From Pocillopora verrucosa (taxonomy: Eukaryota; Cnidaria; Anthozoa; Scleractinia; Pocilloporidae), in contig NC_089324.1 of the NCBI RefSeq assembly GCF_036669915.1, positions 5,101,744 to 5,165,743 on the forward strand: a stretch of 64,000 nt of DNA, given 5' to 3'. The notes beneath the pieces were generated by a model, which was not told the DNA's origin, made no database searches, and saw nothing but the letters and a program-made list of their open reading frames with translations. Below are positions 1 through 64,000 of the stretch, piece by piece. The number at the start of each line of letters is the position of its first letter. Positions within the stretch are counted from its first letter, which is position 1. The position numbers and the translations under genes were made by a program.

Positions 1-517
1 TCTCTCTCTCTGCTACGTCAAACATCGCCGTAAAATCTCGTCACGTAAAAACCTGGACAAACAAAGCTATTTCGTGCTCAGTGTTTATTTTTATACTCTT
101 AGCATATTGGTAAGCAGAGTGGACGCACTCTACATTGTAGTTTACAAGTGGACAGATGTATGTCTACCCAGGTTTGCTTGCCTGCTGCTATGTTCCTTTC
201 TTAGCTAAGGTTCCACTCTATGCAGAACTACCAGTTAAAGTCTCTCAACAGCAAAGTTAGACTACGCGTTGAGATCTACAAGAAAGCTTCAACAGGAGTA
301 CTTAGTCATCTAACGAGCGGAATCGTTTTTCCTGCCAGGGCCCTCGTTGGCCGCGCTTTATGTGCCCTATGTGCAGAGTACTTGCAATCTCGCACTGATT
401 TATTTGTCTATTTACCTATTCTATTCTATTATTACTCATTCATTCACGCATTTATTGGATTAAGTTATCTATTATTATATTAATATTATTTGTATTTTGT
501 ATATTTGTATATTTTAG
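1..517. other. Non-coding start of window, probably RGS22-like intron
   Basis: I see no convincing exon here. The stretch becomes AT-rich and pyrimidine-rich towards 510-517, where a TTTTAG acceptor opens the first visible exon of the RGS22-like gene. It is therefore most likely the end of an intron of that gene. Upstream exons lie outside the window. Confidence 0.5.
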
Positions 518-3500
518 AGCACTGGCCGATCCGCTCCGTCTAAAGAAGACAAAGACAACTTTAAGAAAGTTCTGCAGTCTATACACGGACGTCTTTCGGT
601 TAAAATGGAATATTTTCGGCGATATTTACAAGCCCATGGTGAACCAGACGGCTTTCCTCGCTTAGAGAACGATCTTGTTTTCTATTTGGAAGTTCAGAAG
701 TTCAAGGTAAGAAATTCAAGACACTGTTGCGAAAACAAAGAAAGAGGAAATGCAAAATATGTTTCAATAATAGATTACGATGGATAATTAACAATTATTT
801 GCCAAAGTGAGCGTAGATAAAGGGGGCGAGACGCGACGCATTGAGGTAAATAGCTATTACTTTCAGCCACACCGAGAGTCGAACAATTTAGGTTTTATTA
901 TAAACCACACAGAGACCTAAAGAGATAAATTATTTCTGTCAATGTATCGAAAAATGGTCAGAAATTAATCACTTGACGCGCGATTTTGTTCTTCTGCTGC
1001 TCAGAGGTGACAGGTACAGGCTAAACGCTTCCGAACTAGCTGATCAGCGCGCGCGAAAAGCATTAACCTGTATGGTGTATACTCAACTTGGATATTTTTA
1101 GCGCAAGCATGAGAATTCACAGTTAATTTTTGTTATTATACCGGAAAATGGTCGGAAAATGGTCGGAAAATTTCAAAACTTTGACGCACGATTTTGTCTC
1201 TTCGACCGCTCGGAGGTGAATAGCACCTGGTAATCGCTTCCAAAGCAGCCAATCAGCGCGTTAGAAAAGCACTGTTCACCTGTGTGGTATGTACTAAATT
1301 TTAGTGCAAGCTTGAAAATACGATTAAACATTTTGAAAAACTAAATGTAAATCAAAATCATCCACTTTACAGAAGACACCAAATGTGGTTTACAATGAAT
1401 TCAGTATTGACGCCTGTGATTCAGTTGAGACTTCGAGGAATCGCAGGTTACAAATGTGGGACTGCAAAACATTATGCAAAGCAATTGTGACTCCAAAGCC
1501 TGATCGGCAATCCCATTTGATAAGAGTTTTGCGAGACTGTTTCTATTGGAACAGAGCGTGTGCTTTAATTGCCAGCACGGAAACAACACCACAACATATT
1601 GTTTTCTATGATTCATAACTCTCTACTCCCATTTCGTTTACCATCCCATAGTTTACTGATTTTCTTGAATTTTTTTTACGAAATTTTAATTTTTTCTCTC
1701 TTTACATACAGGAATTGTTTAACTACATGGATGATGTAAGTCTTGTGAACTGGTTGATTTTCTCAGTAGCTTCTTGCACCCACTTCTGAATGATGGAGTG
1801 TTTGCTTTCATATCCTAGGTTTCCCTAAATCGTAAAGTAGAGGCAATCATCGAGTGTTTCTTGGACTCAGCCACCCCTCCCTGGCTACAGGTGAGAACAT
1901 ATCGAATTCTTTGTTTTTGTTGTTGTCGTTTGCCCCCTCCCTCCCCACCCTTCAACAGACGAAACTTGCTTGTTTCCGTCGTGCCCCTCTCATCTTGCGT
2001 GACTCGTACTTTGCGCTAGCATCGCGCTTGCCTTTGTTCGACAACGCAGAAAAAAAAAGAAATTGTTTATTCAGCAGGCTAGGCTTAAAATTCACCTAGG
2101 AACAAATATCAGTCTGAAATATGTGCTCGTTTAAATTTGCTGGCATGTGCACAAAAAAATAAATTATACCGCTTAACTGTTCAGACCGGCATTTAGAGGG
2201 ATTTCTTTTTCTTTGCGGTAACTTTTCCACGCATCTCTCCACGATTTTATTTTTCAACACCATTTTCAAATGCCTTTTACTTAATGCTCCATCAAGGATG
2301 AAGCCCATTGGAAAATTCATGCTAATTATTTTTAGCAGGAGACCAGGCTTATTATTTTGACGCCATGCATTGTTTCAGTAGCAGGTGTTGTTTCGCATTG
2401 TCACGCAACGCGTGACAAGACCACATAATAAAAGAAAAACATTTCAAAGTCAAAGTAAAATTTCATTTGCAAATTGAAAAAAAATGTGTGTATGTAGAGT
2501 AGCTTGGACTGCCATGGCGCACCATAGAGGGAATTGAGATTAACACATTTTCTGACAAATGAAGCATCCTATTCCTTCAAAAATAAAATGTATTCTCGGT
2601 GCTCCTGGAAAGAATATGGTTTGAAAGTAAATATTCATTCGACAACATCGCTTCATTACTAGAGTAATTTACATGTGGTTAATTTATTACCCATATGGTA
2701 TCCAACTTTTGCTATCAAGGTGGTCTAAACAATGAAAATATTCTCCGTTACGAGTACTGACTTCGTTTACATGGCAAACCAAATTTTAACCCTGAAACCC
2801 CAAGCAACTCCCGCGTCACCGTTTACTTAAGTTGAAATTTCAAACCGTCATAAACCATTTACGAATGGTTTGATGTCAACTCGGAAAGTTACCGTTAAAA
2901 GCGTCTTTAAGAATTAATACGATGAAACATCAACCTTTGTCAGTTTGAAGTGCATTTCATTAGTCTGTAATGAACTGTTTTTACATGGTAATACTCTCTC
3001 GCTTAAATTTCAGAAAAATTCATAACTCTAACTAAACTTCGGGTAAAATTTCCTCACAGCCCCATACTACATTACGCATTCAGTTCTTGGATAGAGAAAA
3101 CAATGACAAAAACAATGGATCGCAAAAAAACAGACAACAACAACAAAAAAAACCAGAAAACTGGGAAAACAAATTTGTTTTACAATAGTATGGGGTTGTG
3201 CGGAAATTTTACCAAACTTCGAAACGTTTCTTGATAAAGTGTTAGGAAATGTTAAGTTTTCATAGTTTTCCTATGAAAAGTTGCTTTAAAACTTTTAATA
3301 ATTGATGAGCGATAAACCAGAGTGTCACCTTGTGTAAATACTTAAAGTTAATATATGCTAAAAAATTCAGATGAAATGAAACTAAGCTCAAACTTTAATT
3401 TAAAGTTATAGCCTTAATTTTTCTATCTCTTCACAACTTCGCAGTGCATCTGTTATTTTGTGGGCCAACGGTTTTTCGTATGGAATTCTCATAAAATCAC

Positions 3501-6500
3501 CATAAGATGATGTCAGAAGTTTCCTCCATTCGCGCGGTGCTGGTAAAGCAAACCCATCGAAATTCACTACAACTAAAGGGAAAATGTCGGTCCGTTTTCT
3601 TCTCAACGGTCCGTAGATAAATCTTCGTACGAACCATGAGGAATGACTGAACAGGTTTAAAAAATTGCCATCAGAATCCGTCTCTAGTACCAGCATATCA
3701 AGTTGCAAACCATCCGCAAACTTGCAGCCGTTACGAAGACAATACTTATAACAACTCTTGGTGTCGCGAAGTTTCCCCAACATTCCACTTTGAGGCGGAA
3801 TTTTGTAAAATACATCGGTGTCTTCTGTTTGGAAAAATATATCATCTGGAAGTTCTTTCAGACCGTATTTAACAAACTTTTCAAAGTCTGCTTTAGGAAT
3901 GCAAATATCTATGTCATCGTCGAAAGGATTGTGGCCGCCATGTCGAATCGCTCCGAGAAGACTGCCTCTAGTTAACCAGTATTTTATACCGTGCTTTTTT
4001 GCAATCAGATCAAAGATTCGAAGAATTCTTGTAAGCACTAACTGAGCCTTTCGAAGTGGTGTTGAACCCAACTGACGGATATCTGGGCAGTCAATGTCGC
4101 CGTTTGGAGTATTTTGACACTTTCCTAACTTCGTGTATGCGACTGGACGGCGTGAGTCTAATTCCTGCAAGCGAACGCCTCGTTTAGGTAGCGAAGTAAT
4201 CAAGAGCGATCCCAAAACACATGTACCTATCAAAATAATCAATGAGATAAATGCAGGTCGCCTCCATCTACGCTGTGTTGGCCCTCTTCTGATCCATCGC
4301 CATAAATTTAGCATGGTTTTGAATTCGAAGTAAACGAGACTTGCTGATCTCCATGTAAACTCTGACGTCAGAAAAATATTCATGTGGCACTAGGCGAGGT
4401 TACCTATCAACTTTAAGTCAATTTTGGTACAAATGATTTTTTCGCTCATAAAAACTTTCGCAAGCGCTACCAAACCTTACGGATGCCATCCACTAGCTTT
4501 GGAAGCCGTGAATATTTTGCCGGTCAGGCTAGAAAATCCTTCTTCATATTTCGCAACCTTTTATACTACGAAGCGTCTATGAAAGTATACAACAATTACT
4601 GGCCGAAAGCGAAACGAAGATGGATAGGTTATCGCATATGGCCGTGTTAAATACAGGACTTTTCATTGTTTTGTTAGGGTTAATGAATTGTAAAATGCGC
4701 GAATTAGCCCTTTTAAAAAACATTCGCCATCCAAGAAAATTATAATACACGACATTAAGCCGTTTTAAGGGTTCTAAATGTAGTAGTTTCCCGGGGATTT
4801 ACCAATGTTAAGGAAAAATATTCTCTGTCCCAGCAAATCAGCATTTAACAATTTTGCCTTCTGGGCTATAACTGACAATCAATATATATAAATCATGCAT
4901 GTGAACTACGAATAAAGAAGTGAATATTAAACCGATGTTCGCGGTAATGGACACCACTTGAGCAGAAGTGAAAATAAGGCTTGAAAAAAAGAAATTAAAT
5001 TAACACTCAATTTCTAAAGTCCACCTTTATGCTCCGTTGGTGTCGACTGATTCCTCTTACCTCCCCCCTAAAAACTATGTGATCCCCCCTATAAATTCTC
5101 CGAACCCCCGACCGCAGGTGATAGAGCAGGTGATCGAGCAGGTGATCGATTATGAATAGTTCAGTGGCGGATCCAGGGGGAGGGGGCACGGGGGGCCCGT
5201 GGCCCCCCTTTTTAAAATCCTAGATCCGCCTCTGAGTTGCGTACCCAAACCTTTCACGGCCAAGCGGTTGTTTCAGTGACAGTTACACAGTAAGATCTGG
5301 GTACGAGATTAGATTATGGCTGGTTTCTTGTAATCAATAGCAATAGAAAAAAAAGGAAACCCTTTAAAACTCTAAAAACATTCATTCATCTTAATCTGTG
5401 AAAATCTTTTTTACAGATTGACATTGGTCCCGAGCTTGCTTCTCGTATTATACACAAGGCCCAGGTCTTTTCGTCGGGGAAGAAAATCCCCAGGGAACAA
5501 AAGGAGCCAGGGCTTTTCGACGAGGCTCAAAGCATCTTGTTCAAGGAAATGCTCCCCTATTGGGCAGGATTTTGTAAACAGTACACTCCACCTGAAGATG
5601 GGGCAAATGTCAAGTTACCTCGTAAGTGTCTTTTTGAAGAGTGTGGAACTGCGCGTGCGCGGATGCTACTTTTCGAAATCTTTAGAAGCTAAGGAAACGC
5701 GTTTTTTCGCTCGCGCGAAGATTTGAGACTAGTTAGGAAAGTTTGCTCGGGGTCTGGCATTAATGATTAGTGCCAGACCTCTTGCAGACCTCTCGCTGGC
5801 CAGCGTTTTTCCAGGCGTCATACTTTCCCAAGGGTAAAGAAACGCATATTAACAACGACAGCCTACTGGCAGGCTACTTTTGGGGCCTCCTGATGTCTTC
5901 TTTTGTCCTCATATTTTGTCCGATCAAGCTGGTTTTGATTCGTTGTCTTTCTTTCCAGTTATAAAAAATAATGATCATGATAAAATATCTGATAAATTAA
6001 TCAAAATATAATCTTCTCTTTTCAGCCACTAAACAAGAGAAACTCCTACAGAAACGCTACGCAGAATTCCTGAAATACCCGGCAGTCACTAAGACTATCA
6101 CTCTACCCCTGTTGGTACCTAGTGTACATGGTCAGTCCAAGAGCGAGCTAAGTTTTTCTGTTTCGGACGGAATGAAATGGAAGGTATGCAAGAGACACTG
6201 TCTTTTTTATCTAAAAATGAAGATAAATATATGAATAAAGAGGTAAACATTTGTGACGAGGAAAACTAAGGAGATCCCATAAGGCTTCGAGCCAGTTGCG
6301 ATCGATGTAGCGGTTTTATGCTCCTACGACTGTCGCTAAGGGGTGAGAAGTTTGGAATTGGCAACCAAGCTAAACTAGCTTTTTTCCCAGTGAATTACGG
6401 CCAGCTAAATTGACCAATCATACTACGCACGTTCGAACTGAGAGATAACAACAATAATAAATCATATTGGAAGCAGCTTCCTTTTGTTGAGATGGGGTAC

Positions 6501-7095
6501 GTGCGGAATAATGGAATAGAAAAAAGAATGACTTCGTGGTTGAAGTAGTCCTGAAAAGTTTTGTTTTTGCCAAGAATAACTGGTGGTTGACAAAGCGAAG
6601 GGAGTCAAGAAGCCTTCAATCAATTACTTGACCCCGATTATGACCTCTTCCCAAATTGTCGAAAGGTGAGTCTCTGTTATAAACAACAGTCTCTCTTTGC
6701 CCGGACTATCATCTTCCGGACGAAGTTTTAGGTGATCTTCGCTGGCTTTGGACGAGGATATTCGGACCATCAAACCGAAGCTAAATTGGCGAGCTCATCA
6801 AACTCGGTAGCGGAAAGAGGAAAGAAATGTTAAATACTAGAGAGAGGTATAGGGGGAAGCTATCGCGATTGCGTGAATTCGAGGGGTACCAGTTAATTTG
6901 ACGATAATCGAAAAACGGAAATCAAACATTGTTTTATATTTATACGATAGCTTTTTTTTTTCCTAGGAAACTAAGGACCTTGAGACAGCTAGTGTTGCGT
7001 CGAGCCAGGCAGGGAGTGTTCGTGGGAGAACGGGGGAGAATGGTGCCACGATGGACCTATCTAATCAGCAAACACAAGTAGAGGTAAACACTTGA
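518..7095 (+). CDS. RGS22: RGS22-like regulator of G-protein signalling, 3' part (six exons)
   Basis: RGS domains bind activated G-alpha subunits and speed GTP hydrolysis. Coding exons read by hand in one continuous frame are 518-706, 1712-1735 (24-nt microexon), 1819-1890, 5417-5621, 6026-6183 and 6967-7095 (stop TGA). Every junction is GT-AG and phases match throughout. The visible 258 residues begin inside the gene and contain an RGS-type helical domain: the segment LENDLVFYLEVQKFK, then a PPWLQIDIGPE motif and an LFKEMLPYWAGFC stretch. A short low-complexity tail ends in VEVNT. The final GAG could have served as a donor (GTAAAC), but reading through reaches a stop four codons later, and AATAAA follows at 7613. 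RGS22 is the best match by motif memory; another RGS family is possible. The third visible intron (1891-5416) hosts a LicD gene on the opposite strand. The 5' part is outside the window. Confidence 0.7.
942..1313. repeat. Tandem duplication in RGS22-like intron
   Basis: Two diverged copies of a segment of about 175 bp lie in direct order at about 942-1117 and 1143-1313. Both start around a GAAAAATGGTC-like string, pass through a GCGCGATTTTGT / GCACGATTTTGT block and a 'cagcgcg' block, and end at a 'gcaagc.tgaaaat'-like string. The second copy also has an internal doubled AAAATGGTCGG. No coding potential is apparent. Confidence 0.6.
3406..4383 (-). CDS. LicD-family (fukutin/FKRP-like) type II membrane protein
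   Basis: An intact single-exon ORF of 325 codons. A basic N-terminus is followed by one hydrophobic segment (about residues 44-65, FISLIILIGTCVLGSLLITS), the layout of a type II Golgi or ER membrane protein. From about residue 114 comes the LicD domain with its hallmark nucleotidyltransferase core, RGSLLGAIRHGG followed by PFDDDIDI (about 139-160). The DxD-like acidic cluster is expected to bind metal and nucleotide. Proteins of this family transfer phosphocholine or ribitol-phosphate-type groups to glycans; the substrate here cannot be read from sequence. The first Met (residue 1) or Met24 could be the start. Met24 gives a cleaner short cytoplasmic tail. The gene is intronless and lies wholly inside an intron of the RGS22-like gene on the opposite strand, so it is either an old retrocopy or a naturally intronless family member. 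Confidence 0.88.
   Translation of the reverse strand: MNIFLTSEFTWRSASLVYFEFKTMLNLWRWIRRGPTQRRWRRPAFISLIILIGTCVLGSLLITSLPKRGVRLQELDSRRPVAYTKLGKCQNTPNGDIDCPDIRQLGSTPLRKAQLVLTRILRIFDLIAKKHGIKYWLTRGSLLGAIRHGGHNPFDDDIDICIPKADFEKFVKYGLKELPDDIFFQTEDTDVFYKIPPQSGMLGKLRDTKSCYKYCLRNGCKFADGLQLDMLVLETDSDGNFLNLFSHSSWFVRRFIYGPLRRKRTDIFPLVVVNFDGFALPAPREWRKLLTSSYGDFMRIPYEKPLAHKITDALRSCEEIEKLRL
5162..5234. mobile_element. Short foldback MITE, hAT-like ends
   Basis: A 73-bp palindrome whose ends read CAGTGGCGGATCCAGG and, inverted, CAGAGGCGGATCTAGG. A G-run and a complementary C-run lie in between. CAGTGGCGGA termini are typical of hAT-derived non-autonomous elements. I see no clean 8-bp target duplication, so the assignment stays tentative. 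Confidence 0.6.
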
Positions 7096-7612
7096 CGCAA
7101 GGTTTCCAATGATGGAGTGTACGCTGTCAGGCAGCGGAGACTAGTGAGAGAGCACGCACACTTTCCGCCCTTTTTCGTCAACGTATCGGAAGAGAGCTTG
7201 TCACAGGCGAGAGCATAGAATGTTTAGCGATAATCCTTTCGTTAATTTTTCTTAGAGGCAATGGTGTGTCTGTTATGCAAAACTACACCTTTTCACCTTC
7301 AATACGTGAAAACTCCCTCTGGAACCTATTTGATTTGATCAAGTGATTTACAAACTTTGATAAACTGCCAACGTCTCTGAACATGTGTACTGTATTTTTT
7401 AACAAAAGTGTTCTGAGAACTTAGAAAATACACAGAGACTTTGTAGATAGACTTAAAAGACCGGTAATTACAGCGCAAGCCTCTTGGTACCAGCAAGCAA
7501 TTTTTTGATTCAATGACGAATTTTCTAGACGCATTGCATTCGCGCAGAAGTATTTATTTTGTAAATTGTATTTTTCTAAAAAATGTAAAAGTACGTGGAG
7601 GTATTTTAAATC

Positions 7613-7618
7613 AATAAA
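7613..7618 (+). terminator. Poly(A) signal, RGS22-like gene
   Basis: AATAAA about 518 bases downstream of the TGA at 7093-7095, followed by a T-rich stretch. It is the first canonical signal after the stop. Confidence 0.6.
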
Positions 7619-7670
7619 ACGTCTATTTTATGAATTTGTTCGCGCTTTTTTCGTCTCATGGAACTAGAAT

Positions 7671-7875
7671 TTAACCCTTTCACTCCACAAGATCGTATTT
7701 GTAATTCTCCTTATTTTCTGCCATGCAATTCTTAAGATGTTAGTTTGGAGAATTTGATATTGGATCAACTTATAATCTCTTATTGATATTTTTCTTTATT
7801 CTCATTACCTGTCTGCTTGATATTGTACTGACATTGTAAGGAGAAATTCTGTTTTGGTCACTCGTGGACATGAAA
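7671..7875. repeat. Dispersed MITE-like repeat, copy 1
   Basis: Starts TTAACCCTTTCACTCC and ends in a diverged inverted version. The internal TTTCTTTATTCTCATTACCTG block and the GGAGAAATT block are shared with the copies at 29122, 42150 and 60112. Length is about 205 bp with no ORF, as expected of a non-autonomous DNA element. Confidence 0.6.
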
Positions 7876-9463
7876 ATGTTAGATGAATGTTGAACTAGGA
7901 TTCTGATGTCTCTCAGATGTAGATTGATAAGAATCTCCTTTAAAGTCATCCATTCAAGTTGGATGATTTAATTACTTGACTTTACTGTACGCTTTGTTGG
8001 CCAAGCAGAACTACATCGATCATAAGCGAAATTTCATGGGTTCGCGATTATCGCTCACGCGATCAAATCTCGCTGTGAACAACTTAGAAAGCGAAAGGAA
8101 TGCTCCATAAACCATGTAACATTTTTCGCTGCCATCAGTCAAAAGGTTATGAGGCACTAAGAGATCAGTTTTTAAGCTAAAAAGATTAATGTATCCTTCA
8201 AAGAAGTGATATAGCTAAGTTCAAGTGTACTAATATTCGACTGCCTCTTCCGCCATTTTGAATATTGCTTAGCATCCTGGCCTCTAACTTTAAACGCAAC
8301 AGATTTAAGCTCACGGCATGGCTGCGCTCGAGCGCAGGCTGCATGAAAATACTAAGGTCAAGAATTGAAATAGCAACTGTTTGTGAACCACGCATTTTCG
8401 TTCCCGTCAAACATTCCTCAGACAAACACGTCAAATCAAATCGATTGACGTCATACACGTCACATCTGTTGATTCAGAGCAGGAGTGGCCCAATGGATAC
8501 ACTTCCTCCATTAATAGGCTGAGCCACAATACTCCCGGTTTGCCGCAGTATTGAAAGAGCAGCAACTAAAATTGCGCTATAGGAATACTGATAGGTAAAC
8601 ACTGCACGTAGCGACGAAGGAATTCTTTTTTTCTCGTTTTTGTAACAGTTCCGGTTAATGAAACTGAACAGAACGTTAAATTAAAATTTGCAAATAAGTC
8701 TCTGACTCAATTCACAGCACACTCAACTCTGTACTTTAAATTAATCATTGTCCTTAAACCTTAGCAGAAATCTTGAGAATTATTTCGTTCTTTTTCTTTA
8801 CAAATTGCGATTAAAAACCAATTATTTTTGAAAGCGAGATGTTACTAAGCATCGTGGGAAAAGTAAGCAAAGCGGGATTCGTAAAAAGAAAATAATGAAA
8901 AAATTAAATTTCCACCCTAGGACTTTTAATAGTTTTTGTTATCTCGTCCTTTAAACTTTAAAATTGTCGACCACTTTGTTTGAAAAAGGTATCATTTTGT
9001 ATTAAATTCAGAAAAAAAGTGTACAATCGTCTGGCACGATTGTTTGTTTGACTACGGTTTTTTTGGACTCTTGCAAAACCTACAATAATCCTGAATGGTT
9101 TAAATTGCGCAAAAAAGCATAAAACTGTCCATTTTTAAAAATAGTTTTAGAATAAACCGGAAACACATGGCTGTTTCAAATGGGTTCTCTAAAGAAAAAT
9201 ATGACAATATATTTACCTTTCGAGATACCGGTATGGAAATAGAGTAGAAGTTTATTAGTGAATCCATCAATCATCGATACAAGAGTACATTTAGCATTGA
9301 GGTAATGTAAACAAACTCTGACAGGTGGCTTGAAGGAAGCTAAAACGACTAAACGCAAATGATATTTGCACGTAGCACCGATTATTCTTTGTTTACAACT
9401 TACTTGAGGCGAAGACATGCTACGCGTTATAAGCTGAATTAAGTTTGAGCATCTTTTAATGAT

Positions 9464-12400
9464 ATGAGCAAAAACAGTTTGCGTAAACGAACCGAAACGA
9501 TGCCCATTAATTTAAAGATTGACAAATCAACGAGAGAATCAAGTTTTGGAACTTCAGTGAGCCGGGAGAGCAGTTTCAGCAGTGTCGAATTAGGCGCATC
9601 GAATTCTGTTAGTCGTGAGAGCAGTTTTTCCAGCGTGGCGAGTAGCAGTGGAAGTGGTGGGGTTTTCGAAGTGGATTCATCTCGGTCGTCATCTAGATCT
9701 AATTCCTGGCGATCGAGCGAGGATTCCAGCGAAAGACAACGAATTTCAAGCGTAACAGATCAACAGTATAAAAGATTGCATAATGCAAGGGAAAGATTTC
9801 GCAAAGCGAGGGAACCGATTTCAAATGACTCTTCTCCTACAGAAGAGTGTCACACCCCACCCGAAAACACCCGATCAATGACGAACCTTAAAAGACCCGA
9901 AGTCCATGGAAGAAGTGCATCTGAACCGCAAGTTTTGGTGCTGTCTCCGATCTCAAGTCAGTCAAAGCTTTCCGCAAGTCCCGAGGGCTTGGTAATCTCA
10001 ACGCCGCCTGTGAAAAGATTCATCGAATATCGCTTAAGATCGCGATCTTTCACTGGGTCCGAACAAAATGAGGAAGAAAAGGGGGAGATGAGAAGTCTTC
10101 GAGCAAGTTTCTCTCAATCGCACCTTCAGGTTCCAGACAGTAGAAATGATTGCACAAGACGATCTGGACGAAAAAGTCGTGAAGAGATGCAAGACCAGGT
10201 AAATATCTTTTAATTTGTAGTATCGTACTTCAGTTTATTGTTTACAAGGGATAAGCAACGGTTTGATTAAATGCCGCGTCATTTGAACTCCAGCAATCTA
10301 TGTCCCATTTCAGTTTATTAATGCATCTTCTATCGTTTTCTTCTTGGTGGAATTTATACTCAGAGCCTTCTTCAAGTTGAGGGTGTTTAACCTTCACAAG
10401 AAATGACTCTATTCGCTAATAAATATAAAAAACTGAACAGGGCAAACCATCTTACGTTTCACAGATAATTCCCCTAGGTAATTTTAACCTAAATTGTTTC
10501 CAAGGTAACCCCAAATGAAACTTAGCATTGATCGGTTTAATTTCTTGCAATTAATTAATTATTTTAATTTTCAATTATTTGCTCTTCTGCTGAGCGAATG
10601 GAATAAAATTCCAATTAACAGAAAACAATAAGAATGGAGAAGGATTCAAAGCTATTTAAGATTTGACTCCATTGAAGAAAAGTAAGCAAGCATTTTAAAT
10701 CTCGTGTCAACAAAAGGAATGAGTCTCGAGAATCATTATGGCCCGAACAGGAAGTTTTCTTGCTCAAGCATGTTACATCTTTTGGTAAGCAGTCGGGTTT
10801 ACTTTGCTTTCATTTATGTCACTTTTACGCCAGTGCACATTGTTATCTTAATCCATGTGTTGACACGCTTTGCATGATGGGATACTTAGAATTCGCTTCC
10901 GCACTTGCTTAGTCGTCCAGGCGAGTAACCTCCACCCTGAGCTGTACTTCCTTCAATAGCTAACGATGCGTTTCGCCAAAATTTAACGACTTTAGGCCAT
11001 AATTGTAATCCTAAAGGCAGTATATGGCGTTAATTTTGTTTCCTCACACAAATTTTTGGGCATGAAATAAAAGAATGATAATGTGCGTCATAAAAATGCA
11101 TCCAGGTTGGAAATAGTGTCCAATACAGCAATAGCTTAGCCCTGTTTCCATCGTAGGTAAGCCCCCGTAAGGGTTTGTTCAAGTTTCCCTGACAATTTTC
11201 CGGTATTTTTACCTCTGAGGGACTGAGAGGCTGTTCGTATGCGGTCATAAAAAAAAGTCGGCCATAAAATCCACCACTCGTTAACGTGATTGCAAACTTG
11301 CCCGTACAAAATCCTTAAAATGAAACTCTAACTAAAAGCACTGCCAATCGCACAAGCTATTGTCGTCTACGTCATTTGTCTGCGAACTTACGGATTAGCG
11401 CGCGTCACGCCAGTTCGTCACACGTCACGCCAGCTCGATCTTCTTCTCAACTGGGGCTCTTTTAGGGAAAAGAATACCGCCCATTTTCTCGGAAACACAC
11501 ATTAGAGTCCAATGAGGTAACACATTTTGCCACTGCGTTTCATTATTAAGATTGAAAATCAATTCTAAAGGCAGTACGTTTTCAAGATCTCATATTCGAA
11601 GCAAATGGACTCCATATTAAAGCAGTCCTTGATCGCAATTGCAAAGATTAGTTGTGAAGCAGTGCTCCTTAGTTGCCTTGAAAAATAAAACTCACGGTTT
11701 AAAGGAACTACAAGGACTCTAAGTAAGCCTATACAACCCAGATGATGACTGGTATTCATCAGTTTTAGCTCTGCAAATGATTCGTGAAGAGTATGTCGCG
11801 AGTTTTCCAAACCAATCACAGAGCATTGTAAAGCAGAAACAAGGAATTTTGGACTAATCATGTGACCTTCAATTTTGATATTGTTGTATAATTTTCGTTT
11901 ATACGTTCGAGTCTGTTTTACTTCCGCAAACGTTGTCATTCAGTGGGGGGGGGACTTACTTTAGAAACCTACATTGGGCCCTTGAATTCTAGTTCCTAGA
12001 TATTTCTTGTAGTTTTTATTTTGTGTAATGTCTGATAGTTACATCTTGTTCTTCGGGGTTAGAATGTGGAGAAAGTTACAGCTTCAGAAAAAGATTATCA
12101 GGCGTTAAAGAAGGTAAGAATATTTGAAATTTACTCTACGAATGTAAATTTTTTAATCGGTTCTTAGCAAGCGACTGTGGATCGTGTATCTTCATTAAAG
12201 CTCTCGCGAGATGAATGCATGCATAATACATTTGAGGATGACATTTGGCAAAAACCGCTTCTTTTTTATAACAACCCTTCAAGTTCGATTCCTTTCTTAA
12301 GCGTCGCTGATAAATGATCACTTTGCAGTGCGTTGTGCCGTTAAGTACAAAGGGTATCTAAAATAAACCTTCTGGGAAATGAATCAAAGAAGGGCTCAGC

Positions 12401-14245
12401 TCAGTCGCTTCTAATAGAGGCTACGTTGATAAGAGGTGGAAAAGGAGATCACATGTACAGCGACTACCTTTAAGTTGGCTTACTCGTCTCGACCTTTTCC
12501 TACAACCACAGGAAATGGAGAATTTGCGACAAGAGCGTGACAGTTTGAGGCACGAATGTGACCGATTGCGGTGTGAGCGTGACGCAGTGCAGTTGGAACG
12601 TGACACTCTGTTGGGTGAAAAGAGTAATTTGCAAGCTGAACTGAATAACAGGAATGACATCATACAGCATCTTCAGGATCACGTGGTGAGTAATGTCACT
12701 TGAGAAAGCTGAGTGTATATATCAAGCATGTTGCTAATCTCGTACCTAGATCCTACCTTGTAACTGTAACTGAAGGGAGCTAACAACCTCTTGGTCGTGA
12801 GAAGTCTGGGTACGAGACTTACATGGAGCTATAGCTTGGGTAATACTAGCAAAAATGTAGTGTTTTCTAGAACTCTAGAAACCTTGGTTGGTTATTTTTT
12901 TTTAGTATTTTCTACGGACTTCATCCTTTAGTATCTAACTGCGCATCTTTAACCATTTAAACATTCAGGGTGGCTAGCATCTTATGTCTCTCTATGGCAT
13001 CACTGCTGAATCAAACTTAAGGCTCATGGGAACTTGGAAAATGATCATTAACCTGAAAAAGCTCTCGATTTTTAAGTAACTTCTCCTTGTGAAGACCATG
13101 GGAAATGTAGATCGAAGAATATGGAGAATATGCGCATTGGTTTTTAGGGAATTAAATTCTGATACTTCTTGCGTGATCGTTGTTTGCACATGGAAACAAA
13201 CTTTGACGCGTTCGATCGTTCAGTTTGAAGTTGTGTATAGACTTTACAAATTGGTCCTATAAAAGGGTATAGTTTTGTGTATTGTCCGCAAAAAAGGGCT
13301 TGGAGCAAGGAAATGTCGACAGGTTTTTAAGGATGTCTTTTCCACCCAGATTCAATTAATATTCAGAGGAAAGGGGGCAAGTTTCTAGAGAAACTTTGGT
13401 GTCATGTCGGTGAGGGTTATTACGAGATAATTTGGTGTTATCAACAGAGTTGATAATGCGAAATGGCTATCGTAAAGAGTTTCAAAGTTGGCGTTTCAAG
13501 CGTTAGCCTTGGGTATTCGCTCTGACAAAGGGCTTACGCTCGAAACGTTAGCTTTAGAAACTCTGTGCAGTGGCCACTTTTCATTATCAACTCAGATTAC
13601 CCTTGTTTACCCCTCCCCTCCCCCTACTGACGCAGCACCACAGTTGTTTTAGAAACTTATCCCCTTTATTCATTTAAATTTCTGAAGAACAGTTTTGGGA
13701 GTAGATGATACCTGGTCATCCCATTTAAGTAGAGGAAGACGATACGTTTAAAAATGTAAAGTTACGAAACCGAAAGGAAATTGAAAAACGATGTACTCCT
13801 AAGGTCCGCTCTAGGCGAGGTCCTTCAACGGCATACAAAGCACATAACCTTTTTCAGGTTCTTTTTAGGTGACACAACCTGATTTCAAGTAAATACACTC
13901 ATGCGAGTCACTGAAATTTTCAAATCTGAGCCCAGTTCTATAAAGATCGGATAACGCTATCAAGAGGATAAATTGCTCCTCGACTGATGAGTGATAGCAA
14001 AACGTAGTGCGTCATTCACTGTATACAGTTTTATCCAGTGGGTACCGTTATCCAATCTTCGAACAATCGGGCCTTGATGACTTGTGACCTTCTTTTCTTT
14101 TCAGTCAATGTCAGTTCATTCCCTGGTCGAGCCAGATGCTGCCAAATCGACCCCTAAAAGGCAAAGGTCAAAGTCTGAAGTGCGCCGCCCAGCATTCTAC
14201 TTCCCTGAGGAGATGGCAAAGACAAACGCTTACACTTGCCTATAA
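9464..14245 (+). CDS. Serine-rich coiled-coil protein, orphan (four exons)
   Basis: Coding exons are 9464-10198, 12063-12113, 12512-12685 and 14105-14245 (stop TAA). All junctions are phase 0 and GT-AG, and together they encode 366 residues. I do not recognise a family. Residues 1-120 are extremely serine-rich and carry repeats of SRESSFSSV (around 33-41 and 50-58). RSASEP at about 150-155 fits the mode-1 14-3-3 consensus RSxSxP, and further basic RSRS/RSKS patches look like kinase targets. Exon 3 (58 residues) is a run of heptad-like RDSLRHECDRLRCERDAVQLE, a clear coiled coil. The C-terminus ends in AYTCL. Together these suggest a phosphorylated scaffold or adaptor that dimerises; function is unknown. 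Candidate poly(A) signals lie at 14375 and 14573. The start is the first ATG of the open frame and precedes a second Met at residue 13. Confidence 0.75.
12955..13152. repeat. Degenerate copy of the dispersed MITE family
   Basis: This part of an intron of the serine-rich gene retains the family's internal blocks in order: a 'tcaaacttaaggctcatggg' block, then 'gctctcgatttttaa', 'cttctccttgtgaagacc', and 'ggagaatatgcgcattgg' near the end. The termini are eroded. Confidence 0.45.
13410..13685. repeat. Hammerhead-ribozyme-like repeat, inverted pair
   Basis: Two copies of one repeat meet head to head at about 13510. On the plus strand 13519-13552 reads GCT, CTGACAA, a small hairpin GGGC-TTAC-GCTC variant, GAAAC and then GTTAGC. 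This is the order of a hammerhead core (stem I, CUGANGA, stem II, GAAA, cleavage triplet, stem I). The CTGACAA has lost the G of CUGANGA, so the copy is probably inactive. The minus-strand copy (about 13423-13508) keeps GCTTGAAACGCC. The plus copy continues through a GTGGCCAC...CATTATCAACTC block to GCAGCACCACAG and TAGAAACTTATCCCC. Hammerhead motifs of this type are known from Penelope-like elements and retrozymes. Confidence 0.55.
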
Positions 14246-14699
14246 AAAATGTTACAGCGCTGTAGTCTTTTAAATTATTGCTCAAGAGGCTATTATAATT
14301 TATCCTTTGGTGTTTGAATGCGCATCGTCAATATAGATAACTTCTCGCGCTTCTCGCGTGATCAGTGTTGACGCAATAAATAATAAAATGGTGACTCGCT
14401 GTTTAACACGTTTTTTTTTTTCTTCTTTTTTTTTTTGGCGCATACGTTTCTTTCTTAAAGTGCATCATTCAAGCATTTTCTCCCTTGTCACTAACATGAT
14501 GTTATTTGGAGGTTCAACTCAATGGGCTGGTTGTTACCTCGGGTAATCTCTTTAGGAAAGTTGATTTAATTCAATAAAGGTTATTTCCACGATTAGCTTT
14601 CGGTCTTCTTGACACTGTTACACAAATATAAATGTTCAGATAAAAATTTCGGCTAAATAAAACATAGATTAGAACGTGGTTTGGTTAAACAACAACTAC
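14246..14699. other. 3' flank of serine-rich gene
   Basis: Presumed 3' UTR with AATAAA at 14375-14380 and again at 14573-14578, and T-runs at about 14410-14440. There is no coding signal on either strand. Confidence 0.6.
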
Positions 14700-16330
14700 G
14701 CCTTATTTAAATAAGCGCACCCCTCAGGTGTGCCGCCCTGCTGTCAGTTAGACGATTATCACTGAGGTATAACACCGCGAGTTTACAGTTGCCATGTTTA
14801 AGTGCATCAATTAGGTGTGCGGCCCCGACGTAAATCAGACGATTATTACTGTGGTATAACATGGCAAGTTTATAATTGCCATGTTTAAGTACATCACTCG
14901 ATCAAGTGTGCTGCTCCGCTGACAATCAGACAATTATTACTGAGGTATAACATAGCGAGATTTCAATTGCTATGTTTAAGTGCATCACTTAGATGTGCTG
15001 CTCCGCTGTCAATTAGACGATTATTACTGAGGTAAACAGAGCGAGTTTGCAGTTGCCATGTTTAAGTTCATTACTCAGGTGTGCAGCCCCGCTGTCAACT
15101 AGACGATTATTAATGAGGTATAATACTTTGAGTTTACAATTGTCATGTTTAAGTGCATCACTCAGGTGTGCAGTGCCGCTATCAATTAGACGGTTATTAC
15201 TGAGGTATAACAGGGCAAGTTTACAATAGCCATCATTAAGTGCGTCACTCAGGTGTGCAACCTTGCTGTCAATAAGACGATCATTACTTTTGAATAACGT
15301 GGTGAGTTTCCAATTGCCATGTTTAAGTGCATCACTCAGGTGTGTTGCTCCGCTGTCAATTAGACGATTATTATGAGGTATAATTGGCATTTTGAAGAGC
15401 ACCACTCAGGTGTTTAACGCCTTTGTTTCCTCCATTGAGCACACAAAGTTTTCTACTCCTTTGTTTCCTAAATTGCTCTTAACAAGGTCTTGTATCGTGC
15501 GTTTACAGTTAACATCTTTAAGTGCATCACTCAGGTGTGCGAATCCCTTTTTCTCTATATTGTTCTCGGCAAGGTTAAATGATATCGTGACTTTACAGTT
15601 GCATCGCTCAAGTGTGCTACTCCTTCGTCTCCTACAACGTTCTCGATCAGGTGCCAGACTTCGAGTTTTACAGTTTACATCTTTATATGTATCGCGCAGA
15701 TATGCTGTTCCTTTATTTTCATTTTAATCCTAATGAGAACCAAGCTCCTCTATTTCCAATCTCCTTCACTTTAAACAATCCACTTTTGAGTCTCTCTACA
15801 ACCCAGTTACCAATGTCGTTTCCTTCCAATTGCAGATTCTTGTTAACGGGTGTCAGCCCGCAGGCAGTAAAAGTGACTGCATCAAAATCAGTTTCTTCAA
15901 TTCTGTTTGCTATAACAGATTGATGCTTTAAATTTAGCTCCTACAAACACTTGCTCAAGGTCATGGCTACTTCTTTGTCTTCATCGTAAACTTGCCAACA
16001 AGTCAATGTTGAAGCTTGGTAAAAACATCGATGCTACGCATTTCTTGAGCCTCACCGGGGCTCCGGCCACACATTGAATCACCAGTTTTCAAGCGCTTTG
16101 GCGAATATGATCAGCAAAAATTCCTGCAATTCTTGGGTTTCCTTCATGGTATCGATCACATGCTTAGCAACTAGGAATTCTCGAACAGTAAGGAGCATGA
16201 AACAGAATTGAGTTTCACTTAGGTCAAGAGGGGCTGGGCCAGTTAGGTCAGGTAAACGATGGAGCAATCCACAGTCTTCTAGTCCTTCGACTTCTTGTGT
16301 CGTTAAGATTAATTCACTTCTACGTTTGTG
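14700..16330 (-). pseudogene. Decayed NACHT-LRR fragment (paralogue of the neighbouring NLR)
   Basis: Read on the minus strand, 16267-16079 translates to the end of a NACHT module (LLHRLPDL-type start, then TVREFLVAKHV). It matches the same part of the intact NLR (LLHRLPDLNSP, TVQEFLAAKHV). Downstream, 15405-15013 is an open stretch of 29-residue LRRs (RLIDSGxAHLSDALKHGNCKL). A 1-base slip near 15030 breaks the frame, and further LRR units continue to about 14720 in other frames. Between 15410 and 15920 the repeats are badly eroded. The P-loop half and the N-terminus are absent. It is a broken tandem duplicate, oriented the same way as the intact gene. Confidence 0.8.
14720..15400 (-). repeat. 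87-bp tandem LRR units
   Basis: About eight units of roughly 87 bp, each containing a TAGACGATTATTACTGAGGT-like block and a TTGCCATGTTTAAGTGCATC-like block (plus-strand view). They are visibly more alike at DNA level than the repeats of the intact NLR next door, which points to recent unit-by-unit expansion or gene conversion. Confidence 0.75.
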
Positions 16331-16536
16331 AAAAATATTGCTTGTAGGTTTGACGTAACGAGGCTTTTGCCGGCAAGAATTAGCTGCATACTTTTAGCCA
16401 ATCAGATCTGACACCGAAAAACCGATAACTGATAGTTGTACTTCAAGGGAAGTGGCTTAGTATTCAAGGTAGCGGGAAATTCGAGTTTATGAAGCAGAAA
16501 ACACACAAAAATTAAAACTTTCAACAATCGTTTCCT

Positions 16537-16542
16537 TTATTT
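16537..16542 (-). terminator. Poly(A) signal for the NLR gene
   Basis: AATAAA on the minus strand, about 75 bases past the NLR stop codon at 16617. Confidence 0.6.
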
Positions 16543-16616
16543 CCTTTTTCAGCTAGAAGTAAGCGAAATACACTGACCAAAAAGTTTGCACTAAGGAACC
16601 GTTTTAGGCTGAAATG

Positions 16617-19600
16617 TTATGCACAACTTTTGTAGAAGGCATTCCATAGACGTGCGAGTTGTTCTTCGCGTATATTGTTTCCTTCGACATTATACTCAGT
16701 GAGTGTGCGATTCTCATTTTTAAATGCTTCAAGTAGCTTTTCTGCTCCCTCATCTCCTATGTTGTTGGCAGAAAGATTCAGTTCAATAAGTTTACAATTC
16801 ACGTTTTTAAGTGCTTCACTTATGTATGCTGCTCCTTGGTCCTTTACATTGTTTCTTTCAAGGATCAACACGGTGAGTTGACAGTTTCTTTCTTTAAGGG
16901 CATCAGTCAGGTGCTCTGCACCCTTATCTCCAATACCATTAGCCTTAAGGTTCAACTCAGTGAGTTTGCATTCTACCGATTGAAGTGCATCAGCTAGGTG
17001 TGCCGCTCCTCTTTCTCCTACATTGTTAAAAGCAAGGTCTAACTTAATTAGCTCACATGACACATTTTTAAGTGTATCAGCCAAACATGCTGCCCCATAC
17101 TCTCCAATATTGTTCCTACCAAGGTCCAACACGGTGAGTTTACAATTTCCATCTTTTAGTGCATCGCAAAGGTGTTGTGCCCCATAGAGTTCTATGCTGT
17201 TACCACTAAGGCCCAACACAGTTAGTTTACAATTTGCAACTTTAAGTGCTCTACTTAGGTGACCTACTCCATCGTCCCCTAAATCGTTACCTGCAAATTC
17301 CAATTCAGTTAGTTTACAATTTACATCTTCTAATGCATGAGAAACATATGTTGCCCCTGTGATTTTGGCTTTGTTACGGGGAAGACGCAACACGGTCAGT
17401 TTACAATTTACATGTTCAAGTGCATCTCTCAGACTCAACAATCCCTTGTTTCTGATTTTGCAATCGCCAATGTCTAGCAGAGTCAGTCTACAATTTTCGT
17501 TTCTAAGAGCATCACTAAGGAGTGCTGCTCCGTTGTCTCCTATATCGTTACCATAAAGGTGTAACTCCGTGAGTTTACAATGTTCATTTTTAAGTGCGAT
17601 AGCTAAATATTTAGCTCCTTTGTCTCCTATGTTGTTACCTTTAAGATCCAGCGTGGTTAGTTTACAGCTATTTTCTTTCAGTGCATCACATATTGTTTTT
17701 GCTCCTTTTTCATCTATTCTGTTATAAGAGAGTTGTAACTTTGTTAGTGTACAATTTTGGTGTTTAAGTGCGTTACCCAGTTGTTGCGCTCCCTTACACC
17801 CTATTTCGTTGCGAGACAAATTCAAACTACCTAACTTGAAACCACACTCACTGCTGTCACTTTGATCAACCCACTTTTGAATCTCCATACAACCCAACCA
17901 ACTTATTTCATTACGTTCTAATGTTAAAAAGATTGTTCCAGCGTTTTTAAGGAAATGCACTAAAGCTGCACAGTCAACAGGTGCTAAATCACAACCACTA
18001 AAATCCACTGCATTAAAACCAATTTCCTCAATTTTGCTTGTCACAGCAGATTGCTGCTCTAATTGGTGATCATACAAGCAGTTGCATATGCGCAAGGCTA
18101 AATCTTTGTCTCCATCAGTTGGCCAACAGATCAATGTAATTGGCTCTTCAACTGCATAGTTCCAAGCAACACTCATGAGTTCCTTTTCATTCGTCTTACT
18201 TGTGTCCATGGGAAGAAGTTCTGTAAACATTTTCACTGCTGACATTTCTCCAGCAGCATCGGGGTCTAACAGTCCAGCCACAAACTGCATCACTACTTGC
18301 CAAGCACTTTGGTTGATTTTATCTGAAACAAATTTCCGCAATCCTTCAGTGTTCTTCATGGTATCTACCACATGCTTAGCGGCAAGAAATTCTTGTACTG
18401 TTAGGTGCAGGAAACAGAACTGAGCTTCACCTGCGTCGATAGGAGTTGGGCTATTCAGGTCAGGTAGACGATGGAGCAATCCACAGTCTTCTACTCCTTC
18501 AACTTCTTTAGCTGAAAAGGTCAGTCTGCCCTCTTCAAGTCCGAGAAGGGCGATCTTTCCCAATTTATTAAAAATACTCTGAACTTGGGAGGGCAATTCG
18601 CAGTATCTTGTTAAAATAAACTGATCATCGGAGCCCTTAGACTGGCGATATTCATCATTGTGTCTAAAGAAGGAAATCTTTAGGGCCAAACTATATATCT
18701 CGGTCAGCTTAGTGGGGAAATTGCAACCATTAGAATGCAGTTGTGACAAGCAGGAACAAATGATGAAGCAATGGACAGGAATATAGCAAAAGGTGAAGAG
18801 ATTGATATTTGTACGAAGGTGTTGCCATATTGAAACGTGATCGTTACTTCCCTCGGTAAACTTCTTCACATAATTTGCAACTTCTTCAGAAGAAAATCCA
18901 AGAATTTCAACAATTTTATCGAAATTCAGCTGTCTTACACATGACACAGCAGTTGGTCTTGATGTCGTGATAACTGTGGCACCAGGGAGAAGTTTCCTCG
19001 ACGCTATTTTGTAGTAAAGACATTGGAGAGGCATCTTCTCTTCCTCAATGTCTTTGTATCCCGAGTCATCTTGGCAGATGTCTTCTTTGGCAGAAAACTC
19101 ATCTACTCCATCAAAAATTAATAGAACTTTGGATGGGTTTTGGATAATGTACTTCCACACGTCATCATTCAGATTCTTTACTGTTTCTGAGCCAGTAAAG
19201 AGTTCGCGAAGGTTGAGGTTCTTTACCGAGTTGAATCGCTTGAATTTTATAAGGAAAGCAACATCAAAGTTTCCGTCCTTAAGCACATCAAACGCCGCGA
19301 CTCGAAGCAGCTTTGTGGAAAGGATTGTTTTACCAATGCCTGGACAACCGACCACAAGAATATTCTTGTGCCGGCCATCAATGATATTTTCTACGCATAT
19401 TTCACCGTCATGCTGATCCGCCCTAGGTATTGGAAACACTTTGGGTTGCTTGCATCTACCTTCTGGAAAATAATCTTTTGCTCGGCCTTCATGTATAACT
19501 AAGTTTACAAAAATTTGATCGATCTCCAGATCTTTGGGACATGGGCCTTCACCTGGATTAGGTCGAATAGGTTGTTTCAGATCTGTAAGTTGTTTCGTGC

Positions 19601-20438
19601 CTTTTATTACATCGTCCTTCAAGCTCTTTAAGTCCACTTGCAGTTTGTTTCGCGCCTGCTGGGATATTTCTAATAACGGAACGCCAATGGGGTCACGGTT
19701 GGATAGCAGATGATCATCATAAAAATGACAGTCTTGCATGAAGTGTGAACCGTTCTTTGCCCGAGACAAAATCCAGACAATTTCAATAAAAGTGACAAGA
19801 GCAAACGATCCATCAACAAAAGTTAAAAAATAACTCCAAAAAGTTATTTTGTGTGCTAATGAACTGTAACATTCGTAAACACTACTGCTTGTCGGTTTGA
19901 AGTCTGATGCTGATAATGGTGATTGAGTTCGTTCTTTAGTTAGATAACACCGAAAGTTCGAGGGAAAGTTACCGGGATAAGCGATTTCGGTTTGCAAGAC
20001 GATGAAAAAGATCGCTAGGGCAAGTTCTAAGGCCAGATGAGAACAGTAGCGGATGAAAAGCCGTTTCGTGGTTTGACTTCCTTGTTGTCCCGGTGCTGCG
20101 GCATCTGCGTCGCGTGTCTCGAGCTCATGGATTCTCGATTTGACGCACTGAGAGTATATAACAGGAATGATTGCGATGACTATGAAGTTAATGATGACGA
20201 GGCCACAGACGGGGAGTTTGATGTATTTCTGTTCGTATTCACCAAAGCACTTCTCTTTGATGAAGTCCGCGTTGTCATTCGTATTACTAATATTACAGCG
20301 GAAACGTGAAGACTCACCGCCTTCGATGCCTGCGAAGATTGAAAACAAAACAACTTCGAATCCAGACCACACGGTAACTGCCGCCAAACTAAGTTTACTC
20401 AAAGTCTTCGTTATCAATAGGTTCCTTAGTGATTCCAT
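16617..20438 (-). CDS. Four-transmembrane NACHT-LRR (NLR) receptor
   Basis: Intact single-exon ORF of 1273 residues, the longest in the window. There is no CARD, death, PYRIN or TIR domain. A short N-terminus (about 18 residues) leads into four hydrophobic segments at about 19-37, 76-96, 131-150 and 199-224. The loop after TM1 holds C48 and C64; the loop after TM3 holds C164 and C190. The N-terminus, the TM2-TM3 loop and everything after TM4 would be cytoplasmic. NACHT follows, with P-loop GCPGIGKT (364-371) and Walker B LLIFDGVDEF (439-448). The NACHT tail reads LLHRLPDLNSP and TVQEFLAAKHV. About 14 ribonuclease-inhibitor-type LRRs of 29 residues (consensus LTxLxLxxNxIGDxGAxxL) fill about 868-1273. 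NLRs sense ligands through LRRs and oligomerise through NACHT. The membrane module resembles large-pore channel subunits in topology and cysteine pattern; that homology is inferred. The start is the only Met that keeps the pre-TM1 segment. Confidence 0.9.
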   Translation of the reverse strand: MESLRNLLITKTLSKLSLAAVTVWSGFEVVLFSIFAGIEGGESSRFRCNISNTNDNADFIKEKCFGEYEQKYIKLPVCGLVIINFIVIAIIPVIYSQCVKSRIHELETRDADAAAPGQQGSQTTKRLFIRYCSHLALELALAIFFIVLQTEIAYPGNFPSNFRCYLTKERTQSPLSASDFKPTSSSVYECYSSLAHKITFWSYFLTFVDGSFALVTFIEIVWILSRAKNGSHFMQDCHFYDDHLLSNRDPIGVPLLEISQQARNKLQVDLKSLKDDVIKGTKQLTDLKQPIRPNPGEGPCPKDLEIDQIFVNLVIHEGRAKDYFPEGRCKQPKVFPIPRADQHDGEICVENIIDGRHKNILVVGCPGIGKTILSTKLLRVAAFDVLKDGNFDVAFLIKFKRFNSVKNLNLRELFTGSETVKNLNDDVWKYIIQNPSKVLLIFDGVDEFSAKEDICQDDSGYKDIEEEKMPLQCLYYKIASRKLLPGATVITTSRPTAVSCVRQLNFDKIVEILGFSSEEVANYVKKFTEGSNDHVSIWQHLRTNINLFTFCYIPVHCFIICSCLSQLHSNGCNFPTKLTEIYSLALKISFFRHNDEYRQSKGSDDQFILTRYCELPSQVQSIFNKLGKIALLGLEEGRLTFSAKEVEGVEDCGLLHRLPDLNSPTPIDAGEAQFCFLHLTVQEFLAAKHVVDTMKNTEGLRKFVSDKINQSAWQVVMQFVAGLLDPDAAGEMSAVKMFTELLPMDTSKTNEKELMSVAWNYAVEEPITLICWPTDGDKDLALRICNCLYDHQLEQQSAVTSKIEEIGFNAVDFSGCDLAPVDCAALVHFLKNAGTIFLTLERNEISWLGCMEIQKWVDQSDSSECGFKLGSLNLSRNEIGCKGAQQLGNALKHQNCTLTKLQLSYNRIDEKGAKTICDALKENSCKLTTLDLKGNNIGDKGAKYLAIALKNEHCKLTELHLYGNDIGDNGAALLSDALRNENCRLTLLDIGDCKIRNKGLLSLRDALEHVNCKLTVLRLPRNKAKITGATYVSHALEDVNCKLTELEFAGNDLGDDGVGHLSRALKVANCKLTVLGLSGNSIELYGAQHLCDALKDGNCKLTVLDLGRNNIGEYGAACLADTLKNVSCELIKLDLAFNNVGERGAAHLADALQSVECKLTELNLKANGIGDKGAEHLTDALKERNCQLTVLILERNNVKDQGAAYISEALKNVNCKLIELNLSANNIGDEGAEKLLEAFKNENRTLTEYNVEGNNIREEQLARLWNAFYKSCA

Positions 20439-22119
20439 TCGGTCGAATTTCGGATGGCAATGAATTAACTTGCAGGACTAATTCTTTACCAGAACCGAAG
20501 GCGAATTAAGGCTTGGCGAAGTTAATATTATGATCACAAGACTGGGACATTACATCAAACATGCTCGTAGACTGAAGTCCACGTTTCCAAGCAAAGGCTG
20601 TTCCCTCGTCATCGACACGGGCATTTTTTCTTTATAGAGCAAGACAGATTTGTTTGTTCTGAAACGAAATGACGCTGACTACTTAGCTTTGGAATGCAAA
20701 AAAAGGAAAAAATTACCTGTAATACAAAACAACTAATAGGCTTATTTGGGTTTGATATATCATCGACGCACTTCGTCTGGCATGTTTCAGCTCATTGCGT
20801 TGCGGGTAAATTAGCATCAGTTTTCCCGCTTTCTAAGTTTAATTTATGACCCTCTACTCTTTTCAGTTCACTTTTAAAATTTTATTTCGTTGGGCCTAAA
20901 TGTTGCTTTTTGTCTTGTTTAGAGGTCTGTGATCCAATATTCTCCAGGACTGTAGGTGGGTTTTGAGACTTATCACATTACCTGTTAAAAGCCAGACTGT
21001 CATGCCAACTCGGAATGTTTCAAAAATACTGCAATCCGCAACCGTTGGTTGCTAGGGCGAGCATTGTTGACAGACAGTTAAATAAAACTCACGCAAATTT
21101 GGTTTTCGGTGTGTTGTCTTGAGTAATTTGTTGGGTTTTTGGGACGGTTTTTCTCCTCTTCTCCGGCTTCAAAGATGCTTCTTCAAATTTTGAGAAGTAT
21201 TCGTTCGTTCAAACACCTCCGTGTTTAAAGATATAACACTTGTGTTCCGATGGAGAGACTTGACACTTCCGGTTCAAACTTCCCACCTCAGCCAAACAAG
21301 GTTCAGATTCCCCACCACCCGGGAATGGGAAACGGTCAAATACCCGTGGGTTGCCCGCGGGGGATGTTGAGGCTTCGTATTAATCGGTACATAACGGGTG
21401 ACATCGATCTGCTGAATGAAGACCTTGAGACCGGACTAAATGTTGTACAATTACAACCGACCCTTCTTACGCACGTGAACTATTTTCACTGTTTCATGGG
21501 TGCAACAATTTTTAAGCGCAACTTAGATCTCTGAACACTCTTCCACCGACCCTCTGAAGCGAGAGCGTTTCTTTATCCAATTTATCATCAGTGATAGGAT
21601 CGAGTGAGGTCCAATGCGGTCCATAATCATACGAGTGAACCCAAAATCAGATAGCGCGAGACGGAAGTCCAATTTTTCAGTCACAAGTATGATTACTGAT
21701 CGGACGACGCGAAGTTCTGTCACCAATTTATTATAACCATTACGATTTCCGGAAAATACAAATACATTGATTTGAGAAAATATCTCCGGTAGAGAGATTT
21801 TCTACAATTAAAATCTCCATCATTCCGTCATCGGTAAACACCTCAAGGACGAACACAATCAAAGAATCTTCACGAACAATTTGCCTTCCTAAAGAAATGC
21901 CGCGGAAAGTTTGAGTGCCTTATGTATGAGATGCTTTTAATAACGAAAAAGAGACCAACTCTGAATACTCAAAAAGACACTATTCCAGCGAATTTGTTCA
22001 TTTAATTAAGTACATTCTTTTGTTTTTCTCCATCTCTTTTTTATTCTAATTAAATTTCACACTTTCCTTTCTTTCTAAAAGGTCAATGAACTTATAATGA
22101 TTTTACATTTGATAATAGA
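20439..22119. other. Region upstream of the NLR gene
   Basis: Presumed promoter and 5' UTR of the NLR on the left; no core promoter element is obvious. A 94-codon plus-strand ORF at 21250-21534 has no recognisable domain and no splice context that I can follow, so I do not call it a gene. The rest, up to the LTR at 22120, is AT-rich with nothing recognisable. Confidence 0.5.
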
Positions 22120-22294
22120 TGTCGTGTTCTTAACGACTAAAACTACACAAGGCAAGTTGCTTCAATCAACTTCTTTATTCAACTCGCTACTTACAGGATA
22201 TACTTACAATGATATAAAGTTAAATTAATGATCACGTGATTACATACAATCCAATAAGCATACACCTAACAGCGGATGTTACATCAACACAACG
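22120..22294 (-). repeat. 3' LTR of Gypsy element
   Basis: 175 bp, beginning TGTCGTGTTCTTAACGA on the plus strand. The expected terminal CA at the other end is CG here, so one terminal base is mutated or templated from the purine tract. It carries AATAAAGAAGTTGATTGA in transcription orientation, a plausible R-region poly(A) signal. Confidence 0.9.
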
Positions 22295-22339
22295 TTCCCC
22301 CATGCCATATTTCCCCATTCCCCCATATTTAAGCGATGA

Positions 22340-23267
22340 CCTAAGTGTGTAAATATTATTCTTCATAACCTAAACTAATTGGAGGCTTACAGTCACGACT
22401 GGGGTAACGAGCTGGTAGGTTTGCGTTTGGCGATGCGTTTGCGCTCTCGCTGTTTGACACGCTGCTGTGTGCACTCTCGCCTGGTTCTTTTTCCCCCTCT
22501 TCAACTTCGGAATGTTTCGGCAAGGATTCTGGCTTTGGCATTTCGTAGTTCTGGTTCGGAACGATTGGTTTTGGCGCGTTAACCCCTGTATCCGGCGTGT
22601 GGTTGTGACTTTTGTCACGCATATGGTCTACATGTCGTTTCCACGCTTGCTCACCGATTTGTGTTTAATACGACACTGGACCCGTGCGTTCAACCACGGT
22701 GTCTTCTAACCATTTTGGCTAACCTCGAAAGTTTTGGACAAGAACCTCCTCTCCGATCGAAAATTCACGTTCTTTCGACTTGCGATCATGTTCCGCCTTG
22801 TCGTACATTTGTCGATCGGAGATTTTGCGACCTAGATTTGGACCCAGTAGGTCCAATTTAGTTCTCGGTCGGCGTTTTGGAAACAACTCAGCCGGTGTTT
22901 GACCTGTTACACTACTCGACGTCGTTCAATTATTGAATAGAAATCTCGCCAAGCTCTGCGTTATTGACGAACTTCCTTCAGTGTTGAAGTGTTGCTTGAA
23001 CGTCTGAACGAAACGTTCCGCCTGTGTATGTGGCGTGTCTGGCTAATCCCACGGATGCAGTGGTGCGATTTGCGGCTTGTTTCGCGTTAATTGGCACTTA
23101 GCACAATCACGGACAACGGAAGCGATTGATTGATCTAATTTGGGCCACCAAACATGGAGTCGTGCGAGTGACTTCATTCGCACAATTCCAGGAGCCCCCT
23201 CATGAAACTCCTGCAAAACTCGTTCTCGCAACGAACCCGGAATTATAACACGAATTCCCCACAACAA
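22340..23267 (-). pseudogene. Integrase remnant with internal deletion
   Basis: On the minus strand 23267-23043 reads the N-terminal zinc-binding part (HEGAPGIVRMK through CAKCQLTRNK, ending LHPWD). Immediately after this, the sequence jumps to the part that normally follows the catalytic core (AERF-like segment, about 23030), then continues through the C-terminal region in broken frames to about 22700. A lysine/proline-rich tail ORF lies at 22622-22356. The DDE catalytic core is absent. The clean join at about 23038-23043 looks like one deletion rather than gradual decay. Confidence 0.75.
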
Positions 23268-23460
23268 ACAACCGTCTTCTATAGTGAGTTCATTCCGTCT
23301 CTGATAATACGTTTAAATAGCCGGATTTTCGTCATCAGCCTATCCTGTCATTGTATACTCAACGACTCTGGACAACACAGGATCCGCACGTGTAGCCTTT
23401 CGAATCTGACCCGCGGTTAATGGCAAAGATCCAATTTGTAGGGAATTTATCAACTTAACT

Positions 23461-24543
23461 TCATCGAATTCCTCTGATTTGCTTCCAAAGGGCAACGGCA
23501 ATCGGCTTAAACAGTCTGCGTTCTCGTGTTTCAGAGTTGAACGATACTCGATCTCGTACTGATATACCGACAACAAGATTGCCCATCTCTGCAGCTAGAG
23601 TATACCGAATACCGCTTTTCGAACCTAGCAACGTCACTAAAGGCTTGTGATCGGTTACCAACAAAAATTTGCGTCCGTATAGATATTGATGAAATTTCTT
23701 AATTCCAAAGATTATACTAAGGGTTTCTTTCTCGATTTGCGCATAATTTCTCTCACTCTTGTTCAACGTGCGCGAAGCGAATGCGATGCGTCAGTATCTA
23801 ACTTAAGAGGAAAATTATTCTGATAATGCACCAAAACTGGGGCTTTCGCTAATTTGTCTTTAAGCTTTGCGAATTTGTCCTCTTCCGATTTCGACCACTT
23901 CCATTTAATCCCGTCACGCAATAGTTCATTCAATGGATGCGTTACCATTGAATAATTGCTTATGAATTTAGAATAGTTGTTAACCATCCCAAGAAATGAT
24001 CGAAGTTGCTGCTGATTTTCAGGAGCTGGCAAGTCACGAATTGCCTGAACTTTCTTCTCAATCGCGTGCAACCCGCTTGCATCGACTCGGTATCCTAGAT
24101 ACTCAACTGATGGTTGTATGAATTTACATTTGCTTAGCTTCAATCTTAAGCCTGCGTTTTCCAGCCTCGTCAACACCTCGTTGGATTACTGATGTGCTCT
24201 CGATCGTTTTTGCCTGATATTAAAATATCATCTACTCGGCAAACGACCATTGGTATTGCTTGCAATACTTGCTCAATCTTAGACTGGAAAATTGCACTCG
24301 CGCCGGAAACGCGCGAGTGCAATTTGTCCCTTGTGGGTATTGATTGTTACAAACTCCCTCGAGCAATATTTGCTGATAGGCGCGCGATAAATCTAGCTTC
24401 GTAAATTTTTCTCCGCCGCTCAAAGCAACGAATAACTCCTCTGGATTTGGAAGCGGATGTTGGTCTACCTCCAAAGTCGAGTTAACTGTTACTTTGTAGT
24501 CCCCACAAATCCTTACGCCCCCATCTGGTTTCACTACCGGCAC
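23461..24543 (-). pseudogene. Reverse transcriptase and RNase H remnants
   Basis: Minus-strand pieces in successive frames. 24543-24232 has the RT palm start (KPDGGVRICGDYK, then FTKLDLSRAYQQI). The active-site region reads VDDILISG near 24240-24200. 24176-23763 has the connection region (YLGYRVDASGLH). 23766-23461 has the RNase H start ([13 protein letters not shown], then [10 protein letters not shown]). At least two frame breaks separate the parts. Confidence 0.85.
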
Positions 24544-24555
24544 TATGGGCGCTGC

Positions 24556-25160
24556 CTAGTTAGAGAAACGAACTTTCTCTAACACTCCCATATTCTCTAA
24601 TCGATCAAGTTCTTGCTCAATAGCCCTCTTAATTGCATGTGGCACTGGTCTAAGCTTATGAAATTTGGGTACAGCTCCGGGTTCAACAAAAAATTGAGCC
24701 TTTGCGCCCTTCAGTGTTCCCAGTTCATCCTTAGATGCTTCTGGACGTTTATCTAATACACTATCAAGTTCATTACTTATCTTCTTGATTGTAGGCCAAA
24801 TGAGCCTAATCTTGGAAAGCCAATTACGTCCAAACAGACTCGGACCGCTTCCTTTGATGATTTGTAATGGCAACCTCTCGGTTTGGCCTTCGTACTCAAC
24901 ATCAACCATTGCTTTGCTGAGGACTGTCAGTGGTTCCCTGAGTAAGTTGACAGTCTCGCGCTCGATTGTTGGAGTGTTGTGGTTGGACACGCCTCTTTCC
25001 ACGTTTCTTCTGACATCACAGACAGGGTCGCTCCAGTGTCCAGTTCCATCGGGATCTTTGAGTCATTCATCTTGATGTGAATTAGGATTGCTGGTTCAGC
25101 TGTTTCGTCCTCCACTTTGAAAATGCTGAAGTTTCCCGCTACGCCTTGCTCGTCTTCCAA
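24556..25160 (-). pseudogene. Retroviral-type aspartic protease and RT N-terminal remnant
   Basis: 25160-24927 contains the aspartic protease active-site motif ELDTGATLSVM. 25002-24556, in another frame, continues with the protease C-terminal part (GPSLFGRNWL) and runs into the RT entry (HKLRPVPHAIK, then LDRLENMGVLEKV). The frame shift between the two pieces would prevent a single polyprotein. Confidence 0.8.
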
Positions 25161-25802
25161 GCAACATACTGGGTAGGAGTTCTTAGAGACATTTCCTCTC
25201 TCTGGTTTGGCAGCTCCCTTTTTTCTGCAAACCTTTTGGATATGTCCCTTGCATTGACAGAAATGACACGTTTGATCCTTAAACTTGCACGTTTGTGGTG
25301 CGTGGTTTCCACCTCAACGGAAACACGATTTCTGCTCTCTTGGCTTTCTGCCTTACTTGTTCTGCGTACGTGCTGGTAGCACATTAATGTTTGAGGGCGG
25401 TGCCACTGGTCCGAAATGGTTTGCCTGCTTTTCTGCTGATTCCATGGCTATGGCCGTATCAAGGGCCTTTTTCCAAGTTAGTTCGGTCTCAGTTAGCAGC
25501 CTCTTTTGGATTTGCCTGTTTCGCAATCCACAGACAAATCTGTCCCTTAATGCTTGCTCAAGGAATCCTCCGAACTCGCAACGTTCCGAACACTGTTTTA
25601 GTGCTGCGGCGTAGTCCGCCATTCCTTCCCCTTTTTCTTGATCACGCTTGTGAAAGTGAAAACGCTCCGCAATAATTATTGGTTTCCGTTGGAAATGGTT
25701 GCTCAACGTTTCCAACAGTTCTGCAAGCTTGAATTCTGAAGGCTTTGCTGGGGCCTTTAAGTCCCTCAGTAGGTTGTAGCCGTTGCTCCCTACGCTCGTC
25801 AA
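25139..25802 (-). pseudogene. gag remnant with zinc knuckle
   Basis: 25802-25353 is a gag-like capsid stretch (FHFHKRDQEKGEGMADYAAAL, CGLRNRQIQKRLL). Below it, up to about 25200, a CCHC zinc knuckle (CHFCQCKGHIQKVC) can be read with at least one in-frame stop nearby. Frames change at about 25360. Confidence 0.8.
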
Positions 25803-25944
25803 GAAAACTGCTACAATCCTCTTTTCGTCTTTGAACTCGTTCGCTTTAACGTACTGCTCAAATCGCTCAGAATACGAACTCTAGTCCTCCTTAGCTGGGT
25901 CATAGGATTCTATCGATCCTATGGTAGTCATCCTCGTCGCCAGT

Positions 25945-26119
25945 TGTCGTGTTCTTAACGAGTAAAACTACAAGAGGCAAGTTGTTTCAATCAACTTCTT
26001 TATTCAACTCGCTACTTACAGGATATACTTACAATGATATAGAGTTAAATTAATGATCACGTGATTACATACAATCCAATAAGCATACACCTAACAGCAG
26101 ATGTTACATCAACACAACA
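25945..26119 (-). repeat. 5' LTR of Gypsy element
   Basis: 175 bp, TG...CA ends intact on this copy. The neighbouring 25930-25943 gives TGGCGACGAGGAT on the minus strand, the primer-binding position used by many animal Gypsy elements. Confidence 0.9.
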
Positions 26120-26646
26120 ATAGTGACCTGTCGTCGCCTTTCTACTATGAAATGTTTTTCTCAATCTTTCGTTATCAGAAGTTTGTAGCAAGAAAGCATC
26201 AGTTTTTGTGCCCGGAATTGTATCGAGAGACGACTAATTTTGTCAACGGAATGATCGCCAAATAGTCATAAGGAACTAAAATGACCCTGGGCTCGAGATT
26301 GCTGCGGGAGTCGCTTCTTGGCTCTGTTTGACTCCGTCACGTGCACTCCCTGAAATCTAAATTAAGAAGTTCATTCTGGATCATCGTAGCGCAGCTGAAC
26401 AGAGACACTTTTTTCCTTGTTGGATTTGAGAGAGCAGTGAAATTACGGGGAGATTTGAGTACAAACAAAAAGGCAGCAAGTACTGTTTTCTTCTGACTGC
26501 GAAGAGCTGGACCGAGGTTACCAGAATGCACTTTGATCCATCACTGGCGGGAAAATTCTTATATCGAACGCGGGTAAAAGAGTTCTGAGTTCGAAGCTGG
26601 AGGAAATCGGTATATTTTATTTCTGTAGCTTCCTCTAAAAGCCAGC

Positions 26647-29600
26647 ATGCCGGCTGATCGAAAGCCTATGCGATTTGCTCACAGTGAGGGTCAAACGGAT
26701 GTCTGTTTCGACGAAATGGGAAGGTAAGTTAAGTGGAACGATGTTTTTGACCAGTTTTTTCAATCTCCATGATCAGTGGCACGTTTTGCGGAATGTTATT
26801 TTCTTGTCGCTGGCAAAACAGTGTTTGAATCGGTGTCACTTCGCTACATCGTCTGATCTTTCTGAGTTAGATCACTTCTCTTAATCAATATGTCCACTGA
26901 TCTCTCTACGAATATAATGCAAGGTAGGATCAAAGCAATGAAATGTTTACACGATCGATCGTTCGAGTCTGTAGATTTCACTATCAGTAAGGAGAAGTGA
27001 TGCAAAGCTTTCGATAGATTCAATTCGTCCAATGAAATTTACATGAAATAAAGCAAGTTTTAGTTGTGATGAGATACATAATGGAAAAAACAAGTTAACT
27101 AGTAGTGCTAGAAGAGAGTGTCACTCGGTTTGTGAGCATACTGTACTTTTTCGAATTAGATACTTATAAATGTCGCTTTGAATTGCCTATCATTCACTGT
27201 TATGGTTTCAGTTACCTTTTGACGTGTGGCTCAGATGGAGATGTACGTATCTACAAAGATTTTGATGATAGTGATCCGGAATCAGTCAGGGCTGGAGAAA
27301 ATGTGACAGTCTTATTAGTCAAGGTATATGCTTGCAAGCAGAAAATTTTTGTATTGCGTTAAACTGAAAGATTTAGTAAGAACCGCATATATTTTTGTAT
27401 GGTGCTTCATGTACATAAGTGCTGTGTGCCATTAGTTAGTCTCTGATATTCTTTGCTTCATCATTTCACAATACTACACAACGGTTTTTCGTGGAGCCAT
27501 ACTCAGCCTTATAATTTGCTTATTAGTAAAATGTTATTGTTGCTTATAATTTTTTGATGTTCGTAACATTTAAAATTGTGATTACTTTGCGAAATTTTTT
27601 CACAGAACAAGAAAATAGTCACTGCATCGGACAACTCTGTGCAAGTATTTACCTTCCCTGAGGTAGTTGTCAATGTTTTGTCTTTATTAGTTAAATGATT
27701 TGCATGTATTTAATATATTTTGTGGCTGCACTTAGATATAAGCAGGGATTATTTTTATTTTCAATATTTTTACATAGCACTAAGTTTTCAAAGTTGTTTA
27801 TCATGATCATAAAGAGGAATGCAGAGTTTGATCACAGAGTTTTCGATGAAATCACTTCACAACAGTGATAAAGTGGAATCCCAGCTTTGCTTGTGCATGA
27901 TTTTAAACACTTTTCATAGGTTTCTAAATACATGGAAGATTTGTTTGAACTACAAATTGTGCTATGCAACTCAAGTTTTGAATTGGTATTTGTGAAGTGT
28001 TTAAAACATAGACATGAAGTAAATGTTTATTTAACTTGAATTTGTGGATTCTCAGTTCAGATCATGGAATGGAAAAGCTGAATTTCATTTAATAGACACA
28101 AATATTTTGTACAGTGGTAAAATAATTCAACATCTTTATTTTTAGCTGTTTTTTTTTTATTTAAGAAACTGGCTTGTAAGATGCATTAATAGTTTTTTCA
28201 GTGATTTTGAATAAAATGCTTTGTAATATTAGGGGTCTCCTGATGGAATCCTGACAAGATTTACAGCTCCTGTCAATCACATCTGCTTTAACCAATCAGG
28301 AACAGTGTTTGCAGCAGGAGCAAGGTTTGTTAAATGGCTACTGAAGAAGAATTTCTGATTTGTGAAACAGTGTCCATATGGTACTTTGAATAACTGTGAA
28401 GAAAGGTCTCGGCAGATCTTTCCAGATGGAAAATTCTAGTAAAGAAAGCTGCAGGTGTTTGTTACAAACTTAGGGCAAAGAAAATTCAAATCAGTTTGCC
28501 TGGGCCAATTTTACAGAAGAGTGCTCCACAAATGTTTGCATGCTTCATTATACAATAAACTCATATCAATGAGTGTTTGATGTTTAATAATAATTATGCA
28601 TGAAAAATTTGCACAATTTTGATTGGCTCGACTTGAGTGCATTTTTCATGTGACATGAGTGCAAAACTACAAGGGCAAATTACAAAAAGTGCATGCTGTC
28701 TTGACTTTCTGTAATGCTCTTTTTATATGAATTGTTAATATTTTATTATTTTAATTATTAATAAATATTATTTCTTGTGTAATTGGTGTAATAAGCATGA
28801 ATAAATTTTTCAAAGACTACAGATTACACTTTCCCTGTAGGCTCATGCAATATTGTTCTATTTGAAACATCTGCTTGTGCTAATATTAACAAATTGCACT
28901 TAAAATCATGTTGTCACCTATTTTAATTGCCACATGTTTTTAAGGCTGTAGAGAAAGTATTCAATTTTGAATATAATTTTCTCTAATAAATTTTTTACCA
29001 CTTGCAGTGATTTCATTGTAAAGGTGGTCACTGTAGCAGATGGGAGCCAGAAAGTTCTCAGGGGCCACGAAGCACCAGTGTTAAGTGTGACAATGGATCC
29101 TAAGGACCAATATGTTGTAAGTTAACCCTTTACACCCTAACATCAGTATGCATATTCTCCATACTGTTCTCTATACATTCTCTAATGTGCTGGCAAGGAG
29201 AATCTGTTTAACAATCAAGAGGTTTTTTTTAGTTGATTATCATTTCCTTTATTCTCATGTCCTTAATGTTTGATTCAGGATTGATATTGAAAGGAGAAAT
29301 TAGATGTTAATCACTCTCAGGGATTAAAGAGTTAGAGAATAGATTTTTCAACTTCTTATTATAATAGTAAAATCTCTATGTTCTGGAAATTTGATTTCCC
29401 CAGGGTGAAAATATAAATGGAATGTTATTTAGAGAAAGAAGTCATTAGAGCAGATCTGAATTGTGCTTGTAAAATTTGAAAGATGCTAATGACTAAAAAT
29501 CTCCTAGGCTTTTTTCAGTTGCAGTTTAGCATATCTCAAGTTCTTTGGGCTTGTTGAATAGTTTGTTAATATAGACTTACCTGTATGCTTTAGACTAAAA

Positions 29601-32600
29601 GAAGGTCAATCGCATGCATTCCTCCACCACTCACCCCAAGTTGTGCCCTTGCAGTGGGAGGGAGGGGGGGGGGGGGTCATCTTTTTTAAACATGTACCTC
29701 AAATACTTGGAGGCACTTGGATTTTTTTCAAGAAGCATAAAGTGCATGCAGTATTGTATGGAAAAACTATCAGCAAAAGAATTTAAAGCTTAATTATAGC
29801 TACATTATTTTGCATTTAGGCTTCATCTAGTTGTGATGGTACAGTTAAAATCTGGAATTTGGATGATCAGGTATTCTTTTTATTTTTTTTTTGCTCATTT
29901 ATTTTTGTTATATATAACAAATAGGTTCATAAAACATTACAGCACTAATGCATTCGGTGAATAAAAAAGGATAAAAAAGAAATGAAAGAAATATAAGTGG
30001 TGAAAAGACAGATAAGTAAGTAGGAAAATAAAAAAAAAGCAAAGATAATTAAACATTATGATAATCACCAAAAAAAAATGTCATCAGGTATCTGTGGGCT
30101 AGTGATACTTATGATTATTCAGTAAATGAATGAAACTACTGTACTGACAGTATCTTTAAATTCACAACTTTTTACATTTACTCAATTGAGACATTCGCAT
30201 GTTTATAATTTCTTGGCAGACTTGCAAGACGACTTTGTCAATTCTTCCTAGGGTGAATGATACAAGGTAGACTTAAAATTGCTGTAGATTGAAATATAAA
30301 TGAATTACTGTGTTGTAAATACTGATTCACCTTCAAAATGCGCTCAAATGAAAAAACTTATCCTGCTAAAGTGAGTCCTGCAGTATTTGCTTTTTTGTTT
30401 CTGCACAAAAGGCTGTGTATCAAATGTTCCTTCCATTTTTCCCTGTGATTAAATTCTACATCTGGTGACCATTTCATAATATTAACCTTGGAGACATGAT
30501 TTGAAAATGAAGGTTAACCCTTTAACTCCCAGAAGTGATTAACAAGTAACTTCTCTCTGTAATATCCATACATTATCCAGCAAACAAGTCATGAGAATAC
30601 TAAAACTTATCAACTGTAGAAGTTGTTATCTTGATCTAACACCAAATTTCCATGACTACCTGATGAGAAAATTTGTGGTAGCTGTAGGGGAGAATTAATA
30701 TTCGGATGTTAGAAATTCAAGAATTAAAAGGAAATCCTAAAAAGGAACCTATTGATGTGCACATAGATGCGATAAGGACATGGAAAAGTAGACTTCTTTG
30801 ACCTTAATGGGATGGCTTACCTTTTCATGACTTTTGCAATTTTCACATTAATGATATCTGACCATTATTAAATGATTTGTCAATTTCATTTCTTTAGGAT
30901 CTCAAAGACCTTGTGCCGACTTGCTTGGCAACCGGGCAGTGGCAAGGTATGTGCAGTGAATTTGATAGTGCCTTTGAAGTGCGTGCTCAAATACCTAGGA
31001 GTAAAATAAAAATGTGCTAGGAAGGTGGTTCAATCCAAGTCTAATGACTTGCATGTTGATTAAATTGCTCAATCAAGGAAAGACTAATTAGTAACCTGTC
31101 TGTAGCCAATCTGGACCTCCTAATCGTTTATGTCTAGATTCATATTAATGGGATTAATATTCACTGAAATAAGTGATGCTAAGATGAAAAAAATTCATCT
31201 GAAATAAGTGATGCTAAGATTAAAAAAAAATTCATCTACCTTCTGTTTACTCTTCTCTTGTTGGAATCTTTTTCTAGTATGTGGCTGTTCCAGTGGATAA
31301 AACTGTCAAGGTACCTATTATCCCTTTTTACACCCTAACATCAGAATGTATATTCTCCATACTGTTCTCTATACATTTCCTAAGCTGCAGACAAGGAGAT
31401 ATAGTCTAACAATCAAGAGCTTCTTTAGTTATTGATAATTTTTCTTCATTTTCATGGCCTTAACTCAGGGGTGACATTCAGATAACCAGAAAGCCTGTTA
31501 GTCAATCAGTCAATCGGTCAGTCAGTCTGTTAGTCTGTGAGTCAGTAAGTCAGTAAGTTAGTCAGCGGTCAGTTGGTCTGTTGTTCAGTCAGTTGGTCAG
31601 TCAGCCAGCTGGTTACTCAGACAGCCCTATAGTCAGTCAGTTAATTACATCACCTGTGTATCCACCTGTCATGATCAGTCAGTCAGTCAACCATTCAGGG
31701 AGCAAATGAGTCAGTGAGTTAGTTGGTTGCTGAGGGTCAGCTTTTGCTTAAACATTTGCCAAAAGTGGTAATGTTAATACTGATCAGTAATGGCTGTATT
31801 CTATGTTTAGGTTTATGAAAGAGATACATGGAAAAATACTTTCAACTTGGAAAAAGATGGTCACAGTGAGGTATAATTATGTACTTTTATGGCTAGACAA
31901 TCTCTCTTAATTTTTTTCACATTAAAAAATCCTCATAAGATATCCAAATTGTTCGTCAGAAAGATGAGGATCATGCTGACATCAAGGAAAAAGTTACCTT
32001 TCATTGTGTCACCAAATGATTTTAAGACAGTATTGACAGAGGGGGATACTTTGGTGAATGCTAAAATTGAGGAAATACAGTATTTCTTAATTATCTAATT
32101 ATATCATAAATGCAGTGAGTAAATATTTCAAATGTTATCTGGTATTTCAGTTGGTCTCTCTGGTGTCTTGGTCTCCCTGTGGTAACTACATTGCATCTGC
32201 CAGTATCAATGGAGAGATATTTATCTGGAAGGTGGCAACACAAGCAGTTATTGAAAGGTTTGGGAAGCAATAATAGGAGTGTGTGGAAAGATGCCCCAAG
32301 TGACTTACTGGGGATGGACTCAAAAATCGTTCTTTCAAATTGTTTTGTCTTTCCTGGGGCAACTTGAGGAGAATTTGATGTTGTCAAGAGTCACTTGTTG
32401 ATTAGGCTTTATCATATAAACTGTGGTATTTTTTAAGGATCTTCAGCCCCTAGAAAAGCTCTAACTACACACATATAAAAGTAGGATAATTTTTACATAT
32501 GTTTATTATTGCTAATCAGCTGCTGACAAGTTACTTGTCTTGCATGTCACCCTGTTGATAAAAAGAATGGCAAAGCATTCACCATTCCAAATCCAAGGTC

Positions 32601-35600
32601 ATTTGTTTTGTTTTCTTGTCAGTAGAGGGCTATTGTGTTTATGTAATAAACAAAATAATACACGGTTGCTCGTAGATAGGAAATTTCTCTTGAATTGTAC
32701 AACTCAATATCTCACTTGTCTGCTGGGCTAGCTCATTAGATATCAAGTTTAAAACTCTTGAAGCAATATTTCATTTCTTTGCATGCTTTAAAATATGGCA
32801 TCAGACTACCCTTGATATTTTTAAAATCAAAATACCTCTGGAAAAGGATTTAGATTGACTAAGGTCATGAAATTTGATGAAGTATTATTTCATTCTAGGA
32901 TAACTCATGAAAATGGACATACAATTTGTGGCTTGGCGTGGAATCCAAAAGGGAATAAAGAAATTGCTTATACTGATAATCAGGTGAGCAAAATTGTGAT
33001 AATGTTTGAATGGTGTTATTTCATGCAGGTGTTTCAAAATGTTTTGAAGTAGGTGTCAGACTGGGCAAAAGTATGTGACTGTGAAAAGTTCATTAAGTGC
33101 CAAAATGTAATTATTTTGACGAGAGTAACTGGAAACATGTTATCAAGTAGCCAGCAGAACTGTGGTGATCATGGGCCTGTTTCAAAGTCCATGTTTTGAT
33201 ATGTGTTAATAACTTTTTATACAGCTGAGGCAGGGAGCCTTTGACACAGACAGTAGGGTTTACCCTGACAAGATTTAAGCAGGTGCCTATAGTTCAAAGG
33301 GTGGTTTGAAAATGATTCTTAGTAAAGGAATGGATAAAGTCATAATAAATCCTAGAAAAACGAGGATTCAGCCTCCCTCCAAACTCTTGGCTTCTAAGCT
33401 TAGTTGCTAGTACCAGTAGAACCTGATCATTGTCTGAGATGCTGATAGATTTCTTACCCTTCACACCCCTCCCCCAAACCCATATCCTACAGCCTTCATC
33501 TCTCACCCTATCCTCTTCCTCTGTACCCTAAGCCCCTCATGCTTCCCCTCCTTATTCTTCAGTCAACATCTTTCATTCTTTTACTTACTCTAGATCCTAC
33601 AGAATCATCTTTCATCTCTCATCCCTCTCCTCCCCCTCTTATTTCTGACTGTTTGCCTGTTATTAGTCTCCCTCTCCCTCATCTTACATCCTTCATCAAT
33701 CACCCCTCATCTATTACCCCCAACCTCTCACCTCTTACCCCTCCCTGTACCTCGTCCCACTCATTCATCTCTCAGCCCTCACTCCTCCCCATCCCTCCCT
33801 CCCTCCCTCCCCATCAACTGCTTTTGCCTCACATCCCCAACCCTCTCTACCATCACCCCTCACTCTTTGTCACTCACAATCATCACTCTCACTCTCCTTT
33901 TTTAGTAATAAATATTATCCATCCCTTGATGACCTCAAAAGTTTTGAATGACTGATGCTAAAGGAAAGATTTTAGAGTGTATTTATGTGTTCTGTCCCCA
34001 AACCCAACTCAAAGACTTTGATTAGACCATAATGCCTTAAGCTAAAAGAATGCTTGTTGTGATAAACTGGGGAAGACAATAATTTTCAATTTGTTTGGAT
34101 TTGCTACAGGGTCAGTTTGGTGTCTGCGAGAATGTGATTCCAAATGATGAGGTTAGTTATGCACCCTTTTTTGAAATTAAAAAAAAAAAAAGAAGATAAT
34201 GAAGGTAATGAAAGGAACATGTAATGAGAGGTAATGACCAAGTATCTTAATGTGATTTGTAAGTGTACAGAAAAACCAAAGAAACCAACAAATGTTTAAA
34301 ATTTGTTGGAAGAGGGTTCTAATTGTCATTATATTTGGGTTATATTTTCCTGGACCCCATGGAAACCAAGGAGATGGTTTTAGTTGCATGTGGTTCAAGA
34401 TATTCAGGGGAGAACAAGAGTATTGCTTGATGACAGGGTTGTGAAAATTTAGCTAGCTGACAACCATCATGCTCAAGATTTTGTTTGGCAGGATGCAAGA
34501 TGGCTAGAAAGCATGAGTAGAATATGATACCCAAAAACATCTATGCCTAGCAATGTTTGGGAATTTCCTTCGAAACATGAAGATAGTTATGTCTATGTAT
34601 GAGCTTGGGAAAAAAACTTAACACACAAATGAACAGGGTTCTCTTTAAGGTTTTAAGTAGCTGGAGCTTTTTTAAAGGTAAACGGTTGGGGATCTTGAAA
34701 TCCAATATGGTGGACAAAACGTCATATCATTTGTTCTTTCCTGCCACCACAGCAAGATTTGTCAAAAAGACAGTCCCCATCAGAACATGAAAGTAGCTGG
34801 CGAAACCTTGCAGAGAAGCTGGCATACTTCACCGGCTGCTGGCTCTTATCTACATTACCCTGAGTGAAAGAGATCTTGGAACTTTCAGTTACAATATTAC
34901 CCCTTTAACTTTTGTTTTTATCTTGAGTGGAAATATTCTGTACATTATGAATGAAGAATTGCCTCCTCGTGTCTCACTTATATTGGGTTACTTTGCTTTC
35001 GCAGGTGAAAAGCTCCAATCACTCTGTAACTGACAATGATGTCATGGATGACAGTTTGATGTCTGCTGCCATGGATGCTGATAGTGATGATGAACAGCTT
35101 ATCATTGGGAAGAAGAAACCCAAAAGCAAGTCCACAGCTTGGATAGACGAGGAGGCAGAGGATGATGATGATGATGAGTTCAAAGGTTAATTGATGCCAA
35201 AAGCTGTTAGAGATTTTTAGTACCACGTGTTAATTACCCTGGATAAGATGGAATTTTCATCCTTATAAGTAACCATTTCCAAGAAATTTTGATGTTTTAC
35301 ATGACCTCTTCTTTGGATGACAGTGTGGGAAGAAGCAGTGTGGCTGAATGGTTAGGGTGCAGTTTTGTAATCCAGGGGTTCCTGGTTTAAGCCTTCCACC
35401 CCGCTACTCACTGGACTTGTTCTAGGATGCTCCAAGTTGAACTCCTTGGCTACACTTTGTATAAAGCCAACTGGTCTGCCTCCTACCAGTTGGGGTTCTG
35501 AAAACACTATGTTTATTACAATGTTCATTTCCTAATATTTATAAACATATTGAGACTTGTGAAACGTGTCCCAAGAACTGTCATTATTTTCAGGACCACT

Positions 35601-38600
35601 CTTTGTTGGTTGATCACATTACATGACCAAGTGCCACTCATGAGTTTAAATTAGTTACTTTTGAGAAGTACTATAGGTTACTTTCAAATAATTGAATTCT
35701 CATTTCAAGAGATTATTATCAAGCAAAAGTCTTCATCATGAAGTTTCCATTCATTTGAAAAAAAATTTCTTAATTTTTTGCCTTGTTGTACCTGCATGAA
35801 TATTGTTCTAATTTCTACCCCTTTTTCTAACTACACTAGACATCCGTAAACTAAAAGCAGCTTTGGCAGCTCCATTAGACTTTGGTGATGGGGGAAATGA
35901 TGGAGACACAGCTAGTGAAGTGTCTGCACCACAAGCTCCCAAGAAGGTAAAATTTACAATAGATTTGTACTGATTCACAGCTGCCAAAGACAGAATTAGT
36001 ATTTAACTCGACCGGGGGTTAGAGCAATGTACTATGTGCATAATTTTTATTAATTTACAGAATTTCTTCCACCCTCTTACCCCAAAAAGTTATAAACATT
36101 TGTTTCAAGAAGGACTAAATGACTGACATATATTTATTTTGTCTTGCTTTTGACTTCAGGAAGTGATCCACACTCCATTTATTCCAGTACTCCAGCCTCC
36201 TTTTCAACCAGGTTCAACCCCAGTCCACTTAATGCACAGGTTCATGGTTAGTAAATTATATTGTTTAACTCTAGTATAATCCTTTCCTGAGTGGAACATG
36301 CTTTGGGCTTGAGCCTTGCTTGCAGACTACATAGTAATGTTTCTGGTGCAGGACCTTTTCCTAACCTCAATGCCTATCACTGTCCATCTTCAGGTATGGA
36401 ATTCAGTTGGAATAGTACGCTGCCACACAGAAGATGAGATATCATCAATAGAGGTTGAATTCCATGACACAAGCACCCATCACCCTTTACATCTGACCAA
36501 TCATCTGAATCACACCATGGCTGCACTGTCATCCACTGCTGTTTTGTTAGCATGCAAAGCTCATGAAGATTCACCAAGGTACTGTAATTCTCAATAACCC
36601 TTTCTCTCCAAAGGTCTGCATATCAGGTATCCATACAGTCTATCATACATTTCTTATAATCCTAGCTTTGGGGCTTTCCTGTTCAAACAAGCAATAGCTC
36701 CCATTATAATCCATCAATCAATTTATCTTGTGCACAGTTGGTCTAAATACAACAAAATAATAGAAAATGCCCAGGTGATGTATCCCAAGTGATATTCCCC
36801 AATTGCCAACTTTACCTCCACTAAGATAAAAGTCTTTGTTTAAGATTTAATTCAAGATGGGAGAGAGTTTAGCTGCTGTAGGAAAGGAAGGACATATTTT
36901 TTTGTTATCATAAAGTCATACCATTGAACTATGAAAAGTAAACATCCCATGCAGCAAACAGTTAGCTGTTTGTAGGCTGTTCTTGGACCGTATTGGTTCC
37001 TCATAGCTCACAGTGTTCTTCAAGCTTTGCTCTCAGAAAATTGATTACATCTTGGTACAGATGATGTTTGCAGACAAATATCTGAGCATAAATTATTTAT
37101 TTCTGTGTTTTATTCCTTCTCATCAACTTTCTGTGTGAAAATGAATTGTTAATGTGAGAAAAAAAGTTAATGTTATCTAGGTTGGTAAAATGGTTGATGT
37201 ATATTTTCAGGTGAGGGGTGGGTGTGGGGTTTCAGAGCATGTCAGACTTAGGGCTCTTCTAGGGATGCCTAGTGGATCTTGAAAAATATACAAAATTTTA
37301 TGTTGCAAAGTTTAACTTGGATTATTTTGCATTGTTGCAGTAAGCTTGTTTGCATCCATTTTGGAAGCTGGGATAATTCAAGAGAATGGACTGTTGCATT
37401 ACCTGAGGGAGAATCAATCCAAGTATGTAGGCTAAAAATTCCCATTTGATACTTGAAATATGAAGTAAATATTAATTTATTCAATTTGAATGATTTCAAG
37501 GTAATGAGCTAGGATTTTATTGATGTTTTAAGTTCAAAGACACATAACAAAAGAAATAGCTTTCAAGTACTGTTAGGATATCAAATAGTTTCTTCTTTGA
37601 ATGACAGCAGTTTATGAGCAGGCTGCTTGCAGGAAGATCTCAGACAAGTTAGGAGGGGTCTGCAGGGGTGTGGCACTCATTATCAGTGTCATACTTTCAG
37701 GTGAGGGGTGGGGGTGGGATTTGGGAGCATGACAGAATCAGGGGTTTTTTTAGGGCCAGTCTGGTTCTCAGTATCAGGACCAGACCACTTGCAGTCTTTT
37801 TGCTGGCCAGTGTTGCGAGTCCCTGAAAATTGTATGAAGGTGGAGCAAAGTTTGGAATGAAGCACTACAAACTATTTACAGGCCAGAATAACAGGGGCTA
37901 GTAAATACAGCATAAAACTTGCATGTTTCATTAAGTGAGTCAAACAGCCTTTTTACTGCATTTCAATCCATTAGGCAGTGGCAACTGGCAGCTCTTTTGC
38001 CGCCGTTGCAACTGACAAGCGTTTCCTTCGCATCTTCACTATTGGTGGGGTTCAGGCCGACATTCTGAGCCTTCCTGGCTCAGTGGTGTGTATGTCTGGA
38101 CACAAAAACCAACTGATGGTTGTGTTTCACATTAACAACCCCCTCCCTGGTGAGCAAGCTTTAGCTCTTAAATTACTGGATTTGAAGCACAACCAGGAAA
38201 TAATTGCAGAGGAGAGGGTGTTGCTGAGTGAGAAGTCTACACTGGCATGGCTAGGGTAAGAACTAAGCAACCTTACTACTGGCACTTGCTTTTAATCAGT
38301 TCCCCCCAACTTGCCCTACCCTATCAGCATTTCCAGAGGTGGTACACCCCAAAAACTCGAAGCAGAAGAATTTGGTTTTCTTCAGAAAAAGCCAATTTAT
38401 TGCAAGGACTTTTTACCCAATATTTTTCTGCACTGTTTCTCTGCACGTAAAGTTTGAAAAAATTTTAAACCTTTATACTCAGAACTCCTCTGGGTTGGTT
38501 GTTCAAGGCATGATTAAGCTAATTGAAGGAGCTTAGTGTAGCAACACATGACTGTACTAGAGACAGTAATAACAGTTTCTAGAGATTTTGCAAAATTTGT

Positions 38601-41600
38601 TTTTGGATATTGCCCTATAAAGATTGCAGTGTGGCAGTAATTTCAAATGCTTGATCTTTCTTTTTTTCCTTCAAAGTTTCTCTGAAGAAGGCACTCCAGT
38701 CACTGTTGACTCAGCAGGCGTTGTAAGACTGTTGTCACGTTCCTTTGGTACATCGTGGTCCCCAGTTTGTATCACTAAAAGTAATGTAAGTGTGAGACTG
38801 GGAATGATATCTCAGTAAACCTCACGTGTTAATTATGTGGTGCTCACATGTTTAGGAGAACATGTGAAGATTGCCTTCACTATACAAACTCAAGGTTTTT
38901 AATGGTTTAACCTCCCACATTACGTGAAAATTAAAAACCAACAAAGAGGATCAGATAACAAAATGTAAAGGCACTTTACCAAAACGAAAATTCTTAAAGA
39001 TGAAATTTGCTGTTCTTTTCTTTATTTCCATTGGGTTTTTTTTACTAGTAAGTTTAAATTTTTTTTACTAAGGTTTATTTTTTCCTGCCATGTCCAAACT
39101 TAGCTTTCCTCATATTCTATTTGTTGATATTTTTTATGTTACTGTCTTTCTAAACTCAAATTTTTCCTTGTTGCTCCTTTCCTAATCTGTACATGTCCTC
39201 TCTTTTTTTGCCCCACTCTGTATTAACCTTTCCTCTGCTCTGTCCTCCCCTTATTCTCTCTTCTCTCTTCCCTCTTTTCAATCTCCTTCCCTCCATTCTT
39301 CAATTTTCTAGGGTTTCTCATCTCTTCATCATCATCATCATCGTCCTCCTCTTTTGGACTGTTTCCCCTTACTCCCTTCCACCCTTCGTTCGGTCTCTTT
39401 TTCTTCTCTCTTTCATTCCATGAACAATGTAAAATTCAGGGATTACTTGTTATTTCAGATGAAGAATAAGTCTGACAATTATTGGGTGGTTGGTTTGGAT
39501 GAGAAAAGCCAGCAGATCAGGTAAAAGACCTTCACCTTTTTTCAGCTTCACAATACAGTGCTTTTAATGAGACCTGGCACTCACCAGAGTTTCGGCATAT
39601 ATTCTGTTGTGAATCGCCAGGTATACTCTGAAAGCTTTCAAGCAAACTCACGAAGAGAGACCTGAAACACCTCATGATCTTTTTGAGTTCTTTCAGTTAA
39701 CTATTACCTTCAAAAACAAGTTTTGATAAAAATGATTGATATTGTCTTATCATATAATCCAGCATACATTTCCAGCAAAAAAAAGATTTTGAGTTTCCAA
39801 GAAGATACTGACTCAATTCTTGGTCACCAGTAACCATATAGCCTTTCAGAGGACTTTTTGTGTGAAACTTAGGGAGCAGGCTTGCATGTTAGCAAATGGA
39901 AGATTTTGGTCAGAAATAAAACGATCAGTTAAACAATTGTTATAAAGGAGACTAATGTTTACGGAAGTAACAAGGAAAAATCCGTTTGTGGCCAGTTCCT
40001 TTTGAATGGAAGTAATGGGATAACAAGAGGAAAATTGTTTTTCATATTATTCTCCGGCGGTTGCTTTACCGAGGTAGCAATCTTCTTCAAATCTTATCGA
40101 GAGCACTACAATAATCATAAATCAACTTACTTCTTTGGGATAGTCGAACCTCTCAGGTTTCCCTTTGACTATATAACACAGTATTTTATTTGTTGTACTT
40201 CTTGGCCCGTTCAGGTGCATCTACTGCAAGGGGTCAACATACCCACCCACCCTGCCACGCCCTGTACTTGTCCTTATGCCCTTGCAACTTCCGTTTTGTG
40301 AAATGACGACAGAGAAAGGACAGCTAGAGGTACGTGGAGCAACTAGAAAAGTCGTGTTAAAACAAGGCTGCAGCATGCTAAACCAGGAGCACATATGCTC
40401 ACCATCTGCTATTAGCTGCTCATGGAGTGATTCATTAATAACTCACCTTCATGCCCATAGCAGACGGCTCTAAGTGTACAATACATGTAGTTTTATCTTC
40501 CTCTTAGCTGCTTATGCTGTGAAAATGGATAGATTTGTTGTGAAGGGGAGAAATTTTGCCTTCTTCAGGATGAAAAGGAAAGAAAATAAAATCACGGGAA
40601 AAGAATGGTTTTCAATCTGTCGTATGTTTACATGTGTAATAATTTTTAGGGTATGTTTTTACGTCGAAGGTCGCATTAGCCATATCAAAAGGTGAAAAAT
40701 TCTTTCGGGTACCTAACGGGATTTTTTTTTCTTACCTCTTATACAGGAAACATATGTTAGGTCAAAACTCGTGTTCGGAGCATCTGATGAGAGAGATGAA
40801 GCTTCATCAAACCTGGCAAAGACATCTCAGATTCAGAGCATTATGAAGTTGTTTGCGGTGTGTATCCTTTTTTTTATTACTATTACTACCGGTATTATAA
40901 TTATTATAATTATAATAGTGATTATTATTATTATTATTGCTATTATCATCATTTAATTTATTTTTCGGTTCAGTTCAAGGAGTAAAATTTGAATTAATCT
41001 TTTTTATAATAAAGTTCGGATATAACGCGCGCTGTCATTGGTTGAAAGAGCATGCTCTATGAGAGTATAGAGCATAGAACTGAGCTAAAGCTGTCACGCC
41101 ATCTGCCAAATTGTACTATGTTCGATCTTTCTGGGACTTCTTTTTAGCTTTTTTCCGATAATTGAAAGTAAAATTTCGGAACAAGCGAGCCGGCAAGTAG
41201 CAACAGAAGAACCAAACAAAGGCGAGTTTTGCGGCGCTGTCATCCCGAGCGATCTTCATGTTCCGGTGAATTCGGCTGTCGTTCATTTAAAAAACACTCG
41301 CCTTGAACAGTTTGTTTTCTACCTTATCATGTGAAAAAACTCGCGTGTTTTTTATGAGCCATAATTCGGCTGAAGTTCACTGAACATTTCACTTGAAGAT
41401 TCTGTATTAAAAACTTCAGGCAAAAGCGTTAAAATCGACCTGCCGAACTATTTGAGTTTGTAAACTATCGCAGATTGTGAACTTTGATGGTTTGACACTT
41501 TTGACAGCTTTTGTCTTGTAGAGCCAATCAGATTATTTGAACCATTCTAACAGGGATTCTGATTGGCTTATTGTAGCGTGCTCTATGAGAGTATAGAACA

Positions 41601-44600
41601 TGCTGACGACATTGTTGTTCGCTTTGGAAATAAAGTTTGTTTTGAAAATTGGAAGTAATGCATGGGGAATTTGACGGATTCTTTATTATAAAACAAATGG
41701 AGAAGCCTTGACTGTGCTCTATTCTGTTATAAAGCACTTAGGAAGCGGCTAGAGCACTCAAGAAGTGGGGAGAAACACTCGACTACGTCTCGTGTTTCTC
41801 CCTACACTTCTTTCGTGCTCTAGCCGCTTCCTGCGTGCTTTATAACAGAACAGAGCTCAGTCAAGGCTTGTCTATTTGTTAATTTGCAGCCTTCAAGTCT
41901 TCATTTCAACTACTGAATGATGAAAAATTTGTTGTCCATGTTTAGTATTTTGTGGCGTCTGTGGTGGAAGTGATTTTATGACCTTAAAAACTGTTAGGAG
42001 GAAATGGTTTGAATGTGGCAGCAATATGTTTTTTTTTCTTTTAAATTTAGTTGGCCTGTAAAAGTGATAGAGAGTTCCGTGCAATGGAGTTGTGTGAACT
42101 TCTACCAGATGCCCATTCTGTAAGTATATTCAGTGACCTTTTCGAGTTCAACCCTTTAACCCCTAAGAGTGACTAGCATCAAGTTTCTTCCTACAATATC
42201 ACCTGTCAATCACATGTTTAGGTCATGAAAATAAAGGAAATGATTACCAATGAAAGAAGCTTTTGATTGGTAAACAAATTCTCCTTATCAGCACCTTAGG
42301 AAATGTATAAAGAGCAGTATGGAGAATATGCATACAGATTTTTAGGATGTAAAGGGTTAATAATCGTGTTATCTGCTGCACTTGTGTACTCTTAATCTCA
42401 TGATTCCTTTTAATTGGCACAAGAAAAGGCCTTGGCTTTAACGTACAATCATTTTTTTTAAAGATGTTTTTCAATCAGAACTGGTTATGTTATTCAGAAC
42501 ACCGTTTCAATCCTTTAAGCTTTTGTTTACTGAGACAATTTCCAATGACCTAAGAGAATAACTTGTAAGTATGAGTGCCGTTGTCATTAAGTTAAGCCAG
42601 CAAAATGTACACATGTTGGCCTCTGCCAGGCGTTTAATCAGTGAAAGAGGTGCCATAGTAGAACATAACCAAAAAAAAGGAGAGGGGTTTTCAGTGGAAA
42701 TGCATAGAGATCCCAGGCTAAGCGTAAATGAACTCGCAAGGAGAATGCAAAACAAAAAAAAATTGCGTTAGTAGAGGTACGCCTAGTATTGTCACTTGTC
42801 TTTCGACAACTTTTTATAGTCAAATCACCAACCCACATGTAGGATAAGTGACCAATACCTGCAGAAAAAAATGATACAACATGACTTAGTGTAGCTCTTT
42901 CCTTCCTAAGGTAAGTTTAGCAATAAAATATGCAGCACGGAGCAGACGCATGAACTTGGCAAATCGACTGGATGAGTTGGCCCGTGAGAAGGCAAAACTG
43001 GAAGCTGAGGAGGAGTTTGAGGACGATTTCCAACAAATTGATTGGCCTGTAAGGAGGAGTAAGATATCTACATCGAGGGTGGGTAGTCATCGGCCTTCTC
43101 ATACACCACGAGAAGTTGAACAAGAGGAGGAAATCGAGGAGAATGAAGTGGACTGTGACATGGATGTTGACGATGACGATCAACAGGTTTCCAGAAAAAA
43201 AGGTGGTGTGTCACCATTTGCGTTTTTCTCAGGTTGTAGCAAATGTAAAAAGAAAGCAGCTTAGGTGATGTGCATTTTACTGAAAGGTGCACACACATTC
43301 CAGAATTTTTCTGATAGACTTCTTTTTGACTGAAACGTGTTAGCACCTGTACTAGCCTGTACTAATTTACCATTGAACAAGTGATCATCACATGTCAAAG
43401 AGAAGACAGTGGTTTAATGGTTGGTTCGTTGGACTTGGAGTGCATGGTCTGGGTTCTAATTATAAGCAGGGTGACTGTGTTGTGCTCTTTGGTAAGACAC
43501 TTTACTCCCACAGTGCATCTCTCCACCCTGGAGGGTAATTGTTCAGGGAAACACTGCATGTACGTAGTACTTTAGGGTCCTTGAACCTCCGATGGACTAA
43601 CATTCCGATCCCAGGCCTTGTAACATTACTTCTATTTGTTTCATGCTAAAATGAAGAAGATAAATGCAGAAATCAGCCTTGGCTTTCTTTGAAGTTTTTC
43701 TCCTACGCAGACTAATAACATTTATTCAAATGATTCTTTTACAGAGAGGAAGGGCTTATCAAGATTGGATAGTCAAGACTTAGGATCAAAACTCATTTCA
43801 AATGCAAAGTCTAACCCACCTTTGTCGCCTCTTCCGAGCTCAAATCCAAGTCAAGGCCGATCTAATCCCTTCAGAGTATCTAGTCCTGGAAAAAGGGCTT
43901 CTGGTGTGTGTGGGAAGAGTTTTTTCGACAGCGTGGAGGAAGAAAAGAAAGCATCACTGCAAAGGAAAAGCAAGATATGTGAGTAAAGCCTTAATTTTGC
44001 TAAAAGTGGTGTTAATATTTTGAGAAGTCTCTCTGCACGAAAGAAACTGCACTGTTATTGAATCTAACCCTGCAGTCGCTCTGAGGAAGGGCTAACGCTC
44101 GAAACCTTAGCTTTATTAATTCTTTACAGTGGCCAATTTTCATTATAACCTAACACGCACACCAGGCCTACCTAATTCCTAGGGAGCTACCGCGGTAAAA
44201 ATGCTTACGTACGCTCAGCCGTGCATCCATAACATGACATATGTAGTTTCGCTTTGGCTGAAATATCTCGTCGAGTTTAGCCGTGAGGTTTCAAAATTGT
44301 CAAGAAGACTGATTTTCCATTTCATCCTAACTGAGATCGACCTTTTTGAGTGCAAAATTAAAAGAAAATATGCTAAATAATACTCGTTTCGAAAAACAAT
44401 TTGCGTGTCATATGAACTTCGTAATAGACCTCCCTCACCGTGGAGTCTCTGTGGCTCAGTGGTAGAGCATCAGAGTGTGAAATCCAAAGGTCTGAGGTTC
44501 AATTCCTTGTGGGGGCTCAGAATTTTTTCTGTCCCATGCTTGTCAGAAGACGAAAAAAGATCTTTCTCAACAGTGAGCGTGTAGCTCTTCCAGGCGACGA

Positions 44601-46776
44601 AATTAGTTTCGTAGTTGACAATACTTCATTCCCAAAAGCGATTCAAATTATGGTTGTAAACAACACTGATTTTTCTGATTTCAACTGAGGCTTTGCGACA
44701 TTGGATATACTCTTCATTGTCAACTCAGTTAATAAAAGCAAATTATCATGTTGTACCCCGATCGATGCAGCACCACAATTTATTTAGAAACTTACCCCCT
44801 TCATTCACTTGAAGAAACGGTTTGATTAGATTGACACCACGTAGGCAAGAATTAATCAGAGAGAGATGAAGTTGTTTATAAATGATGGCAAAAGTAGTGC
44901 AAATTATTATATAGCTGGCTTTGCAAGTGAGCAAGTTGAAGCATGTCCTCAGATCTTATCTGCTGCTTAAACGGGCAAGATAAAGCAAATCCTGTGTTCT
45001 GATTGGCTCATTGGCTAACCTTGTGGGAGTAGTTTCTAACTTCTTGGAACAAAAGAAGAAGATTGACAGCGAAAAGTGTTTCGCTAATTTTTAAAGACTT
45101 TTTTCATCAGTATTTTGTGACGTAGAAACTTCTTTAGATATTTTAGAAGAATGAAGGGTTTGTAAACAGAATTTCAACCTATTCTAGGCTTTCACCAGTA
45201 AAACGAAGCGCGATAGTAAACTGAGAAGTGATAAAACAAGGGAGGCCTGGGTTGACTTGACCCAAGCGTACCTCGCGATTTTACTTAGCATATACTATGA
45301 CGCCGATTGTCATTTCGCTCTGTTTTGTTAACTTGAAACCTGGAACAGGCTAATAGAATTTTAAGCTATAAACCCTTCTCAAAAAGCACTCTACCTTACA
45401 GCTCCTGATTCCAAGCCAGTTCAGAAAAAGAAAAGAGGAAAACAAACCACTTTGATGAAAACACCTCCAGAGAAAGAGAAAGCAACAGTGAATAAGGAAA
45501 CATCGCCAGAAAGGAAAAACACACCCTCCAAGAAGTAAGTGGAGAATTGCCCTTTTTTCAGTGTTACATCATTTGACCATTAGAGCACTGGAACACCCAG
45601 TATTCCGTGCTGCTAGGCTAAAACACGAACAGAAGGAAGAGCGGCAAAATGCTTCCACTTAATGATTTGTTTTGGTTTTCTCTTAGCAGGCTTTTTAAAA
45701 AACAAACTTTAAACGCTTTAGATTGTTTTGTTGGTATTAACACATTTAAATGGTTTCATCTAGGTTGCTTTCATCTTTTGTGCATGCCTTATGCGGTCGA
45801 TGCGATGCTAAGTTGAGGCTCAAGGATCTTTTTCGAAAACTAGAAGGCAAAATTATACTAGAAAAAGAAATAATGGAGTGGTTGCAAGTCCCTTATTCGA
45901 TGGTCTAACATGATAAAAGCGGACATTTCCCCGTGGTCACTAATTGCTCTTGAATCTGCCCGTATTTATACATCTTATTCGATGGTTTATCATTTGTTAT
46001 TTGAATTTCAAACTCCGAAATATTGCATTTCTAGTTTTCTGATTGGTTCACTCAACTCTGGTTTTCAGCTCATATTCTGAATCACCTTAGTGGCAACTAT
46101 TGTGGAGCTGAAAAAGGGCTCTAAACATCCAAATGTTGTGGATTTAATGCAGATCAAGAAGAAAATTATTCCATCTGCGCTTGTTGGATACGCGATTGGC
46201 TATGGCCAACTCATATCAAATGTGCTCGTATAGAATAATTGTTTAATATGCGCAGGTCTTTGCAAGTTGCATTTTTTTTCCACGCCCTGTAGGGACAACT
46301 TGATATACTGGGGAAATGACATGAATTTACAAAATAATGGTAACTAGATGACCAAACTTCCCTTTCTAATTTATAAAGGAGATTTCTAATAACTTAAAGA
46401 GAGGAGTATTAAAAGATCTTGGAAGGTAAAACGTTCATGTTTTATTTTTGACAGGGTGAATGGTTTTACCCTTTGGTTTGAGGAGAACAAAGGAGGTTTG
46501 TCAGAAGAAAATCCTGAGCTGACTGGTACTGATCTTGTTAAATCTGCCATGCGACAATGGAAGGCACTTGATGAAGATGAAAAAATGGAATGGAACAATA
46601 AAGCAAAGGAAACTGCAGAGGAAACGGAACAAGGAGAAAAGAAACGCAAAAGAGAAGTGTCAGATGAGGAAAATGAAGACTCGTTAAATACAATTAATTT
46701 AACTAAGAAGACAAAAGAATCAGGGGGGAAAGTTGCAACATCCAAACTGGCAGGTTTTGTTTATAACAAAAATTAA
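26647..46776 (+). CDS. WDHD1: WDHD1 (AND-1/Ctf4) replisome adaptor, 28 coding exons
   Basis: WDHD1/Ctf4 is the nuclear hub linking CMG helicase to DNA polymerase alpha-primase. Exons: 26647-26723, 27212-27323, 27606-27662, 28233-28324, 29008-29116, 29820-29870, 30220-30266, 30898-30946, 31278-31310, 31811-31870, 32151-32257, 32899-32983, 34110-34151, 35005-35185, 35840-35946, 36160-36246, 36394-36578, 37341-37422, 37975-38255, 38677-38785, 39459-39520, 40215-40329, 40747-40857, 42051-42119, 42911-43232, 43745-43978, 45402-45534, 46455-46776. Phases agree throughout, giving 1106 residues, close to the roughly 1130 of vertebrates. Residues 1-293 are WD40 repeats (start MPADRKPMRFAHSEG; SYLLTCGSDGDVRIYKD). 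An acidic linker follows (about 308-367), then the SepB/Ctf4 middle domain (about 404-770) and a disordered basic tail. An HMG box (NGFTLWFEENKGGL, MRQWKALDEDEKMEWN) lies at about 1000-1065. The donor of exon 25 could be 43202 or 43232; both keep frame. AATAAA lies at 47275. Confidence 0.95.
29122..29333. repeat. Dispersed MITE-like repeat, WDHD1 intron 5
   Basis: Near full length, about 212 bp. It starts TTAACCCTTTACACCCTAAC and ends with the diverged inverted CTCAGGGATTAAAGAGTTA. It begins only five bases after the exon 5/intron 5 boundary, so the splice donor reads GTAAG followed directly by the repeat. Confidence 0.75.
30513..30730. repeat. Dispersed MITE-like repeat, WDHD1 intron 7
   Basis: Starts TTAACCCTTTAACTCCCAGA and contains AGTGATTAACAAGTAACTTCTC. 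It belongs to the same subfamily as the copy at 60112 in opposite orientation. The right end is eroded. Confidence 0.6.
31321..31465. repeat. Truncated MITE-like repeat, WDHD1 intron 9
   Basis: Starts with a CCCTTTTTACACCCTAACATC block about 10 bases after the exon 9 donor. It keeps the 'tattctccatactgttctc' block and ends near 'ccttaactcagg', just before the GTCA-rich satellite. Confidence 0.65.
31485..31735. repeat. GTCA-rich simple repeat
   Basis: An imperfect (GTCA)n/(GTCAGTTG)n tract of about 250 bp in WDHD1 intron 9, interrupted by short unique stretches. No function is visible. Confidence 0.85.
33440..33905 (+). repeat. Long polypyrimidine tract in WDHD1 intron 12
   Basis: About 465 bp composed overwhelmingly of C and T on the plus strand, with many CCCTC and CATC units (for example TCCCTCCCTCCCTCCCC near 33795). 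The strand asymmetry creates a long accidental ORF, which I discount. Such tracts can form triplex structures. Confidence 0.8.
36594..36740. repeat. Degenerate MITE-like repeat, WDHD1 intron 17
   Basis: Starts AACCCTTTCTCTCC about 16 bases after the exon 17 donor. It keeps a 'ctgcatatcaggtatccatacag' block comparable to the family's 'atgcatattctccatactg'. The right end is not clear. Confidence 0.4.
37190..37745. repeat. Two copies of a G-rich motif in WDHD1 intron 18 region
   Basis: A TTTCAGGTGAGGGGTGGG-like segment followed by 'gtggg.ttt...gagcatg.cag' occurs at about 37206 and again at about 37697. The first copy lies before exon 18 and the second after it. These look like fragments of one dispersed repeat; neither is an exon in frame. 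Confidence 0.45.
40860..40960. repeat. ATT/TTA microsatellite
   Basis: An imperfect (ATT)n tract just after the WDHD1 exon 23 donor (exon ends 40857). It would encode only isoleucine runs and is intronic. Confidence 0.85.
41006..41880. mobile_element. Foldback element with 167-bp perfect-stem region, WDHD1 intron 23
   Basis: The right part, 41692-41880, folds on itself. The left arm AAGCCTTGACTGTGCTCTAT... and the right arm, inverted, AAGCCTTGACTGAGCTCTGT... pair over about 80-90 bases with few mismatches and a very short loop around 41780. Upstream, a GTGCTCTATGAGAGTATAGA-type block occurs twice (about 41049 and 41577), suggesting the whole 41006-41880 interval is one composite insertion. 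No transposase ORF is present. Confidence 0.65.
42150..42360. repeat. Dispersed MITE-like repeat, full-length copy, WDHD1 intron 24
   Basis: The best-preserved copy. It starts CAACCCTTTAACCCCTAAGAG and ends TTTTAGGATGTAAAGGGTTAA, giving terminal inverted repeats of about 18 bp. The 211-bp unit begins about 30 bases after the exon 24 donor. There is no ORF. Confidence 0.75.
44070..44815 (+). repeat. Hammerhead-like repeat split by a 0.57-kb insertion
   Basis: 44078-44112 shows GTCGCT, CTGAGGA (fits CUGANGA), stem II GGGC-TAAC-GCTC, GAAAC, then CTTAGC. The core is intact but the usual GUC triplet is CTT. The repeat continues CAGTGGCCAATTTTCATTAT to about 44147, then is interrupted. It resumes at about 44713 with TTGTCAACTCAGTTAATAA and runs through GCAGCACCACAATT and TAGAAACTTACCCCC (44767-44800), in the same order as the copy at 13510. 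The intervening insertion carries the SINE-like element. Confidence 0.5.
44403..44545 (+). mobile_element. tRNA-derived SINE-like element, copy 1
   Basis: 44445-44517 folds like a tRNA: acceptor GTCTCTG pairs with TGGGGGC, the D arm is GCTCAGTGGTAGAGC, and the T arm is TGAGGTTCAATTCCTTG. The anticodon arm does not fold properly. The 8-nt loop lacks U33, unlike a working tRNA. The sequence is shared with the copy at 61973-62118 well beyond the tRNA part (GCGTGTCATATGAACTTC upstream, TGTCCCA downstream). This identifies a transposed family, not a tRNA gene. Boxes A and B are present for RNA polymerase III. Confidence 0.75.
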
Positions 46777-48359
46777 GTGCAGATCTCCTGGTCAGTGTTA
46801 ATTTATAACAGTCATGAAATTTATAGTAACTTGCCTTTTGTCTCCAAGATTTTCTTGGAGTTAGCCACTAAGTACAGGTTTTTGTTATGGAATTGATAGA
46901 TTGATGGATTCAAACAGTGGGACTTGATAGGAAAACTGAAAAAACAAAAGAGCATATGGGAACTATTGAAAAGGATTAAGATAACATATAACTGCATCCG
47001 AGAGAACTTCAAGCATTCACTTGCCATTTTCAAGATTTTTTCATATTTATTGTATGAAAATCTCATTGCTAAAAATCCTTGCTATTATGTGGCTGTGGTT
47101 TTCCCATTTTAAGATTGTTGCTACTGGTTGAAACAATTTAAGGACTGAGTTAGACACATTTTTATCTTTGGTTTTGCTTTGTCCCAGAACTCTTACTTTA
47201 TAACTACAACAAAGACAATTTTGAAAAAATTATGAGATATTTACTTGTCAATCTTCAGTATCAGAATGAATTTCAATAAATTCAGCCATTCGACAGGATG
47301 GGCATCAATATTGTCTCTTCTTCTGAAGAAGTCGCGATGTGCCTTGATTCGTTCGTATATCAAAACTATCTTTATAAATGAAAAGAGTATGACAGTCTGA
47401 GTTTAAACCTTAATGAAAATTCTCTCAGTCTTGTTTTGAAAAACTCCCCCCAACATAATTAGTATTACTACTAATTGCTCTTGCACTATAAGTTGAGAGG
47501 CTTTTTCCCATTGCATCAGAGAGAATAATTTATCATAGCATCTCCATTACTATCCATCCTCCAGTGACAGCTGACAATTTTCCACTTTCCTCCTCCTGTT
47601 GAGTTTGCTTTTGTCTTAAATCTTGCTGAAGGTTTAACATCAATAGAAACAAATTTAAAATCTGGTTTTCTTTGTATATGAAGTTATTTTGTGTTTTCTC
47701 CAACAACAGTGAATGGAACATGTGGTTCTGATGTTGTTATTATTTCACCAATAACAACTCATCTTTTTCAAGAGAAAGAAAAAAGTATTCTATGAATCCA
47801 TTTCCAATCAAACAGTTTCTTGTATATATTGTTGTTCCATTTACGCTTCTCCTATATTTAACATTTTAAGATTATTGATAAAAGAAGATCAAAATGGGTA
47901 TTTTCATCAAAAAAGAAAGAGTGTCTTCCATTGTGTATTGAAGTTGGTGTTTTTGGTCCGAGTGAAATTTTATTTTTTTCTATTGCACGGTTGTTCAACC
48001 TGATTGATCGAAAGCAGTAACACGAAAGTTATTATAATGAAGTACTTCCCTGTTTGAGCTGTGGTCTGTGTGATATCAACACGTTGCTTTTTCGTTGATG
48101 AACGTCCCAATAAAGAGACTTCTGCCTACATGCTTTCACAAAAAAGAGAATAAATTGGTTGTGTCGGTTTTTTCAACGGCATACTACTTGTTGCTGCGTC
48201 TTCGTCGTCAGTTGGATTGGCATGATTGACGGTCTTTATTGTCCAGATCTTCATCACCTGGTTCTCCAGGATTGCTTGGGTCTACCGAGAAACTCATTTT
48301 CAGAGTTTTTTTTTTTTTCAAATCAAAGAATTCCTTCAGGCAAACAGCCTTGAATAAGA
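46777..48359. other. 3' flank of WDHD1
   Basis: 3' UTR with AATAAA at 47275-47280. Beyond that is AT-rich sequence with no exon that I can support. The last part (about 48060-48360) probably belongs to the decayed Polinton-like integrase that follows. Confidence 0.55.
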
Positions 48360-48790
48360 AGTTGAACTCTTTGCGTCAACTAACTTTTCTTTGATAGCAT
48401 CCACAGTTTTTCTTTCCAGTCAACCTGGTCACTTCACTATTCAAAGCTGAAACAATTTCTGGAAGTTTTTGAAGTTTATCTCCTGACTCTATTGGTAAGT
48501 GAAGAGACGTTCACTTGAAGTTTGGTTGAATTGTTCGACGATTCCCTGATTTCTGTAAACCTTCACATTCCCTCTTCTTATCGTCACATTGTGCTTTTCC
48601 ATTTCTCTTGTGGCTTCACCCATGAATTCACGCCCAGAATCAACCTGAAGAACTTTTGGCCATGTCAATGGTCCTCGCGTATAGATTGTATAGATTGTCT
48701 GAAAAGCTCTTGAGACCTCAGGTGTGGTGAGAGGTTCAGCAGCCTTAAATGTGCTTGCCTTTGAGGTTGTGTCTTATTAGGCAGTTTCAT
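48360..48790 (-). pseudogene. Polinton-like (F54H12.3-type) integrase remnant
   Basis: On the minus strand 48790-48520 reads, with few breaks, an rve-type integrase segment: KVLQVDSGREFMGEA, then HNVTIRRGN and YRNQGIVEQFN. A farther segment (about 48470-48370) contains EVTRLTGKK-type residues in broken frames. The combination is that of the integrases of Polinton/Maverick elements and their domesticated relatives rather than of Gypsy. Stops and frame changes make it non-functional. Confidence 0.6.
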
Positions 48791-48899
48791 GAAACTTCGG
48801 CTTCGCCATTAGCGCGTACGAGTTCCGGGGTAACTCATTGATGATGAAATCCCGCTGTTTTAGCAAACTTGGCAAATTCTCTGGAGTTGAACGGTGGTT

Positions 48900-50241
48900 C
48901 GTTGTCACTTTTCGGCTCTCTTTAGGTGCCATGAGTGGCAAACATTGTTTTGAGCTTCTCCATGGTTGGTTTAGAAGTTGTTGAGTGGGTCTTCGCGACC
49001 TCAGGATATCTTGTTCTCTTCTTCATGGCCATTAGATTGTAGTGCCCATCAGGGTATGGTGCACTGAAGTCTACAACTATAACATCCCACGTGTCTGTGA
49101 CTTTAACGGGTTCCTGCCTGTTTTGTGGTAACTTGACAAGCAAAACAGTGACCTATGATTTGTTCAATCATACTGTTCATGCTTGGGTACCATATTTTCC
49201 TCCTATAGTCTGCTTTGTTTTGGTCATCTTGCATTCCCATTACCAATTTTTCAATTTTTGGTGGGAGTCGCGTGGTTGCTTTGTTAAACATTGGGAGAAA
49301 TGGCTTGTGGGCTGTAATGATCTTTAATTTTGGTGCTCCCAGGAGATAAATGCTGAACTTGCGCTTTGCCCAGTGTACTGCCAGGGCATCTTTCTCTGTC
49401 TGGATGTATCTTTTCTCTGAATTGGTCATGGTGCCACTTAAGGAGTGAACTGGCTGAGACGGCAACCTGTCCCCTAAATAACTGGGCTGAGAGTCTCTCA
49501 GATGACATTGAGTAAATGCTATTGTTTGGATAAGGTCCACGATTCGTTCATCGCAATTTTGAAGTCGCAGTTGTTGGCTTTCTCTCTTAACCGAGCAGCA
49601 CAGGGGTTAGTTGTTTTCGTCATGGGCTGATCTCATATTAAGGAAGACGTATCTTGGGTAGTACTTATTTTTCTTCAGCTTGAAGTGGTCGTTCAGCTTT
49701 TTCTCAAATTTTCGTAGTCTTAATCGCCATCTGTCAGATTTGGTAAACTTTTCTCCAGGCGGGCGAGTTCTTTTCTGCCATAAATTATAAGTGCATCTTT
49801 ATAGTCGAGTGGTTCGGTAATCTTGAAATATCTGAATTCCCATTCAATTTCTAAGAGCCAGTCGTCCCACACGTTTCTTGTGGCTATTGGGTTATCTCCT
49901 GGGGTGAATGGTTGAGATCTTAGGTTTCTTGTTGCTTTAATATCTTGCATTGCACCTGCTTAGTTGGGTGGTGGTTGTTCCGTGTCAGACATGTTTGCTT
50001 GTCTAGCGATGGATTCACGCGTCGCAGTATTTCGCTTGTTGGCCACTTTTGCAAACCTCTGTTGCTAAGTTTCTCTTCCTTTCCCTGCTACTGTTGTGTG
50101 TTATCCTCGTCGCCCGTGTAGCCACCGCCTCTATATAATGCACTCTTTTAATAACTAAACTTTCTGACAACTACAAACACGTGGCATTCTTTGTTCAAAA
50201 CGGTATGCGCATGCACAAAATAAACTACAATTGTCTGGGCA
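48900..50241 (-). mobile_element. Degenerate Gypsy retroelement, nested
   Basis: Minus-strand pieces: a candidate LTR at about 50117-50241 (TG...CA) followed by GGCGACGAGGAT, the primer-binding-like string; a gag piece at 49950-49720 (WDDWLLEIEWEF, KDALIIYGRKELARLEKSL); an RNase H piece at 49540-49103 (RYIQTEKDALAVHWAKRKF); and an integrase piece at 49143-48922 (TWDVIVVDFSAPYPDGHYN). Protease and most of RT are missing. All frames are broken. Confidence 0.75.
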
Positions 50242-50561
50242 GTGGACTGGATACCAAAGCTGGTCGACCATATTGAGGAGTCTGCGCATGTCACTCACAT
50301 TTTGGGAAGGATCTATGATGTGGATGGAATCTGTCCTCTCCCAATTGCAAATTTTTCATCTTGGTTGGGAACATATCCGGCAAACTTGAGTTCTCTTTTT
50401 GAAAATTCGCATTTTCCAGTATTAAGAGTTGCTTCAGCACTCTCAAGTTTCTTAAGTACCTCTTTGAGTCTTCTGTCATGCTCCGCCTGCGTTTTAGCGT
50501 GTACAGACATATTGTCAATGATAGATATTTGACCTCTTATGCTTTCTAGTGTTTGATTCAT
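50242..50561 (-). pseudogene. RT fragment of a second Gypsy copy
   Basis: 50561-50313 on the minus strand reads an RT thumb/connection segment (LNTGKCEFSKRELKFAGYV). It lies upstream of the LTR of the neighbouring element, so it is out of order for that element. The simplest reading is that one Gypsy copy inserted into another. Confidence 0.6.
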
Positions 50562-50940
50562 CTTGTTCTAGCAGTGTAGCACATAAGTTTCTTTAGAAAC
50601 TTACCCTCTTTATTCATTTGTCTTTTCAATGCTTTAGTGTTTCTTGAATAATGTAGCAATGATTTATTCATTAAATTTTAACACCTATGTAATAAATATC
50701 TATATTCTGTTTAAGCAGCACCGAAGTTAGAACAGTTGTTCAAGATTTCTTACAGCAATGGTTTATCCCCATAGTGCATCCCTGAAGTACATGCAAAAGT
50801 GAATTTCCAAATACACTTTCAAAATGCAGCTCAAAGGTCCCTCTAAATTGTATCCAAATTGCATTCTTGAAATTCAATTCTGAGCTACATTCCTAGAATA
50901 TGTTCTTCAAATGCATCACTAAAATAGTTTGAAACACAAG

Positions 50941-51130
50941 TTAACCCCAAAGAGTACCTAGCTTCAAATTTCTCCCTAAATCAAGCAAGTAGGTCATGGG
51001 AATAAAGGAAATGGCTTTCATCTTAAGCAGCTCTTGATTTTCAAACAAATTCTTGTTGTCAGTACCATATGAAATGCATAAAGAACAGCATGGATACTAG
51101 ACATACTGCTGTTTGCATGGTGAGGGTTAA
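50941..51130. repeat. Dispersed MITE-like repeat near F-box gene 3' end
   Basis: Starts TTAACCCCAAAGAGTACCTAGC, keeps 'ggtcatgggaataaaggaaatgg' and 'gctcttgattttcaaacaaattc', and ends GTGAGGGTTAA. About 190 bp, within about 45 bases of the F-box gene stop, so probably part of its 3' UTR. Confidence 0.65.
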
Positions 51131-51173
51131 GAAAAGGTTCCACAATTGCAAACTCTCTAAAGAGCAAGAGGAT

Positions 51174-53381
51174 TCACAAGTCAACGAGAAGTTGATTTCT
51201 TGTCTTTAACCGTACTGAGTTTACAACATCCACACTGATTTCCTCACAACCTTTCAAAATGATTTTTCTCAACTTTGGCCATTCATTTCTATTGTGCTTA
51301 ATGTACCACTCCACCAGCAATGCATCTGTGATTCTTAAACATGCACTCAGGTCAAGGGTTCTAAGAACAGGAAACATAATAGCCAGTTCTCGTAGATTAT
51401 TATTGGTAATCATTGGAATTTGTGCAAGGCCTAAGTAGCAGAGAGTCTTTCCCACTTTTTGAGACAGAAAGTGTAGTTGATCACCACTGATTCCACGGCA
51501 GCTATTTAGTTCTAACCACTCCAAGGTTTGGAAATTGGGAAAATCCCATAGGGATTGCTCTTTGGGCACAAATGAACCAGTCAAATTCAGCCTCTTCAAA
51601 GCAGGAAATTTAAGAAGCTGTGTAAACATAATGGGATTATGGGGACATGTCACATCCAAGCTTGTAAGGTTTTTGTATGGTACTTTGTTACTTGGAAATG
51701 CCCAATCAAGAATGTGGTTTGTTAGTCTTCTGCTGTTGTGATAAGTGTCACGTACATGTAATTCAAATGTTTCTAGGCTAGACAACACACCTTGTTCAAC
51801 ATCGTGTAATTCTCCTAAAACAAATAAAAAAAATACTTAGCATGTTATCAATACTGCAGCCCATGTATGCAAACCTTAAAAAAAGGAAAATAGACAGTTC
51901 ACCTGCTTCACCATAATCCGTGAGCCATATCAAACTCAGACACAACTTTTGCAAGTGTGGATTACTACTGACAACTGCTTTGAGCCAAGACATCTCTACT
52001 GACTCTTGACATACAAGTGAGATGCTTGTCAATTTCCCACTGCTGCATAAAGCCCTCTGCACATCATCTGCCAGTGGATTTGAGCCTGCTGACTAAGAGG
52101 AAAGAAGACAACAAATATTTTCCATATTAATGCATTGCAAATGGCTACATTCAATGTATGTTTTAATATCATAACTAGCTAGTGCCTTTGATGTTTCTCA
52201 GTTTGTTTGATGGTCAAATTCACTGCTATGACACATGAATAGCCAATTGTTATCGACTGTATCATTTTCAAGGGGCTAAAACGTGGAATTACCTCCTAAT
52301 ACTGGTCACTGGTTCAACTAGCTCCTTTAAATTTAAAAAAAAAAAAAAGTGATTGAAGTAAGTATTAGGAAAATGCTCTGCACTATCCACCAGATAAAGA
52401 TTTATCGTGTGGATAGCCTTTCCCCCTCTTCAAACAACCAGTGCCAAGTGTTTTCTTGGAGGTCACTTTCTCTTATCATTCTGTTGAATGGGAAAAATGT
52501 TACTTTGGAAGTGACAAAAAAATGATGATGATGATGATGATGAAGAAAAGGGCCACTCTTTAAAAGGGGATTGGTAACCATCTTACTAAAATAATCAACT
52601 AATATCAGCACCATTGGTTTTTTCATTGTCACAGTGATGATAAAGATGAAGAAACACATTCTTAAGTCTATCTTCAACATCCCCTTGCATGAAGATGACA
52701 GCATTGTGAACTATATACCATAAATGGGAGTTAATGGCATTTCTATGTACTATGAAAAACTTTACATTTTGCAGATTATTTAACATTTCACTAATAAATA
52801 ATTATCCACAAAAAAGCACATTTACCAAAAATTTTCACGCTTACGTCATTCACATCCACTCTTCCAAAGCTCACTTCTTCAATTGAGGGTAGGCTTTTCA
52901 ACACTTGTTCAAAGGTCCGTTTTATCCTTTTTTGTAACTTTATGTCCACAGTTCCAAATGCAAGCCTCCTGAGATTAAGTTTTCCCTGGGAAGCAGCGTT
53001 GTAAAGAGCTTCGAGAGTAAACTGAGTCGTAACTTTAAAGGTAAGTTTATCAAGGTGAGGACATAAAAGTGGCTGCACGGTTTTTGTTTCATAAGGTTTT
53101 AAATATGAGTGCACCATATTTTCGAATTCCAGGTTTCTTATACCTCTAACTTTAAGGATCTCTATGGCCTCGGAGGCAATCTTTCTATCGTGAAGTCGTA
53201 TCTTCAAGTTGATATATCTCCAGAGATGAGGAGAGTTGAATATTTTCCGGAAATGTCGGTTTAGTCGTGCCATGATTCCTATTTGGCGCGGACTGAGGTA
53301 TTGTGCGAGATACAAGACCACATCATCTGGCAGAGAGCTCAGTGGAAAACAAAGATTCTGTGAACGAACTAGAGGATTCAT
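51174..53381 (-). CDS. F-box/leucine-rich repeat protein, three exons
   Basis: Coding exons on the minus strand are 53381-52845, 52092-51903 and 51814-51174. Phases match, junctions are GT-AG, and the product has 455 residues. The N-terminus holds an F-box (LSSLPDDVVLYLAQYLSPRQIG, then LNRHFRKIFNSPHLWRYINLKIR; about residues 16-60), which binds Skp1 in SCF ubiquitin ligases. The remainder is made of irregular LRRs (LKRLNLTGSF, LEWLELNSCRGISGDQL, LRTLDLSACLRITDALL), the presumed substrate-binding part. The exact FBXL member cannot be named from memory. An AATAAA-type signal lies at 50663-50668 (minus). It shares a 160-bp upstream gap with the acylphosphatase gene. Confidence 0.9.
52520..52545. 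repeat. GAT/ATG trinucleotide microsatellite
   Basis: (ATG)n tract of about eight units in intron 1 of the F-box gene. Confidence 0.85.
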
Positions 53382-53541
53382 GTTTACGGATCAGAATTCC
53401 TCAAATTACTAGAACATTTCACGATCGCACGTGTACCGTCTCTTCTCCTCCATGATTTAATTTGAGCAGCTACTGGGAATGAGCTTAAGGACACTTGGTA
53501 ACTTTTATATAACAGCGTTGTTATGACGCCGGTAAACAAAC
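53382..53541. promoter_or_regulatory. Shared bidirectional promoter, F-box gene / acylphosphatase
   Basis: Only 160 bp separate the two divergent start codons (53381 minus, 53542 plus). No TATA box is obvious. Both 5' UTRs and core promoters must sit here unless upstream non-coding exons exist. A CAAACATGGCGGC context surrounds the acylphosphatase ATG, matching the YY1-type AAGATGGCGGC class of initiator-like motifs only in part. Confidence 0.6.
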
Positions 53542-56148
53542 ATGGCGGCTGGTAGAAAGGCAAGCTCTCTCTGTTCAGTGGACTTTGAGGTTTTTGGGAA
53601 GGTACAAGGTAAGTTTGGTTAACACGCATTCGATCGATGAAGCCTGTGGCTTGATAACGAAGGAACAGCTCAGATTTATCATCAAACGAAGAGTGGAAAA
53701 TGACCTCGGAAGCTTACTAGCGAAATAAGGTTTTCTGGTTTTTAATATCTCAAATTCATCGTAGGCTTTCCTTTCTACATATAGACCTCCCCACCTCTCC
53801 TTGTTCATTTTCCTTAAATCCCTAATGGTTACAGAAACTAGTTGCCAACGCTTTTAATGATGACAGAAAATCGAAGGTTTTATAAACTTTATGAACTGAC
53901 TCACTCTCATATTTCAAAGTAACTGAGCTGTTTAATTCTGATGCACGTTTTTTTTTTTCCTTTTTTCAGGTGTATTTTTTCGAAAGGTAATATTTTCTTG
54001 ATTAAACAACTCCAGCTCTGGGGTTCAAACTTAGCACTGTGGATGCGGTGTTAATTGCAACTTGATATCCACAGAGGGAACGCAGTTTTCTTTCAATGTT
54101 TTTGGTTTGATTTTTCCCTAAGACCCAGACATCAAATAATTGTCCTCATGTCCAGCTGCAGGAACCTGTTGCTTGATCTTCTGAAAAGATTATGACTTTT
54201 CATTGGAACATTTTCTTAAGTAAATTGAAAATTAAATTAAATCAGCAGTAAATGGCAACAGTGCTTTCCAATGGAGTTTTCCTATTTAGCTGGACAGCAA
54301 GTCAACAACATAAATTAGAATGCATTCCTGCAAAAATTGATCTGCAGTTCATGAGAGGGCTGCATGTAATTGAGATCTGGGAATTAATACTGATAATAGG
54401 ACAGAGTGGAGTCCAATTTGTGTAAGTAATATCTGGTACAATTTGATGCAAATAAGCTTAGCTAAATTGCAAACAGAATCACTTGAAATAGTAGGGGATG
54501 TGCAATTTGTCGTCATTGAAAAATTTACAAGTGCTTATTCACCCCAAATTACATGAGAAATCATGTAATTACCTATTAATAGTTTACATTACAGGTGCCG
54601 AATGACAGCCAACTGTCCAATTATGCTTTTACAGAATAATTATTGTAAAAGAAAGCAGGTTACTAATCACATTTGAGGAAATTGTAGTTATGGTAATGAT
54701 TAATTGAGAAAATATAATGGTAATCAATGCTTTTCTAGTATAATCAGCTTATGCTCAATGATAAGAGTACCCTCATCTTAAAAGTCAAAACTGGTCGGCA
54801 ACTATAACTAATTGATTCTTGTTACTTTTTAGTACACCAAGATTAATGCCACCAAACACAAACTGGTTGGCTGGGTAATGAACACACCACACAACACAGT
54901 GATTGGACAGCTTCAGGGAGAGACTGCAAATGTTCGTCTCATGTAAGAAATGTTTCAATTTAGATTTCTTGATGTAATATAACACTCAGAAAAGGGTGAC
55001 CACTTCTTTCTGAGAGGTCAATTGAGGAGTGATCAATCATAAAAATGTTCAGCATATGGATTGGAGCAAACCTCAAAACCACCAATAAATCACCCTAGCA
55101 GTTTGTGGTTTGTTGTTAAAACAATTAATTATCATCTGAAAAACTATTGATTCGATTGAGGCCTTAAGCTTCTGTATTTCTTTTCCATTCCAAGTTTTTG
55201 GTGATCCTTGGCAATGTCATTCCTTGACTATGCTGTAGATAGGCGAGAGCTTGAAATAAAAAAAGAGATATATTAGCTCATCTGGCTTCAATCAAATCAT
55301 CCATTTAATCAACATGCTATTGAAGGACAACTTCAAATGTTTATGATTTTCTGAGTTTCAAGTAATCTTTCTATCAGCTTGTCAATGCCAAACCAGATAT
55401 CCCCACACTATTATGAATGTACTAACTAGGCTAAGGGGGTAGAGGAAGGCAAAGTGAATTCTTCAATGATAACAAAATTTCACAAGCTGGTAGGGCAAGT
55501 GCAATTTGTAGTCTTTGAAAAATTTACTAGTGAAAAATTATGTTATTACTATTTAATGGTATACATGAAAAAGCATCACAGAAAATACAGACAGACAAAA
55601 CTTACATAGGGAATGCCATTTAAACTTTGCACTTGTGTTCCATGAAAAATGTGCTCGTCTTCAGCCAATCAGAGGCGCTTGATGTTTTCGTGTGATACTA
55701 CATTCTTATAGAGATTAAGTTATAAGAAATGTATGGCAGACAGAGCAGAGAGTGGATACTTAGATAATGAAGGTGAAACTGATTTCCAAGTTGCAAAAAC
55801 CTTTCCTCCCACTGTGAGGCCAGGTGAGGTACTTTTGTGAAAACAAGTTTGATTGGATTCACTTTGAATCATAGACTTGTACTTATCTTTATTTCACCTT
55901 CTGGGACTTTGAACCCTTTCACACAGACGATCAATAACCAATTTCTCCTCACAATATCAAGTGTTTCTTTAGGCAAGTAAAAGATGAAATGATCTTCTAA
56001 ATTGTCTATTTTTCATCCTAGGAGAAAGTGGTTGAGAGTCACAGGAAGCCCACAATCAAGAATTGATCGATGTGAATTCAAGAATGAAAAAAACATTAGT
56101 GTGCTGGAATTTAATGATTTTGACATCAGGAAAATGAAGCCACAGTGA
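53542..56148 (+). CDS. ACYP: Acylphosphatase, four exons
   Basis: Acylphosphatase hydrolyses carboxyl-phosphate bonds such as acetyl-phosphate in the cytosol. Coding exons are 53542-53608, 53970-53986 (17-nt microexon), 54833-54942 and 56022-56148, with matched phases and stop TGA. The product has 106 residues, against about 99 in vertebrates; the extra residues are an N-terminal MAAGRKAS. The family signature is complete: [16 protein letters not shown] gives the phosphate-binding loop with catalytic Arg27, and LVGWVMNTP gives catalytic Asn45. The C-terminus ([15 protein letters not shown]) is the expected last strand plus a short basic tail. AATAAA lies at 56963. It is divergently arranged with the F-box gene. 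Confidence 0.95.
55911..55985. repeat. Partial MITE-like repeat, acylphosphatase intron 3
   Basis: Starts AACCCTTTCACACAGACG and keeps 'aatttctcctcacaatatcaag', the left quarter of the family, then fades. Confidence 0.45.
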
Positions 56149-56423
56149 AACACAGAGAGTTCCTCTTACATCATCTTATGTATGACTCAATCAGAGAAGC
56201 TGCTTTACAGGCTGGAACAATTTTCTGAAACACTTATCAACTGTGTTCAAAGCAGTCAGAAACCAACTTTCCCTCTTTGCAGTAGAATTAATTTCACAGA
56301 TGTGTTGACCATAAGTTGAATTTTGAAATAGTGGGTATGGCATGGCAATTCCAATTATTGTACTGTTAGACTGTTCCAAAAGACTGTTTTACTGGATTTC
56401 TCTATAACCTTAGCATTACAGTC

Positions 56424-56648
56424 ACAATAGTCCATTTTACAGTTATGTGCTTGGTTGCCAAGCCTTTGAACAGGAGTGAGGCCAAGGGTGACCTTGTTAT
56501 GATACAAACCTTGCTGCTTTTCAAATGCAAATTACTTTGTTATCATGCTAACTAGATACTGGTCTCTATCACAACAAGGTCACCTTCAGCCTCACTCCAA
56601 ATCAAAGGCTTGGCAACTAAGTACACAACTGTAAAATGGCTTATTGTT
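56424..56648. mobile_element. Foldback MITE in acylphosphatase 3' UTR
   Basis: 225-bp inverted repeat. Its left arm reads CACAATAGTCCATTTTACAG, then TTGGTTGCCAAGCC, AGGAGTGAGGC and GGTGACCTTGTT. The right arm repeats these blocks inverted. Arms are about 75-80 bp with a loop of about 70 bp. It lies between the stop (56148) and the AATAAA at 56963. Confidence 0.75.
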
Positions 56649-56962
56649 ATGGCTTTTGAGTGTTTGGTTTTTAAGCACATTGAATATAGTTGGTGGCCAT
56701 TTTGGAACACCGTTTCCAGCTAACTTAAATTAACCTTGTGTGGTGACACTTGTTACACACCACCTCAAATTGTTCAAAACATTCAAAGCAGACAGCACAT
56801 TTTGCCCATTGAGAAGAGACTCTGGCAAACAGTGGAAGACTTACTTTTGAAGTGTTTGGCCTATAAGTGTAAAACGTCTTCAGTTTAGAGGGCAAAATTA
56901 GAAAGGTTTAGTACTTTTTCTTATTGTGTCTAAAAGATTCATAGCATCAAACAGATGTTCAA

Positions 56963-56968
56963 AATAAA
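56963..56968 (+). terminator. Poly(A) signal, acylphosphatase
   Basis: AATAAA about 815 bases after the stop; a long 3' UTR containing a foldback element would result. Confidence 0.45.
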
Positions 56969-57794
56969 GAAACTGCATTTTTTCAACAATGTATGCTCAT
57001 CTTTCAAAATGACCAAAGTCAACTGGAACTAATAAAATGTGATTGGAGAGGTATGTGCTTTTTGATTAAGAGCAGAGATGCAAATTTTTTCTACTACAAT
57101 TTTTCTGAGGAGGGGAGATTTTGTTTCTGTAACCATCAGTGATTTAACAATAATCTCTAACGATCATAAGTTAAATTCATCAACATTTATTCATTATTTT
57201 TAATAATAATAATAATTATAAATAAAAATCCAACTCAAATTTGTCATAAAATCAGTATTTTTAATAGTAAGCTTTAAGTCGCTTCACTCTCAAATATGCT
57301 ATTTTTGCTTTTCATAAACAAGATAAACTTCTCCACAAAATCAATTCAAAGGCAACTTTTTTCAATATTATTTAATGAAGCAAACATGTCGTAAATTAAA
57401 AGGACCTTTGAAAAGGTCAGCAACCTTTGTATAATAAGAAAAATTTCTAAAAACTGTGTACATTGGATCAGTATACACTTAATTGCAAAAATGTTCACAC
57501 CTAAAAAGCATGATCCATGTAATGAGACCCAACTAATTTGTGAGAAATGTTTGTGCAGATACACATTCAGTGATTCACTTTTTTCACTATTCATGAAAAA
57601 CCTTTTATGTGGTAGTCCTTTTCATTGAGGAAAGTGTGGATTGTTTCCATCATTCACTACCTGCTAATAGTGTTATCATATATATATATATATTTATATA
57701 TAGGTAGGCAGAGAGCTGCAAGGTCTCATCATTCACTGTAGACACTTTTTGAAGTGTCAACATTTTTGCAATCTGGTGTATCTTTAAGAAATCA
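56969..57794. other. Intergenic region between convergent genes
   Basis: AT-rich, with a (TA)n microsatellite at about 57675-57705. The 3' UTR of the cysteine-rich gene must lie at its right end. No gene is visible. Confidence 0.55.
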
Positions 57795-60700
57795 TCAGAG
57801 GTATTCCTTGATCCATTTCCTGGCTGATTTGATGTCATTGTCGACTTTTTCTTTTGTTTCTTTGTCAAAAGATGGAAGAGAGCTACAGGAAAAAATACAT
57901 ATGTGTTAACAGAATTAACTCTTTTGGTGACTTAACCATGAGTAGAGAAAGACACTGTTTTGGTAAACCTATAGATGACCTCACCATTAACATTTTTTTT
58001 TTGCTTTATTATCTTGAAAAAAGTAGATTTTGTGTTGCTGTGGGTCTGTTTCAGCTATAGTAAGAGCATCACTGACATCATCTGTGCTCTGTTCCTTAAC
58101 AGACACATGACAACATGGAATCTATTTGTTCTTAAGATCACTACTGAGATATGATCAAAATGCATAATGAGTCAGCTTTTTTTAGAATTTGTCACAAACC
58201 AAGAAAATTAATGTAAGCGTTTGTCCTTGAATAGATCATAGGACTCAATCAAAACCTGTGCGGAATTCAGCTTGTTATTAATATCAGAATGGATGGAAAA
58301 TGTATAAATGATTTCAAAATTAACAACATTTTCTTTCTATGTTACATAGAAAAAACAGATGATTTGTTGCTGTGTTTACATTCAGTATTATAAAATGTTT
58401 AGAGAAATGTGCATGCTGCAATTAGTCAGAATAAGTTCATTATATTTCCATAAAGCACGCGCCTTATGTCCATGAATACACTATAGAGATATAATGCATG
58501 CAGCCTATGTCATTAGTACAAGTGCATACAATTTATCATACATTTTATAATAGAAATAACAAAACTTGTTCCTCAAGCATTGTTGAGTTATATAAGCACT
58601 TGGGAATTCTTAAGAATGCTTGAGAAGTGTGAGAAGCACTCCCCTTTGGCGTGTTTTTTATTTCTTTAATAGATCACCTAAGATTTCGAAATGTGGCAGG
58701 AACATCAGTGACACACTGCATGTAGGCTGTGCCTTGAATGGATGTTTTTTTCATCTTACCATGTGTGTTATTACCTTATGAAAGGGCTACTGTGGGTTTT
58801 TACTCTATAAAGGACCTACAAATATGAAGCCACTTAACTAGAACTAGCTTTTTAAATATTTTCAGGCCTCACATTTAAATATTTGTTTTCTTGTTAAGAA
58901 GCCAATATGGAACTTACCTGTAAATAGCTGAACTCACAACGTCGATTACTCCCCCTGTGGTTAAAACAAACAAAAGTGAATTGCTTTCTTGTGCAAGATA
59001 TTCAAATAATTTTTGCCACAAGCATTTAAATGTAACAAACAGCTCCTTGTTGTTTTGGAAAACTGACCCCTTACTACTTTGCAACATAATTTCTCAGAAT
59101 TTGCAGAGCCTGAATCATACTGCTAAATTGTGTCTTTCTATTTTTTTTATACATATACTCAGAATTTTGCTGGCAACTAACATCCTCTTGGTTTCATGTT
59201 AAACATTTCCATCAACATTTTAAATATTACACTCTTAAAAGCAAAAACATTGTAATTTGAAGGGTTTCAAATTGCACAAGAACTTATTCATTTTGATAAA
59301 ATTGTTGTAAGTATTTGAAGCCTATTATCAAGCAAGGGTAAAGGATTTTCAAATAATAATACTAATTGTAAAAAAAAAAAACAATTATGCTCTATTGATA
59401 AGATTTCATATCTTATTGATTCTCTGAACTAACCTGGAGTGCAAACTGTGTCACAAACACTGCAAAGGCTACAATATTTGCAATACTGTAAACACAAACA
59501 GAAAGACAAACAAAACATTAAAAAATAATACAAAGCTGATCACTACACAAAACATATGAAAAAAAGAAAAAAACTATTCCTTAATGAAATTCCAGTATGT
59601 TGCTCATTCTTGAGGACTGTACCGTGTTTTCTAGTAACACATACCAGTACTTTAACTTAAATATAACTTCCAAATTAATGACATTGAACTAGTCAATTCA
59701 ACCAATTTAAGGACAGCTTAAAACAGAATGCAAGATTCTTTAATACAAGCTGCCTTAATTATTTACCTAGTTAAAAAATCAATGTCAGAGACTAATTACA
59801 AAAGCGAAAAAATTACCCTAAATTCATGATAGAAATATGATAATTACAATAAAAAATGGCACTGAACTTCTCATAATAAGCTATTGACAGAGGTAGTGAT
59901 TCTGAAAGGTGATAATTATAAATTTTGCCCTCAAATTTTTGTACTAGGGGTAATCTACAGATTAAAAACCTTTCACCTACCTTGCACAAGTGACAGTTTG
60001 GCTTTTTCTTACTTTTCTCACAGGGACAATCCTTGTCACATAATTCACAAAACTACCAGAAAAAAGTGAGTTATCAGAGTTACTACATGAAGGGTACTAG
60101 CAAATTTTAAAAACCCCTTTAACTCCCATGATCCCACAATTGCTAATTCTCTTGCTTCGCTGCTGCACATTTCCTTAATTGTTAGATCATGATAAATCTT
60201 TTATCTAAATATTATCAGACCTGCTTCATGGATAATGTATGGATGTTATGGGTAGAAGTTGCAAGTAAATCACTCCTAGGAATAAAAGGGTTAACTTGTC
60301 CATTAAAGAAGGATGATTCATGGAAAGAACACTTCACCACCTAGCACATGAGTACCAAGCCTGTGATGTGTATGAGTACCTACGTGAGCACCTGTCGTTA
60401 TCCGGTAAAACTTAGGATTACGACGGGTAGTATGTTCAATGCTTTTAATTGCAAGTTGTCAAATATTTGTTTACACATGAATAATTCATTTTGGATACAC
60501 GGAAGAACAACTTTTCAAGTGACCTGAAGAGACAAAGGGTGGCAAAGCTCACAAGCTAAGCTAAATCTCACTGGTTGTTTTAACGTTGTCTGACGTTGCG
60601 ATCATTTTCACTTTTTAACGGAGTCATCAGTTTGTCATCATCTGATCACGTCAGAGCGGGGGTGATTCTTTTACGAAAAAAACCGACGTCCACACAGGCG

Positions 60701-61181
60701 AAGACTGGGAACTTTTAGAAAGAAATGCATTTCTCATGCTAAATCCTACTTAAAGATCGTTAGCAAAGGAATAATATGCGGAATTTGATTGATGCATACT
60801 TCACTGTGATCTCGAGATCAAAGTCCGCAACGGTTCGCACCGTACAGAAATTCCTCGTACGAAAATTTGTATCTGATCACGTCAGGCATTCCTAATATCT
60901 AGTTTAACAACGACACCTACCTTGCAATAGGTACAATAGTTACATAATGACCCCAGAGCATATTTTTTGTCATCTTCGGAAGAGTTTTCTGCTGAATCCG
61001 TTGGAGGTTCCGAGTTGACCTCTTCCGATGGCGCGTCGTTGGCGTTTGACTCGCGTTCCGACTCTTGTGACAGTTTTGGCTCTAGCATTGGTTCCTCTAC
61101 AACCTCTTCGTCACCGACAGCAGCATGTGTGGTTATCAGGAGGCTAAGGAGGCCCATCAAAATGAACGACTTCATTTTCAT
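57795..61181 (-). CDS. Secreted or ER-luminal acidic, cysteine-rich protein, five exons
   Basis: Minus-strand exons are 61181-60921, 60052-59981, 59485-59434, 58954-58918 and 57882-57795, in frame, encoding 169 residues. A signal peptide is clear (KSFILMGLLSLLITTHAAVG). Next comes an acidic, Glu/Ser-rich region (about 25-75), then 14 cysteines mostly as CxxC in about 50 residues (CNYCTYCK / FCELCDKDCPC / NCHLCKYCKYCSLCSVCDTVC). The tail reads PGGVIDVVSSAIY and ends in KWIKEYL. Acidic-then-CxxC plus a PGG.ID..SS.IY tail reminds me of the C-terminal end of vertebrate histidine-rich Ca2+-binding protein (HRC) of the sarcoplasmic reticulum. I hold this only weakly. Metal or Ca2+ binding in the secretory pathway is the plausible role. 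Met1 or Met3 may be the start. Each Cys cluster sits in its own exon. Confidence 0.8.
60112..60295. repeat. Dispersed MITE-like repeat, intron of cysteine-rich gene
   Basis: Starts AACCCCTTTAACTCCCATGAT and ends ATCACTCCTAGGAATAAAAGGGTTAAC, so about 18-bp imperfect terminal inverted repeats. About 184 bp. Same subfamily as the copy at 30513. Confidence 0.7.
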
Positions 61182-61972
61182 CCTTCTCGAGACCTAACGC
61201 CTTACCAGCCGCAAACTGCTTGGCACTTCTGCGACCAAGCTGTCAAACTGCAACCGCTGATTAATGACGGCTCACCAGCAAGGAAACTTTCGGGACTCCT
61301 CGAAACTTTACGTCCGCCGGCGCGGGTTCGGGACTGATCTATGGAAACCTAACGAATAAGAAAGCAGGAAAAAAAACTGCTGTTTCATGAAAAAGGACTT
61401 TGTTGGTGGTCTACCACTGAATAAACGTGTCCCAAATAACAGTCATTCATATGAGGAATAAAGAGAGTTTGTGCAATCTTGAAAAAGATACACTTCTAAT
61501 GTGGCTACATATAGTACAGTAGCACTGATAAAGAACTAAGCAATATCAGCAACATATCATTGAACTGACTTATTCTATGCTTCTTCGTAGGGAGAAGCGT
61601 ACCAAAAGACAACGCTGAATGCTAATGCTCTTATATGGTGATTTCCCCAAAGAACTGAGACAGTTTGTAATGTAACGCAACGCAACATGATGTCACGCAA
61701 TATCGAAGTGCTGTTTTGTATACTATAACAAGAATAGTAGCTTATTTTTCTGCACGCTTTTCTCAGAACATAACAAGAAAGGCATTGAGCGTCCCAAGGG
61801 CTTCTTTTAAACTTTGCCAAGGGAACGAAGACAAGGTTTGGGAAGGAATTTAGGAAGGGTTAGAAAGAAGTTCCAAGTGTATCCCTTATTTCATTTTATT
61901 CTCGTTTCGTTTTAAAGATATTCTTTTCAATTATAGATACATATCGTTTCTTAAAGAGAGATAATTTTCAGA
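61182..61972. other. Upstream region of cysteine-rich gene
   Basis: Presumed 5' UTR and promoter of the cysteine-rich gene near 61182-61350. The remainder is AT-rich, and ORFs of up to about 80 codons on the minus strand have no recognisable content. Confidence 0.55.
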
Positions 61973-62118
61973 TCACGAGCGTGGGACAAAGAAAATATTG
62001 TGAGTCCCCATAAGGAATCGAACCTCAAACCTTCGGATTCCGCGCTCCGATGCTCTACCACTGAGCTACAGAGACTCCACGGTGAGTGAGATCTATTATG
62101 AAGTTCATATGACACGCG
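61973..62118 (-). mobile_element. tRNA-derived SINE-like element, copy 2
   Basis: The tRNA-like part, 62075-62003 on the minus strand, folds better than copy 1. Acceptor GTCTCTG pairs with TGGGGAC, the D arm is GCTCAGTGGTAGAGC, the anticodon stem TCGGA pairs with TCCGA, and the T arm is TGAGGTTCGATTCCTTA. The anticodon loop (GCGCGGAA) has eight bases and no U at position 33, so it is not a usable tRNA. Flanks GCGTGTCATATGAACTTC and TTTGTCCCACGC match copy 1. Confidence 0.75.
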
Positions 62119-62271
62119 CCCTGCATACTGCTAGGATCAGCAATGTCGATAGCGTCATGTTTGTAAATAGAAAAAAAGTGAGGTCTATTATGAAGTTCAT
62201 ATGACACGTGCCCTGCATACTGCTAGGACCAGCAATGTCGATAGCGTCATGTTTGTAAATAGAAAAGGAGA
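62088..62271. repeat. 92-bp tandem duplication beside the SINE
   Basis: Two units of about 92 bp (TCTATTATGAAGTTCATATG ... GTCATGTTTGTAAATAGAAAA) lie in direct order at about 62088-62179 and 62180-62271 with only a few differences. The first overlaps the 5' flank of SINE copy 2. Confidence 0.85.
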
Positions 62272-62581
62272 GATGATAAGTTTTGAGCTCGATAAAGAAA
62301 TGATATTTTTCGTCTTGCCACGAGCGTAGGACAAATGAAAAGCTTTGAGTCGCCATGAGCTCGTTTCCTATCAGTAATAGTCAGTCAATGGAACTTGTCA
62401 TTACCATTACCGATACCGAAGAATAGAAACTTCCTGGAAATGAGGAATAAGCCATTACTTTTTTTCCCTTTGGGGGGGAGGGTGTTCGGAGGATTTTGCT
62501 TGTGTCATGATAAAATTTACCTGACCCACTCCGCTCCCCGTAAGGCTCTGTAGTATTCTAATGATCCCTCTTTAGACTCAG

Positions 62582-62587
62582 TTTATT
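62582..62587 (-). terminator. Poly(A) signal, sulfotransferase gene
   Basis: AATAAA on the minus strand about 175 bases after the stop at 62762. Confidence 0.5.
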
Positions 62588-62761
62588 CTATACTAGTCCC
62601 CACTTTTAATTATACTTTGTAAGCGACGACTGAACTCTCCCCAGTTCCTCTGAAAACCATCTGACCCCTCCCTTCCATAAAATTCTTGCAACCCCCACAT
62701 CAGGCGATTAATAATGCTTATTAGAATTCGACGTAGGTTTTTATCTCATCAAATACTTCTT

Positions 62762-63423
62762 TCATGATACCCCACACGCTTTTACTTGTCTCCAAAACAA
62801 TTGCTTGACAAAGTCGTAAAGTTCAACATCTGCCCAATTTGCTTGTTTAATCCTTAACATCATTTCCTCACTCACAAAGTTGGAACTTCTCTTCACAGCT
62901 TGGTTCATTTTAACATCAGAATTCCTCGGGAAAACAGGTAAAAAGTAAGGTAGACGCCTTTGTAGAACCTTTAAAGTGAGGTGAAAGTGCTCCAACAATC
63001 CCACAACTGCATAGTGCTTAAGAATATTTTCTTTGGCTCTTTTAAGAGCATTCCTTCCATCGTTCTTACAAAATTTCTCAGGACCGCAAAAGAAACGCGT
63101 CATCAAATTTTTCTTACATCCTTGGCCTTCTCTCTCGAAGCAGTGCTGGATTGTCTCGTTCAACTCTCCATTTCGAATCATCTTGTTTATTCGCCACGCA
63201 GGTCGATGCCTTGTATTGTGCATGTAAGAGTAATGAGATATATATCTGGAAACTGGCTCTCTAACCTGATTGATGTACGTATGAGTCCGTTGAATTTTCA
63301 AGTTATCGCGGAAATAAAAGTGTGCGTTGTAAAAGATGTTATTACCAATGGCACGGGCTGCTCGCTCAATGATCATTGGGTAAGGATCAGAGATGCCCTC
63401 ATCATAAAAATCTTCGGTCGTTC
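62762..63423 (-). CDS. 2-O-sulfotransferase-type enzyme (HS2ST/UST family), last exon
   Basis: Terminal exon on the minus strand. CCTAAG acceptor before 63423, coding phase 2, stop at 62762; about 219 residues are visible. Enzymes of this family move sulfate from PAPS to uronic acid residues of heparan or dermatan sulfate in the Golgi. The sequence holds the 3'-phosphate-binding block YINQVREPVSRYISHYSY. Further conserved-looking elements are TRFFCGPEKFC with paired cysteines and a LKHYAVVGLLEHFHLTLKVL helix, followed by ELYDFVKQLFWRQV near the end. The PAPS 5'-phosphosulfate loop, the signal anchor and most of the N-terminal half must be in upstream exons beyond the window. Residue content does not separate heparan 2-O- from uronyl 2-O-sulfotransferase. 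An ATG inside this exon (63376) is not the real start, because the frame is open to the acceptor and reads TEDFYDEGISDPYP. Confidence 0.88.
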
Positions 63424-64000
63424 CTTAGGAAAAGCAAAAGCAAAAAAAACATTTACGAGGATTCCCTCAAAATCATTTCGTTGTTCTCAAAGTTCTGGCA
63501 CTTTAAGTTGCCAATGTGGTAGCACTCTTTCAGCGAGGGCGCGCACAATTAACCCTCCAACTATCATGACCAAGACAGAATTTCTTCTTACAATATCAAT
63601 ACAATATCAACCAGAAAAGTGATGAGAATAAAGAAGAATATCAATTTGGGGATAATTCGTTAATCCAATAACGCTCGAAACGTCAGCCTTTCAACTCTCT
63701 ATAGTGGCCAATTTACGTTTTCAACTCAGTTGTTAACACTAAATTACTCGCCACAACATTGCCTCCTTCCAGACACAGACTACTTATTGACTGAGTGGGA
63801 GGGCTTAATAATTGTCCTTAATTTAGTTCTAATCAGATGAAACAACTCACAATTCATCGAAAAACGCGACATTTTTTCTCGTTTAAACTCACCCTAGCAT
63901 CTACGATTTTTCACCCAATCAAAAAAGGAAGAGGGGGAAGGATAGAGTGCGTTGTGTGACGAGACAGCCTAACGGCTGTGAAGAAAACCAGTCACAACAT
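63424..64000. other. Intron or flank of the sulfotransferase gene with hammerhead-like fragment
   Basis: No further exon of the sulfotransferase is visible up to the window end. At 63668-63752 lies the right half of the hammerhead-like repeat: AACGCTCGAAACGTCAGCC, then ATAGTGGCCAATTTACG and TTTTCAACTCAGTTGTTAAC. The CUGANGA half is missing. Confidence 0.5.

Follow-up and report, generated by a model that had tools for sequence, protein, structure and literature searches.

The window, that is, the whole stretch of 64,000 nucleotides of Pocillopora verrucosa DNA analysed here (G000:C13:5101744-5165743; searches of the coral's own genome cover the 353 Mb assembly), carries on its minus strand a single open frame for a protein of 1273 amino acids (16617..20438). 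The frame starts with an ATG, contains no internal stop, and is preceded by an in-frame stop 13 codons 5' of the ATG. An earlier note on this DNA had described this intact frame, with a NACHT domain and about 14 leucine-rich repeats (LRRs); the frame and both domains are confirmed, while the number of repeats is to be corrected to 13. The NACHT domain occupies residues 360-528 (18855..19361; Pfam, 89.5 bits against a cut-off of 26.7, E 2.9e-25), with the Walker A motif GCPGIGKT at 364-371 and Walker B at 438-447. It is followed by an NLRC4_HD2-like region (residues 678-792, 18063..18407), which at 22.6 bits stays under the cut-off of 33.1, and by the LRR array (residues 869-1245, 16704..17834; Pfam LRR_6, 148 bits, E 6.7e-45), in which 13 repeat starts follow one another every 29 residues from 869 to 1217. 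A NACHT domain with both Walker motifs and a C-terminal LRR array make this protein an NLR. The closest named protein is the "NLR family CARD domain-containing protein 3-like" of P. verrucosa, which shares 98% identity over residues 1-330, the part used as query. A pseudogene or an artefact is excluded by the intact frame and by 20 proteins (P0002-P0021) which are 96-100% identical over the searched part, most of them 1273 aa long; two genes taken for one are excluded by the single frame. Directly downstream, on the same strand and outside the gene, a degenerate fragment of an NLR HD region can be read by eye (16000..16330).

No death-fold or other named N-terminal effector was found by Pfam in residues 1-267. 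What lies there instead is a membrane module. A short N-terminal segment (residues 1-13, 20400..20438, with a helix at 2-7 in the predicted structure) is followed by TM1 (15-40, 20319..20396), loop 1 (41-76, 20211..20318), TM2 (77-112, 20103..20210), TM3 (119-153, 19980..20084), loop 2 (154-192, 19863..19979) and TM4 (193-229, 19752..19862). The limits of the four TM segments are those of the helices of the structure model, and the hydropathy maxima fall at 18-36, 77-95, 135-153 and 205-223. Sequence and model together place in loop 1 the cysteines C48 and C64, a strand (46-48), a helix (57-72) and a sequon, N49-I-S; conservation and model place in loop 2 C164, C190 and two strands (161-165 and 187-192), and in TM4 the invariant E219. 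On the same two grounds, the linker to the NACHT domain (230-359, 19362..19751) holds a predicted helix at 260-280 and a conserved DLKQP motif. The four hydrophobic segments and the two loops with two cysteines each (C48/C64 and C164/C190), as described in the earlier note, are thus all recovered.

The module is not confined to this protein. With residues 1-330 as query, 139 proteins were matched, and a wider homologue search matched 765; in each case the 120 best were examined, and scoring in the wider searches was limited to the 8000 candidates with the most words in common with the query. Among the matches listed, the named homologues come from Pocillopora, Stylophora, Montipora and Acropora, so that the occurrence of the architecture in related species, which had been set beforehand as a test, is borne out in other coral genera. 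All four cysteines are present in the 119 homologues with filled columns (out of 119; among the 120 listed of the 139, about 20 of which are nearly identical to the window protein). Of 64 representatives less than 90% identical to one another, 63 to 64 have each of the four cysteines, and all have E219. In the coral's own genome, C48, C64, C164, C190 and E219 are found in all 59 modules that reach a length of 240 aa. Because the cysteine pattern is kept in 119/119 homologues and 59/59 paralogues, it is more than chance; chance hydrophobicity is likewise excluded by the conservation of the module.

The own-genome search gave 66 module matches at 63 distinct places, spread over several chromosomes and often closely spaced, 53 of the 63 having an open frame of at least 700 aa. 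Paralogues were counted at 62 loci (C3:30206008 was left out), and a NACHT domain with Walker A follows the module in the same frame at 56 of them. At L035, L052 and L054 it follows in a different frame; the frame of L034 runs into a long repeat, L053 has no NACHT, and L062 is broken. The set of 59 modules mentioned above is drawn from these 62 loci by the length threshold, L062 being dropped. In the tree, Acropora and Montipora on one side and Pocillopora on the other show separate expansions, with long branches flagged as unsure. For 16 paralogue pairs chosen by hand, the dN/dS of the module lies between 0.21 and 0.51 in 13, the remaining values being 0.85, 1.05 and 1.36 (the last on a dS of 0.007), and in most pairs it is close to that of the rest of the protein. 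It is well supported that the window gene belongs to a family of over 50 coral NACHT receptors with a four-helix membrane module as N-terminal effector.

We built three profiles of the module: A1, from the window and 61 of the 63 other representatives (without P0103 and P0116); A2, 16 modules from several genera, namely the window's own and 15 from a hand-picked set of 18 among the 64 (without P0084, P0092 and P0107); and A3, 29 of 30 representative Pocillopora modules (without L029). Searched against the PDB, A2 retrieved 16 sequences at E<=10, all of them connexins. A3 retrieved 37, of which 34 are connexins, including an uninterrupted top 31 (best E 1.3e-5), and three are not, namely two galanin-receptor chains and one photosystem II subunit. 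Out of 24,736 Pfam families, Connexin is the sole one common to most members, with 12 of the 16 A2 modules at E<=10; it is matched by 22 of the 29 A3 modules at E<=0.01, the runner-up, 7tm_1, being matched by 5. Neither LRRC8 nor pannexin, innexin or CALHM occurs among the Pfam matches of these 16 and 29 modules. The curated cut-off of Connexin (PF00029) is 31.3 bits, and among the proteins whose bit scores were seen four exceed it: L053 (39.1), P0204 (33.9), P0112 (32.4) and P0122 (31.6). Two sets of ten homologues, both mostly selected by an existing PF00029 label, gave two above the cut-off, seven below and one without a match (P0092) in the first, and one above and nine below in the second; L034, at 18.3 bits, is also below. 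By a hand count, the precomputed label is carried by 29 of the best 120 proteins of the wider search (765 in total), by 14 of 26 in another and by 8 of the best 120 in the search with residues 1-330. The match of P0112 covers profile positions 39-223, including both loops, while most others are limited to TM3, loop 2 and TM4. The window's own module matches no Pfam family, whether residues 1-267, 1-300 or 1-262 are submitted.

Comparison of profile with profile (hhalign) against five connexins gave a probability of 96.8% for A2 (199 columns, score 75.0) and of 96.6% for A3 (score 72.4, over only 92 columns, from TM3 to TM4), against 0.1% for reversed connexins. The best of 290 block shuffles per profile scored 30.2 for A2 and 42.6 for A3, the latter with a probability of 77.5%. 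Single connexins gave 69-95% with A2 and 84-95% with A3, while PANX1, LRRC8A, CALHM1 and Inx2, each represented by a single sequence entered by hand, gave 0.2-2.4%, which rules out an LRRC8, pannexin, innexin or CALHM identity in so far as one such sequence stands for each. In 120 random subsets of 12 members, the median was 91.2% and the minimum 15.0, with at least 90 in 72 subsets; LRRC8A never rose above 6.0. Given the shuffles, the single-protein comparisons and the random subsets, the connexin signal is specific but unevenly carried among the members. Patterns written after the connexin signatures of PROSITE were found in none of 220 proteins and none of the 59 modules, and these missing signatures, with the cysteine count given below, rule out a canonical connexin. 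We consider it very probable that the module of this family is homologous to connexins; the window protein is to be classed as an NLR whose effector is homologous to connexins, and not as a canonical connexin.

The highest score belongs to L053, an ORF of 249 aa (G000:C1:22326351-22327097, minus strand; E 9e-10 for PF00029). By tblastn with the window protein (E<=1), the module is the only part found in its 5.6 kb locus, and the overlapping 10 kb locus L063 gave no match. L053 alone retrieved four PDB sequences at E<=10, all four connexins, with a best E of only 0.71. In the tree it adjoins L034 with weak support (81/30) and on a long branch. Two readings fit L053: a free connexin-like gene, or a copy that has been truncated.

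The predicted fold agrees with this kinship. The model of the module is of moderate confidence (pLDDT 71.9, pTM 0.55; Foldseek TM 0.44 by query length) and displays the four helices, the short N-terminal segment and the loop strands of connexins. All 50 matches listed for this fold are connexins, LRRC8 or pannexin, as would be expected from the likeness to large-pore channels proposed in the earlier note; their Z scores hardly separate the families (connexin 14.9, LRRC8 14.0, pannexin 13.4). By sequence, the proposed kinship narrows to connexins and leaves out LRRC8, pannexin, innexin and CALHM. The parallel with LRRC8, having no match at the level of sequence profiles, is reduced to an analogy, and the structural proposal as a whole is supported and sharpened to connexin.

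In connexins each extracellular loop has three cysteines, the first of one loop being paired with the third of the other and the middle ones with each other. The coral residues that align with the first and third connexin cysteines are C48 and C64 in loop 1, and C164 and C190 in loop 2. Loop 1 has two cysteines in all 59 modules, not the three of connexins; loop 2 has two in 54, three in 4 and four in 1. As judged from the sequences, the coral family would retain two of the connexin pairs and be without the middle pair, a pattern to be expected if the disulphides are important, and by analogy the two disulphides presumably run crosswise from loop 1 to loop 2. Loop 2 bears a sequon in 54 of the 59 paralogues and in 95 of the 119 homologues among the matches listed; the window protein has none there, its sequon being that of loop 1. 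As most members have this sequon, loop 2 should be outside or luminal. The net charge runs against the positive-inside rule: averaged over the 59 modules, loop 2 is more positive than any other part counted. From prediction and sequons, we hold with good confidence that the loops face the outside (cell surface or organelle lumen) and that both ends, with the NACHT domain and the LRRs, are cytosolic. N-glycosylation blocks the formation of gap junctions by chordate innexin homologues, according to the excerpts of an eLife study; by analogy, the sequons of loop 2 make undocked hemichannels more likely than gap junctions.

Our main reading, to which we give a probability of roughly 0.55, is that of a coral NACHT receptor whose connexin-homologous membrane effector includes a conducting pore. 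A ligand would be sensed, the NACHT domain would oligomerise, and a membrane-resident large pore would open. That the module forms a pore is somewhat favoured; that the NACHT domain controls its gating is more tentative, and we would put it just short of an even chance. Connexins are hexamers, and NLR rings vary in their number of subunits; this question of symmetry may itself be the gate. The likeliest reading is an NLR whose large-pore effector resides in the membrane, and its main rival is a mere tether: a module of connexin ancestry which does not conduct, fixes the NLR at the plasma membrane or at an organelle, and leaves signalling to partners recruited to the NACHT domain. The window's own copy without a Connexin match and the restriction of loop 1 to two cysteines (59/59) would suit a tether, as would the tendency, which we infer here, of large lineage-specific expansions to relax one function. 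However, the four cysteines and E219 are invariant in the 59 modules, the module's dN/dS resembles that of the rest of the protein in most pairs, and a bare anchor would need neither four helices nor two cross-linked loops, so that we regard a tether as rather unlikely.

The disulphide-linked loops could also sense an extracellular or luminal cue (in the symbiosome, for instance) which the module relays to the NACHT domain. Loop 2 does differ in length and sequence among members, as judged by eye, and usually has a sequon; yet the usual sensor, the LRR array, is long and regular, and the connexin relatives are channels, which leaves this possibility improbable. Still less probable is an independent origin of a four-helix module with two cross-loop disulphides that only resembles connexins. 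The nearly equal fold scores of LRRC8 and pannexin and the weak profile scores of some subsets point that way, against which stand the gap between single connexins and the four other large-pore proteins entered by hand in hhalign and the score of the stand-alone L053. Finally, modules of two neighbouring cells might dock into true gap junctions, an idea which agrees with connexin homology and with the loss of recognised gap-junction proteins in some cnidarians (excerpts of PMC4685580). The frequent sequons of loop 2, the effect of N-glycosylation reported in the eLife study and the missing loop signatures make it scarcely credible.

The excerpts of PMC9949713 state that invertebrates are without connexins, and those of PMC6391747 that connexins are confined to tunicates and craniates, with Hydra representing Cnidaria in the rows shown. 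In the eLife study and in PMC6391747, distribution was searched by BLAST, and such surveys could miss the coral modules. Among the titles listed from the open-access literature, preprints lying outside its scope, we found no report of a connexin joined to a NACHT domain or of a connexin in corals or other cnidarians. It is conceivable, and we put it forward tentatively, that connexins are not a chordate invention, and that corals possess one or more free-standing connexin-like genes and have joined this same pore module to over 50 NACHT receptors, which would form a new class of immune receptor that is itself a ligand-gated, undocked large-pore channel. If true, the ancestry of connexins is older than the separation of cnidarians and bilaterians, and most lineages have lost them or let them diverge extremely. 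Two questions become testable: the origin of connexins, and whether an animal NLR can itself act as the channel, in the manner of plant resistosomes. In reef corals, a membrane-resident receptor uniting sensing and a large pore, and belonging to one of the expanded gene families of these animals, would provide a short route from the sensing of microbes or symbionts to signalling by ions or ATP.

Compared with known systems, the module shares with connexins (PF00029) the four helices, the short N-terminal segment, the strand of loop 1 and those of loop 2, the outer cysteine pairs, the motif C-aromatic-x-x-aromatic at the second cysteine of loop 1, C-x-x-x-R in loop 2 and the glutamate of TM4, and it matches them by profile, by profile against profile and by predicted fold; the closest solved structures are Cx31.3/GJC3 (6l3t), Cx32 (7zxo) and Cx26 (8q9z). 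It differs from them by the absent middle cysteine pair, by a loop 2 which is usually longer and has a sequon, and by its fusion to NACHT and LRRs in a non-chordate. Pannexins, innexins and CALHM give no sequence signal (0.2-0.9% against one hand-entered sequence each). The LRRC8 volume-regulated anion channels, of which one hand-entered LRRC8A reached only 0.2-2.4% in hhalign, are not known to have a NACHT domain, and the LRRs of the window protein match chains of NLRP and of ribonuclease inhibitor. The excerpts of four papers on the coral NLR repertoire (PMC8260672, PMC10236652, PMC4083563, PMC12314368) describe the same large, tandemly expanded NACHT family and name as partners CARD, DED, Death, TIR, HEPN and glycosyltransferase domains, with no membrane or connexin module in those excerpts. 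With animal NLRs (NOD2, NLRP3, NLRC4) the protein has in common the NACHT-HD-LRR core, rabbit NOD2 being the first match of the model of Acropora millepora P0112 (Foldseek E 1.2e-21); their effector is a CARD, PYD, BIR or death-fold domain, whereas the coral effector is a multi-pass membrane module. In plant CC-NLR resistosomes, the N-terminal part of the NLR also forms a membrane channel, by soluble helices which insert upon activation, whereas in the coral protein a connexin-type module would reside in the membrane.

The genes at loci L055-L061 of the same genome join the connexin-like module to NACHT and are deeply diverged from the gene under study: their modules share 23-29% identity with that of the window, and the four cysteines of the latter are present in them as well. 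In the three of these genes which were read out (L055, L060 and L061), the P-loop ends in GKS. At another locus, a tandem acidic repeat follows the module in the same frame for about 400 residues and occupies the place where NACHT would stand (L034:3001-4929, minus strand).

Directly downstream of the gene at 16617..20438, the HD region of an NLR is represented by a degenerate fragment, which was read by eye (window 16000-16330, minus strand). An LRR-like open frame, also recognized by eye (15016-15405, minus), gave no match in a Pfam scan at E<=0.001. Broken frames that resemble a retroelement lie at 23766-25880 (minus); three of them were scanned against Pfam, and one matched RT_RNaseH_2. 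Elsewhere in the window lie an intact LicD-family ORF of 325 aa (3406-4383, minus; E 3.2e-22) and open frames matching the WDHD1 HMG box (46393-46773, plus), F-box (52791-53390, minus) and, below threshold, sulfotransferase (62765-63424, minus).

Finally, locus L053 of the coral carries a stand-alone connexin-like ORF of 249 aa (G000:C1:22326351-22327097, that is L053:4352-5098, minus strand); no NACHT match was found near it in the surrounding locus, and its match to the Pfam family Connexin exceeds the cut-off of that family.
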